Source: Bacteroidia bacterium (GTDB lineage: Bacteria > Bacteroidota > Bacteroidia > B-17B0 > Aurantibacillaceae). From it: DNA of 64,000 nt. The stretch lies in assembly GCA_026414605.1 (NCBI GenBank), contig JAOAIP010000034.1:1-64000 (forward strand). The letters run 5' to 3'. The position numbers were made by a program, and so were the translations under genes. The notes below the pieces were generated by a model. The model made no database searches, had not been told where the DNA came from, and was given only the letters and a program-made list of their open reading frames with translations. Shown piece by piece: positions 1 to 64,000 of this stretch (position 1 is the stretch's first letter; each line of letters starts with the position of its first letter).

Positions 1-273
1 CTTAATGAAAAGCCCATAGCCACTACATTTTGTGTGTATGACCAAAATACATCTTATTATTTATTAGGAGGATACGATGCAGCGAATGCTCATCATGGTG
101 CAGGTGTGAGTTGTATGTGGAATAGTATTTTAAAAAGTAAACATCTTGGTAAAAAGTGTTTTGACTTTGAAGGAAGTATGTTGCCACAAATAGAAAGATA
201 CTTTAGAGATTTTGGTGGAAGTATAGTACCTTATTATGTTTGTGAGAAAAAGCCGTGGTACGTACCACTTTGA
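1..273 (+). CDS. FemAB/BioF2-like acyltransferase, C-terminal fragment
   Basis: The open frame enters from the left edge of the window, so the start is missing and only about 90 residues are visible. The block LLGGYDAANAHHGAG followed by a conserved FDFEGSM and a C-terminal FGG..VPYY is typical of the GNAT-fold, FemAB-like (BioF2 domain) proteins common in Bacteroidota. Family members transfer acyl or aminoacyl groups, often in cell-envelope or lipid metabolism; the substrate cannot be read from this fragment. The family call is from recognised motifs, not from a search. Confidence 0.7.
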   Translation, partial: LNEKPIATTFCVYDQNTSYYLLGGYDAANAHHGAGVSCMWNSILKSKHLGKKCFDFEGSMLPQIERYFRDFGGSIVPYYVCEKKPWYVPL

Positions 274-295
274 TCGTAAAAGATGATTTGAAATT

Positions 296-372
296 TGGTC
301 GGGGTGGCCGGACTCGAACCGACGACCTCATGCTCCCAAAGCACGCATTCTAGCCAACTGAACTACACCCCG
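296..372 (-). tRNA. tRNA-Pro (anticodon UGG)
   Basis: Read on the minus strand this folds as a full cloverleaf. The acceptor stem CGGGGTG (372-366) pairs with CACCCCG (306-300), with discriminator A at 299 and an encoded CCA at 298-296. The anticodon stem CGTGC/GCATG encloses the 7-nt loop TTTGGGA, giving anticodon TGG, which reads proline CCA and probably other CCN codons by wobble. The T-arm is GTCGG TTCGAGT CCGGC. The 5'-C with A73 fits bacterial tRNA-Pro. Confidence 0.96.
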
Positions 373-466
373 AAATGCAATTTTAATTTGCGGTTGCAAA
401 TATGCTAAAAAAAACACATATTATGCAAATTTAATTTTGGAAAAGTTTGGTAATTCAATACAATAC

Positions 467-1075
467 TTACTTATCAATTATTTTCCAATGAAAGGACAAC
501 ATATAGATAGTAGAAGAATAAGGTGTATGTTTAGGTAAATCAGGAAAAATCTTTATTTGAAAAGACAAATTATCACTTATATCAAAGGTCTTCAAATGGG
601 CGTCTACATTAGCATCTATAATGTTTAATACATACACTAATACACTTCCTGCAATTGATAAATCCCGCCATTTTTTACTTTGATTTTTTAGTAAACTTAA
701 TTGTTGGGCAGAGTATCCATCCTTACTTATTCCACCATTGATGACCTTTATCAATTCTGTTTTGTAATAATTGTAATTTGCGTTTTGTTGAATAATAGAA
801 TATATCAATGCTCCTTCAAGCCCATAAATGACGGGGACTTTCCAATATCTTTTGTTGTAAACTTGTCCTGCACCTGGAAGTATAGCACTTAATACACTTG
901 CTTTTTTAGGGTCTGACCAATGTTTAATTGATAAGAATGATCTTTTTTTAATCTCTTTATTTTGAAATAATGCAGAAGAAGAATCTACTTGGGCAAAACA
1001 TTGAATGCTTACTAAACTCAGAATAATAATGCAATACTTAAAAGTCATTCTTTTTGAAAAAGTAAAATTATTCAT
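467..1075 (-). CDS. DUF5683 membrane protein
   Basis: Protein of 202 residues. An N-terminal signal or anchor region ends in CFAQ, and the DUF5683 signature SAILPGAGQVYNKRYWKVP follows at about residue 63, with two further hydrophobic stretches. DUF5683 is widespread in Bacteroidota and its function is unknown. The start at 1075 overlaps the 3' end of the upstream YihY gene by 8 bp, suggesting translational coupling; a second Met ten codons in (1048) would give a more conventional signal peptide. Confidence 0.85.
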   Translation of the reverse strand: MNNFTFSKRMTFKYCIIILSLVSIQCFAQVDSSSALFQNKEIKKRSFLSIKHWSDPKKASVLSAILPGAGQVYNKRYWKVPVIYGLEGALIYSIIQQNANYNYYKTELIKVINGGISKDGYSAQQLSLLKNQSKKWRDLSIAGSVLVYVLNIIDANVDAHLKTFDISDNLSFQIKIFPDLPKHTPYSSTIYMLSFHWKIIDK

Positions 1076-2408
1076 TGATGAAATGCTTTTTATGAAGATG
1101 CGATTTTTCTATATCTTTTACTAAAATATCTCCGAAATGTGATTGAATGTGTTTTTCTATTTTTTCAATGGTTTTAGAGGCGGCAATAAAATGCGAAGTT
1201 TCATCCATAGGTAAAGCGTTAGTTCCTTTGTGTTCAAGGGCTTTGATAAGTTCGCTAACGCTGATTTGATAATCTGGTTTTAATGGTAAATAAATAGGAT
1301 CGGAAGTTTCTTGTTTAACTTCTATTACAAATTCTGTATCTATCAAGTCCTGAATAATTAATTGTGCTAAACGATTGGGAATATCCAATTCAGATGATAA
1401 TGCTTGTAAAGTAATGCCTTTTTTACCTTCTATAAAATGATTCAAAATTTTATTGAGAATCATAATGCTGAAAATTTTTTTAAGTCGTTGGCTAATGCTA
1501 CTTATTTCTGTTTCTAATTCAAATTTATCAACGTGTTGATGAGCATAAACAATTTCTGCACCAAAGAGAACAATATACCAACTGTATTGAACAAATAATA
1601 AAAACAATGGAACAGCCGCAAAACTTCCATAAATAGCATTGAAGCGTGATACGCCTATTTGAAAATGAATATAGCCCCATTGTAGTAACTCAAATAATAT
1701 CGTTGCAAAGAAAGCCCCAAAAAAGGCGGACTTTATAGAAACAAAAGCATTCGTTAATGTTTTGTATAAAAAGAAAAATACAAGTACCATAAGTCCAAAC
1801 GAAAGAAGTTTGATGCCTATGACTGCTGCACCTGAAAACAGAAAGGCAGATAATTTTGTTTGTAATACTATGGTCAAACTACTTGATAGTATTAAAAATA
1901 TCGGTGCAAAAATCATTATAGAAATATAATCTGCAATTTTTCTAAACCAATTTCTTGAACTTTTTTCTTCCCATATTTGGTTAAAAGTATTTTCTATATT
2001 ATTCAATAATGAAATAACACTATACAATAATAACAAAACTCCAGCACCAGCAATAACGCCACCTTTGGCTGCATCAAGCATAGCATTAGCGTATTTGAAG
2101 ATATTAGTTAACACAAATTCATATTCAGGATTTTTTTGCAAAATATCTTTTTCTAATTCTTGTTGTAGTCCAAAACCTTTTGCTATTGCAAATGCTAATG
2201 CGGCTAAGGGCACTATTGAAAAGAAAGTGAAAAACGTCAATGCAGATGCTTGTGTTAAACATTTATCATTTATAAACTCTTTGCCTGCTAATGTAAATAT
2301 GCGAATATTCCTTAAAATGTAGGCAATAACAGGTCTTTCCTTATCTAATCGGACATTCCACAATCCCCTTTTTAATATCTGCCACAAGTATTTGATGAGG
2401 TTAATCAT
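1068..2408 (-). CDS. YihY/BrkB family inner-membrane protein
   Basis: Protein of 446 residues. The first 300 contain about six hydrophobic segments and the YihY/BrkB block around residues 50-70 (LTQASALTFFTFFSIVPLAALAFA in outline, with S-I-V-P central). The C-terminal 130 residues look soluble and may include a winged-helix-like region. The family was once misnamed ribonuclease BN; its role is unknown, with transport or envelope roles proposed. It heads a two-gene unit with the overlapping DUF5683 gene. Confidence 0.88.
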   Translation of the reverse strand: MINLIKYLWQILKRGLWNVRLDKERPVIAYILRNIRIFTLAGKEFINDKCLTQASALTFFTFFSIVPLAALAFAIAKGFGLQQELEKDILQKNPEYEFVLTNIFKYANAMLDAAKGGVIAGAGVLLLLYSVISLLNNIENTFNQIWEEKSSRNWFRKIADYISIMIFAPIFLILSSSLTIVLQTKLSAFLFSGAAVIGIKLLSFGLMVLVFFFLYKTLTNAFVSIKSAFFGAFFATILFELLQWGYIHFQIGVSRFNAIYGSFAAVPLFLLFVQYSWYIVLFGAEIVYAHQHVDKFELETEISSISQRLKKIFSIMILNKILNHFIEGKKGITLQALSSELDIPNRLAQLIIQDLIDTEFVIEVKQETSDPIYLPLKPDYQISVSELIKALEHKGTNALPMDETSHFIAASKTIEKIEKHIQSHFGDILVKDIEKSHLHKKHFINE

Positions 2409-2629
2409 ATCAATTTTATTTCAATCTTTTTACGCAAAAATAATCAAAACAAATGAGTTATTTAATACGATTTATTTTTCAAAACCAATCCATCACAATT
2501 ATTCATTAATTATAAACATTATTTGCTTTTATAGAACATCTTTTTCTATTCAATTTCTCTAATAGAAAAATCATTTTCAATGAATCATTTATTCTGAATG
2601 ACTTACAAATATAGTATTCAAATCTCCTA

Positions 2630-2669
2630 CAACTTTCAACTTTAAACTTTTAACTTTCAACTTTCAACT
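2630..2669 (-). repeat. Heptanucleotide repeat tract at the dacB 3' end
   Basis: The + strand shows ACTTTCA, ACTTTAA, ACTTTTA, ACTTTCA and ACTTTCA in register with a strict 7-base period, equivalent to (GTnnAAA)n on the other strand. The tract runs into the stop codon of the dacB-like gene (2668). It is one of about ten such tracts in the window. Confidence 0.85.
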
Positions 2670-4065
2670 AATCATTATACATCATTTCAAAAAATGCTTT
2701 TGTACTTTGTTTGATTTTATCTATGGAAACATTAAAATTATTAAACATTACTGCTACGGCTAATGTCTTGCCAGATTTTGTTTTTAAGTATCCTGCATAG
2801 GTTCTGACTCTTTGAACATATCCTGTTTTACATCTAAGATTATTTGCTAATGGCGGTGTAGTTGCAAAACTTTTCATTGTTCCTGATTCACCTGCTACGG
2901 GCAATGAATTCCAAAAGGTAGTAAAATACGATTTTTGATAAACCTTTGATAAAAGTTGAGTGAGTGCATCTGCCGAAACGCCATCTAATCTTGATAATCC
3001 ACAGCCATCATCTATATTTACTTCATCGGTGTTAATGTTTTGTTGTTTTAAAAATTGAATGATTTCTTTTTTGCCTTTGTCATAGTTGCCATTACCTAAG
3101 GCGTACACAATGCTTTCTGCAAATAAATTTATACTGTGTAAGTTGGTCAGTCGTACAATTTCTGATAATGGTGGTGAATATTGAGTATACAACAATTGGG
3201 CAGTAGTGTATGGAATGCTGTCTTTGTTTACTATCAATGGTACTGTGTCTTTGAGAATGATTTTTTGATGGTTTAATTCCTTGATGAATTCTTGGGCAAA
3301 CATTCTTGGTGGGTCGGGCAATACGCCTTCTATAGAATATTCTTTTTGAAAAGGTGGAATGCTTCCTTTCAGGCGTTTAGTATAAGCAAGCGGGTCACCA
3401 TAAATATAAGCGTTATCTCCGCCTTGTTGAGCCGTAAGCGAGTTTTCACTGATTTCAATTTTGGGGTATGAATGATATTGCGGCTGGATAGACAAGACCT
3501 TGACAGGTGTATTGATTTGCTGAGATTGTAAGTAAATATGAAATTCATTATCGTAGATATTGGTAGAGTAGGGGATAGCCGCATAATAATTATTAATGTC
3601 TTCCCATATCCAATTGTCGTGGATATCAGATTGAATGAAACTATTGTCAATAATAATTTTTCCCGTGATTTTATCTAATTTTTGTTTGAGTTGTAAAACG
3701 ATGGCGTTCAAAGTATTGTTTTTGAAAAAGCGTGATTCAATAGTAGGGTCGCCATACGTTTTGATGATAAGGTTTCCGCTTAATACACGATTTTTCAATT
3801 CTCCTACATAGTAAAATTCTGTTTTGAATTGATAGTTAGCCCCTAATTTTTCTAATGCGGCACTTGTTGTAAGTAATTTGAAAGTACTGGCAGGGCATAG
3901 TTGAAGGTGGCTATTTTTTTCAAAGATTATTTTATTGTTGCTAATATCTCTTACAGAAATGCCAATAATTGTAGAGTTCCATTCTTTTTCATTAAAAGAA
4001 ATACTTTGAGCATTTGAATACAAAAACATTAAAAGTAAGCAGGAAATTTTTAAAAATGTCTTCAT
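2668..4065 (-). CDS. dacB: D-alanyl-D-alanine carboxypeptidase/endopeptidase, PBP4 (DacB) family
   Basis: Protein of 465 residues with a signal peptide (about 1-19, cleaved after SNA). The serine peptidase S13 motifs are all present: SxxK as PASTFK (Ser60, Lys63), an SxN-type motif in LHSINLFAES, and KTG at residues 413-415. The enzyme trims or cleaves peptidoglycan cross-links in the periplasm. Length fits the PBP4 family. It is transcribed alone; the upstream neighbour is divergent. Confidence 0.93.
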   Translation of the reverse strand: MKTFLKISCLLLMFLYSNAQSISFNEKEWNSTIIGISVRDISNNKIIFEKNSHLQLCPASTFKLLTTSAALEKLGANYQFKTEFYYVGELKNRVLSGNLIIKTYGDPTIESRFFKNNTLNAIVLQLKQKLDKITGKIIIDNSFIQSDIHDNWIWEDINNYYAAIPYSTNIYDNEFHIYLQSQQINTPVKVLSIQPQYHSYPKIEISENSLTAQQGGDNAYIYGDPLAYTKRLKGSIPPFQKEYSIEGVLPDPPRMFAQEFIKELNHQKIILKDTVPLIVNKDSIPYTTAQLLYTQYSPPLSEIVRLTNLHSINLFAESIVYALGNGNYDKGKKEIIQFLKQQNINTDEVNIDDGCGLSRLDGVSADALTQLLSKVYQKSYFTTFWNSLPVAGESGTMKSFATTPPLANNLRCKTGYVQRVRTYAGYLKTKSGKTLAVAVMFNNFNVSIDKIKQSTKAFFEMMYND

Positions 4066-4195
4066 TTTGAAAAAAATTGATAGGCAATTAAATTTTTAGT
4101 ATATTTATGCAAGATTTTTAAATGTTTGGTATATCAAGGGGCATTAAAAATCTATTGTGAACTTAAAATAATATCTTTTAATTTTAATATCATTT

Positions 4196-4750
4196 ATGTC
4201 TAAGAAGAAAAAATTAACATCCTCAAAGACCAATAAGAATACCCAAAAGAAAGGTAAAAAGAAAGATATTGTCACTCAGAAAAAGCATTTAAAGCAGAGC
4301 AAAGGTAAGCCAAAGAATAATAAGACACAAAAAAATAAAAAAGCCAAAGAACCTCAAACAATCCTTAAAAAAGCAACTACCCAAAAGGGAACAACATCCA
4401 AAAAACAAACCAAGTCTAAAACAATAAAAAGCCCCAAAGACAAAAAGTCCAATTCTATTAAGAAATCTGTAAAGCCCAAAAATACTGCTAAAAGCACAAA
4501 GGCAAAAGAAAAGAACAAAACAAAAGTTTCTGCTAAATCTATTAAAACAAAACCCCAAGAAAAATCTGTAAACCCATCATCACAAACAACATTGAATGTT
4601 TCTACATATAGTAATCCTGTTATAGTTACCAAACCTAAAAAATACCTTGTCAAACTTAGAATAGACGCCAAAACAGTTATATTTGTAAAAGACGAAAAAT
4701 CTCTCAAAAAGTGGAAATCTCTATATCCTAATGCAGTAGAAATTTTGTGA
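4196..4750 (+). CDS. Lysine-rich low-complexity protein with conserved-looking C-terminal tail
   Basis: Protein of 184 residues. Residues 1-125 are almost entirely Lys, Thr, Ser, Asn, Gln and Pro with no hydrophobic core. The last 40 residues are different and foldable (KYLVKLRIDAKTVIFVKDEK, then LKKWKSLYPNAVEIL). The composition resembles histone H1-like or other nucleic-acid-binding tails, which is inference only. The ATG follows an AT-rich leader. Translation on the opposite strand gives only low-complexity hydrophobic frames, so the + frame is the real gene. No named family recognised. Confidence 0.7.
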   Translation: MSKKKKLTSSKTNKNTQKKGKKKDIVTQKKHLKQSKGKPKNNKTQKNKKAKEPQTILKKATTQKGTTSKKQTKSKTIKSPKDKKSNSIKKSVKPKNTAKSTKAKEKNKTKVSAKSIKTKPQEKSVNPSSQTTLNVSTYSNPVIVTKPKKYLVKLRIDAKTVIFVKDEKSLKKWKSLYPNAVEIL

Positions 4751-4805
4751 AAATTTTTTCATAGTAGTACTAAAAATTTTTGTTTCTAATGAATTTACAT
4801 TTTTA

Positions 4806-4850
4806 ACCACAAAGAACACAAGGCATTAACACAAAGTGCACAAAGAACGA
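4806..4850 (+). repeat. Dispersed ACACAAAG-type intergenic repeat
   Basis: The + strand holds ACCACAAAGAACACAAGG followed by ACACAAAGTGCACAAAGAAC, an imperfect reiteration of ACAAAG units. Related sequence occurs on the opposite strand at 20650-20700 and 38329-38342. No open frame or hairpin is associated with it. Confidence 0.5.
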
Positions 4851-4888
4851 TTGTCGGTTTAATTCAACTAAATCACCGCTTTTAAAAT

Positions 4889-4911
4889 TTTCACTTTCTA
4901 CTTTCTACTTA
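4889..4911 (-). repeat. Heptanucleotide repeat tract upstream of frr
   Basis: Three units of ACTTTCT-type sequence with a 7-base period lie about 60 bp before the frr start codon. This is the same family as the tracts at 2630-2669 and 8850-9411. Confidence 0.75.
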
Positions 4912-4967
4912 TTCATTACATTGTTCAAACTTTTTCGTAAGTTTGCTGCCGCAAAAAATTATTTACT

Positions 4968-5525
4968 ATGGATGAAAAAAAATTATTAGATACTACTCGT
5001 GCTCAAATGGATAAAGCCATTCAGCATCTTGAAATAGAATTGGCAAAAGTGCGTGCAGGAAAAGCCAATCCTGCTATCTTAGAAAATGTATTGGTAGAAT
5101 ATTATGGATCAAAAGTACCCATTTCGCAAACTGCCAGCATTAATACCTTAGATGCCAGAACTTTGGTCATTCAACCTTGGGAAAAAAATATGCTCACCCC
5201 TATTGAAAAAGCCATTCAATTAGCCAACCTTGGATTTAATCCTCAAAACGATGGTACTGTCATTCGTATTTCTTTGCCACCTCTTACAGAAGAAAGACGT
5301 AAAGAATTGGTAAAACTTTCTAAACAATTTGCAGAAGAAGCCAAAATTGGTGTTCGCAATGCCCGTAAAGAAGCAATGGAAACCATCAAAAAACTTCAAA
5401 AAGAAGGTCTGCCCGAAGACGAAGCAAAAGCATTAGAACAAAAAGTTCAAAAACTTACTGACGAATACATCCAAAAATGTGATAAACACCTTGAACTAAA
5501 AGAAAAAGAAATAATGACCGTTTAA
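4968..5525 (+). CDS. frr: Ribosome recycling factor
   Basis: Protein of 185 residues, the usual RRF length. It shows the diagnostic blocks L.KVRAGKANPAILE near the N terminus, V.YYGS..PISQTASI, RTLVIQPWEK and the central LPPLTEERRKELVK. RRF splits post-termination ribosomes with EF-G. The pyrH gene often found next to frr is absent here; a holin-like membrane protein follows after 10 bp. A TAAGTTTG -7-like box lies at 4938-4945, but no well-spaced -33 TTTG is seen. Confidence 0.97.
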   Translation: MDEKKLLDTTRAQMDKAIQHLEIELAKVRAGKANPAILENVLVEYYGSKVPISQTASINTLDARTLVIQPWEKNMLTPIEKAIQLANLGFNPQNDGTVIRISLPPLTEERRKELVKLSKQFAEEAKIGVRNARKEAMETIKKLQKEGLPEDEAKALEQKVQKLTDEYIQKCDKHLELKEKEIMTV

Positions 5526-5535
5526 TCTCTTACCA

Positions 5536-5874
5536 ATGGCTTTTTTAAAGAAACTCTTATTAACCAGTATATTTGTTTTTATTCTTCCTTATTTCTTAAA
5601 AGGAATTTCAATAGATGGATTTTGGAATGCTTTATTATTTACATTAGCATTGGCGTTTTTAAATAGCATTGTAAAGCCCATTCTTGTTTTACTTTCATTG
5701 CCAATTACAGTGCTTACATTAGGATTGTTTTTGATCATCATTAATACGGGATTAGTTTATTTTGCAGCATATTTGGTAGGTGGTGTGCACATAGATACGT
5801 TTTTACACGGATTGGTGTTTTCTGTGATTTTAAGTATTATTACATCCTTTATAGATTGGGTGATAGATGATTAA
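5536..5874 (+). CDS. Small four-TM membrane protein, phage holin superfamily IV type (PF04020-like)
   Basis: Protein of 112 residues made of four hydrophobic helices with the family's NSIVKPILVLLSLPITVLTLG block at residues 38-58. Despite the holin family name these are usually chromosomal membrane proteins of unknown function. It lies 10 bp after frr on the same strand and probably shares its transcript. Its last 26 bp overlap the 3' end of the convergent GNAT gene. Confidence 0.88.
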   Translation: MAFLKKLLLTSIFVFILPYFLKGISIDGFWNALLFTLALAFLNSIVKPILVLLSLPITVLTLGLFLIIINTGLVYFAAYLVGGVHIDTFLHGLVFSVILSIITSFIDWVIDD

Positions 5875-6319
5875 ACCGCATAATCACATATTCTTCAGGC
5901 ACAGGTAATTCGGATACACAATACAACCATTTGTCGTAAATTTCTTTTGGATACGATGCTTCTTTTATTATCTCAAAACCCAATTTTTCAAAGTATTTGG
6001 GAATAATTGTAACAACATAAATAGGTAGCGTATTTTTCTGAATTATTGTAAAATTGTAAATAAGTTGTTGTATAATACTTTTACCAATACCATTGTTTCT
6101 ATACTTTTCAAACACACCCACACTACATACTTCTGCAGCGTTTGTATATTTTCGTATTCTGCCAAATCCTGCTAAAATACTATTTTCTACAAGGGCTACC
6201 CAAAAATCATTCATCTTTAATTCTCTATTATCTAATTGCATTATTTCAATTCCCTTTATTACTTGTTCAAAATAATTTTCTGTGCACGGAACAATGCTGT
6301 AATTAATTTTATTCATCAT
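5849..6319 (-). CDS. GNAT family N-acetyltransferase
   Basis: Protein of 156 residues. The acetyl-CoA binding motif A is visible as VGVFEKYRNNGIGKSIIQQL (RNNGIG being the Q/RxxGxG/A loop), followed by a C-terminal YFEKLGFEII typical of motif B. The substrate is unknown. Met1 or Met2 can serve as start. The gene is convergent with, and overlaps, the holin-like gene by 26 bp. Confidence 0.9.
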   Translation of the reverse strand: MMNKINYSIVPCTENYFEQVIKGIEIMQLDNRELKMNDFWVALVENSILAGFGRIRKYTNAAEVCSVGVFEKYRNNGIGKSIIQQLIYNFTIIQKNTLPIYVVTIIPKYFEKLGFEIIKEASYPKEIYDKWLYCVSELPVPEEYVIMRFNHLSPNL

Positions 6320-6359
6320 TAGAATTACAAATAAAATTTTAATTTGCTTAACGGACTTC

Positions 6360-8444
6360 TTACTTATTCTGTTGAATAATCAACTTTTTACTAATAACAC
6401 CATTTTCGCTCATTAAACACACCACATACATTCCTTCAGAAAGCATTGAAATATCTACATAAGGTTGATCAAATTGTAAAACTTCTTTACCAAATAAATC
6501 AAATATCTTGCCTTTCCATTTTTCTTGATTGGTAATTCCTTGAATAAAAATAAAATGACTTGCAGGATTTGGATAAATAACAATCTTATGCAAAGGATTT
6601 GAATTTGTAGATATACCAACCAATTCAGGTTGTGCTGTTACTTTTTTACGAATAACATTGAGTATCTTTCTATTTTCAATTAACGTATCGTGTTCATAAA
6701 CATAAGCAATAAGGTATAAATTATCAAAATGATAACGAAAAGCATTATTAGATGTAGGAATATTTAAAGTGTATGTTTGACTATATGTAGTGCCGATATT
6801 AGGATTGTTAGGAATAACCGCGTTATCCCCATAAATGCCCTTGTGTAGATTGTTGGCTACTATGTGATGTTTGTATTGATAAGCATTCAATACAAAAGCA
6901 TTGGCCGTAGGTGAAAAATAACCTTGTTGATAATAATTGGAATAAGGCGTGTAATAAAACGCTGATAGTTGATTGTATCCGTTTATGCTTGTATCCGTTG
7001 GATTTCCATAGACATTGTTTTCCATCAAATAAACATTAACTCTATAATCACCTACTGCATTTTGCAAAAATGTAACATTGACATCTAATTGAATTTTTCT
7101 TTGAATGGTATCTACTAAAACATTAGAAATACTGATGGTGCAAGGTGTAATACTGTTTTTTAATGAATTAATTTTTGATCTCAAATCATTTAATGCAAAA
7201 TAATTTTTACGATCATTAGTAAAGTAAGTTCTATTTATAAGTGCCAATAATTGATTTTCAGGCAAATTGTAATTTTTGAAAAATAAATTGTTATTCCCTA
7301 ATTGCAATGAATCTTTTTGATGAATCTGAATAGCAATACAATTCGTATCTTGTTGTGTGATGTTCATTAAAGTGTCTTGATAAGCAGGGGCATACGAAAG
7401 CGATGCATCTGTAAATTGTTCTACCAATATTTTAGGAGTTATAGAATTTGAAAGTACAGAAAGATAATACGAAATGGTGTCGTTAAAATGATTTTGATCA
7501 TTTTGTCCATTTATTTGATTGACCCATATTTTCACTTTGTATAATCCTGCGGTATTGATAGTCAAAGTATTAGTAAAAGCAACAGTCGTTGTCGCCAAAG
7601 GAATAAGATTAGTATTCAATGAAAAAGTTTGACTATTGTAACTAATCCCTTGAATGCTGTATGCTAATTGAACATTTGAAATATTTTGGTATCCTTGATT
7701 TACAATGCCACACATTAGTTGAAATGGCTGATTGACCACCACATATTTTGTGTTGCCTTTATTTTCAATGGCTACATCGTATGCATTAGATAAGTTTTCA
7801 ACCACAATATCATCTATCCACAATTGATACTTTTGCCGTGAGATATTTTTAAATGCAACACGAATGCTTTGTCCTGAATAATTAGCAAGCGATACACTGC
7901 GATGCGTCCATTGTTGTTTTTCACCCCCACCGCTTGTGCTGTTATCATTGATTTGAAATACTTTATTACCACTTGTAAAAATACTTGTATCTATGGTGCT
8001 TGTATTCGTTGTTACATAAACAGCATAACCATCTGCATAAGTAGGATCAGGAGACATTGCCTTCCAATGCAATACCGAATTTACTGAAATTCCACTAATA
8101 ACAGGCGATAGCACCCATCTACTAATTGCTTTATTGGTATCCACCCAAGATGTAGAAACCAAAAATGTATCTTTCAATACCGCATTATATACTACCCCCC
8201 ATCCTTTTTTTCTCAAACTATCTGTGTGAAAAGGCGTATTAGGATGCAAGGAACTTCCTTGTTGATTTTTATATCCCTCGCTGATTTCAATAAATCCTGA
8301 TGGCAAAGTAGTGTAATTCGTTACAACATAAGCCGTGCTGTAAGTTGACAAAGTCAAATTATTAAAACCTTCCTTAAATATCACTTGTGCTTTTACAGAT
8401 AAACTTACAAAAACACTCAAAGCAAAATACTTTATTTTCCTCAT
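6360..8444 (-). CDS. Secreted T9SS type A protein with choice-of-anchor J and Omp28-like regions
   Basis: Protein of 694 residues. The signal peptide is about 1-20 (ends VKAQ). Residues 20-215 resemble a cleaved-adhesin/choice-of-anchor J beta domain (W..SP.I with W.DDI.VE). A CARDB-like stretch at about 225-330 follows, then an Omp28-like region beginning ILVEQFTDAS near residue 340. The expected Cys-x-x-Cys of Omp28 relatives is replaced (YAPAY). The last 80 residues form a type A sorting domain (IYPNPASHFIFI, IFDLFGKEV, GMYVVCLMSENG, KKLIIQ). Probably a surface-anchored or released protein; the substrate is unknown. Confidence 0.88.
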   Translation of the reverse strand: MRKIKYFALSVFVSLSVKAQVIFKEGFNNLTLSTYSTAYVVTNYTTLPSGFIEISEGYKNQQGSSLHPNTPFHTDSLRKKGWGVVYNAVLKDTFLVSTSWVDTNKAISRWVLSPVISGISVNSVLHWKAMSPDPTYADGYAVYVTTNTSTIDTSIFTSGNKVFQINDNSTSGGGEKQQWTHRSVSLANYSGQSIRVAFKNISRQKYQLWIDDIVVENLSNAYDVAIENKGNTKYVVVNQPFQLMCGIVNQGYQNISNVQLAYSIQGISYNSQTFSLNTNLIPLATTTVAFTNTLTINTAGLYKVKIWVNQINGQNDQNHFNDTISYYLSVLSNSITPKILVEQFTDASLSYAPAYQDTLMNITQQDTNCIAIQIHQKDSLQLGNNNLFFKNYNLPENQLLALINRTYFTNDRKNYFALNDLRSKINSLKNSITPCTISISNVLVDTIQRKIQLDVNVTFLQNAVGDYRVNVYLMENNVYGNPTDTSINGYNQLSAFYYTPYSNYYQQGYFSPTANAFVLNAYQYKHHIVANNLHKGIYGDNAVIPNNPNIGTTYSQTYTLNIPTSNNAFRYHFDNLYLIAYVYEHDTLIENRKILNVIRKKVTAQPELVGISTNSNPLHKIVIYPNPASHFIFIQGITNQEKWKGKIFDLFGKEVLQFDQPYVDISMLSEGMYVVCLMSENGVISKKLIIQQNK

Positions 8445-8525
8445 AAAAATTTGTAATTAGATATTGTTTTAAATTTTTATTTTTATTTGGGCGTGCCCCT
8501 CGCTTGCCACAGCAGTTTTTTCACC

Positions 8526-8611
8526 CGTCATTGCGAACGCAGTGAAGCAATATCAAAGGAATTTCCACTATCTCACACGAGATTGCTTCGGGCAACGCCC
8601 TCGCAACGACG
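8526..8611. repeat. Palindromic CGTCATTGCGA-type repeat unit 1
   Basis: The unit begins CGTCATTGCGAACGCAGTG and ends CTCGCAACGACG, with inner arms GAAGCAATATC and GAGATTGCTTC. It can fold into a long imperfect hairpin. It lies inside mosaic element copy 1, between blocks 1 and 2. Related units are common intergenic repeats across many bacterial genomes. Confidence 0.8.
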
Positions 8612-8679
8612 AGTGGCTGTGGCTCGCTCGGGTCGGGCTGCTACGGGCTTCGCTATCGCTTCGGCAATCCTCGCCTTAT

Positions 8680-8774
8680 CGTCATTGCGAACGAAGTGAA
8701 GCAATCTCAATGGGACTATCACTCACTCAATAAGAGATTGCTTCGCCCTTCTTAAAAAAGGGCTCGCAATGACG
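8680..8774. repeat. Palindromic CGTCATTGCGA-type repeat unit 2
   Basis: Second copy of the same palindrome: CGTCATTGCGAACGAAGTG at the left and GGCTCGCAATGACG at the right, with GAAGCAATCTC pairing to GAGATTGCTTC inside. The outer arms match better than in unit 1. It sits between blocks 2 and 3 of mosaic element copy 1. Confidence 0.82.
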
Positions 8775-8849
8775 ATGACTAACGAAGGCGAGGCAGTGCC
8801 GGCGGTTCGCTTCGCTCACCGCCGCCCTCCGCATCCCTCACGCAAATTT

Positions 8850-8987
8850 TAGTCAAAAGTTAAAAGTCAAAAGTTGAAAGTAATTATCCTTAAAATTTTA
8901 GTCAAAAGTTAACAAAAACATTATTCTTTATCACTTTCCACTTTCTACTTTCCACTTTTTACTTTCAACTTTCTACTTTCTACTTTT
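8850..8987. repeat. Inverted pair of heptanucleotide repeat tracts
   Basis: The left arm (8850-8911) reads GTCAAAA, GTTAAAA, GTCAAAA, GTTGAAA, then a second short run; the right arm (8931-8987) is the reverse orientation, ACTTTCC, ACTTTCT, ACTTTCC and so on. Each has a 7-base period. The arms can pair imperfectly into a long AT-rich hairpin. The pair directly follows mosaic element copy 1 and precedes the four-helix-bundle gene, filling the rest of a 550-bp gap. Confidence 0.85.
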
Positions 8988-8998
8988 ATATTAAAAGT

Positions 8999-9343
8999 TC
9001 ATAATGTCTTTATTAGACCAGAAATAAGTTTTGAAATTTCTAATGTTAATTGCATTAATGTATTAAAAGCACTTTCAGTAATTTTATTAAGTTCTTTTGC
9101 TAAATATAACATAGACCGAACTTCTCCACAAGAACCTTTAGCAACATATAGAAAGTATCTAAACTCATCATTCGTTCTTCTTTCAAAACCTTCGGCTATA
9201 TTATTCATTATAGATACAGCCGATCGTTGAATTTGATCTTTAAATCCAAAATCTTTACTTTCAGAAAATTCAGTATAAATACTGACCGCTAAATCCTTTG
9301 CTTTTTGCCAAGCAATGATATCTTCAAATCTCTGTATTTTCAT
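8999..9343 (-). CDS. Four-helix-bundle protein (23S rRNA intervening-sequence protein family)
   Basis: Protein of 114 residues. It shows the family signature: F..I.AWQKAKDLA at the N terminus, FGFKDQIQRSAVSIMNNIAEGFER in the middle, and EF..FL.VAKGSCGEVRS after it. Founding members are encoded inside 23S rRNA intervening sequences; free-standing copies are frequent in Bacteroidota and of unknown function. The ATG at 9343 is preferred over an upstream TTG. The gene is flanked on both sides by heptanucleotide tracts. Confidence 0.9.
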   Translation of the reverse strand: MKIQRFEDIIAWQKAKDLAVSIYTEFSESKDFGFKDQIQRSAVSIMNNIAEGFERRTNDEFRYFLYVAKGSCGEVRSMLYLAKELNKITESAFNTLMQLTLEISKLISGLIKTL

Positions 9344-9353
9344 ATTCTTCAAA

Positions 9354-9411
9354 TTTAACTTTCCACTTTTAACTTTCTACTTTCCACTTTCAACTTTTTA
9401 CTTTCTACTCA
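9354..9411 (-). repeat. Heptanucleotide repeat tract upstream of the four-helix-bundle gene
   Basis: About eight consecutive ACTTTnn units with a 7-base period and varying last two bases lie immediately 5' of the minus-strand four-helix-bundle gene. Together with 8931-8987 they bracket that gene in the same orientation. Confidence 0.85.
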
Positions 9412-9429
9412 AAATTGCGTAAGCAAAAA

Positions 9430-9834
9430 TCACTCTAACAGCACTCTATCTTTCCCATCAAAATACGGCGATTGTATGCTTATCACTTTAAGGGGTTTTT
9501 TAGATGTTGTAATAACTTTATGCGGTGTATTTTTAGGAATGAATACAATGTCATTTTTTTGAATAATAAATTCTTTATCCCCTAACTTCATCTTTCCTTC
9601 ACCTTCTAATACTACTACAAATTCAGAGTGATGTAAATGCTTATGCAGTTTGACTTCTTTTTTAATGATTATCACAAAGCCCGAACTCAAAGAATCGCCT
9701 GCTATGGATTTTACATAGATATTATCAGATGGACTTGCTTTTCCAATAGTATCGGCATTAGTGTGTGTTTGAGCAAATACTTTTAATCCCATCATTACAC
9801 ACATTGCTATTGTTACAAATATCCGTGTTTTCAT
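9430..9834 (-). CDS. Exported cupin-domain protein
   Basis: Protein of 134 residues from the ATG at 9834, chosen because it gives a clean signal peptide (MKTRIFVTIAMCVMM..KVFAQ). The single cupin barrel shows motif 1 as KLHKHLHHSEFVVVLEGEGK and motif 2 as IPKNTPHKVIT, so a metal site is plausible. Periplasmic location is likely. It starts 4 bp after the TolC gene on the same strand, so the two are probably co-transcribed. Ligand or reaction unknown. Confidence 0.85.
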   Translation of the reverse strand: MKTRIFVTIAMCVMMGLKVFAQTHTNADTIGKASPSDNIYVKSIAGDSLSSGFVIIIKKEVKLHKHLHHSEFVVVLEGEGKMKLGDKEFIIQKNDIVFIPKNTPHKVITTSKKPLKVISIQSPYFDGKDRVLLE

Positions 9835-9838
9835 CGTA

Positions 9839-11254
9839 TTAAAAATTAATAGATTTTCCTGCATAGAATTCTAAAATTTTTAGTTTAAAGAACAAGTCGT
9901 ATTTGGCTTGCATTAAATTGAGTTCTGCACTAACTTTCCTATTTTTGGCAGTAGCGTATTCAAAAAAAGAAATAGCCCCTTGTTGGTATTTGCTTTCATT
10001 GACTTCATAGGATGTTTGAGCCGCATTAAAGGACTTGATACTCGCTTCGTATTTGTGCAATGCGGCTTTGGCATTTTGATATGCTTGCACGATTGTTTTA
10101 TACAAATTTTGATGGTTTAATTCCATATCATATTTGGCACTTAATACATTGAGTTGAGCATTTTTAATAGCCGTGTGCGTGCTTAAACCATTGAATAATG
10201 GAATGGTCAAACTAAATCCAAGTGTTTGATTAAAATTATCTTTGTATTGTTGTAAAAATGGCGTTTTTTCAAGTATGGGTACTTGTTGTGAATATACTAA
10301 TGGACCAAATCCAGGAATGTTACCTAAGGTATCTGTTCTTGTTTGGTATCCTATAATTCTTTGGGCTAAACCTGAATACCCTGTGGCTAACGATGCACTG
10401 ATACTAAGCGTAGGACTTCTTCTCCCCCTGTTGGCTTTTAATAGATATTCATTGGCTTTTAGTTGGTATTCTTTGCTTTTTATAGAAGGTTGTGTGTTTA
10501 CAGCCATTTTGAAGATATCATCTGCCGTATATTGATTTAATATATCCGTATTGATATTTACTTCTGGTCGTACTATTTCAATGTCTTTATCAGATGGTAG
10601 ATTGAGAATTTGCTTTAATGCTAATAAATTGAGTTCATAATTGTTTTTAGCGTTGATAACATTCAATTCATCATTAGCGAGTTGGGCTTCAATATCTTTT
10701 AAGTTAGAGGGGGCTACACTGCCTTGTTCTACTAATATCTTTGTGCGATTGTATTGTTGTTTTGTAATTTCGTATTGTGCCTGATTGACTTGTAAAATAT
10801 CTTGCGATAACAATACATTTATATAAGCCGTTGCCACATTGAGTATTAAATCATTTTTTTGTTGATTTAATAATTCCTGTGAAGATAAAGCGTGCATTTT
10901 ATTGGATAGAACGGTATTGTGTTGAGAAAGTCCTGACCAAATGGTCCATTGAGCAGATAAAAAGAAGTTTTGAGAAAGCACTTGTGTATTAGCAAAGGTA
11001 TTGGTATATCTGTCTATGGTTCGTCCGTATTGATAGAGATGATTAGCCCCTGCATTGAGAGAAGGTAAACTTTGTGCTTGAGATTGAAGAGCATTGTTTT
11101 GGGCAAGTTTTACATTAATCTCACTCATTTTGATATTTAAATTATTTTGAATAGCGATGTCTATACATTGCTGTAAATTGAGTGAATGGCTTTGCCCAAT
11201 TAAAAGAAAATAGGGTAAAGCAAATAAAAATATTAAAATGATTCGCAGCAGCAT
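9839..11254 (-). CDS. TolC family outer-membrane efflux protein
   Basis: Protein of 471 residues with a signal peptide (about 1-20). The usual duplicated alpha-barrel/beta-barrel organisation is recognisable: NLQQCIDIAIQNN at the start of the first half, PSLNAGAN, and the second-half FSLTIPLFNG. TolC proteins form the outer-membrane exit duct of tripartite pumps. No periplasmic adaptor or inner-membrane pump lies next to it, so the partner must be encoded elsewhere. The exported cupin gene follows after 4 bp. Confidence 0.93.
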   Translation of the reverse strand: MLLRIILIFLFALPYFLLIGQSHSLNLQQCIDIAIQNNLNIKMSEINVKLAQNNALQSQAQSLPSLNAGANHLYQYGRTIDRYTNTFANTQVLSQNFFLSAQWTIWSGLSQHNTVLSNKMHALSSQELLNQQKNDLILNVATAYINVLLSQDILQVNQAQYEITKQQYNRTKILVEQGSVAPSNLKDIEAQLANDELNVINAKNNYELNLLALKQILNLPSDKDIEIVRPEVNINTDILNQYTADDIFKMAVNTQPSIKSKEYQLKANEYLLKANRGRRSPTLSISASLATGYSGLAQRIIGYQTRTDTLGNIPGFGPLVYSQQVPILEKTPFLQQYKDNFNQTLGFSLTIPLFNGLSTHTAIKNAQLNVLSAKYDMELNHQNLYKTIVQAYQNAKAALHKYEASIKSFNAAQTSYEVNESKYQQGAISFFEYATAKNRKVSAELNLMQAKYDLFFKLKILEFYAGKSINF

Positions 11255-11311
11255 TGATTGTTTTAGTTTAATTTAAATTTGAGTGAGATGGAAATTTAAT
11301 TATTCATTCAT

Positions 11312-12598
11312 TTACAAACTCTTCAACACTTTTTCAAATACTTGAATAGTTCGTATTATATCTTCATTAGAATGCACATAACTTACAAACCCTACTTCGT
11401 ATCCCGAAGGTCCAAGGTAAATACCATTTCTTAAAAGTAAATGGTACATTTGTTTGAAATATTTCATACTATCAGGATCAATATCACTGGCAGTTCGTAT
11501 ATGTTCTTTTTCTGTAAATGCGATCCAAAAAATAGAACCAATATGAAATATCTTAAAGGGTAAATGTGGGGGCTTCAAATTTTGAATTTCATTCACTAAG
11601 GTGGTTGTTTTGTGTTCTAATTCGGTATAAAAATTTGGGTATTTCAAACATTCTGATAATTGAGCGTAGCCCGCCGCCATTGCTACTGGATTTCCACTCA
11701 AAGTACCGGCTTGATACATCGGACCATCAGGCGATACCATTCCCATTATTTCTTTGGATGCAGCATAAGCACCCACAGGAAATCCCCCGCCAATAATTTT
11801 TCCAAAAGTAATAATATCGGGCTTAATATTATAATACCCCGCAGCACCTGTAAATCCTACACGAAAACCACTAATCACTTCATCAAAAATCAGTAAGGAC
11901 TGATAATGTTGAGTAATACTTCTTAAAAATTGTAGATACTCTTTTCTTTGAAGTAATAAGCCATTATTAGCAGGAATGGGCTCAATAATAACAGCCGCTA
12001 TATCTTGACCATATTTTTGAAATGCCTCTTCAACAGCGTTTTCATTGTCCAGTGGCAAGACCAAGGTGTGTTGTACTACTTCTGCAGGTACGCCCGCAGA
12101 TGAAGATTGACCAAAGGTTACAAGCCCTGACCCTGCTTTTACCAACAAAGCATCTGAATGCCCGTGATAACATCCTTCAAACTTGATAATTTTATTTTTA
12201 CCAGTATAGGCACGGGCTAAACGAATAGCACTCATTACGGCTTCTGTGCCGCTGCTTACAAAGCGAATTTTTTCAATAAACGGATGATGTGATAAAATAA
12301 GTTCGGCTAAATCATTTTCTAACTTTGTAGGTGCTCCAAAGGAAGTTCCGTTTTGCATTACTTGATAAGCATATTCAATAATCGCAGGATAAGCGTGTCC
12401 TAATATCAAGGGTCCCCAACTGGCACAATAATCAATATATTCATTTTCATCCACATCATAAATTTTGGACCCTTTCCCTTTTTGAATAAATAAGGGTGTT
12501 CCGCCTACACTCTTAAATGCTCTTACAGGCGAATTTACACCACCTGGAAAATATCGTTTGGCTTTTTCAAATAATTTTTCAGATAAATGAGTTTTCAT
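11312..12598 (-). CDS. hemL: Glutamate-1-semialdehyde 2,1-aminomutase
   Basis: Protein of 428 residues, the normal length. It makes 5-aminolevulinate in the C5 route to tetrapyrroles using PLP. Recognised motifs are FPGGVNSPVRAFK near the N terminus, RFVSSGTEAVMSAIRLAR, GCYHGHSDALLVKAGSG, LIFDEVISGFRVG and the PLP-lysine segment TFGKIIGGGFPVGAYAAS. No other haem gene is adjacent. It is monocistronic or follows pyk on the same strand after 38 bp. Confidence 0.97.
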   Translation of the reverse strand: MKTHLSEKLFEKAKRYFPGGVNSPVRAFKSVGGTPLFIQKGKGSKIYDVDENEYIDYCASWGPLILGHAYPAIIEYAYQVMQNGTSFGAPTKLENDLAELILSHHPFIEKIRFVSSGTEAVMSAIRLARAYTGKNKIIKFEGCYHGHSDALLVKAGSGLVTFGQSSSAGVPAEVVQHTLVLPLDNENAVEEAFQKYGQDIAAVIIEPIPANNGLLLQRKEYLQFLRSITQHYQSLLIFDEVISGFRVGFTGAAGYYNIKPDIITFGKIIGGGFPVGAYAASKEIMGMVSPDGPMYQAGTLSGNPVAMAAGYAQLSECLKYPNFYTELEHKTTTLVNEIQNLKPPHLPFKIFHIGSIFWIAFTEKEHIRTASDIDPDSMKYFKQMYHLLLRNGIYLGPSGYEVGFVSYVHSNEDIIRTIQVFEKVLKSL

Positions 12599-12636
12599 AA
12601 AATACTTGTAATTTTATTGAACTGCTACAATTTTTA

Positions 12637-14067
12637 TTATTGAATATAACTTAATTTCAACATATTGGTTCTACCTCTTTCTTTAAGCGGCATTGATGCA
12701 ATGTTTATAACAAGATCATCGGTTTTTACTAAATGATTGTTCTTTAAAAATTCTTTCAAGTCGTTAATCGTTTGGTCAGTGCTTTCATATTTGTCATAGT
12801 AATAACCTGTTACGCCCCAAACTAAACTTAATGTTGTGAGTAAAGATCTATTTTCTGTAAATACAAAAATTCTTGCTTTGGGTCTGTGGCTCGCTAATTT
12901 GAAGGCACTGTATCCGCTATTAGTCATTGTAATAATGGCTTTTACATCGGCTTCTTTTGCTAATACACAGGCGGTATAACAAATACTATCTGTAATGTAA
13001 GTAGCCGTTTTTAATTCAGGTGCGTGATGACGATGATAAATAGCATCTAAATTTTCTACTTGTGTTATGATTTTTCGCATAATTTCAATGACTTTCACAG
13101 GATATTTTCCAACAGATGTCTCTGCACTCAGCATTACAGCGTCTGCTCCGTCCATTACAGCATTGGCTACATCGTTTACTTCCGCACGCGTGGGGGCGTA
13201 GTTTTCAATCATACTTTCCATCATTTGTGTAGCAATGATTACGGGCTTAGATGCTTTGATACATTTTTCTACAATCTTTTTTTGAATAAGCGGTACTTGT
13301 TCCATTGGCAATTCTACCCCCAGGTCTCCACGGGCTACCATCACTGCATCGGTTACATTGATGATTTGATCTATTTCTTTTAGGGCTTCAGGTTTTTCAA
13401 TTTTGGCTACAACCCTTGAACTTTTGTTTTTATTTCGTATAATTTCTTTGAGTTCTACAATATCTGTTACAGATCGTACAAAAGATAAACCAATCCAATC
13501 AAAATCGTGTTCAAGAGCAAAATCCAAGTCCCTCAAATCTTTGATAGTAAGTGATGGCAAAGAAATTTTTGTATTAGGTAGATTAACTCCTTTTTTAGAA
13601 GATAATACGCCGCCTGAAATAACTTTACATTTCACATTTTCCACCCCATCCGTTTCTATTACTTCTAATTGAATTTTTCCATCGTCTAATAGTACTTTTT
13701 CTCCTTTTTTGACATCCTTAGGAAATTGAGGATAGTTAATGTAAATTTTATGTTCATCTCCTTCACATTCTTTGGTAGTGAGAATTAGTTCAGCATTGTT
13801 TGGTAAAACAACAGAACCATTTTTAATCATTCCAATTCTAAGTTTGGGACCTTGTAAATCACCTAATATACCTACAAAAGTGCCCAGTTCTTTATTTAAT
13901 GATCGGATAGTATTGACAGTTTCTTTGATTAAATTATAATCACCGTGAGAAAAATTAATTCTACACACATCCAATCCTTCCAAAATCATTTGTTTGATCA
14001 CTTCCTTAGATTGAGTGGCAGGACCCATTGTGGCTATGATTTTTGTTCTATTAAATACTGGTTCCAT
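12637..14067 (-). CDS. pyk: Pyruvate kinase
   Basis: Protein of 476 residues, catalysing phosphoenolpyruvate plus ADP to pyruvate plus ATP. Key motifs are RTKIIATMGPA and INFSHGDY at the N terminus, FDWIGLSFVRS, KIEKPEAL with the catalytic lysine, MVARGDLGVELP for metal binding, and PTRAEVNDVANAVMDGADAVM. The C-terminal regulatory domain is intact. hemL follows after 38 bp on the same strand. Downstream glycolytic context is limited to gpmA about 12 kb away. Confidence 0.97.
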   Translation of the reverse strand: MEPVFNRTKIIATMGPATQSKEVIKQMILEGLDVCRINFSHGDYNLIKETVNTIRSLNKELGTFVGILGDLQGPKLRIGMIKNGSVVLPNNAELILTTKECEGDEHKIYINYPQFPKDVKKGEKVLLDDGKIQLEVIETDGVENVKCKVISGGVLSSKKGVNLPNTKISLPSLTIKDLRDLDFALEHDFDWIGLSFVRSVTDIVELKEIIRNKNKSSRVVAKIEKPEALKEIDQIINVTDAVMVARGDLGVELPMEQVPLIQKKIVEKCIKASKPVIIATQMMESMIENYAPTRAEVNDVANAVMDGADAVMLSAETSVGKYPVKVIEIMRKIITQVENLDAIYHRHHAPELKTATYITDSICYTACVLAKEADVKAIITMTNSGYSAFKLASHRPKARIFVFTENRSLLTTLSLVWGVTGYYYDKYESTDQTINDLKEFLKNNHLVKTDDLVINIASMPLKERGRTNMLKLSYIQ

Positions 14068-14159
14068 AAAACTTTTTTAGTGATTAATCTATTGACAGTT
14101 CATTTACTTAAAATTACAAACAAGTTCTGTTTTATTGAATTTTATTATTAATTTTATTT

Positions 14160-14384
14160 GGGCGTGCCCCTCGCTTGCCACAGCAGAATGATAACCTCTG
14201 TTTTCCATCTATTCAAATAAGTTTTTAAAGCGACAAAGAATGTCGTTCACTATTTCATCGGCTGTGGCTCGCTCGGGTCGGGCTGCTACGGGCTTCGCTA
14301 TCGCTTCGGCAATCCCTTCGCTACGCTCAGGGCAGTGCCGGCGGTTCGCTTCGCTCACCGCCGCCCTCCGCATCCCTCACGCAA
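14160..14384. repeat. GC-rich mosaic repeat element, copy 2
   Basis: Blocks 1 (14160-14186), 2 (14260-14315) and 3 (14331-14384) match those of the copy at 8489-8845 in order and orientation. The spacer between blocks 1 and 2 is unrelated AT-rich DNA here, and the spacer between 2 and 3 is only about 15 bp. The element occupies the 3' flank of the scoA gene. No credible coding frame. Confidence 0.88.
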
Positions 14385-14501
14385 CTCACCCCCCATCCCC
14401 TCTCTTTTGAAAAAGAGAGGGGCGATGCGAATAACTCTTTTTACTATTGTTCCCCCTCTCTAATTCATTTAGAGAGGGGGAAATAAAGGGGGTGAGTAAA
14501 A
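14384..14501. mobile_element. Small palindromic insert nested in mosaic element copy 2
   Basis: The segment starts ACTCACCCCCCATCCCC and ends GGGGGTGAGT, an inverted repeat at its ends, and contains two hairpins: CCCCTCTC...GAGAGGGG (14397-14422) and CCCCCTCTCTAA...TTAGAGAGGGGG (14452-14480). It is bracketed by two copies of CTCCGCATCCCTCACGC (14366-14382 and 14502-14518), the end of block 3. It has no coding capacity. Either a non-autonomous insertion or a recombination product. Confidence 0.55.
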
Positions 14502-14524
14502 CTCCGCATCCCTCACGCGAACTT

Positions 14525-14643
14525 AGTTAAAAGTTGAAAGTAAAAAGTAGAAAGTTTTCTTACTGCCAAAGTGATAATCTCCCCAATCTCACAAAAAATT
14601 ATCTCTACACTCCACTTTCCACTTTTAACTTTCAACTTTCTAC
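14525..14643. repeat. Inverted pair of heptanucleotide repeat tracts next to mosaic copy 2
   Basis: The left arm (14525-14555) reads GTTGAAA, GTAAAAA, GTAGAAA; the right arm (14610-14643) reads ACTTTCC, ACTTTTA, ACTTTCA, ACTTTCT. The 55-bp centre is non-repetitive AT-rich DNA. The arrangement mirrors the one beside mosaic copy 1. Confidence 0.82.
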
Positions 14644-14679
14644 TAATAAAAAAAAGGGTGAGTGAATTTTTAATTGAAA

Positions 14680-15402
14680 TTAAGATTCCTCATTACATTT
14701 TCTTACCGTTCTTTGTTCTATTCGTTTTTCGTATTTTTCTCCTTGGAATATTCTGTTTACAAAAATGCCAGGGGTATGAATTTGATCAGGATCTAATTCA
14801 CCTGCGGGCACCAGTATTTCTACTTCAGCAATCGTAATTTTTCCTGCCATAGCCATTAGTGGATTAAAATTGCGAGCCGTAGATCGGTAGATAAGATTTC
14901 CTGCAGTGTCTCCCTTCCACGCTTTGACTAATGCAAAGTCCGCTTCAAAAGCATATTCCAAAAGATATTCTTTTTCTTGTCCGTTGAATTTAAATGTTCG
15001 TGTTTCTTTGCCTTTGGCGACTTCCGTTCCTACGCCTGCGGGTAGATAAAGAGCAGGAATACCGTATCCTGCGGCAAGGCAACGAGTGGCTAATGTTCCT
15101 TGTGGTATTAATTCTACTTCTAATTCGCCGCTCAACATTTGTCTTTCAAACTCGTCATTTTCTCCTACATACGATGAAATCATTTTTTTAATTTGTCGTG
15201 TTTGCAAAAGCAATCCTAATCCAAAATCATCAACGCCGGCATTATTACTAATACACGTCAGATTTTTGACACCTTTGCGAACAAGGGCTGCAATTAAATT
15301 TTCGGGAATACCGCAAAGTCCAAATCCACCCACCATAAGTGTAGCCCCGTCTTGTATGTCTTTAATGGCTTCATCAGCGTTTTTTACGACTTTATTGATC
15401 AT
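14680..15402 (-). CDS. scoA: 3-oxoacid (succinyl-type) CoA-transferase subunit A
   Basis: Protein of 240 residues. It shows the alpha-subunit motifs [20 protein letters not shown] near the N terminus, the [12 protein letters not shown] segment, and GNLIYR.TARNFNP. The family transfers CoA between succinate and acetoacetate in ketone-body or short-chain acid metabolism. The catalytic glutamate resides in subunit B, which is not adjacent on either side: valS is upstream and repeats lie downstream. Subunit A appears full length, so an unlinked scoB is expected. Confidence 0.93.
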
Positions 15403-15571
15403 AGTGGTTGATTTTTATTTTGAGAGCAATAATACTACATTAAATACGGATTTGCAATCTTATTTCCTGTATTCAAGGAATAGATTGAGAATGGTATTTT
15501 TTTGTTACAATCTTGAAAGCACAATTTATCATCTGCGTTCCATTCATCTCTAATTCCAATTATTTATCAAA

Positions 15572-18250
15572 CTATACTTTTTGGGCTTTGAGTTTTTCAA
15601 GTTCGTCATTGATAGAGTTTATTTTATTGATGGCGTCTTTTTCTTTTTGTCGTTCTTTTTCTACCAATTCTGGTTTAGCGTTTTGGACAAATTTTTCATT
15701 GGCTAATTTTTTTCTCACACTTTCTAAAAATCCTTGTAGATATTGAAGTTCTTCTTCTAACTTATGAATCTCTTCATCTCTATTTTTACCACTTAATTTT
15801 TCAGTAATATGCAGATAGATATTTCTTTTAGAATGAACAATTTTTTTGCCTGTATCTTTATTGTCAATGGACTTAGTTTGTAGATAGCAAAGTTTTTCAA
15901 TCCAAGCGTCATAAGGATATGCTTGATTTTCTGACCATTCTAATTTTTCTTTTGGTGATATCTGTGTGCGAGTCCGTACTTCACGAATTTGTGTAACAAT
16001 TTCTTTTAAATCTTCATAAGTAGAAACTATTTCTTTATTGTATGTTTTTACTTTTGGCCAAGATGCTACTATAATATCTTCATCTTGTCTTTGTTTTAAT
16101 AAATGCCATATTTCTTCTGTTAAGAAAGGCATCCAGGGATGAAGGATCTTTAAAACATTTTCAAATAATTCAACTGTTTTGTTTATGACTTCAATAGATA
16201 TTGCATCATTAATATCTTGGGGCTTGATAGATTCTAAAAACCAAGAACAAAAATCATCCCAAATTAATTTGTAAGTAGCAATTAAAGCATCATTTAAACG
16301 GAATTTATCAAAACACTCGTTAATGTATTCTAATTGTTTGTAAAAATAATTTTCAAATAGTTCAATAGCATCTTTTTGATAATTAAATGTGGTAGCATTG
16401 ATATTAGTTCTTTGTTGCAATTGATTAATCAAACGAAAAGCATTCCATATTTTATTGGCAAAATTTCTTCCTTGAACGCAATATTCTTCATCAAATAGTA
16501 AATCATTACCCGCAGGCGAACTAAATAACATTCCTACTCTAACAGCGTCTGCACCGTATTTATCAATCAAATCAAGCGGATCAGGGCTATTTCCTAAACT
16601 TTTGCTCATTTTTCTTCCTAACTTATCTCTTACTATTCCTGTGAGATATACATTGCTAAATGGTTTGTTATTTCCCCACAAATAACCAGCAATGATCATT
16701 CTTGCTACCCAAAAGAATAGAATTTCTGGGGCGGTTACTAAATCATTGGTTGGATAATAGTACTTAAAATCTGCATTGGGTGTGGCTTTTTCGTTACCAA
16801 TAATAGTTGGGTCAAATACAGCAATTGGCCATAACCAAGAAGAAAACCAAGTATCTAATACATCTTCATCTTGTCTTACACCTTCTGTGCTAAGATTATT
16901 TTTTTGAAAATAGGCAATGGCTTCTTCTTTTGTTTTACAAACGGCAATATCGTTGTTTTTGTTATACCACGCAGGAATACGATGTCCCCACCAAAGTTGG
17001 CGGCTAATGCACCAATCTTTGACATTTTCCATCCAATGCTTGTAAGTATTTACAAATTTGTCAGGAATGAGATGAACTTCATTTGTCAAAACAGCATCTA
17101 ATGCGGCTTTGCTGATATCTTTCATTTTGACAAACCATTGATAACTCAGATAGGGTTCTACTACTGCATCTGTTCTTTCACTATGGCCTACTTTATTTTT
17201 AATAATTTCAACCTTTTCTACAAATCCTTTTTCTTCAAGATCCTTGATGATTTTTTTGCGACACGCAAATCTATCCATTCCTACATATTGTTCTGCTTCT
17301 TTAAAATCTTTTTCTGTAAGAATGTCTTTGCTAATTTTACCATCAGGAGTTAAGCCAATAATTATAGGTAATTGATACTTAATACCTAACTCGTAGTCAG
17401 CAATATCGTGAGCGGGCGTAACTTTTAATGCACCAGTACCAAATGTAGGATCTATGTATGTATCTGCAATGATAGGTACAATGCGATTGACAAGGGGTAT
17501 TCTTACTTTTTTCCCAATTAAATGTTTGTATCTTTCATCATCGGGATGTACACAAACAGCCACATCCGCCATAATAGTTTCGGGGCGTGTAGTAGCAATG
17601 GTTATAAATCCTGAATGGTCTTCTAATGAATATTTTACATAAACCAGTTGGCTATTGGTTTCTTTGTATATTACCTCTTCATCGCTCAATGCCGTTTTCC
17701 CAACAGGATCCCAGTTAATCATTCTATAACCACGATAGATGTAGCCCTTATTATACAAATCAATGAATGCGTTTAAAACAGCATCACTGTATTTTTCATC
17801 CATTGTAAATGTCGTTCTATTCCAATCGCAGGAAGCACCTAATTTTTTTAATTGTTCCAGAATGATGCCGCCGTATTTTTCTTTCCATTCCCAAGCATAT
17901 TTCAAAAATTCTTCACGTGTTAGATCTGATTTTTTGATGCCTTTGTCTGCCAGCATTTTTACTACTTTGGCTTCGGTGGCTATACTTGCGTGATCGGTGC
18001 CGGGCACCCAGCAAGCATTATAGCCCATCATACGATGTTTGCGAATTAAAACATCTTGAATGGTATTATTGAGCATATGCCCCATATGAAGTACACCTGT
18101 AACATTAGGAGGAGGCATTACTATTGTGTAGGGCTTTTTGTTTGCATCAGGATAAGAATAAAAATACCCTTTATTTAGCCAATATTGATACCATTTTGAT
18201 TCTACCTTATGATGTTCGTACTTTTTTGGTAATTCTTGATTTTCAGTCAT
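15572..18250 (-). CDS. valS: Valine--tRNA ligase
   Basis: Protein of 892 residues from the ATG at 18250 (MTENQELPKK); an in-frame extension further upstream overlaps the promoter of the divergent gene and is not believed. Class I motifs are PPPNVTGVLHMGHMLNNT (HIGH-type, HMGH) and KMSKSLGNSPDP (KMSKS). The editing domain has TTRPETIMADVAVCVHP, and a C-terminal coiled coil ends the protein. A TATTTTTG -7-like box lies on the minus strand at 18287-18280. Confidence 0.97.
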   Translation of the reverse strand: MTENQELPKKYEHHKVESKWYQYWLNKGYFYSYPDANKKPYTIVMPPPNVTGVLHMGHMLNNTIQDVLIRKHRMMGYNACWVPGTDHASIATEAKVVKMLADKGIKKSDLTREEFLKYAWEWKEKYGGIILEQLKKLGASCDWNRTTFTMDEKYSDAVLNAFIDLYNKGYIYRGYRMINWDPVGKTALSDEEVIYKETNSQLVYVKYSLEDHSGFITIATTRPETIMADVAVCVHPDDERYKHLIGKKVRIPLVNRIVPIIADTYIDPTFGTGALKVTPAHDIADYELGIKYQLPIIIGLTPDGKISKDILTEKDFKEAEQYVGMDRFACRKKIIKDLEEKGFVEKVEIIKNKVGHSERTDAVVEPYLSYQWFVKMKDISKAALDAVLTNEVHLIPDKFVNTYKHWMENVKDWCISRQLWWGHRIPAWYNKNNDIAVCKTKEEAIAYFQKNNLSTEGVRQDEDVLDTWFSSWLWPIAVFDPTIIGNEKATPNADFKYYYPTNDLVTAPEILFFWVARMIIAGYLWGNNKPFSNVYLTGIVRDKLGRKMSKSLGNSPDPLDLIDKYGADAVRVGMLFSSPAGNDLLFDEEYCVQGRNFANKIWNAFRLINQLQQRTNINATTFNYQKDAIELFENYFYKQLEYINECFDKFRLNDALIATYKLIWDDFCSWFLESIKPQDINDAISIEVINKTVELFENVLKILHPWMPFLTEEIWHLLKQRQDEDIIVASWPKVKTYNKEIVSTYEDLKEIVTQIREVRTRTQISPKEKLEWSENQAYPYDAWIEKLCYLQTKSIDNKDTGKKIVHSKRNIYLHITEKLSGKNRDEEIHKLEEELQYLQGFLESVRKKLANEKFVQNAKPELVEKERQKEKDAINKINSINDELEKLKAQKV

Positions 18251-18309
18251 AGTGCAATTTTTTACTCTGTTAATTTTCGCAAAAATAATTAAAGATTTGC
18301 AATGAAAGG

Positions 18310-18340
18310 TTGTATGGAATGATTTTTGTCTGTAACTTTG
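18310..18340 (+). promoter_or_regulatory. Bacteroidota-type promoter of the DUF1573 pair
   Basis: TTG at 18310-18312 and TAACTTTG at 18333-18340 are separated by 20 bp, matching the Bacteroidota consensus TTTG-(about 20)-TAnnTTTG. The -7 box lies 18 bp before the ATG at 18359. This is the best promoter match noticed in the window. Confidence 0.7.
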
Positions 18341-18358
18341 CAATCAAAATTTACAACT

Positions 18359-18838
18359 ATGAAAAAAATTATTTATGTAGTAAGTGTAACAGGTGCATTG
18401 TTATTCTGCTCCAATATCCAAGCACAAGATGCTAAAACGGCTCAACCTCATGGGGCAGAACAGCCAACCAGTTTAGCAGATATTAAGTTTGAAAAAACAG
18501 TTCATGATTTTGGAACAATTCCTCAAGGGGGTAATGGTGAATGTGAGTTTGTTTTTACGAATACAGGTAAAGAGCCATTAGTCATTACAAATTGTATGGG
18601 AAGTTGTGGTTGTACTGTACCTCAATGTCCTAAAGAACCTGTATTGCCAGGAAAAAAAGGAGTAATTAAAGTAAAATACGATACTAATAGAGTAGGTCCA
18701 TTTGTAAAAAGCGTTACTGTGAACTCAAATGCTAAAAGTGGTGTGGTAACACTTCAAATCAAAGGAACAGTTGAAGCCAAGCCCGTAGAAGAAGCATTCC
18801 CTCAAAATAAAAATGAAGGTGCTCCAAAAGCCAACTAA
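18359..18838 (+). CDS. Exported DUF1573 protein, first of a tandem pair
   Basis: Protein of 159 residues from the ATG at 18359; the signal peptide ends NIQAQ. Residues 45-140 are a DUF1573 Ig-like beta domain: FEKTVHDFGTIPQGG, FTNTGKEPLVITN, GSCGCTVP, and VKYDTNRVGPFVKSVTVNSNA. The conserved CGC motif is present. DUF1573 proteins are abundant exported proteins of Bacteroidota with no assigned function. The paralogue follows after 31 bp. Confidence 0.9.
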   Translation: MKKIIYVVSVTGALLFCSNIQAQDAKTAQPHGAEQPTSLADIKFEKTVHDFGTIPQGGNGECEFVFTNTGKEPLVITNCMGSCGCTVPQCPKEPVLPGKKGVIKVKYDTNRVGPFVKSVTVNSNAKSGVVTLQIKGTVEAKPVEEAFPQNKNEGAPKAN

Positions 18839-18869
18839 TCAAGTAAGACTAAATAAAAATATAAAATTT

Positions 18870-19298
18870 ATGAAAACAATTGTTGCTTATTTAGCAGGAA
18901 TATGTTTGATAGGAATTACTCATCTTAAAGCACAAGAAAGTGTAGTGCCTACAAATGATCCAAATGCTCCTGAAATTAAATTTGAATCAGAGGTGATTGA
19001 TTATGGCGTTATTCCTTATGACTCTGATGGTATTAGAGAATTCAAATTTAAAAATGTTGGAAAATCCCCTTTAACTATTACTAATGTTCAAGGAGAATGT
19101 GGATGTACTGCTACAACAATTGATGGAAAGCCAGGTTGGCCTCAAGAACCGATATTACCAGGTAAAACGGGCACTATAAAAGTCAAATACGATACTAAAA
19201 GAGTCGGCAGATTTGAAAAAAATGTAACTGTTACTTCTAATGCTAAATATCCTGTGGTAAAATTAAAAATTAAAGGAGAAGTGAAACCCAAAGAATAA
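18870..19298 (+). CDS. Exported DUF1573 protein, second of a tandem pair
   Basis: Protein of 142 residues from the ATG at 18870; the signal peptide ends HLKAQ. The DUF1573 domain is complete (FESEVIDYGVIPYDS, FKNVGKSPLTITN, GECGCTAT, VKYDTKRVGRFEKNVTVTSNA) and closely resembles the preceding protein, indicating local duplication. It ends just before a strong terminator, so the two genes probably form one transcript. Confidence 0.9.
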   Translation: MKTIVAYLAGICLIGITHLKAQESVVPTNDPNAPEIKFESEVIDYGVIPYDSDGIREFKFKNVGKSPLTITNVQGECGCTATTIDGKPGWPQEPILPGKTGTIKVKYDTKRVGRFEKNVTVTSNAKYPVVKLKIKGEVKPKE

Positions 19299-19324
19299 AG
19301 AAAGAAGTAAGTTGCACCTATAAT

Positions 19325-19352
19325 GCCTTGCGAAAGCAAGGCATTTTTATTT
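19325..19352 (+). terminator. Rho-independent terminator after the DUF1573 pair
   Basis: GCCTTGC (19325-19331), a GAAA tetraloop, and GCAAGGC (19336-19342) are followed by ATTTTTATTTT. The 7-bp perfect stem with a T-rich tail is 26 bp past the stop codon. Confidence 0.88.
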
Positions 19353-19376
19353 TAAATCCTGTATATTTGTTGCACT

Positions 19377-20621
19377 ATGAATTCAAAAAACATTTTAATC
19401 ATAAATTATGTATTTCCCCCCTATCCTGGTATAGGAGGAAGACGATGGGCTAAGTTTGCAAAATATCTTTACCGATATGGACATAATGTATATGTCATTG
19501 CTGCCCAAAATCCTTATAGCAATGTTTCCACTTTTATTAATGATATTGCAGAGATTCCAAAAGAAAATTTTTATTATTTGCCACCATTATATCCTAAAAT
19601 TATATTTAGTCCATTAAAGAATTTTATTGATAAACTTCAATATCAGTTTTGGTATAGAGTATTGCCATTATTTACAGATGGAAATTATTATGATAGATCA
19701 ATGTTTTGGAAAAATCAATTACAAAAAAAGATAGTAAAATTAATAGAAGAAAAAAAGATTGACACAATTATTGTATCGGGTCCTCCATTTCATTATGCTT
19801 ATTATACTTTACAATTAAAAGACATTTATCCCAATATTAAATTTATTGTAGATTATAGAGATGAATGGACATTTAATGGTGTTCATGGAATTGATAGTAT
19901 TGGAGAAAGAAGAAAACAGAAAGAAATTGAAAAAGAAAAATATGTGTGTGAAAAAGCAGATGTAGTAATATCTTGTGCTTCATTGATATTAGAGTATTTG
20001 AATAAAAAATATAAATTGAAGAACTATTTTCTCTTATCTCACGCTTATGACAAAGACGATTTTAATTTCTCTTTTGATAAAAAAAGTTTAAGTAATGATA
20101 AAATTATTATTACACTCTTTGGTAATATAGAAGGCGATCAATCTTTATTTTTTGAAAACCTCAATAAGTTTTTGAATGTTTTACAAAATCAAAATAAAGA
20201 ATTGTATCAAAAGATATTTTTTAATTTTTATTTATTATCACCTAATAAATACTTATCTATCATAAAACCACATAAAGATAAATATATAGTAAAATATAAT
20301 TTATCAAGTGAAAAATTATTTGAAGAGATAATAGAATCACATTTTATATTAGTGTTGTTGTCAAAACGATCGAAAGATTATTTTACTACTAAATTTCCAG
20401 AATTGTTTTATATGAAAAAGCCCTTGCTACTGTGGTCAGAAAAAGGAATTATCGGTGAGTTTGTAAAAAAACATAAAATAGGTATACATTTGACAAAAGA
20501 AAATTTCAATGAATTATTCTTATATGCCTTATCACATCTTGAAGAATTTCAATATACTAATTTTCCTATTGAAGAATGGGATTATGAATATAGAACTAAA
20601 GAATTAGAAAAGTTGTTGTAA
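19377..20621 (+). CDS. GT-B glycosyltransferase (GT4-like)
   Basis: Protein of 414 residues. The N terminus NILIINYVFPPYPGIGGRRW carries the PPY..GG motif of family 4-like enzymes, and SGPPFHYAYY plus VDYRDEWTFNG match a Bacteroidota subgroup also represented by the gene at 40037. The C-terminal donor-binding half is divergent and AT-rich, with FPELFYMKKPLL as the E-containing motif region. A TATATTTG box at 19362-19369 lies only 7 bp before the ATG, implying a very short leader. Surface polysaccharide or protein glycosylation is likely; donor and acceptor unknown. Confidence 0.82.
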   Translation: MNSKNILIINYVFPPYPGIGGRRWAKFAKYLYRYGHNVYVIAAQNPYSNVSTFINDIAEIPKENFYYLPPLYPKIIFSPLKNFIDKLQYQFWYRVLPLFTDGNYYDRSMFWKNQLQKKIVKLIEEKKIDTIIVSGPPFHYAYYTLQLKDIYPNIKFIVDYRDEWTFNGVHGIDSIGERRKQKEIEKEKYVCEKADVVISCASLILEYLNKKYKLKNYFLLSHAYDKDDFNFSFDKKSLSNDKIIITLFGNIEGDQSLFFENLNKFLNVLQNQNKELYQKIFFNFYLLSPNKYLSIIKPHKDKYIVKYNLSSEKLFEEIIESHFILVLLSKRSKDYFTTKFPELFYMKKPLLLWSEKGIIGEFVKKHKIGIHLTKENFNELFLYALSHLEEFQYTNFPIEEWDYEYRTKELEKLL

Positions 20622-20649
20622 GTACATAGGTTTATTTTAATGTCTTTTT

Positions 20650-20700
20650 ATGCTGTGTTCTCTATGTAAATTTTTCTTTTTGTGCTTTGTGTTTAGTGTT
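20650..20700 (-). repeat. Dispersed ACACAAAG-type repeat, minus orientation
   Basis: The minus strand reads AACACTAAACACAAAGCACAAAAAG, related to the repeat at 4806-4850. It lies in the short gap between a glycosyltransferase gene and the convergent tryptophanase gene. Confidence 0.4.
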
Positions 20701-20721
20701 ATTTTATTTTCTGAGTATAAA

Positions 20722-22086
20722 CTATACTTGTTTTAATTTGCAAGTAAAATGTCTTAAAAATGGTGGTTCATAAATTATTTTATATCCTTTTGATTGGTGT
20801 TTGGTTTTTTTAATATTTTCAAATACTTCAATGATGTATTCAATGTGACTTTGTGTATACACTCTCCGAGGTATTGCAAGACGAACCAATTCCCATTGTG
20901 CGGGTATAAATTTACCATTTGCACTTTTTCCAAACATTAAAGATCCAATTTCCACACTTCTTATTCCTCCTTTAATGTATAAGTCACATACCAATGCTTG
21001 TCCAGGAAATTGATGCGAAGGTATATGATTGTAAAATTTTTTAGCATCTACATATATAGCATGTCCTCCAAAAGGTTTAACTACTGGGATGCCTAATTTA
21101 TCAAGGTGTTCTCCTAAATAGGCAGTGCTTCTGATTCTATATTGCAAATAATCTTTGTCAAATACTTCTTGTAACCCTACTGCAAGGGCTTCCATATCTC
21201 TACCACTAAGTCCGCCATAAGTTGTAAACCCTTCAGTAATAATTAATAGATTTTGACACTCTTCTGCTAATTTTTGATCTTTTAGCGTCAGAAAACCGCC
21301 CATATTTACTAAACCATCTTTTTTAGCACTCATTATTGCGGCATCGGCATAGCGAAACATTTCTTGGGCGATTTGATAGTAACTTTTTTTCTGATAATTG
21401 GGTTCTTTGTGTTTTACAAACCATGCATTTTCAGCAATTCTACAACAGTCAATGACCAATAATGTCTGGTATTTATCACATAAGTAACGCACTTGTTTGA
21501 TATTGTCCATACTAACGGGTTGCCCACCACCACTATTATTTGTAACAGTCATAATTACTGATCCTACTTTGGTTGTGTATTTTTTCAAAAGTGTTTCTAA
21601 TTTTTCTAAATCGATATTCCCTTTGAATGGATAATCTGATTGTGTGTCTCTGGCTTCTTTGCAAGGGATATCAATTGCAGTGCCGCCTGCGTATTCAATA
21701 TTAGCACGTGTAGTATCAAAATGCGTATTGCTGATGAAATATCTTTTCTTTCGAGATAATACACCATACAAAATTCTTTCAGCCGCTCTTCCTTGATGTG
21801 TTGGAAAGAAATGAGGCATTGATGTAAGATCTCTAACGACTTTTTCTAATTTGAAAAAACTTCTTGCTCCTGCATAAGATTCGTCGGCTTGTAACATAGC
21901 CGCCCATTGATGATGGCTCATCGCAGATGTACCACTATCTGTGAGAAGATCAATAATTACATTTTCAGAATTAATTTGAAAAACATTGTAATATGCTTTT
22001 TCTAATATCTTTTTTCTCTCTTTTTCTGTTGTAAAGCGAATAGGTTCAGTTACTTTAATCTTAAATGGTTCAATAATTGTTTTCAT
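20722..22086 (-). CDS. tnaA: Tryptophanase
   Basis: Protein of 454 residues from the ATG at 22086 (MKTIIEPFKIKV). The beta-eliminating lyase motifs are clear: IDLLTDSGTSAMS, ADESYAGARSF, FPTHQGRAAERIL, a V.TVTNNSGGGQPVSM stretch, and the PLP lysine in MSAKKDGLVNMGG. The C-terminal GIRSVEIGSLMFG matches tryptophanases and not tyrosine phenol-lyases, which have an Arg after the Glu. The enzyme converts tryptophan to indole, pyruvate and ammonia. No tnaB permease or tnaC leader was seen. Confidence 0.92.
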   Translation of the reverse strand: MKTIIEPFKIKVTEPIRFTTEKERKKILEKAYYNVFQINSENVIIDLLTDSGTSAMSHHQWAAMLQADESYAGARSFFKLEKVVRDLTSMPHFFPTHQGRAAERILYGVLSRKKRYFISNTHFDTTRANIEYAGGTAIDIPCKEARDTQSDYPFKGNIDLEKLETLLKKYTTKVGSVIMTVTNNSGGGQPVSMDNIKQVRYLCDKYQTLLVIDCCRIAENAWFVKHKEPNYQKKSYYQIAQEMFRYADAAIMSAKKDGLVNMGGFLTLKDQKLAEECQNLLIITEGFTTYGGLSGRDMEALAVGLQEVFDKDYLQYRIRSTAYLGEHLDKLGIPVVKPFGGHAIYVDAKKFYNHIPSHQFPGQALVCDLYIKGGIRSVEIGSLMFGKSANGKFIPAQWELVRLAIPRRVYTQSHIEYIIEVFENIKKTKHQSKGYKIIYEPPFLRHFTCKLKQV

Positions 22087-22361
22087 TTTTTTTGAACGCA
22101 AAAATCTTGCATAAGATAATTTTAATCTATGATTTAAATCATTGTTTAAAATTTAGTTACTTCAAGATATTACAAACAAAATACACAAGAATATAAATAG
22201 TAAATGGTGAGTTATTAATTGCTGTTGGCCTTAGTCGACTGTAAAAAGATAAGTGTAGAAGGGATTGAGTATTGGTAGAAATAATTTTTATTCTAATATG
22301 AAACATTTATTTTAAGAAATATCAACAAATTAGTTTTCTGCTTTTTCTGTACCTTTGTTCG
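22087..22361. other. Intergenic region between tryptophanase and a glycosyltransferase
   Basis: This 275-bp divergent gap is mostly AT-rich, with a slightly more complex stretch at about 22225-22265. A TACCTTTG -7-like box at 22350-22357 probably serves the + strand glycosyltransferase. No RNA gene or repeat could be assigned. Confidence 0.4.
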
Positions 22362-22373
22362 ATGAAATCTTAT

Positions 22374-23528
22374 ATGAATTTGCCTTCTATCAAAAAAATT
22401 ATAGTCATAGGTCCTGCCTATCCATACAGAGGCGGTCCTGCTCGTTTTAATGAAAATTTATGCAACGCTTTAGTTCAACAAGGCATAAACACTGAAATTG
22501 TTTCTTTTAGTGTTCAATATCCTTCTCTTCTTTTTCCAGGAACATCACAGTTTGAATCTACACCACCACAGCCATTCCCTTTCAAAATAACAAGAATGAT
22601 TCATACACTTAATCCTTTATCGTGGTGGAAAACGGCTCGTTATATTCATCAACAAAAGCCAGATGCTGTGCTCTTTCGCTATTGGTTGCCCTTTTTTGCT
22701 CCAGCGTTTGGAACTATTGCAAGATTACTGAATCCTTCTATTAAAGTATTAGCACTTACCGATAATGTACTTCCTCACGAAAGAAGAATGGGGGATGCTA
22801 TTCTTAATCGGTATTTTTTACGTGCTTGTGATGGTTTTATTACAATGTCTGATAAGGTATTCAATGACCTTCAACAATTTACTGATAATCCTCATAAAAT
22901 CAAGGTGTTTCATCCATTGTATGAAAATTATCCTCCTCCAATAAATCAGCAAGAAGCAAAATTAAAATTGCAATTACCACTCAATGAAAAAATCATTTTA
23001 TTTTTTGGACTTATTAGACCTTACAAAGGGTTAGATATACTCTTGGATGCCTTATCAGATGCCGATTTAAAAACGGAATCTTTTAAGTTACTTATTGCAG
23101 GCGAATTTTATGAGGATAAAGAAAAATATCTTCAAAAAATAATTCATTATCAATTAGAAAATAAAATTATTTTGAAAGATTATTTTATTCCCGATAATGA
23201 AGTAAATTTGTATTTTAGTGCGTGTGATGCTGTGATTCAGCCATACAAAAGCGCAACAAATAGTGGTGTGAGTATGGTGAGTTATTTTTACAACAAGCCC
23301 ATTATTTCTACAAATGTTGGTGGATTAAAAGAAATTATACAAGACAATCGTACAGGTTGGTTATGCGAACCGAATCCTAAAGATATTGCAAAAGCAATAA
23401 AAAAATTTTTATCTACCAATGATTTATCTTCTATGGAACAAAATATCCAAGCATTCAAAAAAGAATTTTCTTGGGAAAATTTTATTCAAAAAATGTTATT
23501 GCTTATCAATTCTATTCACAAAAAATAA
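22374..23528 (+). CDS. GT4-type glycosyltransferase
   Basis: Protein of 384 residues if started at the ATG at 22374; another ATG at 22362 lies only 4 bp after a TACCTTTG promoter box (22350-22357), making 22374 more plausible. GPAYPYRGGPARFNENL is the N-terminal glycine loop, and the glycosyltransferase group 1 domain has LFFGLIRPYKGLDILLDAL, LLIAGEFY and QPYKSATNSGVSMVSYFYNKP, with the E-x7-E region. It probably acts in surface polysaccharide synthesis. An exported protein gene follows after 23 bp. Confidence 0.9.
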   Translation: MNLPSIKKIIVIGPAYPYRGGPARFNENLCNALVQQGINTEIVSFSVQYPSLLFPGTSQFESTPPQPFPFKITRMIHTLNPLSWWKTARYIHQQKPDAVLFRYWLPFFAPAFGTIARLLNPSIKVLALTDNVLPHERRMGDAILNRYFLRACDGFITMSDKVFNDLQQFTDNPHKIKVFHPLYENYPPPINQQEAKLKLQLPLNEKIILFFGLIRPYKGLDILLDALSDADLKTESFKLLIAGEFYEDKEKYLQKIIHYQLENKIILKDYFIPDNEVNLYFSACDAVIQPYKSATNSGVSMVSYFYNKPIISTNVGGLKEIIQDNRTGWLCEPNPKDIAKAIKKFLSTNDLSSMEQNIQAFKKEFSWENFIQKMLLLINSIHKK

Positions 23529-23551
23529 TTAGAACATTTTTGCCTTTTGTT

Positions 23552-24466
23552 ATGTATAAAATAAAAATAACGCTATTTTTTTGGGTGATATTTAATCAAC
23601 TGTTTTCACAACAAGATAGTTTGTGGAAGCATTTTAATAATACTGAAAAACGCTTGAAATCGCTTTGTTTTTATGCCTTTAAGAGTCGTAATGAAAAACA
23701 AAGAATGGACTCTAACAAAGTATTTTTTCATCTCTTTAAGTCCGTGCTTGAAATTCCAGAATCGTTTTATTACCCTTTTGATAGTTTAAAAAATGATGTG
23801 TCTATATTGATAAATAAAGATAAAACATTCCGCATCATTACTTGGAATTTACCTAAAAATGATGGGACACATTTGTACTATGGATTTATTCAAAATTGGT
23901 ATAAGCCCTCAAAAGAAGATAAAAAAGAATTCCAGTTTTATGTATTAAATGATGTCTCGGAAACATTGAAAAACAGCCCTGAAACTTATGTAGGTTCGCC
24001 TCAAAAATGGTTTGGAATGTTGTATTATCAACTCATTGAAAGCAAAGATTATTGGATACTTTTGGGATGGGATGGGAATGAAAAATTAATTCAACGAAAA
24101 TTCATTGATGTCTTGTATTTCAAAAAAGATGGAACACCTGTATTTGGAAAAGATGTATTCAAGGTGCCTAAAAAAAATCCTAAACGAATAATGTTTCAAT
24201 ACAGCACCGATGTAGTAATGACATTACGTTATGAAGAAAGAAAAAACGCCATTGTTTTCAGTCATCTATCTCCCGAATCCGATGATCCTTATATGAAAGA
24301 ACAATATCAATTTTATGGACCCGATGGAAGTTTTGATGCTTTTGTAAAAGAAAAAGATAAATGGAAATTAGTAGAAGATATTGATATACGAAACCCCGAA
24401 GATAACTATAACCCTAATAAAAAGCCCGATCCTAAAAAACAAAAACCATTATATCAACCAAAATAG
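23552..24466 (+). CDS. Exported protein of unknown function
   Basis: Protein of 304 residues from the ATG at 23552, which gives a signal peptide (MYKIKITLFFWVIFNQLFSQ); an upstream in-frame start overlaps the preceding gene and lacks one. The mature part is a mixed alpha/beta protein with ITWNLPKNDGTHLYYGF and YWILLGWDGNEKLIQRKFIDVLYF, then a Lys/Pro-rich tail. No catalytic motif is recognised. It resembles short exported proteins common in Bacteroidota, but I cannot name the family. Confidence 0.75.
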   Translation: MYKIKITLFFWVIFNQLFSQQDSLWKHFNNTEKRLKSLCFYAFKSRNEKQRMDSNKVFFHLFKSVLEIPESFYYPFDSLKNDVSILINKDKTFRIITWNLPKNDGTHLYYGFIQNWYKPSKEDKKEFQFYVLNDVSETLKNSPETYVGSPQKWFGMLYYQLIESKDYWILLGWDGNEKLIQRKFIDVLYFKKDGTPVFGKDVFKVPKKNPKRIMFQYSTDVVMTLRYEERKNAIVFSHLSPESDDPYMKEQYQFYGPDGSFDAFVKEKDKWKLVEDIDIRNPEDNYNPNKKPDPKKQKPLYQPK

Positions 24467-24530
24467 TGTAATATCTTATATACTCTGATTTTAAAGATCA
24501 AGTCAATAAAAATAATTTCTAATTCCCTTC

Positions 24531-25802
24531 TTATCCGTTGTTTTTATGAAAGAGTTCAATAACTGTGATTTCAGGCCATATTCCTAATCTTCCTGGATAT
24601 CCAATAAATCCTGCACCTCTATTGACATACAAAAACTGTTGTTTTTCGGCAGATGATTGTAAATGTGTTTTTTTATACAAGCCTGCCCATTGTTTGTATA
24701 CCCATTGAACAGGGCTAAATCGGATGTTTTTATATTCTACACCAAATTGAAATCCGTGTGTGTGTCCGCTTAATGTCAGTTGTATGTCAGGATATTTTTT
24801 AGATACTTCCAAATCCCAATGTGATGGGTCGTGAGAAAGAAGAAGTTTGAAAGGCAGATGTTCAGTCCCCTGATAGGCCTTGTCTAATTTCCCATATCTT
24901 GGAAAATGCAAATTGCCACCCCAATTTTCAACGCCAATAAGTGCTATCTGTTCATTGCCTTTTTCAATAATGCGGTGTTCATTTAATAATATATCCCATC
25001 CACATTGCCGTTGGATTTGAATTAATCGTTGTAAATTTTTTTGTTTTTCATCTTTGCTATCCCAATGAATATAGTCGCCATAATCATGATTTCCTAATAT
25101 AGAATAAACGCCTAATGGGGCTTCCAATTTTTTGAGTAATGATAAATAAGGCAAAACTTCATCCGTGATGTTATTGACCAAATCGCCCGTAAAACATATA
25201 ATATCGGGCTTTTCTGCAAGGACTAATTCTACAATTTTTTCAACAGGTTGTGTAGAAAAAAATGAACCTAAATGCAAATCAGATATCTGAACAATTTTAA
25301 GCCCATCAAAGTTTTTTGGTAATTCTTCAAATTCTAATTTTACAGAGTGAATTTTGAAGTTATATGCTCCTTTGATTATCCCATAAATAAAGCCAATAAA
25401 AGGAATGAAAGTAAAATAAACGGCTAATTGAGACAAAAATTGAGAACGACTAATGCCCGTTGAAAAAGGATTTTCTTTTAATGCAAATAATTTTTGAATG
25501 TAATAAAAACACAAAATAAACCAACGACGAAGGTCATCCAGCAACATAAACAAAGACCCAAAAATTTTAGATATTTCAATGATTGCAACTATAGATAAAA
25601 ATATCCTAAAGAAATCGTGCCATTGATGTGGTTGATAAAGGAATATACTGATTATAGTGAAAACTAATACACCTATCCAAACACCTTCTAAAATAGATAT
25701 CAAACGATGATGTTTAAGATCTATAATATTTTTTAATGCTTGATAAAAATAATACTCAACAAGAACAATAATGCTAATAAATAAAAATAATCTCAAAACC
25801 AT
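24531..25802 (-). CDS. Membrane-anchored metallophosphoesterase
   Basis: Protein of 423 residues from the ATG at 25802. About five hydrophobic segments occupy residues 1-150. A calcineurin-like phosphoesterase domain follows with [33 protein letters not shown] and [12 protein letters not shown], so all metal-binding motifs are intact. This domain order matches YaeI/YkuE-like phosphodiesterases. Substrate unknown; the active site probably faces the periplasm. The gene is divergent from gpmA. Confidence 0.93.
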
Positions 25803-25981
25803 ATTGGGCAAATGTATGTAAAATAAAGGAAGTGAAATGGATATTTGATTTTTGGAATTTAAAATCAATTTGTACTCAAAAGTTTAATTCCCAATTAGTA
25901 CAACAAAAAAAGAATGGACTTAACATCACCAAAAAACACATCTATTCTAATTTTACTATTTTTGTGCCCAAAATATATTTT

Positions 25982-26587
25982 ATGAGTTATTTGGTATTAT
26001 TAAGACATGGTCAAAGTGCTTGGAATCTTGAAAATCGTTTCACAGGATGGATAGATGTTCCGCTCTCTGAAAATGGCATTAAAGAAGCAGAAGCCGCTGC
26101 CGAAAAACTTATTCACTTTAAATTTGACAATGCTTTTACTTCTGCCTTGCAAAGAGCACAACACACATTGCGTATTGTTTTAGAAAAAACCAATCAAACC
26201 AATGTGCCTGTAATTGCAGACCAAGCCCTGAATGAAAGAATGTATGGTGATTTGCAAGGAATGAACAAAGACGAAGCACGAAAAAAATTTGGCGAAGAAC
26301 AAGTAAAAATTTGGCGTCGTAGTTATGATATTGCTCCACCGAATGGTGAAAGTTTGAAAGACACTGCCAATCGTGTGATTCCTTATTTTGAAAAAAATAT
26401 ATTACCATTACTTCAACAAGGAAAAAATGTTTTAATAGTCGCTCACGGCAATAGTTTGCGGGCATTAGTAATGTATCTTGAAAAAATGACACCCGAACAA
26501 ATACTCAACTTTGAATTAGCCACCGCTGTTCCACGAGTGTATGAACTGGATAATCATTTAAATATCTTGTCTGTGAAAAATCTATAA
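25982..26587 (+). CDS. gpmA: 2,3-bisphosphoglycerate-dependent phosphoglycerate mutase
   Basis: Protein of 201 residues from the ATG at 25982. [17 protein letters not shown] has the phosphorylated His, followed by DVPLSENG, the [17 protein letters not shown] block and the second catalytic His in [11 protein letters not shown]. It interconverts 3- and 2-phosphoglycerate. It is shorter than the roughly 250-residue E. coli type, lacking part of the lid and the C-terminal tail, so a related histidine phosphatase is possible but less likely. BT0820-type and map genes follow closely. Confidence 0.9.
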
Positions 26588-26591
26588 AACT

Positions 26592-27047
26592 ATGGAAAAT
26601 CATAAAACATCTACTCCCAAAATTATTGCGGTTGATTTTGATGGAACAATTGTTGAACATGCTTATCCTAAAATTGGTAAAGAGATGCTCTTTGCTTTTG
26701 CTACGCTCAAAGCCCTTCAAGCCAAAGGGCATAAACTTATTTTATGGACTATTCGCACAGGACATTTGTTAGATGAAGCCGTAGAATTTTGCAGACAAAA
26801 TGGAGTGGAGTTTTATGCAGTCAATAAAAATTTTCCCGATGAGGAATGGACACCCGATTCACCAAGAAAATTAAACGCTGATATTTTTATTGACGATAGA
26901 AATTTAGGGGGCTTCCCTGGATGGAGTAAAGTATGGCAAATGCTTCATCCCGAAGGTGGTGACTATCAGCACGTATTAACGAATCCCGAAGCCCATTACA
27001 ATTACAAAAAACCATCTTTCTTTCAAAAACTTTTTGGTAAAAAATAA
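26592..27047 (+). CDS. BT0820-type HAD phosphatase
   Basis: Protein of 151 residues. HAD motif I is AVDFDGTIVEH, motif II WTIRTG and motif III/IV IFIDDRNLGG. The overall pattern (YPKIGKEM, FYAVNKNFPDEEW) matches the BT0820 family, small Bacteroidota HAD hydrolases without a firmly assigned substrate. It sits between gpmA (4-bp gap) and map (5-bp gap), so probably in one operon. Confidence 0.92.
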   Translation: MENHKTSTPKIIAVDFDGTIVEHAYPKIGKEMLFAFATLKALQAKGHKLILWTIRTGHLLDEAVEFCRQNGVEFYAVNKNFPDEEWTPDSPRKLNADIFIDDRNLGGFPGWSKVWQMLHPEGGDYQHVLTNPEAHYNYKKPSFFQKLFGKK

Positions 27048-27052
27048 TATCA

Positions 27053-27850
27053 ATGATTTATTTAAAAACACCCGAAGAAATTGAACTTGTTCGTGAAGCC
27101 GCCCAATTGGTTTCTAAAACGCTTGGATACATAGCCCCCTTTGTAAAAGCAGGTGCTGTCCCTAAACAATTGGATAAACTCGCAGAAGAATTTATTCGTG
27201 ATAATGGTGGTGTCCCTGCATTTAAGGGATACCACGGCTATCCGGCTACTTTGTGTGTATCCGTAAATGAAGTGGTGGTGCATGGCATTCCTAATAATAC
27301 ACCTATCAAAGAAGGTGATATCGTGTCAGTAGATTGTGGCGTAAAAAAGAACGGATATTATGGCGACCATGCTTTTACATTTTTGATAGAACCAGTTCGC
27401 CCTGAAGTAAAAAAATTAGTTCAAGTAACTTACGAATGTTTAATGCTGGGCATAGAACAAGCCAAGGTAGGCAATAGAATTGGGGATATTGGCTTTGCTA
27501 TTCAACAACACGCTGAAAAAAATGGATTTTCTGTAGTACGTGATTTGGTTGGACATGGACTTGGCAAGAGTTTACACGAAGAACCCGAAGTACCCAATTA
27601 TGGCCGTCCTGGCAATGGACATCCCATCAAAAATGGAATGGTATTGGCTATTGAACCGATGATAAACTTTGGAAAGTACAAAGTACAAGCCCTTAAAGAT
27701 GGCTGGACAATTGTTACTCAAGATCGCCAGCCCAGTGCCCATTTTGAACACGATATAGCCATTGTCAATGGAAAAGCAGAAGTTTTATCTACTTTTGATT
27801 ACATCTACCAAGCCCTTGGTATTTCTCCGCTTAAAGTGAGTGTAGAGTAG
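27053..27850 (+). CDS. map: Type I methionine aminopeptidase
   Basis: Protein of 265 residues, normal for bacterial MetAP-I. Metal ligands lie in VSVDCGVKKNGYYGDHAF (two Asp), GHGLGKSLHEEP (His), AIEPM (Glu) and HFEHDIAI (Glu). It removes initiator methionine from nascent proteins. It is the last gene of the gpmA-BT0820-map unit, and a convergent gene follows after 29 bp. Confidence 0.96.
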   Translation: MIYLKTPEEIELVREAAQLVSKTLGYIAPFVKAGAVPKQLDKLAEEFIRDNGGVPAFKGYHGYPATLCVSVNEVVVHGIPNNTPIKEGDIVSVDCGVKKNGYYGDHAFTFLIEPVRPEVKKLVQVTYECLMLGIEQAKVGNRIGDIGFAIQQHAEKNGFSVVRDLVGHGLGKSLHEEPEVPNYGRPGNGHPIKNGMVLAIEPMINFGKYKVQALKDGWTIVTQDRQPSAHFEHDIAIVNGKAEVLSTFDYIYQALGISPLKVSVE

Positions 27851-27879
27851 GGGAATATGATTTTAATAAACTACGGAAA

Positions 27880-28485
27880 CTATTTTTGTTTTTGCAGTTC
27901 CTTAAATGTGATGTAGGATTTCATTTGTGGTTTTTTGAATACTGGTTTTTCACGCAAAGGTTCACAGGGCTTTAAGGTTTCATAGCATTCTTTGGGGAGT
28001 TGTTGGTACAACTTTGTTCCTTCTGTTTTCCAAGCAATCATTTCATCGCTCACGTCTTTTACAATTTTTGCAGGATTGCCTACTACTACTTTTCGGGCTG
28101 GTATCTTCATTTCTTGTGGTACTAATGTGAGTGCTCCAATAATACATTCATCGCCGATTTCTACATTATCCATAATCACGCTGTTCATTCCTACAAGTGT
28201 GTTTTTGCCAATTATTCCACCGTGAATAATAGCCCCGTGTCCAATGTGTGCGGATTCTTTGATCCATACGGTTGTTCCAGGAAACATATGAATAATGCAA
28301 TTTTCTTGCACATTGCATCCATCTTCTATAATGATTTCTCCCCAATCACCACGGATGACTGCCCCTGATCCTATAAATACATTTTTACCAATACTGACAT
28401 TTCCTATTACGCACGCCATAGGATGAATAAAAGCAGTAGGATGAATATAGGGCTTATAGCCATTGAATTCAAAGATATTATTCAT
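27880..28485 (-). CDS. Hexapeptide-repeat transferase, gamma-carbonic-anhydrase-like (PaaY type)
   Basis: Protein of 201 residues. Residues 20-150 are imperfect hexapeptide repeats of a left-handed beta helix (IGNVSIGKNVFIGSGAVIRGDW, then CNVQENCIIH). The gamma-CA metal site residues appear as CIIHMFPG and SAHIGHGAIIHGG, so zinc binding is plausible. Length and tail fit PaaY-like thioesterase or gamma-CA-like proteins. No phenylacetate gene is nearby, so the catabolic role is not supported. Confidence 0.88.
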   Translation of the reverse strand: MNNIFEFNGYKPYIHPTAFIHPMACVIGNVSIGKNVFIGSGAVIRGDWGEIIIEDGCNVQENCIIHMFPGTTVWIKESAHIGHGAIIHGGIIGKNTLVGMNSVIMDNVEIGDECIIGALTLVPQEMKIPARKVVVGNPAKIVKDVSDEMIAWKTEGTKLYQQLPKECYETLKPCEPLREKPVFKKPQMKSYITFKELQKQK

Positions 28486-28608
28486 AAATTTTTTGGCACA
28501 AAGGTAGAAAATAGATTGTTTAATGATATATTCTTAATGTCTGTTCTATTTTTCCAAAAACAATTACTTTTATTTACTTATTTTCGCACAAGTTTTTAAA
28601 ATGATAAT

Positions 28609-30159
28609 ATGGCTCAAAATGTTGTTATGCAATCAGAAGAATTGTTTAAAAAAATTGTGGCGCACGCCAAAGAATATGGCTTTGTATATCCCAGCAGTGA
28701 AATTTACGATGGATTAAGTGCTGTTTATGATTATGGGGCGTATGGTGCAGAATTAAAAAACAATATCCGTTCTTATTGGTGGCAAGCAATGACTTATTTG
28801 CATCAAAACATTGTAGGTATTGATGCCGCCATTTTTATGCACCCTACTACTTGGAAAGCCAGCGGACACGTTGATGCTTTTAACGATCCGCTTATTGATA
28901 ACAAAGATAGCAAAAAACGATACAGAGCCGATGTGTTGATAGAAGAATATATTGCCAAATTGCAAGAAAAAATACAAAAAGAAATTGAAAAAGCCAAAAA
29001 ACGCTTTGAAAACTTTGATGAAGAATTTTTTAAGAATACTAATCCACGTGTCAAAGAAATTCAAGATAAAATTCATCAAATAGAACAACGATTTAAAACG
29101 GCTTTAGAAAACAATGATCTTCAAGAAATCAAGCAAATTATTTTAGATTGTGAAATTGTTTGTCCTATTAGTGGAACACGCAATTGGACAGATGTTCGCC
29201 AATTTAATTTAATGTTTGCGACTCAACTTGGATCAGTATCCGATGAAGCCAATACCATTTATCTTCGTCCAGAAACAGCCCAAGGTATCTTTGTCAATTT
29301 CTTGAATGTTCAAAAGACCGCCCGAATGAAAATTCCTTTTGGAATAGCACAAACCGGAAAGGCATTTCGTAATGAAATTGTGGCTCGTCAATTCATATTT
29401 AGAATGCGAGAATTTGAACAAATGGAAATGCAATTTTTTGTCAAACCCGGTACTGAAATGGAATGGTATGAATATTGGAAAAATGATCGTTTGAAGTGGC
29501 ATTTAGCACTGGGCTTATCTCCCGATTTTTATAGATTTAAAGACCATACCAAATTAGCCCATTACGCCAATGCTGCTTGTGATATAGAATTTAAATTTCC
29601 TTTTGGATTTAAAGAATTAGAAGGTATTCATTCTCGTACAGATTTTGATTTATCTAATCACGAAAAATATAGTGGAAAAAAACTGCAATACTTTGATCCT
29701 GAAGAAAATAAAAGTTATGTGCCTTATGTAGTAGAAACGTCGGTGGGCTTAGATAGATTGTTTTTAGCGATATTTTCTTCGGCATACAAAGAAGAAATGG
29801 TAGAAAATGAAACCCGCACAGTACTGAGTATTCCACCTGCTTTAGCCCCTGTCAAAGCCGCTGTATTCCCATTGGTAAAAAAAGATGGAATGCCTGAAAT
29901 TGCTCAAAAACTTTGGGATGAATTAAAATTCCTTGGTAAAGTTATCTACGAAGACAAAGATACTATTGGTCGTCGTTACAGACGGCAAGATGCTATTGGA
30001 ACGCCCTATTGTATTACTATTGATAATGAAACATTGCAAAATGAAACGGTTACTGTAAGAGAACGAGATACTATGCAACAAGAACGGATGCACATTAGTA
30101 AAGTATATTCTTATCTTGAAGAAAAAACAAGTATTAAAACATTATTGCGAAAATTATAG
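28609..30159 (+). CDS. glyS: Glycine--tRNA ligase, homodimeric type
   Basis: Protein of 516 residues, a class II synthetase of the alpha2 type. Visible blocks: YPSSEIYDGLSAVYDYGAYGAELKNN in outline at the N terminus, RPETAQGIFVNF and FGIAQTGKAFRNEI (motif 2), EFEQMEMQFFV, and the C-terminal anticodon-binding domain from about residue 405 (LAPVKAAVFPLVKKD). fmt begins 1 bp after its stop codon. Confidence 0.95.
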   Translation: MAQNVVMQSEELFKKIVAHAKEYGFVYPSSEIYDGLSAVYDYGAYGAELKNNIRSYWWQAMTYLHQNIVGIDAAIFMHPTTWKASGHVDAFNDPLIDNKDSKKRYRADVLIEEYIAKLQEKIQKEIEKAKKRFENFDEEFFKNTNPRVKEIQDKIHQIEQRFKTALENNDLQEIKQIILDCEIVCPISGTRNWTDVRQFNLMFATQLGSVSDEANTIYLRPETAQGIFVNFLNVQKTARMKIPFGIAQTGKAFRNEIVARQFIFRMREFEQMEMQFFVKPGTEMEWYEYWKNDRLKWHLALGLSPDFYRFKDHTKLAHYANAACDIEFKFPFGFKELEGIHSRTDFDLSNHEKYSGKKLQYFDPEENKSYVPYVVETSVGLDRLFLAIFSSAYKEEMVENETRTVLSIPPALAPVKAAVFPLVKKDGMPEIAQKLWDELKFLGKVIYEDKDTIGRRYRRQDAIGTPYCITIDNETLQNETVTVRERDTMQQERMHISKVYSYLEEKTSIKTLLRKL

Positions 30160-30160
30160 T

Positions 30161-31105
30161 ATGGCTTTGAAAGTCGTTTTTATGGGCACACCTGCCTTTG
30201 CAGTGCCTACACTTGAAAAATTGATTCAACACCATAATGTTTTAGCCGTTGTTACTACGCCTGACAAACCTGCTGGTCGGGGATTGAAAATTCAATACAG
30301 TGCTGTCAAACAAGCAGCACTTCAACACCACTTACCTATTTTACAACCTGAAAAATTAAAAGACCCCAACTTTTTAAATCAACTACAATCCTACAATGCA
30401 GATGTATTTGTAGTAGTGGCATTTAAAATGTTGCCCGAAGAAGTTTGGAATATGCCACCATTAGGGACTTTTAATTTACACGGATCTTTATTGCCTAAAT
30501 ATCGTGGTGCTGCACCTATTAATTTTGCTATTATAAATGGTGAAGTAGAAACGGGCTTAACGACTTTCAAAATTCAAAAAGAAATTGATACAGGAAATAT
30601 CGCATTACAAGAAAAAATTAAAATTGACGAACGAGATACAGCAGGAATAGTACATGACAAAATGATGTTAGTAGGTGCTGACTTAATGATTAAAACATTG
30701 GATCTACTTGAAAAAAAACAATTAGTGCTTGTTCCACAAAACGATAAAGAAGCATCGTATGCACCCAAGATTACCAAAGAATTTTGTGCTATTAATTGGC
30801 ATCAATCTACACAAGCAATTTATAATTTTATACGGGGCTTATCGCCCTATCCTGCGGCATATACGCATTTTGAAATAAACAATAAAAAAACATATTGCAA
30901 GATTTTATGGGCAGAAAAAGAAATTACGAATCATCAATTATCTCCAGGAACGTTACAGACAAATAATAAACACTTTTTGAAAGTGGCTACTGCTGATGGG
31001 TTCATTGATATAAAACAAATTCAAGCCGAAGGTAAAAAAGCAATGTCTATTGTGGACTTTTTAAGTGGCAATAAAATAACACATTCAGAATGTATCCAAT
31101 CATAA
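30161..31105 (+). CDS. fmt: Methionyl-tRNA formyltransferase
   Basis: Protein of 314 residues from the ATG at 30161, directly after glyS. The formyltransferase core is complete: FMGTPAFAVPTLEKL at the N terminus, NLHGSLLPKYRGAAPINFA with the catalytic Asn/His, and the Asp in EIDTGNI. The C-terminal tRNA-binding domain is present (YAPKITKEFCAINW onwards). It formylates initiator Met-tRNA. The 3' end overlaps pyrD by 16 bp. Confidence 0.96.
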   Translation: MALKVVFMGTPAFAVPTLEKLIQHHNVLAVVTTPDKPAGRGLKIQYSAVKQAALQHHLPILQPEKLKDPNFLNQLQSYNADVFVVVAFKMLPEEVWNMPPLGTFNLHGSLLPKYRGAAPINFAIINGEVETGLTTFKIQKEIDTGNIALQEKIKIDERDTAGIVHDKMMLVGADLMIKTLDLLEKKQLVLVPQNDKEASYAPKITKEFCAINWHQSTQAIYNFIRGLSPYPAAYTHFEINNKKTYCKILWAEKEITNHQLSPGTLQTNNKHFLKVATADGFIDIKQIQAEGKKAMSIVDFLSGNKITHSECIQS

Positions 31106-32118
31106 GAAATATCTTGTTTTTATTAGATGCTGAAAAGGCACATCATTGGGGACTTTGGGGAATGAGTTTTCTCTACAAAATTTTACCTAAAAAGACATTT
31201 TGCGGGTTGTTCAATGTTCCTAATTATCCTTTACCTATTATTGATCAAAAGAATTTGTTTCAACACTTAAAAATTGGATTGGCCGCAGGATTAGATAAAA
31301 ATGCTCAACATTACAAAGCATTAGCCGCATTAGGTTTTCAATTTGTTGAAATAGGCACGGTTACTCCCCGCCCCCAAGCAGGCAATCCTAAACCAAGATT
31401 ATTTCGTTTAATTAAAGACGAAGCCATCATCAACCGTATGGGATTTAATAATGATGGTGTTTTCAAAATCAAACAACGATTGATAAATAAACCATCAAAC
31501 ATTGTTGTTGGTGCAAACATTGGCAAAAACAAAGATACGGCTAATGAAAAAGCCGTAGAAGATTATTTAATTTGTTTTAGAGAACTATATGAAGTGGTGG
31601 ATTATTTTGTAGTGAATGTAAGTTCTCCAAATACGCCTAATTTGAGATCTTTGCAAGAAAAAGAACCCTTGATTAAAATTTTGTCGGCATTGAAAGATGA
31701 AGAAAAAAATTTTTCACCGAATAGTACTAAACCTATATTATTAAAAATTGCACCAGATTTGAATGATCATCAATTGCAAGATATTGTGGAAGTAATAAAG
31801 TTAACAGATATTGCAGGAATTATAGCCACTAATACAACTATTACTCGTGATGGATTGAAATATGAAAAACATCCTGAAAAATATGGACCAGGGGGATTGA
31901 GTGGAAAACCTTTATTTGACAAGAGTTTTGAGATTATTTATAAATTGAAACAATTATTACCAAAAGACAAGATTTTAATTGGCGTTGGTGGAATTGATTC
32001 AGAAGATAGGGCTGAAAAAGTTTTTAATGCAGGTGCTAACGCTATTCAATTGTACACGGCATTTATTTACAAAGGACCTGCTATTATTCATAAAATTAGA
32101 AAACATTGTCAACTATGA
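31090..32118 (+). CDS. pyrD: Dihydroorotate dehydrogenase (quinone), class 2
   Basis: Protein of 342 residues. Class 2 features: an N-terminal helical membrane-association segment, GLAAGLDKNAQ, IGTVTPRPQAGNPKPRLFR, the catalytic Ser in VNVSSPNTPNLRSLQ, and IGVGGIDSEDRAEK with the phosphate-binding QLYTAFIY. It oxidises dihydroorotate to orotate with electrons to the quinone pool. It overlaps fmt by 16 bp and the next gene by 4 bp (ATGA). Confidence 0.96.
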   Translation: MYPIIRNILFLLDAEKAHHWGLWGMSFLYKILPKKTFCGLFNVPNYPLPIIDQKNLFQHLKIGLAAGLDKNAQHYKALAALGFQFVEIGTVTPRPQAGNPKPRLFRLIKDEAIINRMGFNNDGVFKIKQRLINKPSNIVVGANIGKNKDTANEKAVEDYLICFRELYEVVDYFVVNVSSPNTPNLRSLQEKEPLIKILSALKDEEKNFSPNSTKPILLKIAPDLNDHQLQDIVEVIKLTDIAGIIATNTTITRDGLKYEKHPEKYGPGGLSGKPLFDKSFEIIYKLKQLLPKDKILIGVGGIDSEDRAEKVFNAGANAIQLYTAFIYKGPAIIHKIRKHCQL

Positions 32119-32978
32119 AGAGAATATACCTTACAGAATGTCCCCGAGATGCAATGCAGGGCATTCAAACATTTATCCCCACAGAATTAAAATTAAAATA
32201 TATTCAGCAATTATTAAAAGTTGGATTTGATGTTTTGGATTTTGGAAGTTTTGTTTCTCCAAAGGCAATACCACAAATGCAAGATACATCAGAAGTTGTG
32301 AAAAAATTAGATTTAAGTAATACATCTACTAAATTGCTTGCTATTATTGCTAATTTAAGGGGGGCACAAGATGCGTGTCAATACCCACAAATTACGTATT
32401 TAGGATTTCCGCTTTCTGTATCAAAAGAATTTCAAAAACGTAATACAAATGCTACTATTGAAGATGCTTACAAAAGAATAGAAGAAATTCAGGAACTGTG
32501 TGTAAAAAATAATAAAGAATTGAGAGTGTACTTATCAATGGCCTTTGGAAATCCTTATAATGAAGAATGGTCGCCCGAAAAAGTTTTTTCAATGGCTGAA
32601 AAACTTTATCAAATGGGCATTCGCCATATTGCACTTGCCGATACTATTGGTTGCTCCACACCTGAAAATATCCAACATCTCTTTCAGCATTTGATAAAAC
32701 AATTACCACAAATAAATTGGATGGCTCATTTGCATTCAACACCCAATACAGCAATGGAAAAAGTAGCCGCAGTTATCAATAATGGTTGTTTGAGTTTTGA
32801 TTCTGCCATAATGGGATTTGGTGGTTGTCCAATGGCAAAGGATGAATTAACAGGAAATATAGCCACAGAAGTTGTTTTAAATTATGCAGAAAAACAAGGA
32901 CTTCAAACAAATATCAATAGACAAGAGTTTCAAAAAGCAAGATCCATTGCTCAAGAGATATTTAGCCAGTATCATTAG
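32115..32978 (+). CDS. Hydroxymethylglutaryl-CoA lyase-like DRE-TIM aldolase
   Basis: Protein of 287 residues from the ATG overlapping the pyrD stop (ATGA). The DRE-TIM barrel N terminus reads TECPRDAMQG where HMG-CoA lyases usually have ExGPRDGxQ. Other family features are present: metal ligands HLH in MAHLHSTPN and the lyase-type GFGGCPMAKDELTGNIATE loop carrying the catalytic Cys. HMG-CoA lyase produces acetoacetate and acetyl-CoA in leucine breakdown, which would connect with scoA at 14680. The divergent first motif leaves room for a related substrate. Confidence 0.83.
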   Translation: MKRIYLTECPRDAMQGIQTFIPTELKLKYIQQLLKVGFDVLDFGSFVSPKAIPQMQDTSEVVKKLDLSNTSTKLLAIIANLRGAQDACQYPQITYLGFPLSVSKEFQKRNTNATIEDAYKRIEEIQELCVKNNKELRVYLSMAFGNPYNEEWSPEKVFSMAEKLYQMGIRHIALADTIGCSTPENIQHLFQHLIKQLPQINWMAHLHSTPNTAMEKVAAVINNGCLSFDSAIMGFGGCPMAKDELTGNIATEVVLNYAEKQGLQTNINRQEFQKARSIAQEIFSQYH

Positions 32979-33122
32979 TCCTTTGAGAAGTTTGATCACA
33001 GAATGGGATGACTTTAAGAGTGTGTAATTTTGATCTTTAAATTACAAAATAATGAATTCAAGTTTTTGCAAGATCAGAAAAATGTATAATAATAAAATTT
33101 TGAAAAAGTAAAATACATTAAA

Positions 33123-34394
33123 ATGACAGATATAATTGAAAGATATTTTGACCGAATTTTTCCTATTTGCCGAAGCATCACGGGAAATGGCGTTAGAGAA
33201 ACATTAAAAATTATTTCTGAAATTGTTCCTTTGAAAATTTATGAAATCCCAAGTCATACAGAGGTATTTGATTGGAATGTCCCAAAAGAATGGAACATCA
33301 AAGATGCTTATATCTTAACACCTGATGGAAGAAAAATCTGTGATTTTAAGAAGCATAACCTACACGTTGTAAATTATTCTATTCCTGTTCATAAAAAAAT
33401 TACATTTGAAGAATTAAATCAACACTTACACACTTTGCCCCATAAGCCCAATGCTATTCCTTATGTAACATCTTACTATAAAGAAAATTGGGGCTTTTGT
33501 ATTAGTTATGATGAATATAAAACATTACCAAAAGAAGGAATCTATGAAGTGTTTATAGATAGTTCATTAGAAGCTGGTAGTTTAACGTATGCAGATGTTA
33601 TATTAGAAGGAGAACGCAAAGACGAAATACTTATTTCAACGTATGTGTGTCATCCGAGTATGGCGAATAATGAATTATCAGGACCATTAGTAAGTATGTT
33701 TCTTTATCAAAAATTGGCAGCATTAAAGAATAGAGAATATACTTATCGTTTTGTATTTATTCCTGAAACTATCGGTGCTTTAGTGTATTTAAAACAACAC
33801 GGCGAATATCTGAAAAAACATTGTAAAGCAGGATATGTCGTTACTTGCATTGGTGATAAAGGGATATTTCACTACAAGTTGTCAAAGTATGGAAATACAT
33901 TAGCAGATAAGGCGGCTATTCATACATTAAAACATTCTCGTAAGCCCTTTCGCATTATACCTTTTTTTCCTGGTGGAAGCGATGAGCGACAATATTGTTC
34001 TCCCGCATTTAATTTACCTGTTGGTTCTTTGATGCGTACGCCATACAGAGAGTATCCCGAATATCATACATCTCTTGATAATAAAGAGTTTATTTCATTC
34101 AAAGCCATTCAGGAAAGTATTGAAATGTATTTTCAAATACTGCTAACATTAGAGTGTAATGATAAGTATATTAATTTATTTCCTTATGGTGAGCCCCAAT
34201 TAGGAAAGAGAGGATTGTATGTAGGTGATTTAAGTAGAGATCAAGTGATGCAAATAATGTATATTTTGCAATATAGTGATGGAATGAATGATTTGATAGA
34301 TATTGCTGAAAGAATAAAAGTGGATATTAAAGATTTGCATCCTTTAGTTCAATTACTTATAGAAAAAAAATTATTAAATAATGGCAGTAACTAA
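33123..34394 (+). CDS. DUF4910 aminopeptidase-like protein
   Basis: Protein of 423 residues. The N-terminal PICRSITGNGVRETL and the zinc-peptidase-like core (STYVCHPSMANNELSGP, FIPETIGAL, FPGGSDERQY, EYHTSLDN) are characteristic of DUF4910/DUF2172 proteins, which share the M28-like fold. Candidate metal ligands are the His of CHPS, the Glu of FIPETIG and the His of YHTSLD. Homologues often lie in polysaccharide biosynthesis loci; the reaction is not established. The next gene, a putative glycosyltransferase, overlaps by 14 bp. Confidence 0.88.
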   Translation: MTDIIERYFDRIFPICRSITGNGVRETLKIISEIVPLKIYEIPSHTEVFDWNVPKEWNIKDAYILTPDGRKICDFKKHNLHVVNYSIPVHKKITFEELNQHLHTLPHKPNAIPYVTSYYKENWGFCISYDEYKTLPKEGIYEVFIDSSLEAGSLTYADVILEGERKDEILISTYVCHPSMANNELSGPLVSMFLYQKLAALKNREYTYRFVFIPETIGALVYLKQHGEYLKKHCKAGYVVTCIGDKGIFHYKLSKYGNTLADKAAIHTLKHSRKPFRIIPFFPGGSDERQYCSPAFNLPVGSLMRTPYREYPEYHTSLDNKEFISFKAIQESIEMYFQILLTLECNDKYINLFPYGEPQLGKRGLYVGDLSRDQVMQIMYILQYSDGMNDLIDIAERIKVDIKDLHPLVQLLIEKKLLNNGSN

Positions 34395-35805
34395 GATAAG
34401 CGAAAAGTTCACTGAAAAGAAAAGTAAGTTTAATTCTTTTATTTCAAATCCACAGATATTTGATTGTGATGATTTTAATATCATTAAGTTATTTCAATAT
34501 GCTATTTTTAGAGAAGAAGGATTTAATGCTCGTCCTTATTGGAAATTACCAATTGTTTTTTTGTCTGTGATTTTATGGATTAAAAGATTAAGAGTAAAAA
34601 ACAAAATTACAATTGAAAAAAACGAAAAGTGTAAAATTTTTGTTGGTGATTGTGAAAGATATGTATTAAATCGTGAAAACAAGCCCGTATCAAGGTATTT
34701 TGGAAATATACTTCAATCCTTAAAAAAAGAGGAAATTATTTATGTAAAGACGAATCAATTTAATTCTCTATTAAAATACGATGTAGATATTAAAAATATA
34801 TACGATTATTATTCGGTGCTTCCTTTGACAGAAGATGATATTCGTTTATTGAAAAAAATTAAAAAGACATATAAGAAGATAACTCAAAATTTAAATTTAA
34901 ATAACTTTAAAAAAAAGATTTTAGCAGAGGTGATTGAGATATTTTGGCGAGAATACAGAATGTATCGGGCATTATTAGAAGGTTATCCTAATTTGAAGTT
35001 GGCATTTTTATTTCCGCATTATCAAAAAGAATCTTTGATTTATGCTTTGAAAAGAAAAGGAATAAAAATTATTGAACTGCAACACGGACTAATTGCCAAT
35101 GAAGATATGTTTTATGTATATGATAAAGAAATCTTGAAAGTGAAAGAAAAAGCACTCTTTGCCGATGAAATGTGGGTGTATGGACAATATTGGAAAGATA
35201 CTTTATTAAATGGTTATGAATATGATGAAAAACAAATTAAAATTTTTGGATACTATTTGTATTATGAGAAAAATTTTTCTGATGCTTTTCAACAAGAAAT
35301 TAATAAAATAAAACAAAAATATCCTTTTGTGATTTTTGCTACTGCTCAAAAAAATTTGGAAAAACATTTAGCCGAATACATTAATTTTTTACTTCAAGAT
35401 GCATATCAAAAAAATCAAAAATTTGCCTTGATTATCAAAGAACATCCATCGGCTACACAGAGTACTATTGATTTTATTAATGTTCCAAAAGAAAATGTAT
35501 TTGTAATGAATTATCCAATAGAATGGCTATTTCAAGTTTGTGATGCTCATTTTTCAATTTATTCAACAACCTTGTATGATGCTTTAATGTTTAATATCCA
35601 ACACAATTTTGCACTCAAACATCCACTTTTTTCGGATTATGTGGAAAGCATTGTCAATAAAGGAATTGCCATTGAATTATTACCTACTGAAAATTTATTT
35701 GACAAAATATCGGCTTCTAATACTACTATACCACCATTGAATGTTGACTACTTTTATAGTCCTGTCAATTTTGAGTTATTAAAGGAATACACGGAAAATT
35801 TATAG
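34381..35805 (+). CDS. Putative capsule/surface-glycan GT-B glycosyltransferase
   Basis: Protein of 474 residues without a clean family name. The middle has [12 protein letters not shown] (a QHG motif seen in polysaccharide-synthesis GT-B and CDP-glycerol transferase-like enzymes). The C-terminal half has [23 protein letters not shown] and [14 protein letters not shown], the HP and S-TT-x-x-D/E arrangement of capsular glycosyltransferases. It starts inside the DUF4910 gene (14-bp overlap), so the two are coupled. The 3' end overlaps the convergent lolD-like gene by 6 bp. Confidence 0.65.
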
Positions 35806-36462
35806 CGTATTATCTACAATTTTCCCATCTACAATATGAATGGTTCTATCTGCTAATTGGGCTAAATGTTCATTGTGAGTAACGATCACAAATGTTTGTT
35901 GAAACTCTTGACGTAATTCAAAAAACAACTGATGCAGGGCTTCTGCATTATGACTATCTAAATTTCCTGTTGGCTCATCCGCAAATACCACTTTGGGATG
36001 ATTAATCAGTGCCCTTGCAATAGCCACTCTTTGCTGTTCTCCGCCTGATAATTCACTGGGCTTATGATGATAACGATGCGATAATCCTACTCTGTCCAGC
36101 AATTTTTTTGCACGATTTTCTGCTTCCTTTAATTTTTCACCTTTTATCAAAGCAGGGATAAAAACATTTTCTAATGCTGTAAACTCAGGTAACAAATGAT
36201 GAAATTGAAACACAAAACCAATATTAGCATTTCTAAATGCGGCTAATTTCTTTTCATTCATTTTGGCAATCTCTTGATTGTCTATAAATACTTTGCCCGA
36301 TGTTGGTTTATCCAATGTACCTAAAATACTTAATAAGGTTGACTTTCCTGCACCAGAAGGTCCTACTAAACTCACAACTTCAGATGCTTTGATTTGCAAT
36401 GAAATGCCTTTGAGTATTTCAGTATCACCAATTTTTTTTACAATGTTTTCTGCTATTATCAT
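35800..36462 (-). CDS. ABC transporter ATP-binding protein, LolD-like
   Basis: Protein of 220 residues from the ATG at 36462. It has Walker [10 protein letters not shown], the Q-loop [17 protein letters not shown], signature [15 protein letters not shown], Walker [14 protein letters not shown] and the switch His in VTHNEH. Q-loop region and length match LolD/MacB-type MacB-FtsE family ATPases that drive lipoprotein release or MacB-like export. No permease gene is adjacent. It overlaps the upstream DASS transporter gene by 4 bp. Confidence 0.9.
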
Positions 36463-37907
36463 ATAAAAAAATAAGAATAAATTGTGATGGTAAATATACA
36501 AAATACATCCAGCCAAAAACCTGCTTTTAGCATTGAGTGCATAGGAATATAACCGCTCCCAAAAGCAATCATATTGGGTGCAGTAGCAACAGGTAACATA
36601 AATCCTACAGACGCAAACAAAACCGATGAAAAAATTAATTTGCTTGTATACATCGCTGGTAAATGACTTGTCATTGCTATAATCAATGGAAGTGCTAATT
36701 GGATAGTAGCGATATTGGATGCAAACTCGCTAATCAATGCGATAACCGTGCCCATTAAAAAAATTAAAATCAATGGAGAAATGCCTTGAATAAAACGCAT
36801 TGATTGAATAAGATATTCAATTAATCCTGACTTTTCAAATCCATAAGCCAAAGCAAATCCCCCACCAAATAAAAGCAATATCTCATATTTGAGTTGTTTA
36901 ATATCTTCCCATACCAGAAGTGCTTCGTTTTTGTTTTTTTTGCTCGGTATGACAAATAAACTAATTGCCGAACTCATTGCCACTACTGCATCATCAATGT
37001 ATTCACTATGTGAAAAGAGATTTTTCCATCCATAAATGGTAATACTTCCAAAGTTTAAATTTTCTCTTGTCAGCCACAATCCTATTGTAATTAAAAACAC
37101 TATCAAAATAACTTTTTCTTCATAACTCATTTTTGTTTTTTTATTCCATTCAAAGTTCTTACTGGAGATATTTTTACGCTGCATTTTATTTAAGAATAAA
37201 ATTTTAAGTATAAAAAAACATCCTATTAAAATCAAGAATGATAAGGGGAAGAACATAATTATCCATTGTAAAAATGTGATTTGAATATTGTTATCCATTA
37301 GTTTAGGGTACATTTTAAAAAAATACATATTAGGTGGTGTGCCTACTGGTGTGGCTATTCCGCCGATGCTGGAGGCATAAGCCATTCCCAATAATAATGC
37401 TTGTGCCAATAAATTTTTATCCTTATCAGTAAAAGAAGAATCTAACTCTTTAATTAATGCCAATACCGCTCCAAAAAGCATTAATGCAGTAGCCGTATTG
37501 CTAATCCAATTACTTATTAAAAAACAAGAAAGCATCACTCCCAGTAAAATGCCTTGTGTGCTATTTCCCGTAATTTTCAATATGTTTCTTGCTATTCGTT
37601 TATGTACATCCCATTTTTCAATAGCAATAGAAAGTAAAAATCCACCTAAAAATAAAAATATAATGCTATCGCTGTATTCTTTGGACACTTCTTTGACATT
37701 GGCGATTTGAGTGAGTGGTAATAATACAAGTGGTAATAATGCAGTAACGGCTAAATGCACACATTCTGAAAACCACCATATTGCCATCCACAATAATATC
37801 CCTGTCATTCTGTTTATAGATGGTGATGCATCTAATGGCTGAAACAAGTAAAAAACACCAAAACAAATTGGTCCAAATAATAACGCTATGTTTTTTAATT
37901 TTTTCAT
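36459..37907 (-). CDS. DASS/SLC13-family sodium-coupled anion symporter
   Basis: Protein of 482 residues with 11-12 hydrophobic segments. Family features include the SNT-type motifs [13 protein letters not shown] and [13 protein letters not shown], which form the two sodium/substrate sites, and ATPVGTPPN in the first repeat with [11 protein letters not shown] in the second. It imports di- or tricarboxylates or sulfate; which one is not readable. The 3' end overlaps the LolD-like ATPase, which is an odd operon partner. Confidence 0.93.
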
Positions 37908-38079
37908 TTTAATCCCTCACAAATATACTGCAATTTTGATTTTGAAATTGGTAAATATCAAATGAATAAAAGAATAAATGCCGTAAGCACGATTTCTTTA
38001 TGTATTAAAAGATGTTTTTTCTGTCTGAAATAAATTTAAATTGTTACTATTTAGCACTTCAAATTCAACTACAATAATT

Positions 38080-38324
38080 AGTTGAAAGTTAAAAGTAAAA
38101 AGTCCGTCCCGTAGGGATAAAATATGGGTAGCCCCGAAGGGGCAAAATACAATAGCACAGGGCAAAGCCCTGTGAAAATAAATCTACACCATTTCAGGCC
38201 CTGGAAGGGCGACACCTATAAGGAAGAAAGTTGAAAGTTAAAAGTAGAAAGTATTAAAACGCTATATCATTATATTGAAAAATATTTCCTTTTACTTTCA
38301 AACTTTCAACTTTCCACTTTGTAC
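38080..38324. repeat. Heptanucleotide tracts around a cluster of small hairpins
   Basis: This fills much of a 505-bp gap. Tracts in GT orientation lie at 38080-38104 and 38225-38252, and in the reverse orientation at 38296-38324. Between the first two are short palindromes: TCCCGTAGGGA (38107-38117), GCCCCGAAGGGGC (38131-38143), CACAGGGCAAAGCCCTGTG (38156-38174) and GCCCTGGAAGGGC (38198-38210). A short ACCACAAAGAAC-type repeat (minus strand) is at 38329-38342. No coding frame. Confidence 0.8.
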
Positions 38325-38412
38325 TAATTTGTTCTTTGTGGTAAAATATAATTTGAATAATAATTATTTTTTATTAAACAGATATTGCTAAATTTTTCTC
38401 ATTTTTGCAGGT

Positions 38413-39315
38413 ATGAAAAAGATATTATTTTCACTAATAACCACATTTTTTTCTGTGTCAATAATAGCACAGGAATTAAATTGTCAAATTACTGTCAATA
38501 CGCAACAAATTCAAGGAACACAGGAAAAACAAATCTTTGATCAATTACAAAAAGCATTGACAGAATTTGTCAACAATAACAAATGGACCAAAGATAATTT
38601 TGAACCCATTGAAAAGATTGATTGCTCAATGTTTATCAACATTACTAAAAAAAATGATATAGGTGATTATGATGCTACTATTCAAGTTCAAGCCCGCCGC
38701 CCCGTTTACAAGAGCACTTACTTTACACCTACATTAAATATAATGGATGAAAATTTTCATATCGTTTATCAACAATTTACGCAATTACAATTTAATTTAA
38801 ATAATTTTCAAGATAATTTGACTTCGGTGATTGCGTACTATGTAAATATCATTTTGGCTTTGGATTATGATTCCTTTTCATTGTATGGAGGAACAGAATT
38901 TTGGAATCGGGCTCAACTCATTGCTTCTAATGCTCAAAGTTTTGGTGAAAAAGGTTGGATGCCCAGTGAACCTGGTCAAAAAAATAGATATTGGTATGTA
39001 GATAATCAGTTACAACCTTCATTTCAAGGTATTCGTGAGTTTATGTATAAGTATCATCGTTTAGGTTTGGATATAATGTATGAAAAGCCCGATGAAGGCA
39101 GATCCAATATCTTAAATGCTATGGAACTGTTAGTAAAAGTTTATCAAGCCCGACCCGCATCGTTTAATATGCAAGTGTTGATGAATACTAAACGAGATGA
39201 AATAATCAAAATTTTCAAAGAAGCCAAGCCCGAAGAAAAACAAAGAGTTTTAGAGATATTAAGCACTATTGATCCTGCCAATACAAGTAAATATCAAGTC
39301 ATCAATGGTGGATAG
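38413..39315 (+). CDS. porD: PorD/DUF4835 family protein, T9SS-associated
   Basis: Protein of 300 residues; the signal peptide ends IIAQ. The N-terminal ELNCQITVNTQQIQGTQ, the FVNNNKWT stretch, the central VQARRPVYKSTYFTPTLNIMD and the SVIAYYVNIILALDYDSFSLYGG block are the hallmark of DUF4835, which includes PorD, needed for type IX secretion in gliding or pathogenic Bacteroidota. The protein would act at the envelope. It heads an apparent four-gene operon (gaps of 16 and 10 bp, then a 4-bp overlap). Confidence 0.9.
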   Translation: MKKILFSLITTFFSVSIIAQELNCQITVNTQQIQGTQEKQIFDQLQKALTEFVNNNKWTKDNFEPIEKIDCSMFINITKKNDIGDYDATIQVQARRPVYKSTYFTPTLNIMDENFHIVYQQFTQLQFNLNNFQDNLTSVIAYYVNIILALDYDSFSLYGGTEFWNRAQLIASNAQSFGEKGWMPSEPGQKNRYWYVDNQLQPSFQGIREFMYKYHRLGLDIMYEKPDEGRSNILNAMELLVKVYQARPASFNMQVLMNTKRDEIIKIFKEAKPEEKQRVLEILSTIDPANTSKYQVINGG

Positions 39316-39331
39316 GTAAGAACTTTGAACT

Positions 39332-39781
39332 ATGAAAGTGGTGCTTAAAACATATCCTAAAGAAGTAATTGAAAAATTTACAGAATACGTGTATCAAAGC
39401 ACAGAAGCATTTAATTGGTTGATATTAAATGATTATAAAGAATTGGTAGCCACCCTTGATGCCATTCGTGATGATAAAAAGGCATTTGAGTATCTCATTA
39501 AAAATAAACACTATCATCTTGCTGCCTTTGTCAATGCGGTATGGGATGATGAAGATGCAATGGAATTTTTAATTCAAGTTAAACAACCCGATTGGGCGGC
39601 TTGTGCCCGAGTTATTGATGGGGATGAAAAAGCAGAGCAAGTTTTGTTGAAATTAAATAAAAAACATTTTGTAGAATTGGCGTATGCTATTCAATCCCGC
39701 ATTAGAGAAGATGGTGATAGATTTTCATCACCTATTTATGCTTTTCAGAGTATTTTTAATTTTAAAAAGTATTTGAAGTAA
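39332..39781 (+). CDS. Helical protein with four 25-residue tandem repeats
   Basis: Protein of 149 residues with no signal peptide. Residues 28-127 divide into four adjacent 25-residue units starting AFNWLILND, AFEYLIKNK, AMEFLIQVK and AEQVLLKLN. Shared positions are an initial Ala, an aromatic or aliphatic residue then Leu-Ile/Leu at 4-6, a Leu/Ala-rich second helix, and an acidic D-D turn at the end. This predicts a small two-helix-per-repeat solenoid. No family recognised. It lies 16 bp after porD and 10 bp before the next small gene. Confidence 0.8.
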   Translation: MKVVLKTYPKEVIEKFTEYVYQSTEAFNWLILNDYKELVATLDAIRDDKKAFEYLIKNKHYHLAAFVNAVWDDEDAMEFLIQVKQPDWAACARVIDGDEKAEQVLLKLNKKHFVELAYAIQSRIREDGDRFSSPIYAFQSIFNFKKYLK

Positions 39782-39791
39782 ATCATTGAAT

Positions 39792-40040
39792 ATGCGAGTA
39801 ATTGATACTATTCCTCATCCTTCTATGTCCATTCAGATTTTTATTTGGAATAACAAATACATTGTCAAATTTGAAGCTGGTCCTATGGAACAACATTTTA
39901 AATTTCCATTAGAAGATATTCCATCCATTGAACACTTAAAATCAGTGATAAATGCTGATTTTATTGAAAAAGTAAGAAAACGATTCAATGATATGTATCA
40001 ACAACTCATAGATATTAATTTTGGTAAAATAGCTGAATGA
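39792..40040 (+). CDS. Small protein of unknown function
   Basis: Protein of 82 residues from the ATG at 39792 (MRVIDTIPHPSMSIQIF). The N-terminal half is predicted beta (IQIFIWNNKYIVKFE, then HFKFPLEDI) and the C-terminal half helical (LKSVINADFIEKVRKRF). Similar small cytoplasmic proteins seem common in Bacteroidota, but I cannot attach a family name or function. The stop overlaps the next ATG by 4 bp (ATGA), giving strong evidence that it is translated. Confidence 0.72.
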   Translation: MRVIDTIPHPSMSIQIFIWNNKYIVKFEAGPMEQHFKFPLEDIPSIEHLKSVINADFIEKVRKRFNDMYQQLIDINFGKIAE

Positions 40041-41359
40041 AACGTTTACTCATCATTACATACTATTGGCCTCCTGCGGGCGGTTCAGGTGTTCAACGCT
40101 GGCTTAAGTTTGTAAAATATCTTTCCAAAAACAATTTTTATTGCATAGTGTATACTCCCGAAAATCCTGAAATGCCCGTGATTGACCATTCTCTATTAAA
40201 AGATATTCCCTCTCAAAATTTGCAAGTAATCAAAACAAAAATTTTTGAACCCTATACTGCTTACAAAACTTTAACCGGTAAATCCAGCAAAGAAAAAATC
40301 ACAGTGTCATTTTTGAAAGAACATTCTTCTAAAACATCTTTTGCTGAAAAATTAAGTAAGTGGATTCGTGGAAATTGTTTTATACCCGATGCAAAAATGT
40401 TTTGGATAAAGCCATCTGTTCGCTTTTTATCAAATTATTTAAAGCATCATCAAGTAGATGCCATCATTAGCACGGGTCCCCCACATTCTATGCACTTAAT
40501 AGCATTGCATTTAAAAAATAAATTCCCCAACATCTCTTGGATAGCCGATTTTAGAGACCCTTGGACAAATATTGATTTTTTGAATGATTTATATTTGACC
40601 AATTACTCTAAAAAGAAACATCAACATTTAGAGAAAAAAGTAGTTCAAACTGCCGATGCGGTTATTTCTGTAAGTCCAACCCTAACTGAAGAATTAAAAG
40701 CATTAGATAGTAAGCATCCAGAAAAATTTTATACTCTTACAAATGGCTTTGATGAAGAAGATTACAAAGATATTTTGCCTTCAAATAATGAACACAAGGA
40801 AAAACAATTTACACTTACTTATGCGGGTTTGATTCCTCCCAATAGAAATCCCAAAGCATTGTGGCAAGCACTGCATTTATTGGCAAAAGAAAACAAATTA
40901 CCAAATCATTTTAAAGTGCAATTAATTGGCAAAGTAGATGCTTCTGTAAAAGAATCAATACAACAATGGGATATTGAACAATACATTCAATATGTCAATT
41001 ATCTACCGCATTCTGAAGCGTTGATAAAAGAAGCACAAGCCGATGCCCTGTTGCTTATAGTGAATGAAGCCCCTAATAGCAAAGGTATTTTAACGGGAAA
41101 GTTATTTGAATATCTGGCATTACAAAAGCCCATTTTAGCCATTGCTCCAAAAGATGGCGATGCGGCTAAAATCATTGAACAAACGAAAGCAGGAATAGTA
41201 GTAGAACCTCATAATGTGAATGAAATGAAAGATGCTGTATTACAATTGATAGAAGGCAAAGTGCCTCCTCCTTTCAAATCCAACGTCTTGCAATATTCTC
41301 GTGAAAATTTAACGCTACAACTTATTGAAATCATCAATAAACATTTATACAAGAAATGA
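40037..41359 (+). CDS. GT4-type glycosyltransferase
   Basis: Protein of 440 residues. The N-terminal ITYYWPPAGGSGVQRW is a strong family 4 motif, followed by STGPPHSMHLIAL and WIADFRDPWTNIDF, which it shares with the gene at 19377. The C-terminal group 1 domain has LTYAGLIPPNRNP, the QLIGKVD turn and GKLFEYLALQKPILAI with its catalytic-region Glu. It probably builds a surface glycan. It overlaps the preceding gene by 4 bp, linking it to the porD operon. Confidence 0.92.
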   Translation: MKRLLIITYYWPPAGGSGVQRWLKFVKYLSKNNFYCIVYTPENPEMPVIDHSLLKDIPSQNLQVIKTKIFEPYTAYKTLTGKSSKEKITVSFLKEHSSKTSFAEKLSKWIRGNCFIPDAKMFWIKPSVRFLSNYLKHHQVDAIISTGPPHSMHLIALHLKNKFPNISWIADFRDPWTNIDFLNDLYLTNYSKKKHQHLEKKVVQTADAVISVSPTLTEELKALDSKHPEKFYTLTNGFDEEDYKDILPSNNEHKEKQFTLTYAGLIPPNRNPKALWQALHLLAKENKLPNHFKVQLIGKVDASVKESIQQWDIEQYIQYVNYLPHSEALIKEAQADALLLIVNEAPNSKGILTGKLFEYLALQKPILAIAPKDGDAAKIIEQTKAGIVVEPHNVNEMKDAVLQLIEGKVPPPFKSNVLQYSRENLTLQLIEIINKHLYKK

Positions 41360-41400
41360 TGCTTGGATGAAAGTTTTTTTATCAAATTAAATTAGAACAC

Positions 41401-41490
41401 AGAATAATAAGAATTTTACAGATTAGAACAGATTTTTGGTAGTTTCCGCTTTAATCCATTATTTACCTGTCATCTGTATTCCATTATTCT
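41401..41490. repeat. Imperfect inverted repeat in the GT4/HTH gap
   Basis: AGAATAATAAGAATTTTACAGAT (41401-41423) is complementary, with a small gap and two mismatches, to ATCTGTATTCCATTATTCT (41472-41490). A related ATCTGCGTTCCATTCATCT sequence occurs at 15530-15550. It lies between convergent gene ends; it could act as a weak terminator or be a repeat remnant. Confidence 0.4.
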
Positions 41491-41507
41491 AAATACAAAA
41501 ATTACCC

Positions 41508-41903
41508 TTAATCATTAATCATTTTACTTTCTTTTATCTCTACTAAAATGTTTTTTATGTGGACCAAATCTTGGTGAATAAGTTCTACTTTTGTAAATAA
41601 TTTCTTTGCATCTTGTGGGCAGGGAGTTGTATCCAATTCTTTACTTTCCTTTTCTTTTTGTAAGTTTTCTTCAATATATTGAAATATATATTTTACAAAA
41701 TTTTCTTTGAGTAAAAGAGAAATTCGTACTAATAGTTCTGTATCTATACTTTGCTTGTTAAATAATTGATACACCGCTGGACGAGATAATCCAATTTTTT
41801 CTGCAAATTCTGTAACAGTAAATCCACTGGTGTTTACTTTTTCTTTAATCATTTCTCCAATATGTACCTTTTTCCCCTTTGATTTTATTGATGAGTTCCC
41901 CAT
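41508..41903 (-). CDS. XRE-type helix-turn-helix regulator
   Basis: Protein of 131 residues. The DNA-binding domain spans about residues 14-75: IGEMIKEKVNTSGFTVTEFAEKIGLSRPAVYQLFNKQ, with the recognition helix around SRPAVYQLF. A charged, probably coiled C-terminal part follows. No ligand domain is seen. It is divergent from the large T9SS protein gene at 42297, with three 15-bp direct repeats in the 393-bp space between them. Confidence 0.87.
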   Translation of the reverse strand: MGNSSIKSKGKKVHIGEMIKEKVNTSGFTVTEFAEKIGLSRPAVYQLFNKQSIDTELLVRISLLLKENFVKYIFQYIEENLQKEKESKELDTTPCPQDAKKLFTKVELIHQDLVHIKNILVEIKESKMIND

Positions 41904-42042
41904 ATTTTTTAGGTGTGTAATGTATTTATAAATACAACAATTATTTGAAATAAAATAAAAACATTTTGTATATAAAAAAACACTTTTTGTCTAAAATTAT
42001 TTCATTTTGTATAAATAATTTTTCTGTTTGAAAGATATTGTT

Positions 42043-42117
42043 TACATTTGCGGTGTGATTAAGACCATTTAAATTCTACTTTGAATTAGTGTACTTTGAA
42101 TTAGTGTACTTTGAATT
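42043..42117 (+). promoter_or_regulatory. Three 15-bp direct repeats with an upstream TAnnTTTG box
   Basis: TACTTTGAATTAGTG occurs at 42077-42091 and 42092-42106, and its first 11 bases recur at 42107-42117. A TACATTTG -7-like element is at 42043-42050. The array lies in the 393-bp intergenic region between the HTH gene and the T9SS protein gene. Each unit also contains the TTTG core, so the repeats could be operators or overlapping promoter-like elements. Confidence 0.6.
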
Positions 42118-42296
42118 TTGGGCGGCAAAAGTACTTCATAAAAGAATCCTTTCTTAATTTTTTATCTGCACTTTAATTGTATTTGTCTTTTGTGAATGGC
42201 GTTTTGTAGAAAAGATAAGGTAGAAATGTGATTGTTATCACAAACATAAATATATGCTCTAATTTAAACTTGAGGCCGCAAAAAATTATAATTATT

Positions 42297-45200
42297 ATGG
42301 AAAAAACGACTTCTATCACACAAAAAAAATTAGATAAAGCAAAGTGGTTTTACTGGGCAATCATTGCTTTTGTAATTCTTTTATCTACTGTATTTTTAGC
42401 CCTTGTAAATCCATTAAAGTCCGCTACTTATTACTACATTAGCGGACCTATTCATCTTACATCTTCTTGGAAAACAAATCCAAATGGTACAGGTACTTCA
42501 CCGGCCAATTTTACGACAGGTGGAAATCTCTTTATAATATGGAATAGTTTAGGTGGTGCCATATCTCCTACACTCACTGCTAATTGGACGGTTGCTGGAA
42601 CAAATACTTTACAAATTGGTACCAGTACAGGTTCTGCTTCATTAACCATTAATGGTGGTGTTACACTCACTATGGGTGGTAACACTGTTTTGCGTGTCGG
42701 TGCAGCTTCTACTGCTAATACGGCTTCTGTACAACTTTATATTTCTCCCAACGCCACTTTGTCTATTACTTCTGGGGCAACTACTCCTTTGAGAGTATAC
42801 AGCAATGCTACTTTAACCATTGCTTCTTCAACATTTCCATTATCTAATCAAGTTTCTCTTGGCACCAAATCCACAGTGGAATGGGCTCAAAATACCAATG
42901 TTTCTATATGGGGAAGAACGTATCAAAATATGATAATTAGTGGTACAGGTATCAAAGATATTTCTACAACACCCAATACTACTACAATTATCAATGGCAA
43001 ACTTATTTTGAATACAAGTACGCTCAGAATGGCAAATAACACAGGTGCTACATTACGTTTAAATGGAACTATTTCAGGACCAGGTTCTATCTTAACAAGC
43101 AATAGTAATTTAAACATAAGTGGCACGGGGGTTTTTGGAACTATTAGTTTTGCAAATGGTAATACGGCTCAATCTATTCGTAACCTTACTATCAATAGAA
43201 CAGGACCAGGACAAATTACATTGGGGACTAATTTAACAGTAAATGGAACAACTACTTTTTCAGTAGGGGTATTGAACCTAAATAACAATACGCTTACTTT
43301 GAATGGGGCAGTTACTTTTCCGACTGCTACAACAAGCGGTTATTTCGTTGGTAGTCGCAATTCTTCATTAGTAATCGGCGGTGCTGGGGCTATCACAAAT
43401 AATTTATTGATGAGTACGAGTACGCTTACTACTTCGTCTTTGTATAATTTTACTTTTAATCGTAACAATCGTTCTATTACACTTGGCAATCCATTAAGAA
43501 TATGGGGAGAAGTAAGTGTGCCCAATGGTACTATCATTACCAATGGCAATCTCTTTATCAAAGCAGATGCTACTCAAAAGGGTCGCATTGCGGCAATAGG
43601 TACAAATGCTGATATTTCTGGAAATGTAACAATGGAAGTATTTGCAAAAGGCGGAACAACCGGATGGACTACTTTATCTGCCGCAGGTATTAGCGGAAAG
43701 ACTTTTAATGATTGGGCAGATGATTTTGCTATTACTTGTCCTACTTGTACTACACCTGCTATTAATTATAGTTTTACTTCTGTTTATTCTTATAGTGAGC
43801 CCGCTGTAACTAACTGCTATTCTTGTGCTGCACATTATGTTCCAATGAATAACTCCACCGATCCAATTACTGTTGGTAAAGGTTATTATGTTTATTTAGG
43901 AACTTCTACATACACTACTAATAATATCATTATTGACCTTAATGGACCTATTGTAAAGAAAAATTTTGGAACAATATCTCTCACTCGTACAGGTGCTATA
44001 AGTACTCAAAATGGCTGGAATTTAATTGGTAATCCTTATCCATCTCCTATTAGTTTTGCAAATATCCTATCATCAATGGGTTCGGGTTCTGTAAATATTG
44101 AAAATACTATCTATGTTTATAATCCTGATTTAAATAGTGGAAGCGGTGATTTTGCAACTTATAAACCTGGTATTGGTTCAGTACCACCAGTAAGTGCAGG
44201 AGGTGTAGATGATAATATACCCGCAGGGCAAGGATTTTTTGTTCGTGCAATCAATCCTGTTAATCTTTCTCCTAATGAAAATTGGAAAACTACTCTGAAT
44301 AATCAAAACAATTTATTACGAACAATCTCTCCTTTAACTACTATACAAAGCACGCTTTATGACTATCCACCTTCTTTGTTTATTCTTGAAATGAAAGGAC
44401 CCAGCAATTATGATGTATTTACAGGAATTGCCATTCATCCCAATGCGACTACTAATTTTGATAATAATTACGATGCTACACATTTAGGCAGCGATCCTCC
44501 TGCACCACAAATTATGAGCGTGTTGAATGGTTACGAATACAAGATAAATACTATTCCGCCTGTTGTTGGTACAACTACTATGGAAATTAAAGCCATTACA
44601 GGAACAACAGGTACCTATACCATATTCCCTTTGAATATCCAAAATTTTTCTAATGGATATTGTATTTCTCTTTACGATAAATTGACAGGAATTACAACAG
44701 ATCTTCATACCAGTGCTTACACTTTTACATTGATCAATACTACTACGACCCCAAGATTCATTTTATCTATCACCAATAGTGCTGTAAGTGCTACTGCTTC
44801 TGTTATACAACACGCATCTTGTAATTCTACAAGTGATGGTATGATTGCCATACAAAGTTCTGCTTATCCTAATTTTGATGTAGTATGGAAAGCCAATGAT
44901 GGAACTGTGATTACTACACATACTAATGTAACCAATGCAGATACTTTGAAAAATCTTCCACCAGGCGTTTATTTCTGTGAAGTCAGTGTTCCAAGTAGTT
45001 GTGCTTCTTCTGTGTATTCCTTTACGGTGCAAGCCCAAAATAGTATTTATTCACAAGCCGCATTCAGTTTATCTACCAATAGTGTTTTACCACTGGATTA
45101 TTCTAATCCCATAATTGCCCAAAATACTTCTACGAATGCTACTTCTATTTTATGGGAACTTGTAGGAGATGGTTATACTTCTACTTCTAATACATTTTCT

Positions 45201-45650
45201 TATATGCCTTCTGATACGGGCGAATATATTTTGCGTCTATATGTCTTCAATTCTTGTAATGATGTGAGTATTGCGGAACAATATATTCACATTATTAATG
45301 GACCCGATGGACCTTTTGGTGGACCTATTTATGATTCTCATGGAAATGCTATAGGAATGGCAAGAGAAATGACATCCAATACAGCAACACTATCAGAGGA
45401 GGTTACACTAATAGGTAATAAAAACGATGGTTATTTCTTATTCTGGACAGGTCAAGAATCAGAGAATTTTTCAATCAGTATTAATGATTTAAGTGGAAGG
45501 GTCTTGTATGAAAATAAAAATTATACTTTATTTACAGGCCAAAATTCATTACAAAATATCTTAGAAAAATTTTCTGCACAATTGCTTATTTTAAATATTG
45601 AAAATACGAATAAGATTATTCACAAATCATTTAAGATCTTGAAAGAATAA
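42297..45650 (+). CDS. Large exported beta-structure protein with T9SS type A sorting domain
   Basis: Protein of 1117 residues from the ATG at 42297. A hydrophobic segment at about 17-37 is a signal or anchor. Residues 45-480 are Thr/Asn/Gly/Ser-rich repetitive beta sequence suggestive of a beta helix. A module around 572-660 has GWNLIGNPYPSPISF and AGQGFFVRA, typical of Bacteroidota surface proteins. One SprB-like repeat lies at about 836-908 (HASCNSTSDGMIAI...LPPGVYFCEVS). The last 75 residues are a type A sorting domain (INDLSGRVLYE ... HKSFKILKE). Probably a surface adhesin or matrix protein. Confidence 0.88.
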   Translation: MEKTTSITQKKLDKAKWFYWAIIAFVILLSTVFLALVNPLKSATYYYISGPIHLTSSWKTNPNGTGTSPANFTTGGNLFIIWNSLGGAISPTLTANWTVAGTNTLQIGTSTGSASLTINGGVTLTMGGNTVLRVGAASTANTASVQLYISPNATLSITSGATTPLRVYSNATLTIASSTFPLSNQVSLGTKSTVEWAQNTNVSIWGRTYQNMIISGTGIKDISTTPNTTTIINGKLILNTSTLRMANNTGATLRLNGTISGPGSILTSNSNLNISGTGVFGTISFANGNTAQSIRNLTINRTGPGQITLGTNLTVNGTTTFSVGVLNLNNNTLTLNGAVTFPTATTSGYFVGSRNSSLVIGGAGAITNNLLMSTSTLTTSSLYNFTFNRNNRSITLGNPLRIWGEVSVPNGTIITNGNLFIKADATQKGRIAAIGTNADISGNVTMEVFAKGGTTGWTTLSAAGISGKTFNDWADDFAITCPTCTTPAINYSFTSVYSYSEPAVTNCYSCAAHYVPMNNSTDPITVGKGYYVYLGTSTYTTNNIIIDLNGPIVKKNFGTISLTRTGAISTQNGWNLIGNPYPSPISFANILSSMGSGSVNIENTIYVYNPDLNSGSGDFATYKPGIGSVPPVSAGGVDDNIPAGQGFFVRAINPVNLSPNENWKTTLNNQNNLLRTISPLTTIQSTLYDYPPSLFILEMKGPSNYDVFTGIAIHPNATTNFDNNYDATHLGSDPPAPQIMSVLNGYEYKINTIPPVVGTTTMEIKAITGTTGTYTIFPLNIQNFSNGYCISLYDKLTGITTDLHTSAYTFTLINTTTTPRFILSITNSAVSATASVIQHASCNSTSDGMIAIQSSAYPNFDVVWKANDGTVITTHTNVTNADTLKNLPPGVYFCEVSVPSSCASSVYSFTVQAQNSIYSQAAFSLSTNSVLPLDYSNPIIAQNTSTNATSILWELVGDGYTSTSNTFSYMPSDTGEYILRLYVFNSCNDVSIAEQYIHIINGPDGPFGGPIYDSHGNAIGMAREMTSNTATLSEEVTLIGNKNDGYFLFWTGQESENFSISINDLSGRVLYENKNYTLFTGQNSLQNILEKFSAQLLILNIENTNKIIHKSFKILKE

Positions 45651-45683
45651 ACTTATAATCATTAACCCCTAAAATATACCACT

Positions 45684-45938
45684 ATGAAAACAAATTTATT
45701 AAAGAGAGATAAAATCTCTCCAAGAAGTGAATCTAATAAAAAAGGGGTAAATGTTTTAAATCTATTCATCTTTCTATGTGTGTTTTTTATTGTTGGGTAT
45801 TTTTCTAATGCCCAAACTACTTATTATACAAGAGGATCAGGTGGAAATTGGAGCAATCCTAATACTTGGAGTACAGCAGGATGTAATGGATCAGCAGCGA
45901 CCTCTGTGCCTCTGACGTTACCCCATCTTTTTAAATAA
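45684..45938 (+). pseudogene. Truncated T9SS-type surface protein gene, N-terminal part only
   Basis: The 84-residue frame begins like an exported T9SS protein: a long N region, a hydrophobic segment ending FSNAQ, then TTYYTRGSGGNWSNPNTWSTAGCNG, the usual start of large Bacteroidota surface proteins. After TSVP the sequence becomes LTLPHLFK and stops. Those last codons coincide with the left terminal repeat of the element at 45912. No remainder of the gene was found downstream. It lies 33 bp after the large T9SS gene. Confidence 0.82.
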
Positions 45939-46153
45939 AAACTTACCTATGCCTTAAATATTGAGAGATTGAATTGCTATAAGTAATTTTCTTTTTCATT
46001 GCTCTCTGAAAGTCCCTTAATTATATGGAATTTTGGCCACTCTCTCAAGCCATTTTATCTGTAATTTTCGCATATAAAATTTCATAACAATATAGTTCTA
46101 AATAGGGCAAAGAAATAGCAAACAAAAAGTTAAAAAAGATGGGGTAATGTCAG
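45912..46153. mobile_element. MITE-like element with about 23-bp terminal inverted repeats
   Basis: The left end CTGACGTTACCCCATC followed by TTTTTAA (45912-45934) is the reverse complement of the right end TTAAAAAAGATGGGG followed by TAATGTCAG (46130-46153), with one mismatch and one extra A. The 195-bp centre is AT-rich and non-coding. No target duplication is apparent. The element truncates the preceding surface protein gene. Its size and structure fit a non-autonomous transposon; no matching transposase lies in the window. Confidence 0.75.
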
Positions 46154-46463
46154 CCCGAAGGGGTTGAATGTTCTACAAAAGATATTTTTTTATTTTTTAT
46201 TCAACCCTTTCAGGGTTGTAAATAAATATGTTGCTTTTTACCATCGGTTTCATGATGGCTATTTACCCTGTTAAATAGTTGCTTCGCAAATTTAAAAGGG
46301 TGAATTTATCCGCCTTCGGTGGATTTATGGAATTATCAGTTGATTTTTTGAAAACTAAATTTTTGACTTTTTCATCAAATCCTATTTAAATTTTGTTAAT
46401 CAAGACAATCCTACAAGAATTTTGGAATTATATTTGTAATGCAAAAAGCAAAAATGTAAAACT
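46154..46463. repeat. Hairpin-rich intergenic region before the Deg protease
   Basis: Contains CAACCCTTTCAGGGTTG (46202-46218), ATCCGCCTTCGGTGGAT (46308-46324) and the phrases TTTACCCTGTTAAA and AAAAGGGTGAAT. A similar phrase set (TTAACAGGGTGAAT, CCCTTCGGGG) occurs at 59985-60075. A TATATTTG -7-like box at 46429-46436 probably belongs to the downstream protease gene. No coding frame. Confidence 0.6.
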
Positions 46464-47927
46464 ATGAAAAAAGTAGTTTCTTATGTAATAAGCGGAATAA
46501 TGGGCGGTTTGATCGTATGGACATTGCAAACGTATTTTCAACCTAAAAATAACATTACATCTCAATACAATCATTCATTTAATATCCCTACTTCAAATGT
46601 AAATTTTAATGCAGGTTGTCTTATCAATAATGATTTTTCTACTGCTGTTGAAAAAAGTATTGATGCAGTCGTGCATATTAGAACTATCACTGAAAGAACA
46701 AACTTAATATATAATCCTTTCCAAAGTTGGTTTTTTGGAACGCAACCACAAGTACAACCTTATATTCAAGAAGGTAGCGGGTCAGGAGTTATCATATCTG
46801 ATAATGGTTATATTGTAACAAATAATCACGTTATTAAAAATGCTGACAAAATTCAAGTAACACTGAATGACAAAAGAACATACACCGCACAGTTAATTGG
46901 CACAGATCCTTCTACAGATTTGGCAGTTCTCAAAATTGATGAGAAAAATTTACCATTTATCATCTTTGGAAATAGTGATGAAATTAAAGTGGGAGAATGG
47001 GTATTAGCCGTTGGTAATCCATTTAATTTATACTCTACAGTAACGGCAGGTATTATCAGTGCAAAAGGAAGAAATATCCACGTTATTGAAAATAATCCCG
47101 AGTCAGGAAACTTTCCAATAGAATCTTTTATACAAACGGATGCGGCGGTCAATCCTGGAAATAGCGGTGGTGCATTAGTTAATATCCAAGGTGAATTGAT
47201 AGGTATAAACACGGCTATTGCTTCTAATAATGGGGCTTATCAGGGCTACGCCTTTGCTATTCCCGTTAATGTTGTGAAAAAAGTTGTATCTGATATTATT
47301 GAATACGGGGCAGTTCAAAGAGCATATTTGGGTGTATCCATTCGTGACATTGATGCAGAGTTTGCCAAAGAAAATAATTTGAAAACATTGAATGGAATTT
47401 TTGTACATGATGTATTACCTAATGGTGCTGCAGAAGAGAGTGGCATAAAACCAGGCGATATCATTACTAAAATTAATGATAAAGAAGTTCGCAAAATACC
47501 TGAATTTCAAGAGCAATTAAGCAAATTTAGACCAGGCGATAAAATTAAAATTACAATTTTGCGAAAAGATAAGCCAATGGAAATAGAAGTAATTTTGAAA
47601 AACAAAAACAATGGTATTGGGTTAATTAAGAGAGAGAATTCTAAATCTATTAGTTTAGCCAAATTAGGTGCATCTTTTGAAGAAATATCACAGGAAGATG
47701 CAAAAAAATTAGGTATTGATGGGGGCGTAAGAATTGTCAATCTTGATCCAGGAAAATTAATGGCAGTAGGTATCAAGCGTAATTTTATTATTACTGCAAT
47801 AGATAAAAAGAAAATAAATAATATCAACGATTTAAAGGAAGCATTAGAAAACAAAAATGGTAGTGTAGTATTATTGGAAGGTATTTATCCAAATGGCATT
47901 CGTGCGTATTATGGATTTAATTTGTAA
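46464..47927 (+). CDS. HtrA/Deg-family periplasmic serine protease
   Basis: Protein of 487 residues with an N-terminal membrane anchor or signal (about 5-22). The trypsin-like catalytic triad is intact: His122 in VTNNHVI, Asp152 in DPSTDLAVLKI and Ser234 in NPGNSGGALV. PDZ1 (about 285-385) has YLGVSIRDI and GAAEESGIKPGDIITKIN; a second PDZ-like domain ends the protein (GVRIVNL ... FIITAIDKKKI). It degrades or refolds damaged envelope proteins. The gene is convergent with a GT4 gene 8 bp away. Confidence 0.95.
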   Translation: MKKVVSYVISGIMGGLIVWTLQTYFQPKNNITSQYNHSFNIPTSNVNFNAGCLINNDFSTAVEKSIDAVVHIRTITERTNLIYNPFQSWFFGTQPQVQPYIQEGSGSGVIISDNGYIVTNNHVIKNADKIQVTLNDKRTYTAQLIGTDPSTDLAVLKIDEKNLPFIIFGNSDEIKVGEWVLAVGNPFNLYSTVTAGIISAKGRNIHVIENNPESGNFPIESFIQTDAAVNPGNSGGALVNIQGELIGINTAIASNNGAYQGYAFAIPVNVVKKVVSDIIEYGAVQRAYLGVSIRDIDAEFAKENNLKTLNGIFVHDVLPNGAAEESGIKPGDIITKINDKEVRKIPEFQEQLSKFRPGDKIKITILRKDKPMEIEVILKNKNNGIGLIKRENSKSISLAKLGASFEEISQEDAKKLGIDGGVRIVNLDPGKLMAVGIKRNFIITAIDKKKINNINDLKEALENKNGSVVLLEGIYPNGIRAYYGFNL

Positions 47928-47935
47928 ATGAAAAA

Positions 47936-49129
47936 TTATCTTTTAGATTGATTAATTAATTTCTTATATAAATTATCCATATTCTCTACTAAGCGGGTGT
48001 AACTATATTGTTCAATAATTTTTGGACTCACTATATTTTCAATTTGATAATTCACTCTTTCAAAACTTTCTATTGCTTTTAATAACGCATTAGCAAAGGA
48101 CTCTACATTAAAATCTTCAACAATAATGCCCGCACTCGGATGAACTATATCTTTTACACCTCCCACATTTGTGCTTACAACAAACTTTCCTGCTGTTTGG
48201 GCTTCTAATAAACTTACAGGTGTTCCTTCATTTTTAGATGAAAGTGCTACTATATCCATGGCTGCATAAGCCCCATCCATTTCTCTTATCCAAGATGTAA
48301 AATACACATCTGCGGGGTTTTCCAAAGGATTTGTTCTGTATGAAAGATTTTTTTCTTGCACATACTTTATTAAATTTTCTCTTTCACTTCCATCTCCTAC
48401 TATCATCAATTCAAAAGAACGATTTATCTTTGATTTAATTTGTTGAATGGCATCTATTAGTAAGTAATGATTTTTAATAGGTACTAATCTTCCAACAATT
48501 CCAATCACAATGTAATTTTCAGGCAAGTTATGCTGACTTCTAAATTTACTTCGCTTTTCTTTTTTTTTCTCTGCAAATTTTCTTAAATCCAATCCTAAAG
48601 GTATAACTTCAAATTTGTTTTCATTGGCTACTTTGAAAACCTGCGACAATTCTCGTTTTTGTAATTCACTAATAGCCACAATAGCAGATGTTCTTTTGGC
48701 TAAATATCTTTCTATATTCAAAAATGTCTTTGTAACCAATGGATGAAAATACGAATGAAAAATATGTCCGTGAAATGTATGTACTATCACAGGAACATTT
48801 TCATGAATAGCAGCCAATCGCCCTAATAATCCTGCTTTTGAAGCATGTGTATGAACAATATCAGGACGAAATTGTTTTATTATCTTTCTTAGCTTAAAAT
48901 ATGCTTTCCAATCATTCAAAGGGTGAATAGACCGAGACATTTCAGGTAATATAATGGGTTCTATATTCAGACTTTTGACAATATGCAAAGAATCTGTTTC
49001 GTGCTTTTCTGCTATTCCACCGACTAATAATGTTTCATATTCTGATGGCAAATACTTTGTCAAATAAGCCGCATTATAAGTAGGCCCACCCAAATTAAAT
49101 CTATTGATAATTCTCAAAACCTTTATCAT
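47936..49129 (-). CDS. GT4-type glycosyltransferase
   Basis: Protein of 397 residues from the ATG at 49129, 1 bp after asnB ends. The sequence starts IKVLRIINRFNLGGPTYNAAYL, then IVHTHASKAGLLGRLAA and VHTFHGHIFHSYF, typical of family 4 enzymes with a WcaL/EpsF-like profile. The donor domain has IGIVGRLVPIKNH, MIVGDGSERENL and SSKNEGTPVSLLEAQTAGK (E-x7-E). It is the last gene of the flippase-asnB-GT4 operon, so surface polysaccharide assembly is likely. Confidence 0.93.
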   Translation of the reverse strand: MIKVLRIINRFNLGGPTYNAAYLTKYLPSEYETLLVGGIAEKHETDSLHIVKSLNIEPIILPEMSRSIHPLNDWKAYFKLRKIIKQFRPDIVHTHASKAGLLGRLAAIHENVPVIVHTFHGHIFHSYFHPLVTKTFLNIERYLAKRTSAIVAISELQKRELSQVFKVANENKFEVIPLGLDLRKFAEKKKEKRSKFRSQHNLPENYIVIGIVGRLVPIKNHYLLIDAIQQIKSKINRSFELMIVGDGSERENLIKYVQEKNLSYRTNPLENPADVYFTSWIREMDGAYAAMDIVALSSKNEGTPVSLLEAQTAGKFVVSTNVGGVKDIVHPSAGIIVEDFNVESFANALLKAIESFERVNYQIENIVSPKIIEQYSYTRLVENMDNLYKKLINQSKR

Positions 49130-49130
49130 A

Positions 49131-50957
49131 TTAGTGTGCAATATATTTTTGAAATTTATTGTGCCAATGTTGAAATACTAAAATAGTCCATAGTTTCAGT
49201 GCTGCATCATTGATGTTTGTGTTGAGTTGAGTTTTTAATTCTTGAATGACAGAATAATTAAACAATTTTTGATCTCTAATAAATTCTTCAGTTAAGAATG
49301 GATTTTTATTAATAATGTTTGGTAAAATTTTGTGTAATGGAATTTCAAAACCTCTTTTCTTTTTTTGGAATACAAAAGATGGTAATTTATCTTTGAAATA
49401 TCTTTTAAGTAAATACTTTTGTTGCGAATAATAAATTTTATTCTCAAAATGAGTGTGATAAAGATATTCTACTATACGATGGTCTAAAAAGGGGGAACGA
49501 ATTTCTACTGCATTTTGCATTCCAAAAAAATCAATTTTATACAACATATCATTTGCTAACACCATTTCAATATCCGCTAAGTTAAATAACTTCACTTCAT
49601 CCAGATTTTGATATTTTTCAAATAATTGATAAAAATAATGATTATTGAGTGATAGTGAAAACAATCTATGAATATAATTGTCTTCTGCCCATTGTGAAAG
49701 ATAAATGTATTTTTTGAGTGGTGAAAGTTGTGATGCACGAACAAACTTTTTCAACTTTCTAATATCATTGAAAAACTTATGACTTCTGTTATCGGGAAAG
49801 ATTGAAAGTATTGGTTGAGTAAGAATTGCCAATAATTTTAAGATAGGATAGTATCTCAATAAAAACACTTTGTGCTTGTTGTATCCCATTAAGAGTTCAT
49901 CAGAACCATCTCCTGACAAAGCCACTGTTGCATAGGGCTTTATCTTTTGACTTAAAAAGTAAACATTGATAGCAGAAGAATCAGCGAAGGGTTCATCTAT
50001 GGCATTTAAAATGTCATTCATTTTGGATTGCACTTCTTCGTAAGTAATTTCAAAATTATGGTGAATACTTCCAATGTGTTGCGCAATTTGAAAGGCATCA
50101 GAGGTCTCATTGTAGAGTTCTTCTCCTGCGTATCCTAAACTAAAAGTATGTAAATTGGATTTAAATTGTTTAGCGATTGCACAAACTATTGAAGAATCTA
50201 TACCTCCACTCAAGAATGCCCCTATTGGTGCATCAGATACTAAACGCATTTGAACAGCATCGGCTAATAATTTATCAAATGATTCAGAAGAATCATTGTT
50301 TTGTTCTTCAAGTGAATACCATTTATTAAATTTAATTTGTTTTTGTTTAATATGAATGTAATGTCCAGGTAATAATCGTTTAATTCCTTTGAAAATGCTA
50401 TTTTCTCTTGCAATGTAATGCAAACGAAAATAAGTATACAGCACATCTTCATTGATTGAAAATTTTTTGTCAATAAGTTGTAACAAAGGATATATCTCGG
50501 ATGCAAATGCTAAAATGTTTTCATCATAATAGTAATACAAGGGCTTTTCACCATATCTATCCCTTACTAAATACAATTCTTGTTGTTCATTATCATAAAA
50601 TGCAAAAGCAAAAAATCCATTCAAATGATGCAATCCTTCAATTTTATATTTATCAAAATATTGAATCAAAACTTCTGTATCACTCTTGGCATTAGGGATA
50701 TTCAATGACTTTGCTAATGTTTGATAATTAAAAATCTCTCCATTAAAAACTAAACATTTATTATTCCATAAAAAGGGCTGATGACTATGTTCGGTCAAAT
50801 CAATAATTGATAAGCGAGTATGATAAAATACAGCATTATCAAAAGCAAAATATCTTTGAGCATCCGGTCCTCTATGTTTTAATGAAACTAACACATCGGA
50901 CTGAACATTCAGTTTAATTTCTTTATTCAAATGCATTATTCCTGCTATTCCACACAC
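49131..50957 (-). CDS. asnB: Asparagine synthase (glutamine-hydrolysing)
   Basis: Protein of 608 residues. The start is a GTG at 50957, fixed by the need for Cys2 as the N-terminal amidotransferase nucleophile (MCGIAGIMH). The glutaminase domain runs to about 210, with RLSIIDL and NGEIFNY. The synthetase domain has the PP-loop FLSGGIDSSIVCAI near 245 and LSGDGSDELLMGY. In a polysaccharide operon such enzymes may amidate sugar acids and not free aspartate. It lies 4 bp after the flippase gene and 1 bp before the GT4 gene. Confidence 0.93.
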   Translation of the reverse strand: MCGIAGIMHLNKEIKLNVQSDVLVSLKHRGPDAQRYFAFDNAVFYHTRLSIIDLTEHSHQPFLWNNKCLVFNGEIFNYQTLAKSLNIPNAKSDTEVLIQYFDKYKIEGLHHLNGFFAFAFYDNEQQELYLVRDRYGEKPLYYYYDENILAFASEIYPLLQLIDKKFSINEDVLYTYFRLHYIARENSIFKGIKRLLPGHYIHIKQKQIKFNKWYSLEEQNNDSSESFDKLLADAVQMRLVSDAPIGAFLSGGIDSSIVCAIAKQFKSNLHTFSLGYAGEELYNETSDAFQIAQHIGSIHHNFEITYEEVQSKMNDILNAIDEPFADSSAINVYFLSQKIKPYATVALSGDGSDELLMGYNKHKVFLLRYYPILKLLAILTQPILSIFPDNRSHKFFNDIRKLKKFVRASQLSPLKKYIYLSQWAEDNYIHRLFSLSLNNHYFYQLFEKYQNLDEVKLFNLADIEMVLANDMLYKIDFFGMQNAVEIRSPFLDHRIVEYLYHTHFENKIYYSQQKYLLKRYFKDKLPSFVFQKKKRGFEIPLHKILPNIINKNPFLTEEFIRDQKLFNYSVIQELKTQLNTNINDAALKLWTILVFQHWHNKFQKYIAH

Positions 50958-50961
50958 TTTC

Positions 50962-52425
50962 TTATATTTTTTTGTTGATACTAATACGATATTGTTTTAT
51001 CAAGTAAAGAACAAAAAGAAGTATGAGCAAATTATTAAAAACTATCTTTAATAAAGTTGATTGAAAAAAAATTACATTAGACAATGTATACAAAATAACA
51101 ACTACAAAGATATTGGATAGTATTCTTTTAATTGGATAATTGACTTTGTAATAATGTTGTCCTAAAAAATACGCTAATAACATCATTGTAAAATAAGCAG
51201 CCAATGTCGCCCAAGCCGATGCAAGATAGGAGTATCTTGGAACAAACATAAAATTTATAATTAAAGTAATCACAGCACCCACTAAAGTTAAATACGCTCC
51301 GTATTGTGTTTTTCCTGTAAGTTTGTACCAAAACGATAAATTGAAATAAATACCCAAACACAGATTAGCCGTAAGAAGTATAGGTACAACATTCAATCCA
51401 ACTCTATAAGATGGTCCTATAAAGTATTGCAACACGGGTAAATTTAAAACTGTTACTAACCAAATAAATAAGCCAAAAGCAATGAATACATCTGTAGATT
51501 GAGCATAGACATTTTTAGCGTCTGTATCTTTGAATACCTTGAAAAAAAAGGGCTCTGCAGCATATCGGTAGGCCTGAATAAATAGGGTCATTAATATAGA
51601 TATTTTGTAGCACGCTCCATAAATACCTTGTGCGGCTTGAGCAATATCTTCTGGTAATAGATATTTTAATACAATTCTATCAAAGGTCTCATTAATCATT
51701 CCTGCCAATCCTACAATTACCAAAGGCAAAGCATACATAATTATATCTTTCCACAATGCAAAATCTATTTCAAAACGAAACTTTCTTAAAACAGGAAACA
51801 TCAAAAAAATACTTGTAATATTTGCTAATAAATTACTTAAAAAAGAATAACCAATTCCTATTTCTGGTTTATACAAAGATGCCCATACACTTTCTTTTCC
51901 TGCTTCCCATTCGGGCTTACAAATTAAGAAGAAAAATAAATTAAATAAGATATTCAAAATTACATTGCTTATTTTTAGTATAGAAAATTGCAATGGTTTA
52001 GTTTGTTGTCTTAAATAGGCAAAGGGAATAGATAGCAAAGCATCTGTGGCTAAAATGCCTATTGTCCAATAAACAAAAATAGAAGTGTGATAATGAAGGG
52101 ATTGAGTAATATCTTTTGAAAACAAAATTAGCAAGAAAGAGAAAATAAAAGTAGACAAAACAATAGAACTGTAAATAGTATTGAATACCTTTTGTGGGTC
52201 AGAATGTTTATTAGCAAAATAAAAATAGGCCGTTTCCATTCCGTAAGTAAATAAGACATTAAAGAAAGAAATATAAGCGTATAACTCCGCATTGATTCCA
52301 TAGTCAGCAGGGTTTGAAAATAAATAAGTATAAAGAGGCGTTAATAGATAGTTCAAAAATCGTGGCAAGATAGTTCCCAGCCCGTATATTCCTGTTTGAC
52401 CAAATAATTGCTTTACCGATGCCAT
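50962..52425 (-). CDS. Oligosaccharide flippase (Wzx/MATE-like)
   Basis: Protein of 487 residues with about 14 hydrophobic segments. The start FGQTGIYGLGTILPRFLNYLLTPLYTYLFS fits the polysaccharide biosynthesis/flippase family (PF01943-like). Such proteins flip undecaprenyl-linked sugars to the periplasmic face. First gene of a three-gene minus-strand operon with asnB and a GT4 gene; divergent from the SprB-repeat gene after 170 bp. Confidence 0.9.
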   Translation of the reverse strand: MASVKQLFGQTGIYGLGTILPRFLNYLLTPLYTYLFSNPADYGINAELYAYISFFNVLFTYGMETAYFYFANKHSDPQKVFNTIYSSIVLSTFIFSFLLILFSKDITQSLHYHTSIFVYWTIGILATDALLSIPFAYLRQQTKPLQFSILKISNVILNILFNLFFFLICKPEWEAGKESVWASLYKPEIGIGYSFLSNLLANITSIFLMFPVLRKFRFEIDFALWKDIIMYALPLVIVGLAGMINETFDRIVLKYLLPEDIAQAAQGIYGACYKISILMTLFIQAYRYAAEPFFFKVFKDTDAKNVYAQSTDVFIAFGLFIWLVTVLNLPVLQYFIGPSYRVGLNVVPILLTANLCLGIYFNLSFWYKLTGKTQYGAYLTLVGAVITLIINFMFVPRYSYLASAWATLAAYFTMMLLAYFLGQHYYKVNYPIKRILSNIFVVVILYTLSNVIFFQSTLLKIVFNNLLILLFVLYLIKQYRISINKKI

Positions 52426-52547
52426 TTGAATTCTAATGAAGGCATAAAACTACTGATAAAATTGGATATTTATTTTTCAAAAATGCTTTTCATTAAGTGA
52501 ATGGGGTAAATTATTTATTGAATGGCTACTTTCATTGATTTAAAAAT

Positions 52548-52579
52548 TTGGTAATTACATCTAATTATTATTACCTTTG
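52548..52579 (+). promoter_or_regulatory. Bacteroidota-type promoter of the SprB-repeat gene pair
   Basis: TTG at 52548-52550 (within TTTG) and TACCTTTG at 52572-52579 are 21 bp apart, matching TTTG-(about 20)-TAnnTTTG. The -7 box is 16 bp before the ATG at 52596. With only 18 bp between the two large genes, this may drive both. Confidence 0.65.
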
Positions 52580-52595
52580 TAACAAAATTTAATGT

Positions 52596-55500
52596 ATGAA
52601 AACAACTTTACTTAAAACCATCGGTTTAGTTTTGTTTATAAATGAATTTTTTGCTCAAACTTGGATATTTAATTATGTAGGAAATACACCACAAAATTTT
52701 GTAGTTCCACCAGGTGTTTGTAGAATTAAAATTATTGTAAAAGGTGCAGGAGGCGGTGGTGGAACTTGTGGTGGATGCCACTTTGATGGTGGGTATGGAG
52801 GAGATGGTGGATATGTAGAAGGTATTTTTACCGTAAATGCAGGAGATGTGTTATCAATTTATGTGGGTGTAGGTGGTACTGGTGCCCAAGAATGTACGCC
52901 GAATTGTGGAGGAGGAATCGGAGGATGGGGATATACAATCGGTGGTAATGGGGGACATAGTCCAACTGCTCCGTTTAGAGATGATCTCGGTGGCGGTGGT
53001 GGGGGAGGAGGAAGTTCCGCTGTTTTGATCAATGGTAGTGTTGCAATAGTAGCTGGTGGTGGTGGCGGCGGCGGTGGTGGTGGTGCTTGTGGTGGTGGAG
53101 GAGGAGATCATGGAGGAAATGGAGGACATGGTGGTGGAACAAATGGTGGTGGGGGTGCAGCGGGGGGACCAGCAGGTGGAGCCCCAACAGGTAATGGAGG
53201 AAATGGAATGAATGGCACAGGATGTTGTAGTAGTGGAGCAGGTGGTGGTGGTGGTGGTTATCCCAATGGTGGCGGTGGAGGAATAGTACCTGCTTGTGGC
53301 GCCACAGGTGGTGGCGGCGGAGGTAGCAGTTACTGTGCAGGTTCTGCATGTGTTATTAATAATGGAGGAGGAGGAACTGGTGGTGGGCAAAATGCTGATG
53401 GTGCAAATGGAGAAGTGCGAATTATTAATATATCTCCACCTCTTAATTTATCTATAACTTCTCAAAGCATAACTTGTTACGGCTATAATGATGGTTGTGC
53501 TACGGCTATTCCTTCGGGTGGCAATCCCCCCTTTACTTATACTTGGTCAAATGGTGCCACGAATGCTACTAATTGTGGCCTTGGTCCTGGAAATTATACC
53601 GCTACAGTGATTGATGTTTATGGATGCAAAGCTACTAATACCGTGCAAATCATAGAACCCACACCGGTTGTTCCATCTGCCGTCACTCAAAGTGTATCTT
53701 GTTTTGATTTTAGTGATGGAAGTGCAACGGTTACAGCCACAGGTGGCACCGGTACCTATGGATATTTTGAATTTCAACCACAAGGTGGTGCAGGAAGTAA
53801 CAATTTTGCTAACTACCTCCACGCAGGAAATTATACCGTAAATGTCTATGATGGTAATAATTGCGTGGGTACAACCACTTTTCAAATTATTGAGCCACCT
53901 CCTATTATACTTTCTTATCAAACAAAATCTGTAACTTGTTATAATGGTTCCGATGGTAGTGCTACGGTTACAGCTATTGGTGGCGTTGGAAATTACAATT
54001 ATTCGTGGTTACCCAATGTATCTAATACTAATATCATAAATAATGTCCCATACAATACTTATACCTGTCTTGTAACGGATGCTAATGGTTGCGTTAAACA
54101 AATAAATATACCTATTAATCAACCTCAACAAGTTACATTTACATTTAATGTTACACCAGATAGATGTCACCAAAATAATGGAATCATCTATAGTATTGTA
54201 AATGGTGGAGTTCAGCCATATCAATACTTATGGAGTAATGGAACAACTCAGTACAGTGTCTCCGGACTTAGTGGAAATCAGATGTATACACTTACTATAA
54301 CCGATGCTAATAATTGTGTATACCAAGATACTGTCTTTGTCCCCGCTCCTGAACCTCCTCAAATTACTTCAACATCTTTTACGCCTCCTCTATGCTATGG
54401 TGGAAAAGATGGTACTGCTTATGTTACTCATCAGTATGGAACCCCTCCACTTTATTATCAATGGGTACCTCCTGCCAATGGGTATCAAGATAGTATTAAT
54501 TATTCTGTATCGGCAGGAACGTATACTGTTTATTTACAAGATTATTATGGATGTCTTACTTATACCACTATCACCGTTACACAACCACCACCTATTGGCT
54601 TAAATGTTAGTCCTGATCAAGTAATTTGTTATGGAACTACTGCTACTCTTTCTGCTAATGCCTTCAATGGCACTTTACCTTATCAATACTTTTGGGATAC
54701 TAACAGCGGATTTACAGGAAGTGGGCCACACATTGTTACTTTAACAACAACTACTCAATACTCTGTTTTTGCAGTTGATACAAATGGTTGTAAAAGCGAA
54801 ACAAAAGTTATTAATATAACTGTAAAACCACCTCTATTAGCAAAAGGAGAAAATATCACAATTTGTGCTGAAAGTAGTTATACTCTTGAACCAATTTTTA
54901 CCAGTCCTGGAAATAATGGACCCTATACTTATCAATGGTTTAATGGAGTTACAACAAAAACGAATGTGATAGTTGGAGATATTAATAATAATCCGGCCAC
55001 TTATTCAGTTACCATTAGTGATGGGTGTAGTAATCCAGATGCTGTGGCTGTTTTTACGGTGAATGTTCTCCCAAAGCCGAAGGGATATTTTACATCCGAT
55101 TTTCAAAAAGGATGTCCACCCTTAAAAGTTACATTTAATGCTACATCTGATGGTGCAAACGACCAATATATTTGGACATTAGGAAATGGAAATACCTTGA
55201 CTGGAAATAATATCATTCAAATTTATGAAGGGGTTGGTACCTATACAATTGGACTTCAAATTACTAACCAATATGGATGCAGAAGAGATACAATTGTTCC
55301 AGATTATATTGAAGTTTTCCCTCAACCAAAAGCCGATTTTGAACCAATGCCTTCTGTAACCACTATTGAAGATCCTATTGTGAATTTTTCTAATTTAAGT
55401 AACGGAAATGATTTTAATGAATGGAATTTTGGAGATATGTATAGTTTAAATAATATCAGTTACGAATTACATCCATATCACGTTTATGAAATGGCCGGGG

Positions 55501-55877
55501 ATTATGATGTTTATTTAGTGGTGAAAAATTCTTATGGATGTAGAGATGTAATAATGAAAAGAATTAGAATTGAACCAGTTTATCATCTTTATATTCCGAA
55601 TGTGTTTACTCCTAATGGAGATGGCTTAAATGATGTATTTTTACCAAAAGGTGTTGGAATAGATGAAAATAACTACAAAATGTTGATTTATGACCGATGG
55701 GGCGAACTTGTTTACCAAAGTAATAATTTATACATTGGTTGGGATGGAAGTATTAAAAATAAATCTAATTCTGCAACACAAGATGTTTATGTTTATAAAA
55801 TTTATACACAAGATTTAAAAGGTAATAAATACGAATATGTGGGTCACGTTACTTGTTTGCCAAATGAAGAAAAATAA
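52596..55877 (+). CDS. Large T9SS type B adhesin with glycine-rich domain and SprB repeats (first paralogue)
   Basis: Protein of 1093 residues. The signal peptide ends FFAQ. Residues about 30-270 form an extremely Gly-rich domain with short Gly runs and paired Cys. About six SprB-type repeats (75-80 residues; motif TCY.G.DG.A....GG..PY.Y.W ... AG.YT....D..GC) occupy 285-745, then one Ig-like module and two PKD modules (TLGNGNT, NFGDMYS) to about 1000. The last 90 residues are the gliding-associated type B sorting domain (IPNVFTPNGDGLNDVF, YDRWGELVY). Similarity to SprB suggests a surface adhesin. Confidence 0.93.
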   Translation: MKTTLLKTIGLVLFINEFFAQTWIFNYVGNTPQNFVVPPGVCRIKIIVKGAGGGGGTCGGCHFDGGYGGDGGYVEGIFTVNAGDVLSIYVGVGGTGAQECTPNCGGGIGGWGYTIGGNGGHSPTAPFRDDLGGGGGGGGSSAVLINGSVAIVAGGGGGGGGGGACGGGGGDHGGNGGHGGGTNGGGGAAGGPAGGAPTGNGGNGMNGTGCCSSGAGGGGGGYPNGGGGGIVPACGATGGGGGGSSYCAGSACVINNGGGGTGGGQNADGANGEVRIINISPPLNLSITSQSITCYGYNDGCATAIPSGGNPPFTYTWSNGATNATNCGLGPGNYTATVIDVYGCKATNTVQIIEPTPVVPSAVTQSVSCFDFSDGSATVTATGGTGTYGYFEFQPQGGAGSNNFANYLHAGNYTVNVYDGNNCVGTTTFQIIEPPPIILSYQTKSVTCYNGSDGSATVTAIGGVGNYNYSWLPNVSNTNIINNVPYNTYTCLVTDANGCVKQINIPINQPQQVTFTFNVTPDRCHQNNGIIYSIVNGGVQPYQYLWSNGTTQYSVSGLSGNQMYTLTITDANNCVYQDTVFVPAPEPPQITSTSFTPPLCYGGKDGTAYVTHQYGTPPLYYQWVPPANGYQDSINYSVSAGTYTVYLQDYYGCLTYTTITVTQPPPIGLNVSPDQVICYGTTATLSANAFNGTLPYQYFWDTNSGFTGSGPHIVTLTTTTQYSVFAVDTNGCKSETKVINITVKPPLLAKGENITICAESSYTLEPIFTSPGNNGPYTYQWFNGVTTKTNVIVGDINNNPATYSVTISDGCSNPDAVAVFTVNVLPKPKGYFTSDFQKGCPPLKVTFNATSDGANDQYIWTLGNGNTLTGNNIIQIYEGVGTYTIGLQITNQYGCRRDTIVPDYIEVFPQPKADFEPMPSVTTIEDPIVNFSNLSNGNDFNEWNFGDMYSLNNISYELHPYHVYEMAGDYDVYLVVKNSYGCRDVIMKRIRIEPVYHLYIPNVFTPNGDGLNDVFLPKGVGIDENNYKMLIYDRWGELVYQSNNLYIGWDGSIKNKSNSATQDVYVYKIYTQDLKGNKYEYVGHVTCLPNEEK

Positions 55878-55895
55878 TTTTCAAAACTAAACTTT

Positions 55896-58800
55896 ATGAA
55901 AATCAGAAAAATATCAAAGATATTAGTGCCTTTTATAGTTGTTCAATATATTTTTTCTCAAACTACATTTACTTTTAATTATACTGGTGCTATTCAAAAT
56001 TGGGTGGTTCCTCCTGGTGTGTGTCAAATAAAAATTATCGCTTATGGTGCAGGCGGTGGCGGTGGTGGAACAGATACTTATGGACCTGGTAATGGTGGTA
56101 ATGGAGGATATGCAGAAGGTGTTTTTAATGTACAGCCGGGCGATAATCTGACTATTTATGTAGGGCAAGGTGGAGGTCCCGGAACAACAGGTAGTAATGG
56201 ACCCGGTGGTGCAGGCGGTTGGGGGTATGGTAATGGGGGTAATGGCGGTAATTCTGGTGTTGTCGGAAGCAGTGGCTCCGGTGGAGGCGGTGGAGGTGGT
56301 TCAGGCATTTTAATTAATGGAAATCCCGCCCTAATAGCAGGTGGTGGCGGAGGCGGAGGCGGTGGTGGTAACTTTGCCGCAGGTGGAAATGGAGGACTTG
56401 GTGGAGGAACTAATGGTGCACCTGGTAGTAGTGGAGGAGCCGGTGGTACCGCTGGTGCTTCTGCAAACACAAATGGAACAAATGGACAAAACTATAGTGG
56501 TGACGGCGCAGGAGCAGGTGGCGGAGGAGGAGGATACAACGGTGGAACAGGTGGCCAAGTCGCCGGATGTGATTGTGGCGCTGGTGGTGGAGGCGGCGGT
56601 AATAGCTATTGCAGTGGAACATCCTGCATACTTACCAACGGCGCAGGTGCAACAGGTGGAGGAGCAGTTACCGCAGGTGCCAATGGGACTGTACAAATTG
56701 TCATTCTTGCCCAATCTACTATTTCTTCAGCAAATATTACTTCTCAATCTGTTACTTGCAATGGACAAGCCACTGGTGGTGCTACCCTCAATATCACAGG
56801 AGGAACACCTCCTTTGAGTTATACATGGATGCCTGGAAATGTAAATGCATCTTCTATAAGCAATGTTTCTGTGGGAACATATACTGTCTATTATTCAGAT
56901 GCAAGTGGATGTGTTTTTTCTGAAACTGTAAATATCCCTCAACCTGCACCTTTAAGTGTTACATCCATTCAAACGAAATCAGTAACTTGCTATAATGGAA
57001 CGGACGGAAGTGCTACTGTGACAGTAAGTGGCGGTAATGGACCTTATTCTTATACTTGGCTTCCAACAGGAGGTTCTAATTCTATTGCTACTGGTCTTGG
57101 TTGTGGTACTGTCCAACCCAACCCTTCTATCACTTACACAGTTAAAATATCCGATGTCAATAATTGTACTGTTCAAGCAACCGCCATTATTAATGGACCA
57201 CCTCAAATAATGGCGCATGTTTTAAGTTATAATAATGTTACTTGCAATGGAGCAAATGATGGTATGGTAAAGTTACTTACTAATGGCGGAGTAGGTTATT
57301 TTCCGGGCGCTAATTTAACTTATACTTATGTCTTTGCTCCCACAGGATATAGTGTTGCTGCTAATAGTCCAACTGTTACTAATCTTCCTCCTGCTAATTA
57401 TACAATCTACGTATATGATGCCAACCAATGTTATGATACAATTCGCTTAAACATTACAGAACCACCACCATTAACTTTAACAACGGCTGTTCAACAAACA
57501 GTTTCTTGTAAAGGTGGGTACGATGGTGTCGCAAGCGCAACTGTTCAAGGAGGTACACCCTTTTATACTTATTATTGGTATGATGCATCAGGAAATATTG
57601 TTGCCAATCAATCTACTGCAAATTATTTACCAGCAGGTAATTATACAGTAAGCATTACGGACTTCTATAATTGTTCTATTACAGGAAGTGTTTCAATCAT
57701 AGAACCAGCAAGTCCCGTTAGTATTACAGGGGTGAGTTTGCAGGTTGCACAAACAAATTGTGCAAGCGCACCTTCCAATACGCTCTATATTAATGTGGGG
57801 GGAGGTATGGGTAATTATACTTATTCTTCAACGCCAGCAGCAATCAATTCTTCAGTCAATGTAAATGTCCCAAGCAATTCATATACTATTTATGTTTCTG
57901 ATATAAATGGATGTACTACTAATACCACTTATGTTATAAACCTTCCACCAGCATTCACTGCCACAGCAGTACAAGTTCAAAGTGTTACTTGTAATGGATA
58001 TACCAATGGTGCAGTATCTGTAATTGCCCAAGGTGGAACAGGTGCTTATACCTACACTTGGTTACCTAATAATAATTATGGTCAAACACAATACAATTTA
58101 GCAGCAGGAGTATATACTGTGCTTATCAGTGATTCAAGACCTTGTGTAATTAGTGAAACTGTTCAAGTGATAGAGCCACCGCCATTGCAAATTGTGAATT
58201 TGCAATCTAATCCTGCACTTTGTGGAAATGCTAATGGTGGTGCTACTGTAACTGCATCCGGTGGAATGCCGCCTTATACTTATACTTGGAGTAGTGTGCC
58301 AATACAAACAAATTCAGTGGCTTTTGGATTAACAGGGGGCACAACCTATTCTGTTTTTGTAGAAGATATCAATAACTGTATTATTTGGGATACTATTTTT
58401 ATCCCTAATCCATTACCTCCTTTAATCACAAATATAAGTTTCACTCCTCCTTTATGTTATGGAAATAACAATGGATCGGCTTCTGTCTCTTTTGTAAATG
58501 GTGTGCCGCCTATTTCTATCAATTGGCAACCAGGTAATTGGCCCGGAAGTGCTACAATATACAATGTACCTGCTGGAATTTACACCGTTACTTTAACTGA
58601 TGCTAATGGATGCCAAACCTATACAACTATTAATGTTACACAACCTCCCGCATTGAGTTTACAAGTTACTCCGACTCATACAATTTGTTATGGTACAAAT
58701 GGTACAGTACAAGCCATTCCTGATGGGGGAACACCGCCTTATATTTATACTTGGAATCCTGCTATATTTGTGGGTGGAGGTCCTCATCCTATTCCTCTTA

Positions 58801-59930
58801 CCCAATCAAGTCAATTTGTAGTAAGTGTTACAGACGCTAATGGTTGTAATATAGGACCAGATACAGTTAAAATTGTGGTATTACCACCTCTTTTGGCAAG
58901 CGGAATGAGTACTACAATTTGTCATAATGATACTACTAAAATCTGGGCTTCTATCACTTCTCCTGGAAATGGCGGTCCTTATACTTACACGTGGACAAAT
59001 GGAGCAACAACATTAACAACTTCAGTAATTGGTTTTTATCCTTCTCAACCTAATACTTATACCGTTATAATTTCTGATGGTTGTTCTATTCCTGATGCAG
59101 TAGCAATAAGTACAGTGAATGTTAACCCTTTACCAAAAGGATACTTTACAAGTGATTTTAGAGAAGGATGTCCACCCTTAAAAGTATGGTTTCAAGCCAT
59201 TTCAGACAGAAATAATGATACTTATGTATGGGATTTTGGAAATGGTGAGACAGGTAGTGAAAAGTCAATTACGAGTGAGTATTTATCTACAGGAACATAT
59301 TCTGTAAAACTCACTATAACTAATCAGTATGGTTGTGTGATAGATACTTTTGCTGCTAATTACATTACTGTACATCCTGTACCTACTGCAGATTTTGAAG
59401 TAGATAAATATGAAACAACTATTTTTGATCCAACATTTATATGTACCAATTTAAGTATTGGAGCATCTCAATTTCAATGGATTTTTGGTGCTCCTGACCA
59501 ACCTAATAACTCTACCACTTTTGCTAATCCAATGCATACTTATGTGAAAGCAGGGGAGTATGACATAACCTTAGTTGCTATTAATGATTTTAATTGTGAA
59601 GATAGAATTACAAAGAAAGTTGTAGTTCATCCTGATTATTTATTGTATATTCCAAATGCTTTTACACCAGATGGAAATGGAGTGAATGATGTTTTCCAAC
59701 CAAAGGGATTGGGAATCTTAAATACACCATATAAAATGGAAATATACGATAGGTGGGGTGAATTAGTTTTTGTATCAGAAGAGTTTGAAGAAGGATGGAG
59801 AGGACAAATTAAAGGTACAATGAATAAAGCAAAAAACGATGTTTACGTGTATAAAATTGTTGTAAAAGATTTGTCGGGGAAAGAACATATTTATACAGGT
59901 CACGTCACTTTATTGGGAAATTCTAATTAG
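55896..59930 (+). CDS. Large T9SS type B adhesin with glycine-rich domain and SprB repeats (second paralogue)
   Basis: Protein of 1344 residues, 18 bp after its paralogue. Same order: signal peptide ending IFSQ, Gly-rich domain (about 35-265), about nine SprB-type repeats (285-1000), Ig-like module, two PKD modules (WDFGNGET and FQWIFGAPD), and a type B sorting domain (IPNAFTPDGNGVNDVFQPKG, YDRWGELVF). It has about three more SprB-type units than the first copy, accounting for most of the length difference. Opposite-strand frames in the Gly-rich part are shadows. Confidence 0.93.
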   Translation: MKIRKISKILVPFIVVQYIFSQTTFTFNYTGAIQNWVVPPGVCQIKIIAYGAGGGGGGTDTYGPGNGGNGGYAEGVFNVQPGDNLTIYVGQGGGPGTTGSNGPGGAGGWGYGNGGNGGNSGVVGSSGSGGGGGGGSGILINGNPALIAGGGGGGGGGGNFAAGGNGGLGGGTNGAPGSSGGAGGTAGASANTNGTNGQNYSGDGAGAGGGGGGYNGGTGGQVAGCDCGAGGGGGGNSYCSGTSCILTNGAGATGGGAVTAGANGTVQIVILAQSTISSANITSQSVTCNGQATGGATLNITGGTPPLSYTWMPGNVNASSISNVSVGTYTVYYSDASGCVFSETVNIPQPAPLSVTSIQTKSVTCYNGTDGSATVTVSGGNGPYSYTWLPTGGSNSIATGLGCGTVQPNPSITYTVKISDVNNCTVQATAIINGPPQIMAHVLSYNNVTCNGANDGMVKLLTNGGVGYFPGANLTYTYVFAPTGYSVAANSPTVTNLPPANYTIYVYDANQCYDTIRLNITEPPPLTLTTAVQQTVSCKGGYDGVASATVQGGTPFYTYYWYDASGNIVANQSTANYLPAGNYTVSITDFYNCSITGSVSIIEPASPVSITGVSLQVAQTNCASAPSNTLYINVGGGMGNYTYSSTPAAINSSVNVNVPSNSYTIYVSDINGCTTNTTYVINLPPAFTATAVQVQSVTCNGYTNGAVSVIAQGGTGAYTYTWLPNNNYGQTQYNLAAGVYTVLISDSRPCVISETVQVIEPPPLQIVNLQSNPALCGNANGGATVTASGGMPPYTYTWSSVPIQTNSVAFGLTGGTTYSVFVEDINNCIIWDTIFIPNPLPPLITNISFTPPLCYGNNNGSASVSFVNGVPPISINWQPGNWPGSATIYNVPAGIYTVTLTDANGCQTYTTINVTQPPALSLQVTPTHTICYGTNGTVQAIPDGGTPPYIYTWNPAIFVGGGPHPIPLTQSSQFVVSVTDANGCNIGPDTVKIVVLPPLLASGMSTTICHNDTTKIWASITSPGNGGPYTYTWTNGATTLTTSVIGFYPSQPNTYTVIISDGCSIPDAVAISTVNVNPLPKGYFTSDFREGCPPLKVWFQAISDRNNDTYVWDFGNGETGSEKSITSEYLSTGTYSVKLTITNQYGCVIDTFAANYITVHPVPTADFEVDKYETTIFDPTFICTNLSIGASQFQWIFGAPDQPNNSTTFANPMHTYVKAGEYDITLVAINDFNCEDRITKKVVVHPDYLLYIPNAFTPDGNGVNDVFQPKGLGILNTPYKMEIYDRWGELVFVSEEFEEGWRGQIKGTMNKAKNDVYVYKIVVKDLSGKEHIYTGHVTLLGNSN

Positions 59931-60233
59931 GGACTGGTGAAAAATCAAAATTTAATTTTCAAAAAATCAAGTTAATTATTCCATTAAATCCGCTGAAGGT
60001 GAATAAATGTTCACCGTGTTAAATACAGATAAATTTAACAGGGTGAATATTTAATCCCTTCGGGGTAGTTTTTAAGCCCTTAAAATTATTAAATGCAAGA
60101 TTTTTTATGAAAATTAGATAAAATCGTTGTACCAAAAGATAGAAAATTTATAGTATTTTAATAAATATCAATTGGTTAAAACTTGTTCACCAAGTCCTAA
60201 ATGATATCTTTTTACTTTAAAAAATAAAGTGTA
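59931..60233. repeat. Hairpin-type repeat between the adhesin pair and ispE
   Basis: At 59985-60075 are TTAAATCCGCTGAAGG, GTTAAATACAG, TTTAACAGGGTGAAT and CCCTTCGGGG, related to the phrases at 46154-46330. The rest of this 300-bp gap is AT-rich with no gene or clear structure. Confidence 0.5.
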
Positions 60234-60261
60234 TTGAAAGTTTTTATCATCCTTATATTTG
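60234..60261 (+). promoter_or_regulatory. Probable ispE promoter
   Basis: TTG at 60234-60236 and TATATTTG at 60254-60261 are 17 bp apart. The -7 box covers the upstream TTG codon (60259) that could otherwise be read as the start of ispE, so it supports the ATG at 60271. Confidence 0.5.
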
Positions 60262-60270
60262 TCCCAAAAA

Positions 60271-61098
60271 ATGCTTGTTTTTTCTAATTCAAAAATTAAT
60301 ATAGGTTTGTGGATTCTTAATAAAAGAAGTGATGGGTATCATAATATTGAAACTATTTTTTATCCTATTCAATGGCAAGATATTATTGAAGTCATTCCAA
60401 ATTTGCAACAACAAAATCAAATAGAAATTTTTAATTATGGTTTGCAGTTGAATATTCCATTGGAAGAAAATATTATTTTTAAAGCATATCAATTATTACT
60501 AAAAAAATTTCACACACTACCATCATTAAAAGTATACTTGTATAAGCAAGTTCCTTTTGGTGCAGGGCTGGGAGCAGGAAGTGCCAATGCTGCTTATTTT
60601 ATCAAGATTTGTAATGAATTATTTGACCTTAATTTACCAAAAGAAGAAATGTTTGTGCTGGCAAGTCAGTTAGGGGCGGATTGTGCTTTTTTTATAGAAA
60701 ATAGAGTTTCTTTAGCAAAAGAAAAAGGCGATGTGCTTTATCCTATTTCATTGGATTTATCTTCTTATTATATTTTAATTATTTATCCTAATATCAATAT
60801 ATCTACAAAAGAAGCATATCAAAATTGTATTCCCAAAAAAAGAGATTTTTCATTGATGGATGTAATTAATAAACCTATTTATGAATGGAAACATTATTTA
60901 GAAAATGATTTTGAAAAAAACATCTTTGACAAATATCCACTCATTAAAAAAATCAAAGAAAAATTGTACCAAAAAAACGCAATATATAGTAGTATGTCGG
61001 GTAGTGGAAGTGCAGTATTTGGTATTTTTGAACATCTACCTGAACTTGATGAATTTAAGGAGTACCCACATTTTTTACAATCACCAAAAATTCAATAA
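60271..61098 (+). CDS. ispE: 4-diphosphocytidyl-2-C-methyl-D-erythritol kinase
   Basis: Protein of 275 residues from the ATG at 60271. GHMP kinase motifs are present: FSNSKINIGLWILNKRSDGYHN at the N terminus, PFGAGLGAGSANAA as the ATP-binding loop, LGADCAFFI, and SMSGSGSAVFGIF near the C terminus. It phosphorylates CDP-ME in the MEP route to isoprenoids. No other MEP gene is nearby. It ends at a terminator shared with the convergent gene. Confidence 0.95.
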   Translation: MLVFSNSKINIGLWILNKRSDGYHNIETIFYPIQWQDIIEVIPNLQQQNQIEIFNYGLQLNIPLEENIIFKAYQLLLKKFHTLPSLKVYLYKQVPFGAGLGAGSANAAYFIKICNELFDLNLPKEEMFVLASQLGADCAFFIENRVSLAKEKGDVLYPISLDLSSYYILIIYPNINISTKEAYQNCIPKKRDFSLMDVINKPIYEWKHYLENDFEKNIFDKYPLIKKIKEKLYQKNAIYSSMSGSGSAVFGIFEHLPELDEFKEYPHFLQSPKIQ

Positions 61099-61140
61099 GT
61101 ATAGAAATATAATGCTTCATTATTTTTCATTAAAAAACTA

Positions 61141-61172
61141 AAAAGCCCTCTTGAATGAGAGGGCTTTTTGAT
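61141..61172. terminator. Bidirectional rho-independent terminator
   Basis: AAAAGCCCTC (61141-61150) pairs perfectly with GAGGGCTTTT (61159-61168), with an 8-nt loop and T-runs available on both strands. It lies between the convergent ends of ispE (61098) and the YwqK-like gene (61191), so it can serve both. Confidence 0.9.
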
Positions 61173-61190
61173 TTTAGATTGATAATTAGT

Positions 61191-62093
61191 TTAATTTTCG
61201 GGTTGAGTATCGCCTACATAAATTCCATCCTTATATACGGCTATCCTTAATAAGATTCCATTATCATCATAAATATACCATTTTCCATTTATTAAGCGAT
61301 TATCCTTAAACTCACCAACTTTAGATACTTGTTTATTTTTGTTGTATAAAGTATGAAAACCGTTTAAGATAAGAGGCCCTTTTGCGTTTTGTAATTGAGC
61401 ATCATTGGGTTTTTCATCTTTGCTGGCTAAGACAGGTGGGGCTTTTTTAATTTCTTCTTTAATAGGTTCTAGTGGCTTTTTAGGTTGATATTCTTTAATA
61501 CTTGCTACATCTACTTGACCGTTATTAAATGTTTTTTCTGCTTTTAAATCACCATTTTCATAATATTCTTTGAAAACGCCTGTTTCTTGACCATTGATAA
61601 AATTTCCTTCAATGGCTAATTGTCCATTTTCATAATAATACTTTGCAGGTCCTTCTCTTTTACCATTTTGATTAAAATTAAATTCGTGTTGAACCTGTCC
61701 ATTATCATAATATAATCTATACTTACCTACCCATCTGTTTAGTTTTGAACTCCACTGACCTTCTTCTTGAATTTTTCCATTTTCGTGATAAATAATGCAA
61801 TATCCATCGGGTCTACCATTTACATATTGTATTTTACCTTTCAAATTTCCATTGCAATAGTATTCAATCCACAAACCGTTCTTTTTATTATCGGCATATT
61901 TTCCTTCCTCTACTTTTTGTTCTGTTTGATAGCAAGTGCCTGGTTTGTGCTTACCAAAAATAATCCACTTACCTTGTTTTTTGCCTTCGGCGTCTATTTT
62001 ATTAATAGTATCGCCATTTTGCAATAATTCATACGATTGAGCAAGACCACCTGCCCAAATTAGAAAAGCCACTATGAAACTCATACCTTTCAT
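61191..62093 (-). CDS. Exported YwqK/MORN-like repeat protein
   Basis: Protein of 300 residues from the ATG at 62093; the signal peptide ends GGLAQ. Residues 25-190 are repeated units of the type ENGQL..EG.F.NG...G....YYENG, the YwqK/MORN_2 beta-hairpin repeat. A Lys/Pro-rich linker and a final repeat pair follow. Annotation pipelines often call such proteins toxin-antitoxin YwqK family antitoxin, but no toxin is adjacent and an antitoxin role is not supported. A TATTTTTG -7-like box is on the minus strand at 62114-62107. Confidence 0.85.
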   Translation of the reverse strand: MKGMSFIVAFLIWAGGLAQSYELLQNGDTINKIDAEGKKQGKWIIFGKHKPGTCYQTEQKVEEGKYADNKKNGLWIEYYCNGNLKGKIQYVNGRPDGYCIIYHENGKIQEEGQWSSKLNRWVGKYRLYYDNGQVQHEFNFNQNGKREGPAKYYYENGQLAIEGNFINGQETGVFKEYYENGDLKAEKTFNNGQVDVASIKEYQPKKPLEPIKEEIKKAPPVLASKDEKPNDAQLQNAKGPLILNGFHTLYNKNKQVSKVGEFKDNRLINGKWYIYDDNGILLRIAVYKDGIYVGDTQPEN

Positions 62094-62196
62094 AAATTTT
62101 ATGTTACAAAAATACAGGATATTTTCCATTCGTAAGAAATTTTTTAGATAGAATTTATATTTTTTTAGATAAATTCTACACTTTATACGAAAACAT

Positions 62197-62210
62197 GTAA
62201 CCTAGGTTAC
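62197..62210. promoter_or_regulatory. Perfect 14-bp palindrome
   Basis: GTAACCTAGGTTAC is its own reverse complement. It lies between the symporter stop codon (62232) and the start of the YwqK-like gene (62093) on the minus strand, about 85 bp upstream of that gene's -7-like box. A dimeric regulator site is possible; the lack of a loop makes a terminator unlikely. Confidence 0.35.
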
Positions 62211-62231
62211 TATAATGTATATAAAAACTTA

Positions 62232-63539
62232 TTATAGGGATAATTTTTTATTCTTTCTCTCAGATACATCAATCACTGCCGATGCTACAGCATTTCCTAA
62301 AATATTGGTAGCACTTCGTCCCATATCTAATAATTGATCAATGGCTAACAAAAGTAATAATCCTTCTACAGGGATATTAAAATATGCTAACATTCCTGCA
62401 ATAATCACAAGTGAAGCACGTGGTACTCCTGCAATGCCTTTGCTGGACAATAATAATATCAACATCATATTGATTTGATCTACTATGCTTAAATGAATAT
62501 GATAGGCCTGAGCAATAAAAACAGTCGCAAAAGTCATATAGGTTATAGATCCATCCAGATTGAATGAATAACCTAATGGCAAAACAAATCCTACTATTTT
62601 ATCACTTATGCCAAATTTTTTTAATGCTTCCATCGTTGAAGGCATAGCGGCTTCTGAACTGGCTGTACTAAATGCTAAAAGTAGGGGCTCGTATAATGAT
62701 TTTACTAATTTCCAAAAAGGAATTTTGAACAACCAACAAACTAATGATAAAACTACAAAACCAAAAAATAACAGGGTCAGATAAAATACGATTATTAAGT
62801 ACAAATAGCCCTTTAAGACATCCAAACCTTGCTTTACAACTACTGCAGTTATAGATCCAAATACACCTAATGGGGCAAAGTACATTACATAATTGGTTAA
62901 TTTAAACATTGCTTCAGCAATGGATTCTGATAGTTCAAAAATTAGTTTTCCTTTGTTGGTACTACCTGCGGCTATAGCAAATAAAACAGCAAAAATGACG
63001 ATGGGTAAAATATCATTTTTGGCTAAAGCATTGAAAATACTATCAGGGATAACGTGTGTGATAAATTCGTGGGCATCAAAACCTTTTTTTTGAACTGGAA
63101 TTTCATATTTTGTAGGAATTTCTAAATTCATTTTAGTACCTGGTTGAAATAGATTAACACTCAAAAGTCCTAACAATAATGCAATGAGAGTCATAACATA
63201 AAAATAAATCATTGTCTTTATGCCTATTCTTCCAAGTGTACTTATGTTTTCAATTTTTCCCACACCACTAATCAATACAGAAAGTACAAGAGGGGCTATA
63301 ATCATTTTTATTAAACGTAAAAAGATTTCACTTAAAATTGAAAATTGAGACGCCACATTTTCTTTTATTTGCTTAAAGTCATTGTGAAGGATAGATTTTA
63401 TAACAGAACTATCAGTGGAATTGAGAAGAGAATTTTCAAGATCTGTGTAATACTTGTTATACAAATACCCTGTCAAAATGCCCAAAATCAAGGCAATTAA
63501 GATGGCTGTAACTAATTTATTCTTTTTGAAGAATTGCAT
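62232..63539 (-). CDS. Dicarboxylate/amino acid:cation symporter (DAACS/SLC1 family)
   Basis: Protein of 435 residues with eight or so hydrophobic segments and two hairpin loops. Family motifs: FLRLIKMIIAPLVLSVLISGV, the serine-rich STASSEAAMPSTM of HP1, and YSFNLDGSITYMT, where classical members have NMDGT. HP2 has SSKGIAGVPRAS. It imports C4-dicarboxylates or glutamate/aspartate with Na+ or H+. Residues 25-65 form a longer periplasmic loop than in GltP. The hflX gene lies 6 bp upstream on the same strand. Confidence 0.95.
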   Translation of the reverse strand: MQFFKKNKLVTAILIALILGILTGYLYNKYYTDLENSLLNSTDSSVIKSILHNDFKQIKENVASQFSILSEIFLRLIKMIIAPLVLSVLISGVGKIENISTLGRIGIKTMIYFYVMTLIALLLGLLSVNLFQPGTKMNLEIPTKYEIPVQKKGFDAHEFITHVIPDSIFNALAKNDILPIVIFAVLFAIAAGSTNKGKLIFELSESIAEAMFKLTNYVMYFAPLGVFGSITAVVVKQGLDVLKGYLYLIIVFYLTLLFFGFVVLSLVCWLFKIPFWKLVKSLYEPLLLAFSTASSEAAMPSTMEALKKFGISDKIVGFVLPLGYSFNLDGSITYMTFATVFIAQAYHIHLSIVDQINMMLILLLSSKGIAGVPRASLVIIAGMLAYFNIPVEGLLLLLAIDQLLDMGRSATNILGNAVASAVIDVSERKNKKLSL

Positions 63540-63545
63540 ATTTAT

Positions 63546-64000
63546 TTATTGTAAATGAAGATAAGAAGATACGTAAGGATACCTTTTATGATAAATTTCT
63601 TCTACTTTTGTTTTTATCAAATTTCTTAATTCATTTATGTTTATTTTTTTCTCAGCACTTATAAATACAACAGGATCATTTAAATGTTGCATCCACGTTT
63701 TTTTTAGTTCATCTAAGGAAGGCAATTGATCTTCTTCCAATAGAGAATGCGTTTTTTTGAATGCTTCGTATTGACTCTGATACAAATCAATTTTATTAAA
63801 CACCATTATAATTGTTTCAGGATTGGCTTTTATCTCGTGAAGAGTTTGTTGAACAACTTTAATATGTTCTTCAAAATTTGGGTGTGAAATATCAACGACG
63901 TGTAGCAAAATATCGGCTTCTCTGGCTTCATCTAAGGTGGATTTAAAACTTTCAATTAATTGATGAGGTAATTTACGAATAAATCCCACTGTGTCGCTGA
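63546..64000 (-). CDS. hflX: GTPase HflX, C-terminal fragment
   Basis: The gene runs off the right edge, so its 5' part is missing; about 151 residues remain. The frame opens in the G3 motif DTVGFIRKLPHQLIESFKST, typical of HflX, followed by LLHVVDISHPNFEEHI, the G4 motif NKID and the G5 region SAEKK. HflX is a ribosome-associated GTPase that rescues or splits ribosomes under stress. The symporter gene follows 6 bp downstream on the same strand. Confidence 0.94.
   Translation of the reverse strand, partial: SDTVGFIRKLPHQLIESFKSTLDEAREADILLHVVDISHPNFEEHIKVVQQTLHEIKANPETIIMVFNKIDLYQSQYEAFKKTHSLLEEDQLPSLDELKKTWMQHLNDPVVFISAEKKININELRNLIKTKVEEIYHKRYPYVSSYLHLQ

Follow-up and report, generated by a model that had tools for sequence, protein, structure and literature searches.

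Tandem GTNNAAA heptamers of a Bacteroidia genome as probable inverted arms of small mobile elements that carry an IVP gene in their full-length form

Intervening sequences (IVS) of bacterial 23S rRNA, described in Leptospira and Coxiella, can carry an S23/IVP open reading frame, and the stem that they form is cut by RNase III (PMC4990558); IVP has also been reported in rRNA insertions of CPR bacteria (PMC11270868), and it is mainly from rRNA insertions that this gene is known until now. Its relation to Avd has already been noted (PMC10053308). As for tandem heptamers, the degenerate heptameric SSRs GGGNATC and GGGGAYT of Xanthomonas and Nostoc are intergenic, mostly of about four units, with 70-75 convergent pairs per genome in Xanthomonas; they were linked to G-quadruplexes and stated to be generally not associated with mobile elements (Rehm 2015, PMC4692102). 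The TAACTGA heptamers of Beggiatoaceae, Cyanobacteria and Bacteroidetes are mostly direct repeats near start codons and were read as regulatory (MacGregor 2015, PMC4679880). Our literature search found no work connecting IVP/S23 genes with heptamer repeats, an absence that is no proof since the search was limited to open-access papers.

The window analyzed here is the whole 64,000-nucleotide stretch of contig JAOAIP010000034.1 (positions 1 to 64,000) from the Bacteroidia bacterium assembly GCA_026414605.1 (Aurantibacillaceae). A preliminary description had listed ten GTNNAAA tracts in it, all of which are present within a few bases of the positions given there; it did not include the ORF lying between two of the tracts, the conserved cores found between others, or the probable mobile-element nature of the whole. 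In our view the heptamer tracts probably represent terminal arms, in inverted orientation, of small mobile elements that form one family and whose full-length form has an IVP gene; this reading draws on the anatomy of the elements and its generality, on their dispersal, on empty and occupied sites, on deletion derivatives and on a strong sense bias. The features of the window are as follows (copy numbers "in the sample" refer to the 635-kb sample described below).

2634..2668, minus strand: solitary intergenic tract of five exact units
4888..4908, minus strand: solitary intergenic tract of three units, just downstream of CACAAAG-type repeats
8852..8879, plus strand: facing arm of four GTNNAAA units, outer end of the composite
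8880..8934, plus strand: conserved 55-bp core (D) of a short element, present 4 times in the sample
8935..8983, minus strand: seven GTNNAAA units 3' of the IVP gene, which double as the inner arm of the core-D short element
8999..9343, minus strand: intact IVP four-helix-bundle gene (PF05635 23S_rRNA_IVP, TIGR02436), ATG at 9343, stop TGA at 8999-9001
9360..9408, minus strand: seven GTNNAAA units a short way upstream of the IVP start codon, forming the 5' arm of the element
14526..14553, plus strand: left arm of the core-C short element, four units
14554..14615, plus strand: core C, 4 copies in the sample
14616..14643, minus strand: facing arm on the right of core C, four units; the hairpin has a z of about -7
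38081..38101, plus strand: outer left arm; a GC-rich repeat nested at about 38102-38229 lies between it and the inner arm
38230..38250, plus strand: left arm of the core-A element, three units
38251..38303, plus strand: core A, of the family with the most copies (about 40 in the whole genome)
38304..38324, minus strand: facing arm on the right of core A, three units

The two tracts at 8931-8987 and 9354-9411 point in the same direction rather than toward each other; the IVP ORF, for which an alternative start is possible at the in-frame TTG at 9352, lies between them, and the composite around it gave a stem z of -4.07. This copy sits between the protein ORFs 6360-8444 and 9430-9864, outside any 23S rRNA gene.

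Exact three-unit GTNNAAA matches number 401 in the whole genome (2.48 Mb), against 6 for the reversed control pattern, while tracts of at least three units number 75 in a 635-kb sample of the same genome (stretches of it plus the window), against none in five order-1 Markov shuffles, so the tracts are as non-random as had been suggested. Because the sampled contigs were partly hit-selected (most of the first 20 stretches were picked for having hits), the tract density per base is biased upward; the shuffle and orientation tests are unaffected. ORFs, which make up 86% of the sample, contain none of the 75 tract midpoints, in agreement with the intergenic placement first described. Close neighbors are oriented '+-' in 32 cases, '++' in 6, '--' in 1 and '-+' in none, and the three facing pairs of the window fold far beyond shuffles on either strand (z -4.6 to -7.4); the facing pairs and their potential to form hairpins thus hold as well. 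The spacing of the '+-' pairs is quantised (45, 53-55, 60-62, 69-70 and 77 bp), since conserved cores separate the arms. Within this genome, arms pair with their own partners no better than with swapped ones (-20.97 own, -22.14 swapped), meaning that the two variable bases do not covary here, and selection for a hairpin at these bases is unsupported in this genome. Same-genus relatives have 0, 3 and 0 GTNNAAA matches and one other genus of the family has 50, so that the tracts are recent and patchy; we rejected the idea that they are a conserved family trait on account of their near-absence in congeners.

The protein encoded by the window IVP gene scores 120 bits with PF05635 (cut-off 33.8) and 115 bits with TIGR02436 (cut-off 24). 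Its AlphaFold model (pLDDT 95.5) matches the structure of Xcc0516 (2gsc, TM 0.91) and also BT_0352 (2rld); DGR Avd 4dwl is a more distant match (TM 0.78), DGR RNP structures were matched too, and the PHROG Avd profile hits the protein with E=1.3e-5. The copy at 8999-9343 is the sole intact one in the genome. Family F of the facing pairs corresponds to the N-terminal part of this gene, and at least 10 truncated IVP copies were found at separate genome sites, one deletion junction, which joins ..CAACGATCGG to AAAAAACTTTC.., being common to them, small changes aside; their 5' arms differ in unit number. The truncated copies are an internal-deletion derivative that has spread through the genome. 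No transposase or recombinase was found inside the elements, the sole ORF of the parent being the IVP four-helix bundle; profile searches of this genome gave 0 hits for the RVT_1 reverse transcriptase (PF00078) and 0 for the Y1 transposase (PF01797), with positive controls for the latter, and RVT_1 was also not found in the IVP-rich relatives G009, G022, G042 and G075.

The same anatomy was found well beyond this genome. One scan of a genome collection gave 517 IVP relatives, from which we kept 79 loci spanning Bacteroidota, Patescibacteria, KSB1, Neomarinimicrobiota, Cloacimonadota and others; most of them have the ORF between a 5' (AAAGT N2/N4)n arm and a 3' (N2/N4 ACTTT)n arm, the latter beginning at the IVP stop codon. 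Chains of at least two AAAGT lie 5' of 56 of the 79 genes and chains of at least two ACTTT lie 3' of 61, while either occurs in 15 of 1,302 control windows. In a set of 144 non-redundant loci from Bacteroidota, cyanobacteria, Patescibacteria and others, the gene again stands between inverted arms, mainly of 7-base units, whose sequence varies among elements while every 5' arm matches its own 3' arm. A lag test that assumes no unit sequence gave, for the 80-bp flanks of these 144 loci, an excess of lag-7 self-matches of +0.102 (se 0.006). The corresponding values are -0.016 for 3,337 distant windows and +0.013 (se 0.007) for 146 further non-coding segments; lags 8, 9, 14 and 15 are raised in the IVP flanks too, but less than lag 7. 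The number of 7-mers in common with the reverse complement of the own 3' arm is 6.22, against 1.77 when arms are swapped (best of 20,000 permutations, 2.68), and the duplex energy of the two arms is -38.7 for own and -32.9 for swapped arms (best of 5,000 permutations, -36.8). Moreover, the more similar the IVP of two loci, the more similar their arms (rho 0.41; null maximum 0.12), which together with the own-arm matching indicates that the arms travel with the gene.

Arm sequences differ between elements within one genome. In the family of the window, where 53 of 61 genomes have IVP, other heptamer arms are NNAATAG, GTACNNT, GGCAGTA, GAGTTAT and AACATTT; the arms of cyanobacterial plasmid IVP elements are GGGAGTA, GGGAACA, GGGTGTA or AGTCAGA, and a divergent IVP subfamily and one solo hairpin (L200, L207, L223, L224, L252) have octamer arms such as CAATNNNN. 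There are exceptions, some IVP loci having weak arms or 8- or 9-base units.

Empty and occupied sites could be compared directly. Of 29 genomes of one genus, 20 have a short sdhA-sdhB spacer with nothing in it; in 5 the spacer contains IVP, one of these copies belonging to a different subfamily, and in the remaining 4 it contains a hairpin of heptamers or octamers without a gene. Among Nostocales plasmids that are about 97% identical, one site is filled with IVP in Trichormus and Scytonema and is empty in others, where ..AAAAAGTAA runs directly into TTAACAAATAAAT..; at another site, two plasmids have IVP, one has a gene-less element and two have neither of these. The empty sites are without any heptamer tract. 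Candidate target duplications, GTAA and TTCTA, were seen at two plasmid sites, other sites not being resolvable. Because 20 of 29 spacers are empty and the arms and IVP subfamilies differ at one and the same site, these comparisons point to gain of the IVP element rather than its loss.

Orientation was counted for loci flanked on either side by an ORF of 90 aa or more. At 112 of 113 tandem sites IVP runs in the direction of its two neighbors; the exception, between nrdB and nrdA, is antisense to both, and 8 further loci have a mixed arrangement. Median gaps are 48 nt on the upstream side (preceding stop codon to IVP start) and 50 nt on the downstream side (IVP stop to following start codon). 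These other loci lie mainly between protein-coding ORFs and not in 23S rRNA, for example between sdhA and sdhB or in conjugation operons; in plasmid pANA02 of Anabaena sp. 90 (L181) the element separates cas6 from cas4 within a type I-D CRISPR operon. Two readings agree with the sense bias: IVP expression may be selected for, or insertion may be coupled to transcribed RNA.

The 32 facing pairs of the sample sort into families A (12 pairs), B, C, D and E (4 each), F (3) and one singleton, the window pairs 14526-14643, 38230-38324 and 8852-8983 belonging to C, A and D, respectively. Families A to E are short dispersed inverted-repeat copies without a complete gene, which use the same arms as the IVP element and make up most of the pairs here; their cores show no similarity to IVP DNA and they may merely have their arms in common with it. 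The cores could belong to MITEs of an unrelated family that a conventional transposase moves and that acquired heptamer arms independently, so that only the IVP-derived copies would belong to the element described here, a possibility that we take seriously while regarding it as doubtful. It is also in its favor that the conservation of family A extends past the arms, adjoining other repeats, so that the arms are not the termini of every short element. It accounts less well for the arm consensus, the geometry and the genome that the cores have in common with the IVP element and its deletion copies, and for the gene-less heptamer hairpins that other genomes have at the same site in place of IVP. 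Joining the 80-bp flanks of short elements and comparing them with the sample yielded no empty sites in this genome, because the flanks are themselves nested repeats. In another genus of the family (genome G009, L131-L145), gene-less elements with GTNNAAA and AAGCCAT arms have a different conserved core (..GGGGTTTTNCATAAACGAAATCG..).

The association of the tracts with GC-rich elements, reported in the preliminary description, is real for many copies; it looks like nesting or adjacency of separate repeats and not like a functional pairing. A GC-rich palindromic mosaic (GTCATTGCGA..TCGCAATGAC, GGCGGTTCGCTTCGCTCACCGCC, CCCTCACGC, GGGGGTGAGT) abuts heptamer arms in the window at 8527-8845 and 14230-14510, and its modules recur beside many copies elsewhere in the genome. 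Several family-A copies have a GC-rich repeat nested in or beside the left arm; in the window, a second GC-rich repeat (..GTAGCCCCGAAGGGGC..CCCTGGAAGGGCGACACC, about 38102-38229) is nested inside the left arm of the core-A element in this way. Other repeats of the window are the CACAAAG-type repeats with a 9-base step at 4803-4850, which adjoin a solitary GTNNAAA tract and might be the arms of a different kind of element, a perfect 15-base tandem repeat (TACTTTGAATTAGTG) at 42077-42117, and a TGG/GGT-rich stretch with 9-base Gly-coding repeats at 53054-56533.

The tracts might instead be independent microsatellites of the host, grown by slippage, in or near which IVP or other repeats merely land. 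Heptameric repeats are over-represented in many bacterial genomes in a report that does not mention IVP (Rehm 2015, PMC4692102), near-identical copies can differ by whole units (one arm of L186 and L260, two nearly identical IVP copies, by two heptamers), and arms do not covary in this genome. We nevertheless find this explanation improbable: empty sites have no tract for an element to land in, each 5' arm is a reverse-complement match to its own 3' arm, arm sequence tracks IVP phylogeny and differs between elements of one genome, and '-+' pairs are absent. Less probable still is a role of the hairpins as signals at gene ends, whether as bidirectional terminators or as mRNA stabilisers, that selection for host regulation would have maintained. 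The hairpins are stable and strictly intergenic, and many of them are near gene ends, but 5 of 22 pairs in this genome lie between convergent genes (14 are co-directional and 3 divergent), which is no enrichment; IVP elements lie inside operons (sdhA-sdhB; cas6/cas4), the same sites are without the element in most relatives, and congeners are nearly devoid of it. The role in RNA 3' ends that had been suggested for the tracts is not supported.

Returning to the mobile-element reading, the full form consists of a 5' arm of variable heptamers, an Avd-like IVP/S23 gene and a 3' arm starting from the IVP stop, the reverse complement in kind of the first; shorter forms have kept the arms and lost the gene, either as internal deletions of IVP or as hairpins with other short conserved cores. 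Insertion is between genes and, for the IVP form, nearly always in the sense direction, shortly after the upstream stop and before the next start, where IVP may be expressed by read-through from the host operon. In RNA, the arms could form a long stem that sets the insert apart, much as in the rRNA IVS, whose stem RNase III cuts, and the arms may also serve as recognition structures for mobility, the factor acting in trans being presumably IVP plus host enzymes.

This would offer one candidate answer to two old puzzles, the nature of the abundant heptamer repeats of bacterial genomes and the affiliation of S23/IVP proteins outside rRNA. We speculate, with little confidence, that the degenerate heptamer repeats found in cyanobacteria, Xanthomonas and Bacteroidota, a puzzle since about 1990, represent terminal arms or relics of a single class of mobile elements with Avd-like proteins and no transposase of their own, which would enter operons in sense, perhaps via RNA or ribosome-associated insertion, the IVP oligomer reading the heptamers in register. 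As the putative element is very common (IVP in those 53 of 61 genomes), has no known transposition enzyme and shows a striking strand bias, its mechanism is directly testable.

Compared with known systems, the IVP protein takes the fold of the DGR accessory protein Avd and matches the Avd PHROG; unlike in DGRs, no RVT_1 reverse transcriptase was found in this genome or in many IVP-rich relatives, and RT-driven movement in this genome was rejected on that ground. REP/BIME sequences with RAYT (Y1) are likewise intergenic palindromic repeats of high copy number, but REPs have neither tandem-heptamer arms nor IVP, and an identity with REP/RAYT was rejected because this genome has no Y1_Tnp gene (PF01797). 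MITEs are similar as short dispersed non-autonomous copies with inverted repeats, including internal deletions of a longer parent, whereas the parent here is without a recognizable transposase and the arms vary in unit number and sequence. The TAACTGA repeats and the cyanobacterial STRRs are also intergenic tandem heptamers with a patchy distribution across phyla; TAACTGA differs in its fixed unit, its mostly direct repeats and the lack of a link to IVP. The resemblance to cyanobacterial repeats, previously seen as one of concept, is closer than was supposed, because cyanobacterial IVP genes are also bracketed by heptamer arms. The SSRs of Xanthomonas and Nostoc are G-rich and those here A-rich, and no link to IVP had been made for the former, but both are degenerate intergenic heptamer tracts, and Xanthomonas campestris also encodes an IVP (XCC0516, PDB 2gsc). 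Lastly, the 23S rRNA IVS have in common with the elements described here the PF05635 protein, an ORF within stem-forming terminal inverted repeats, a sporadic distribution and the sense orientation; the elements here differ in lying between protein-coding genes of operons and not in rRNA, in having variable heptamer arrays as arms where the IVS has one fixed repeat, and in occurring also as gene-less solo and deletion forms.
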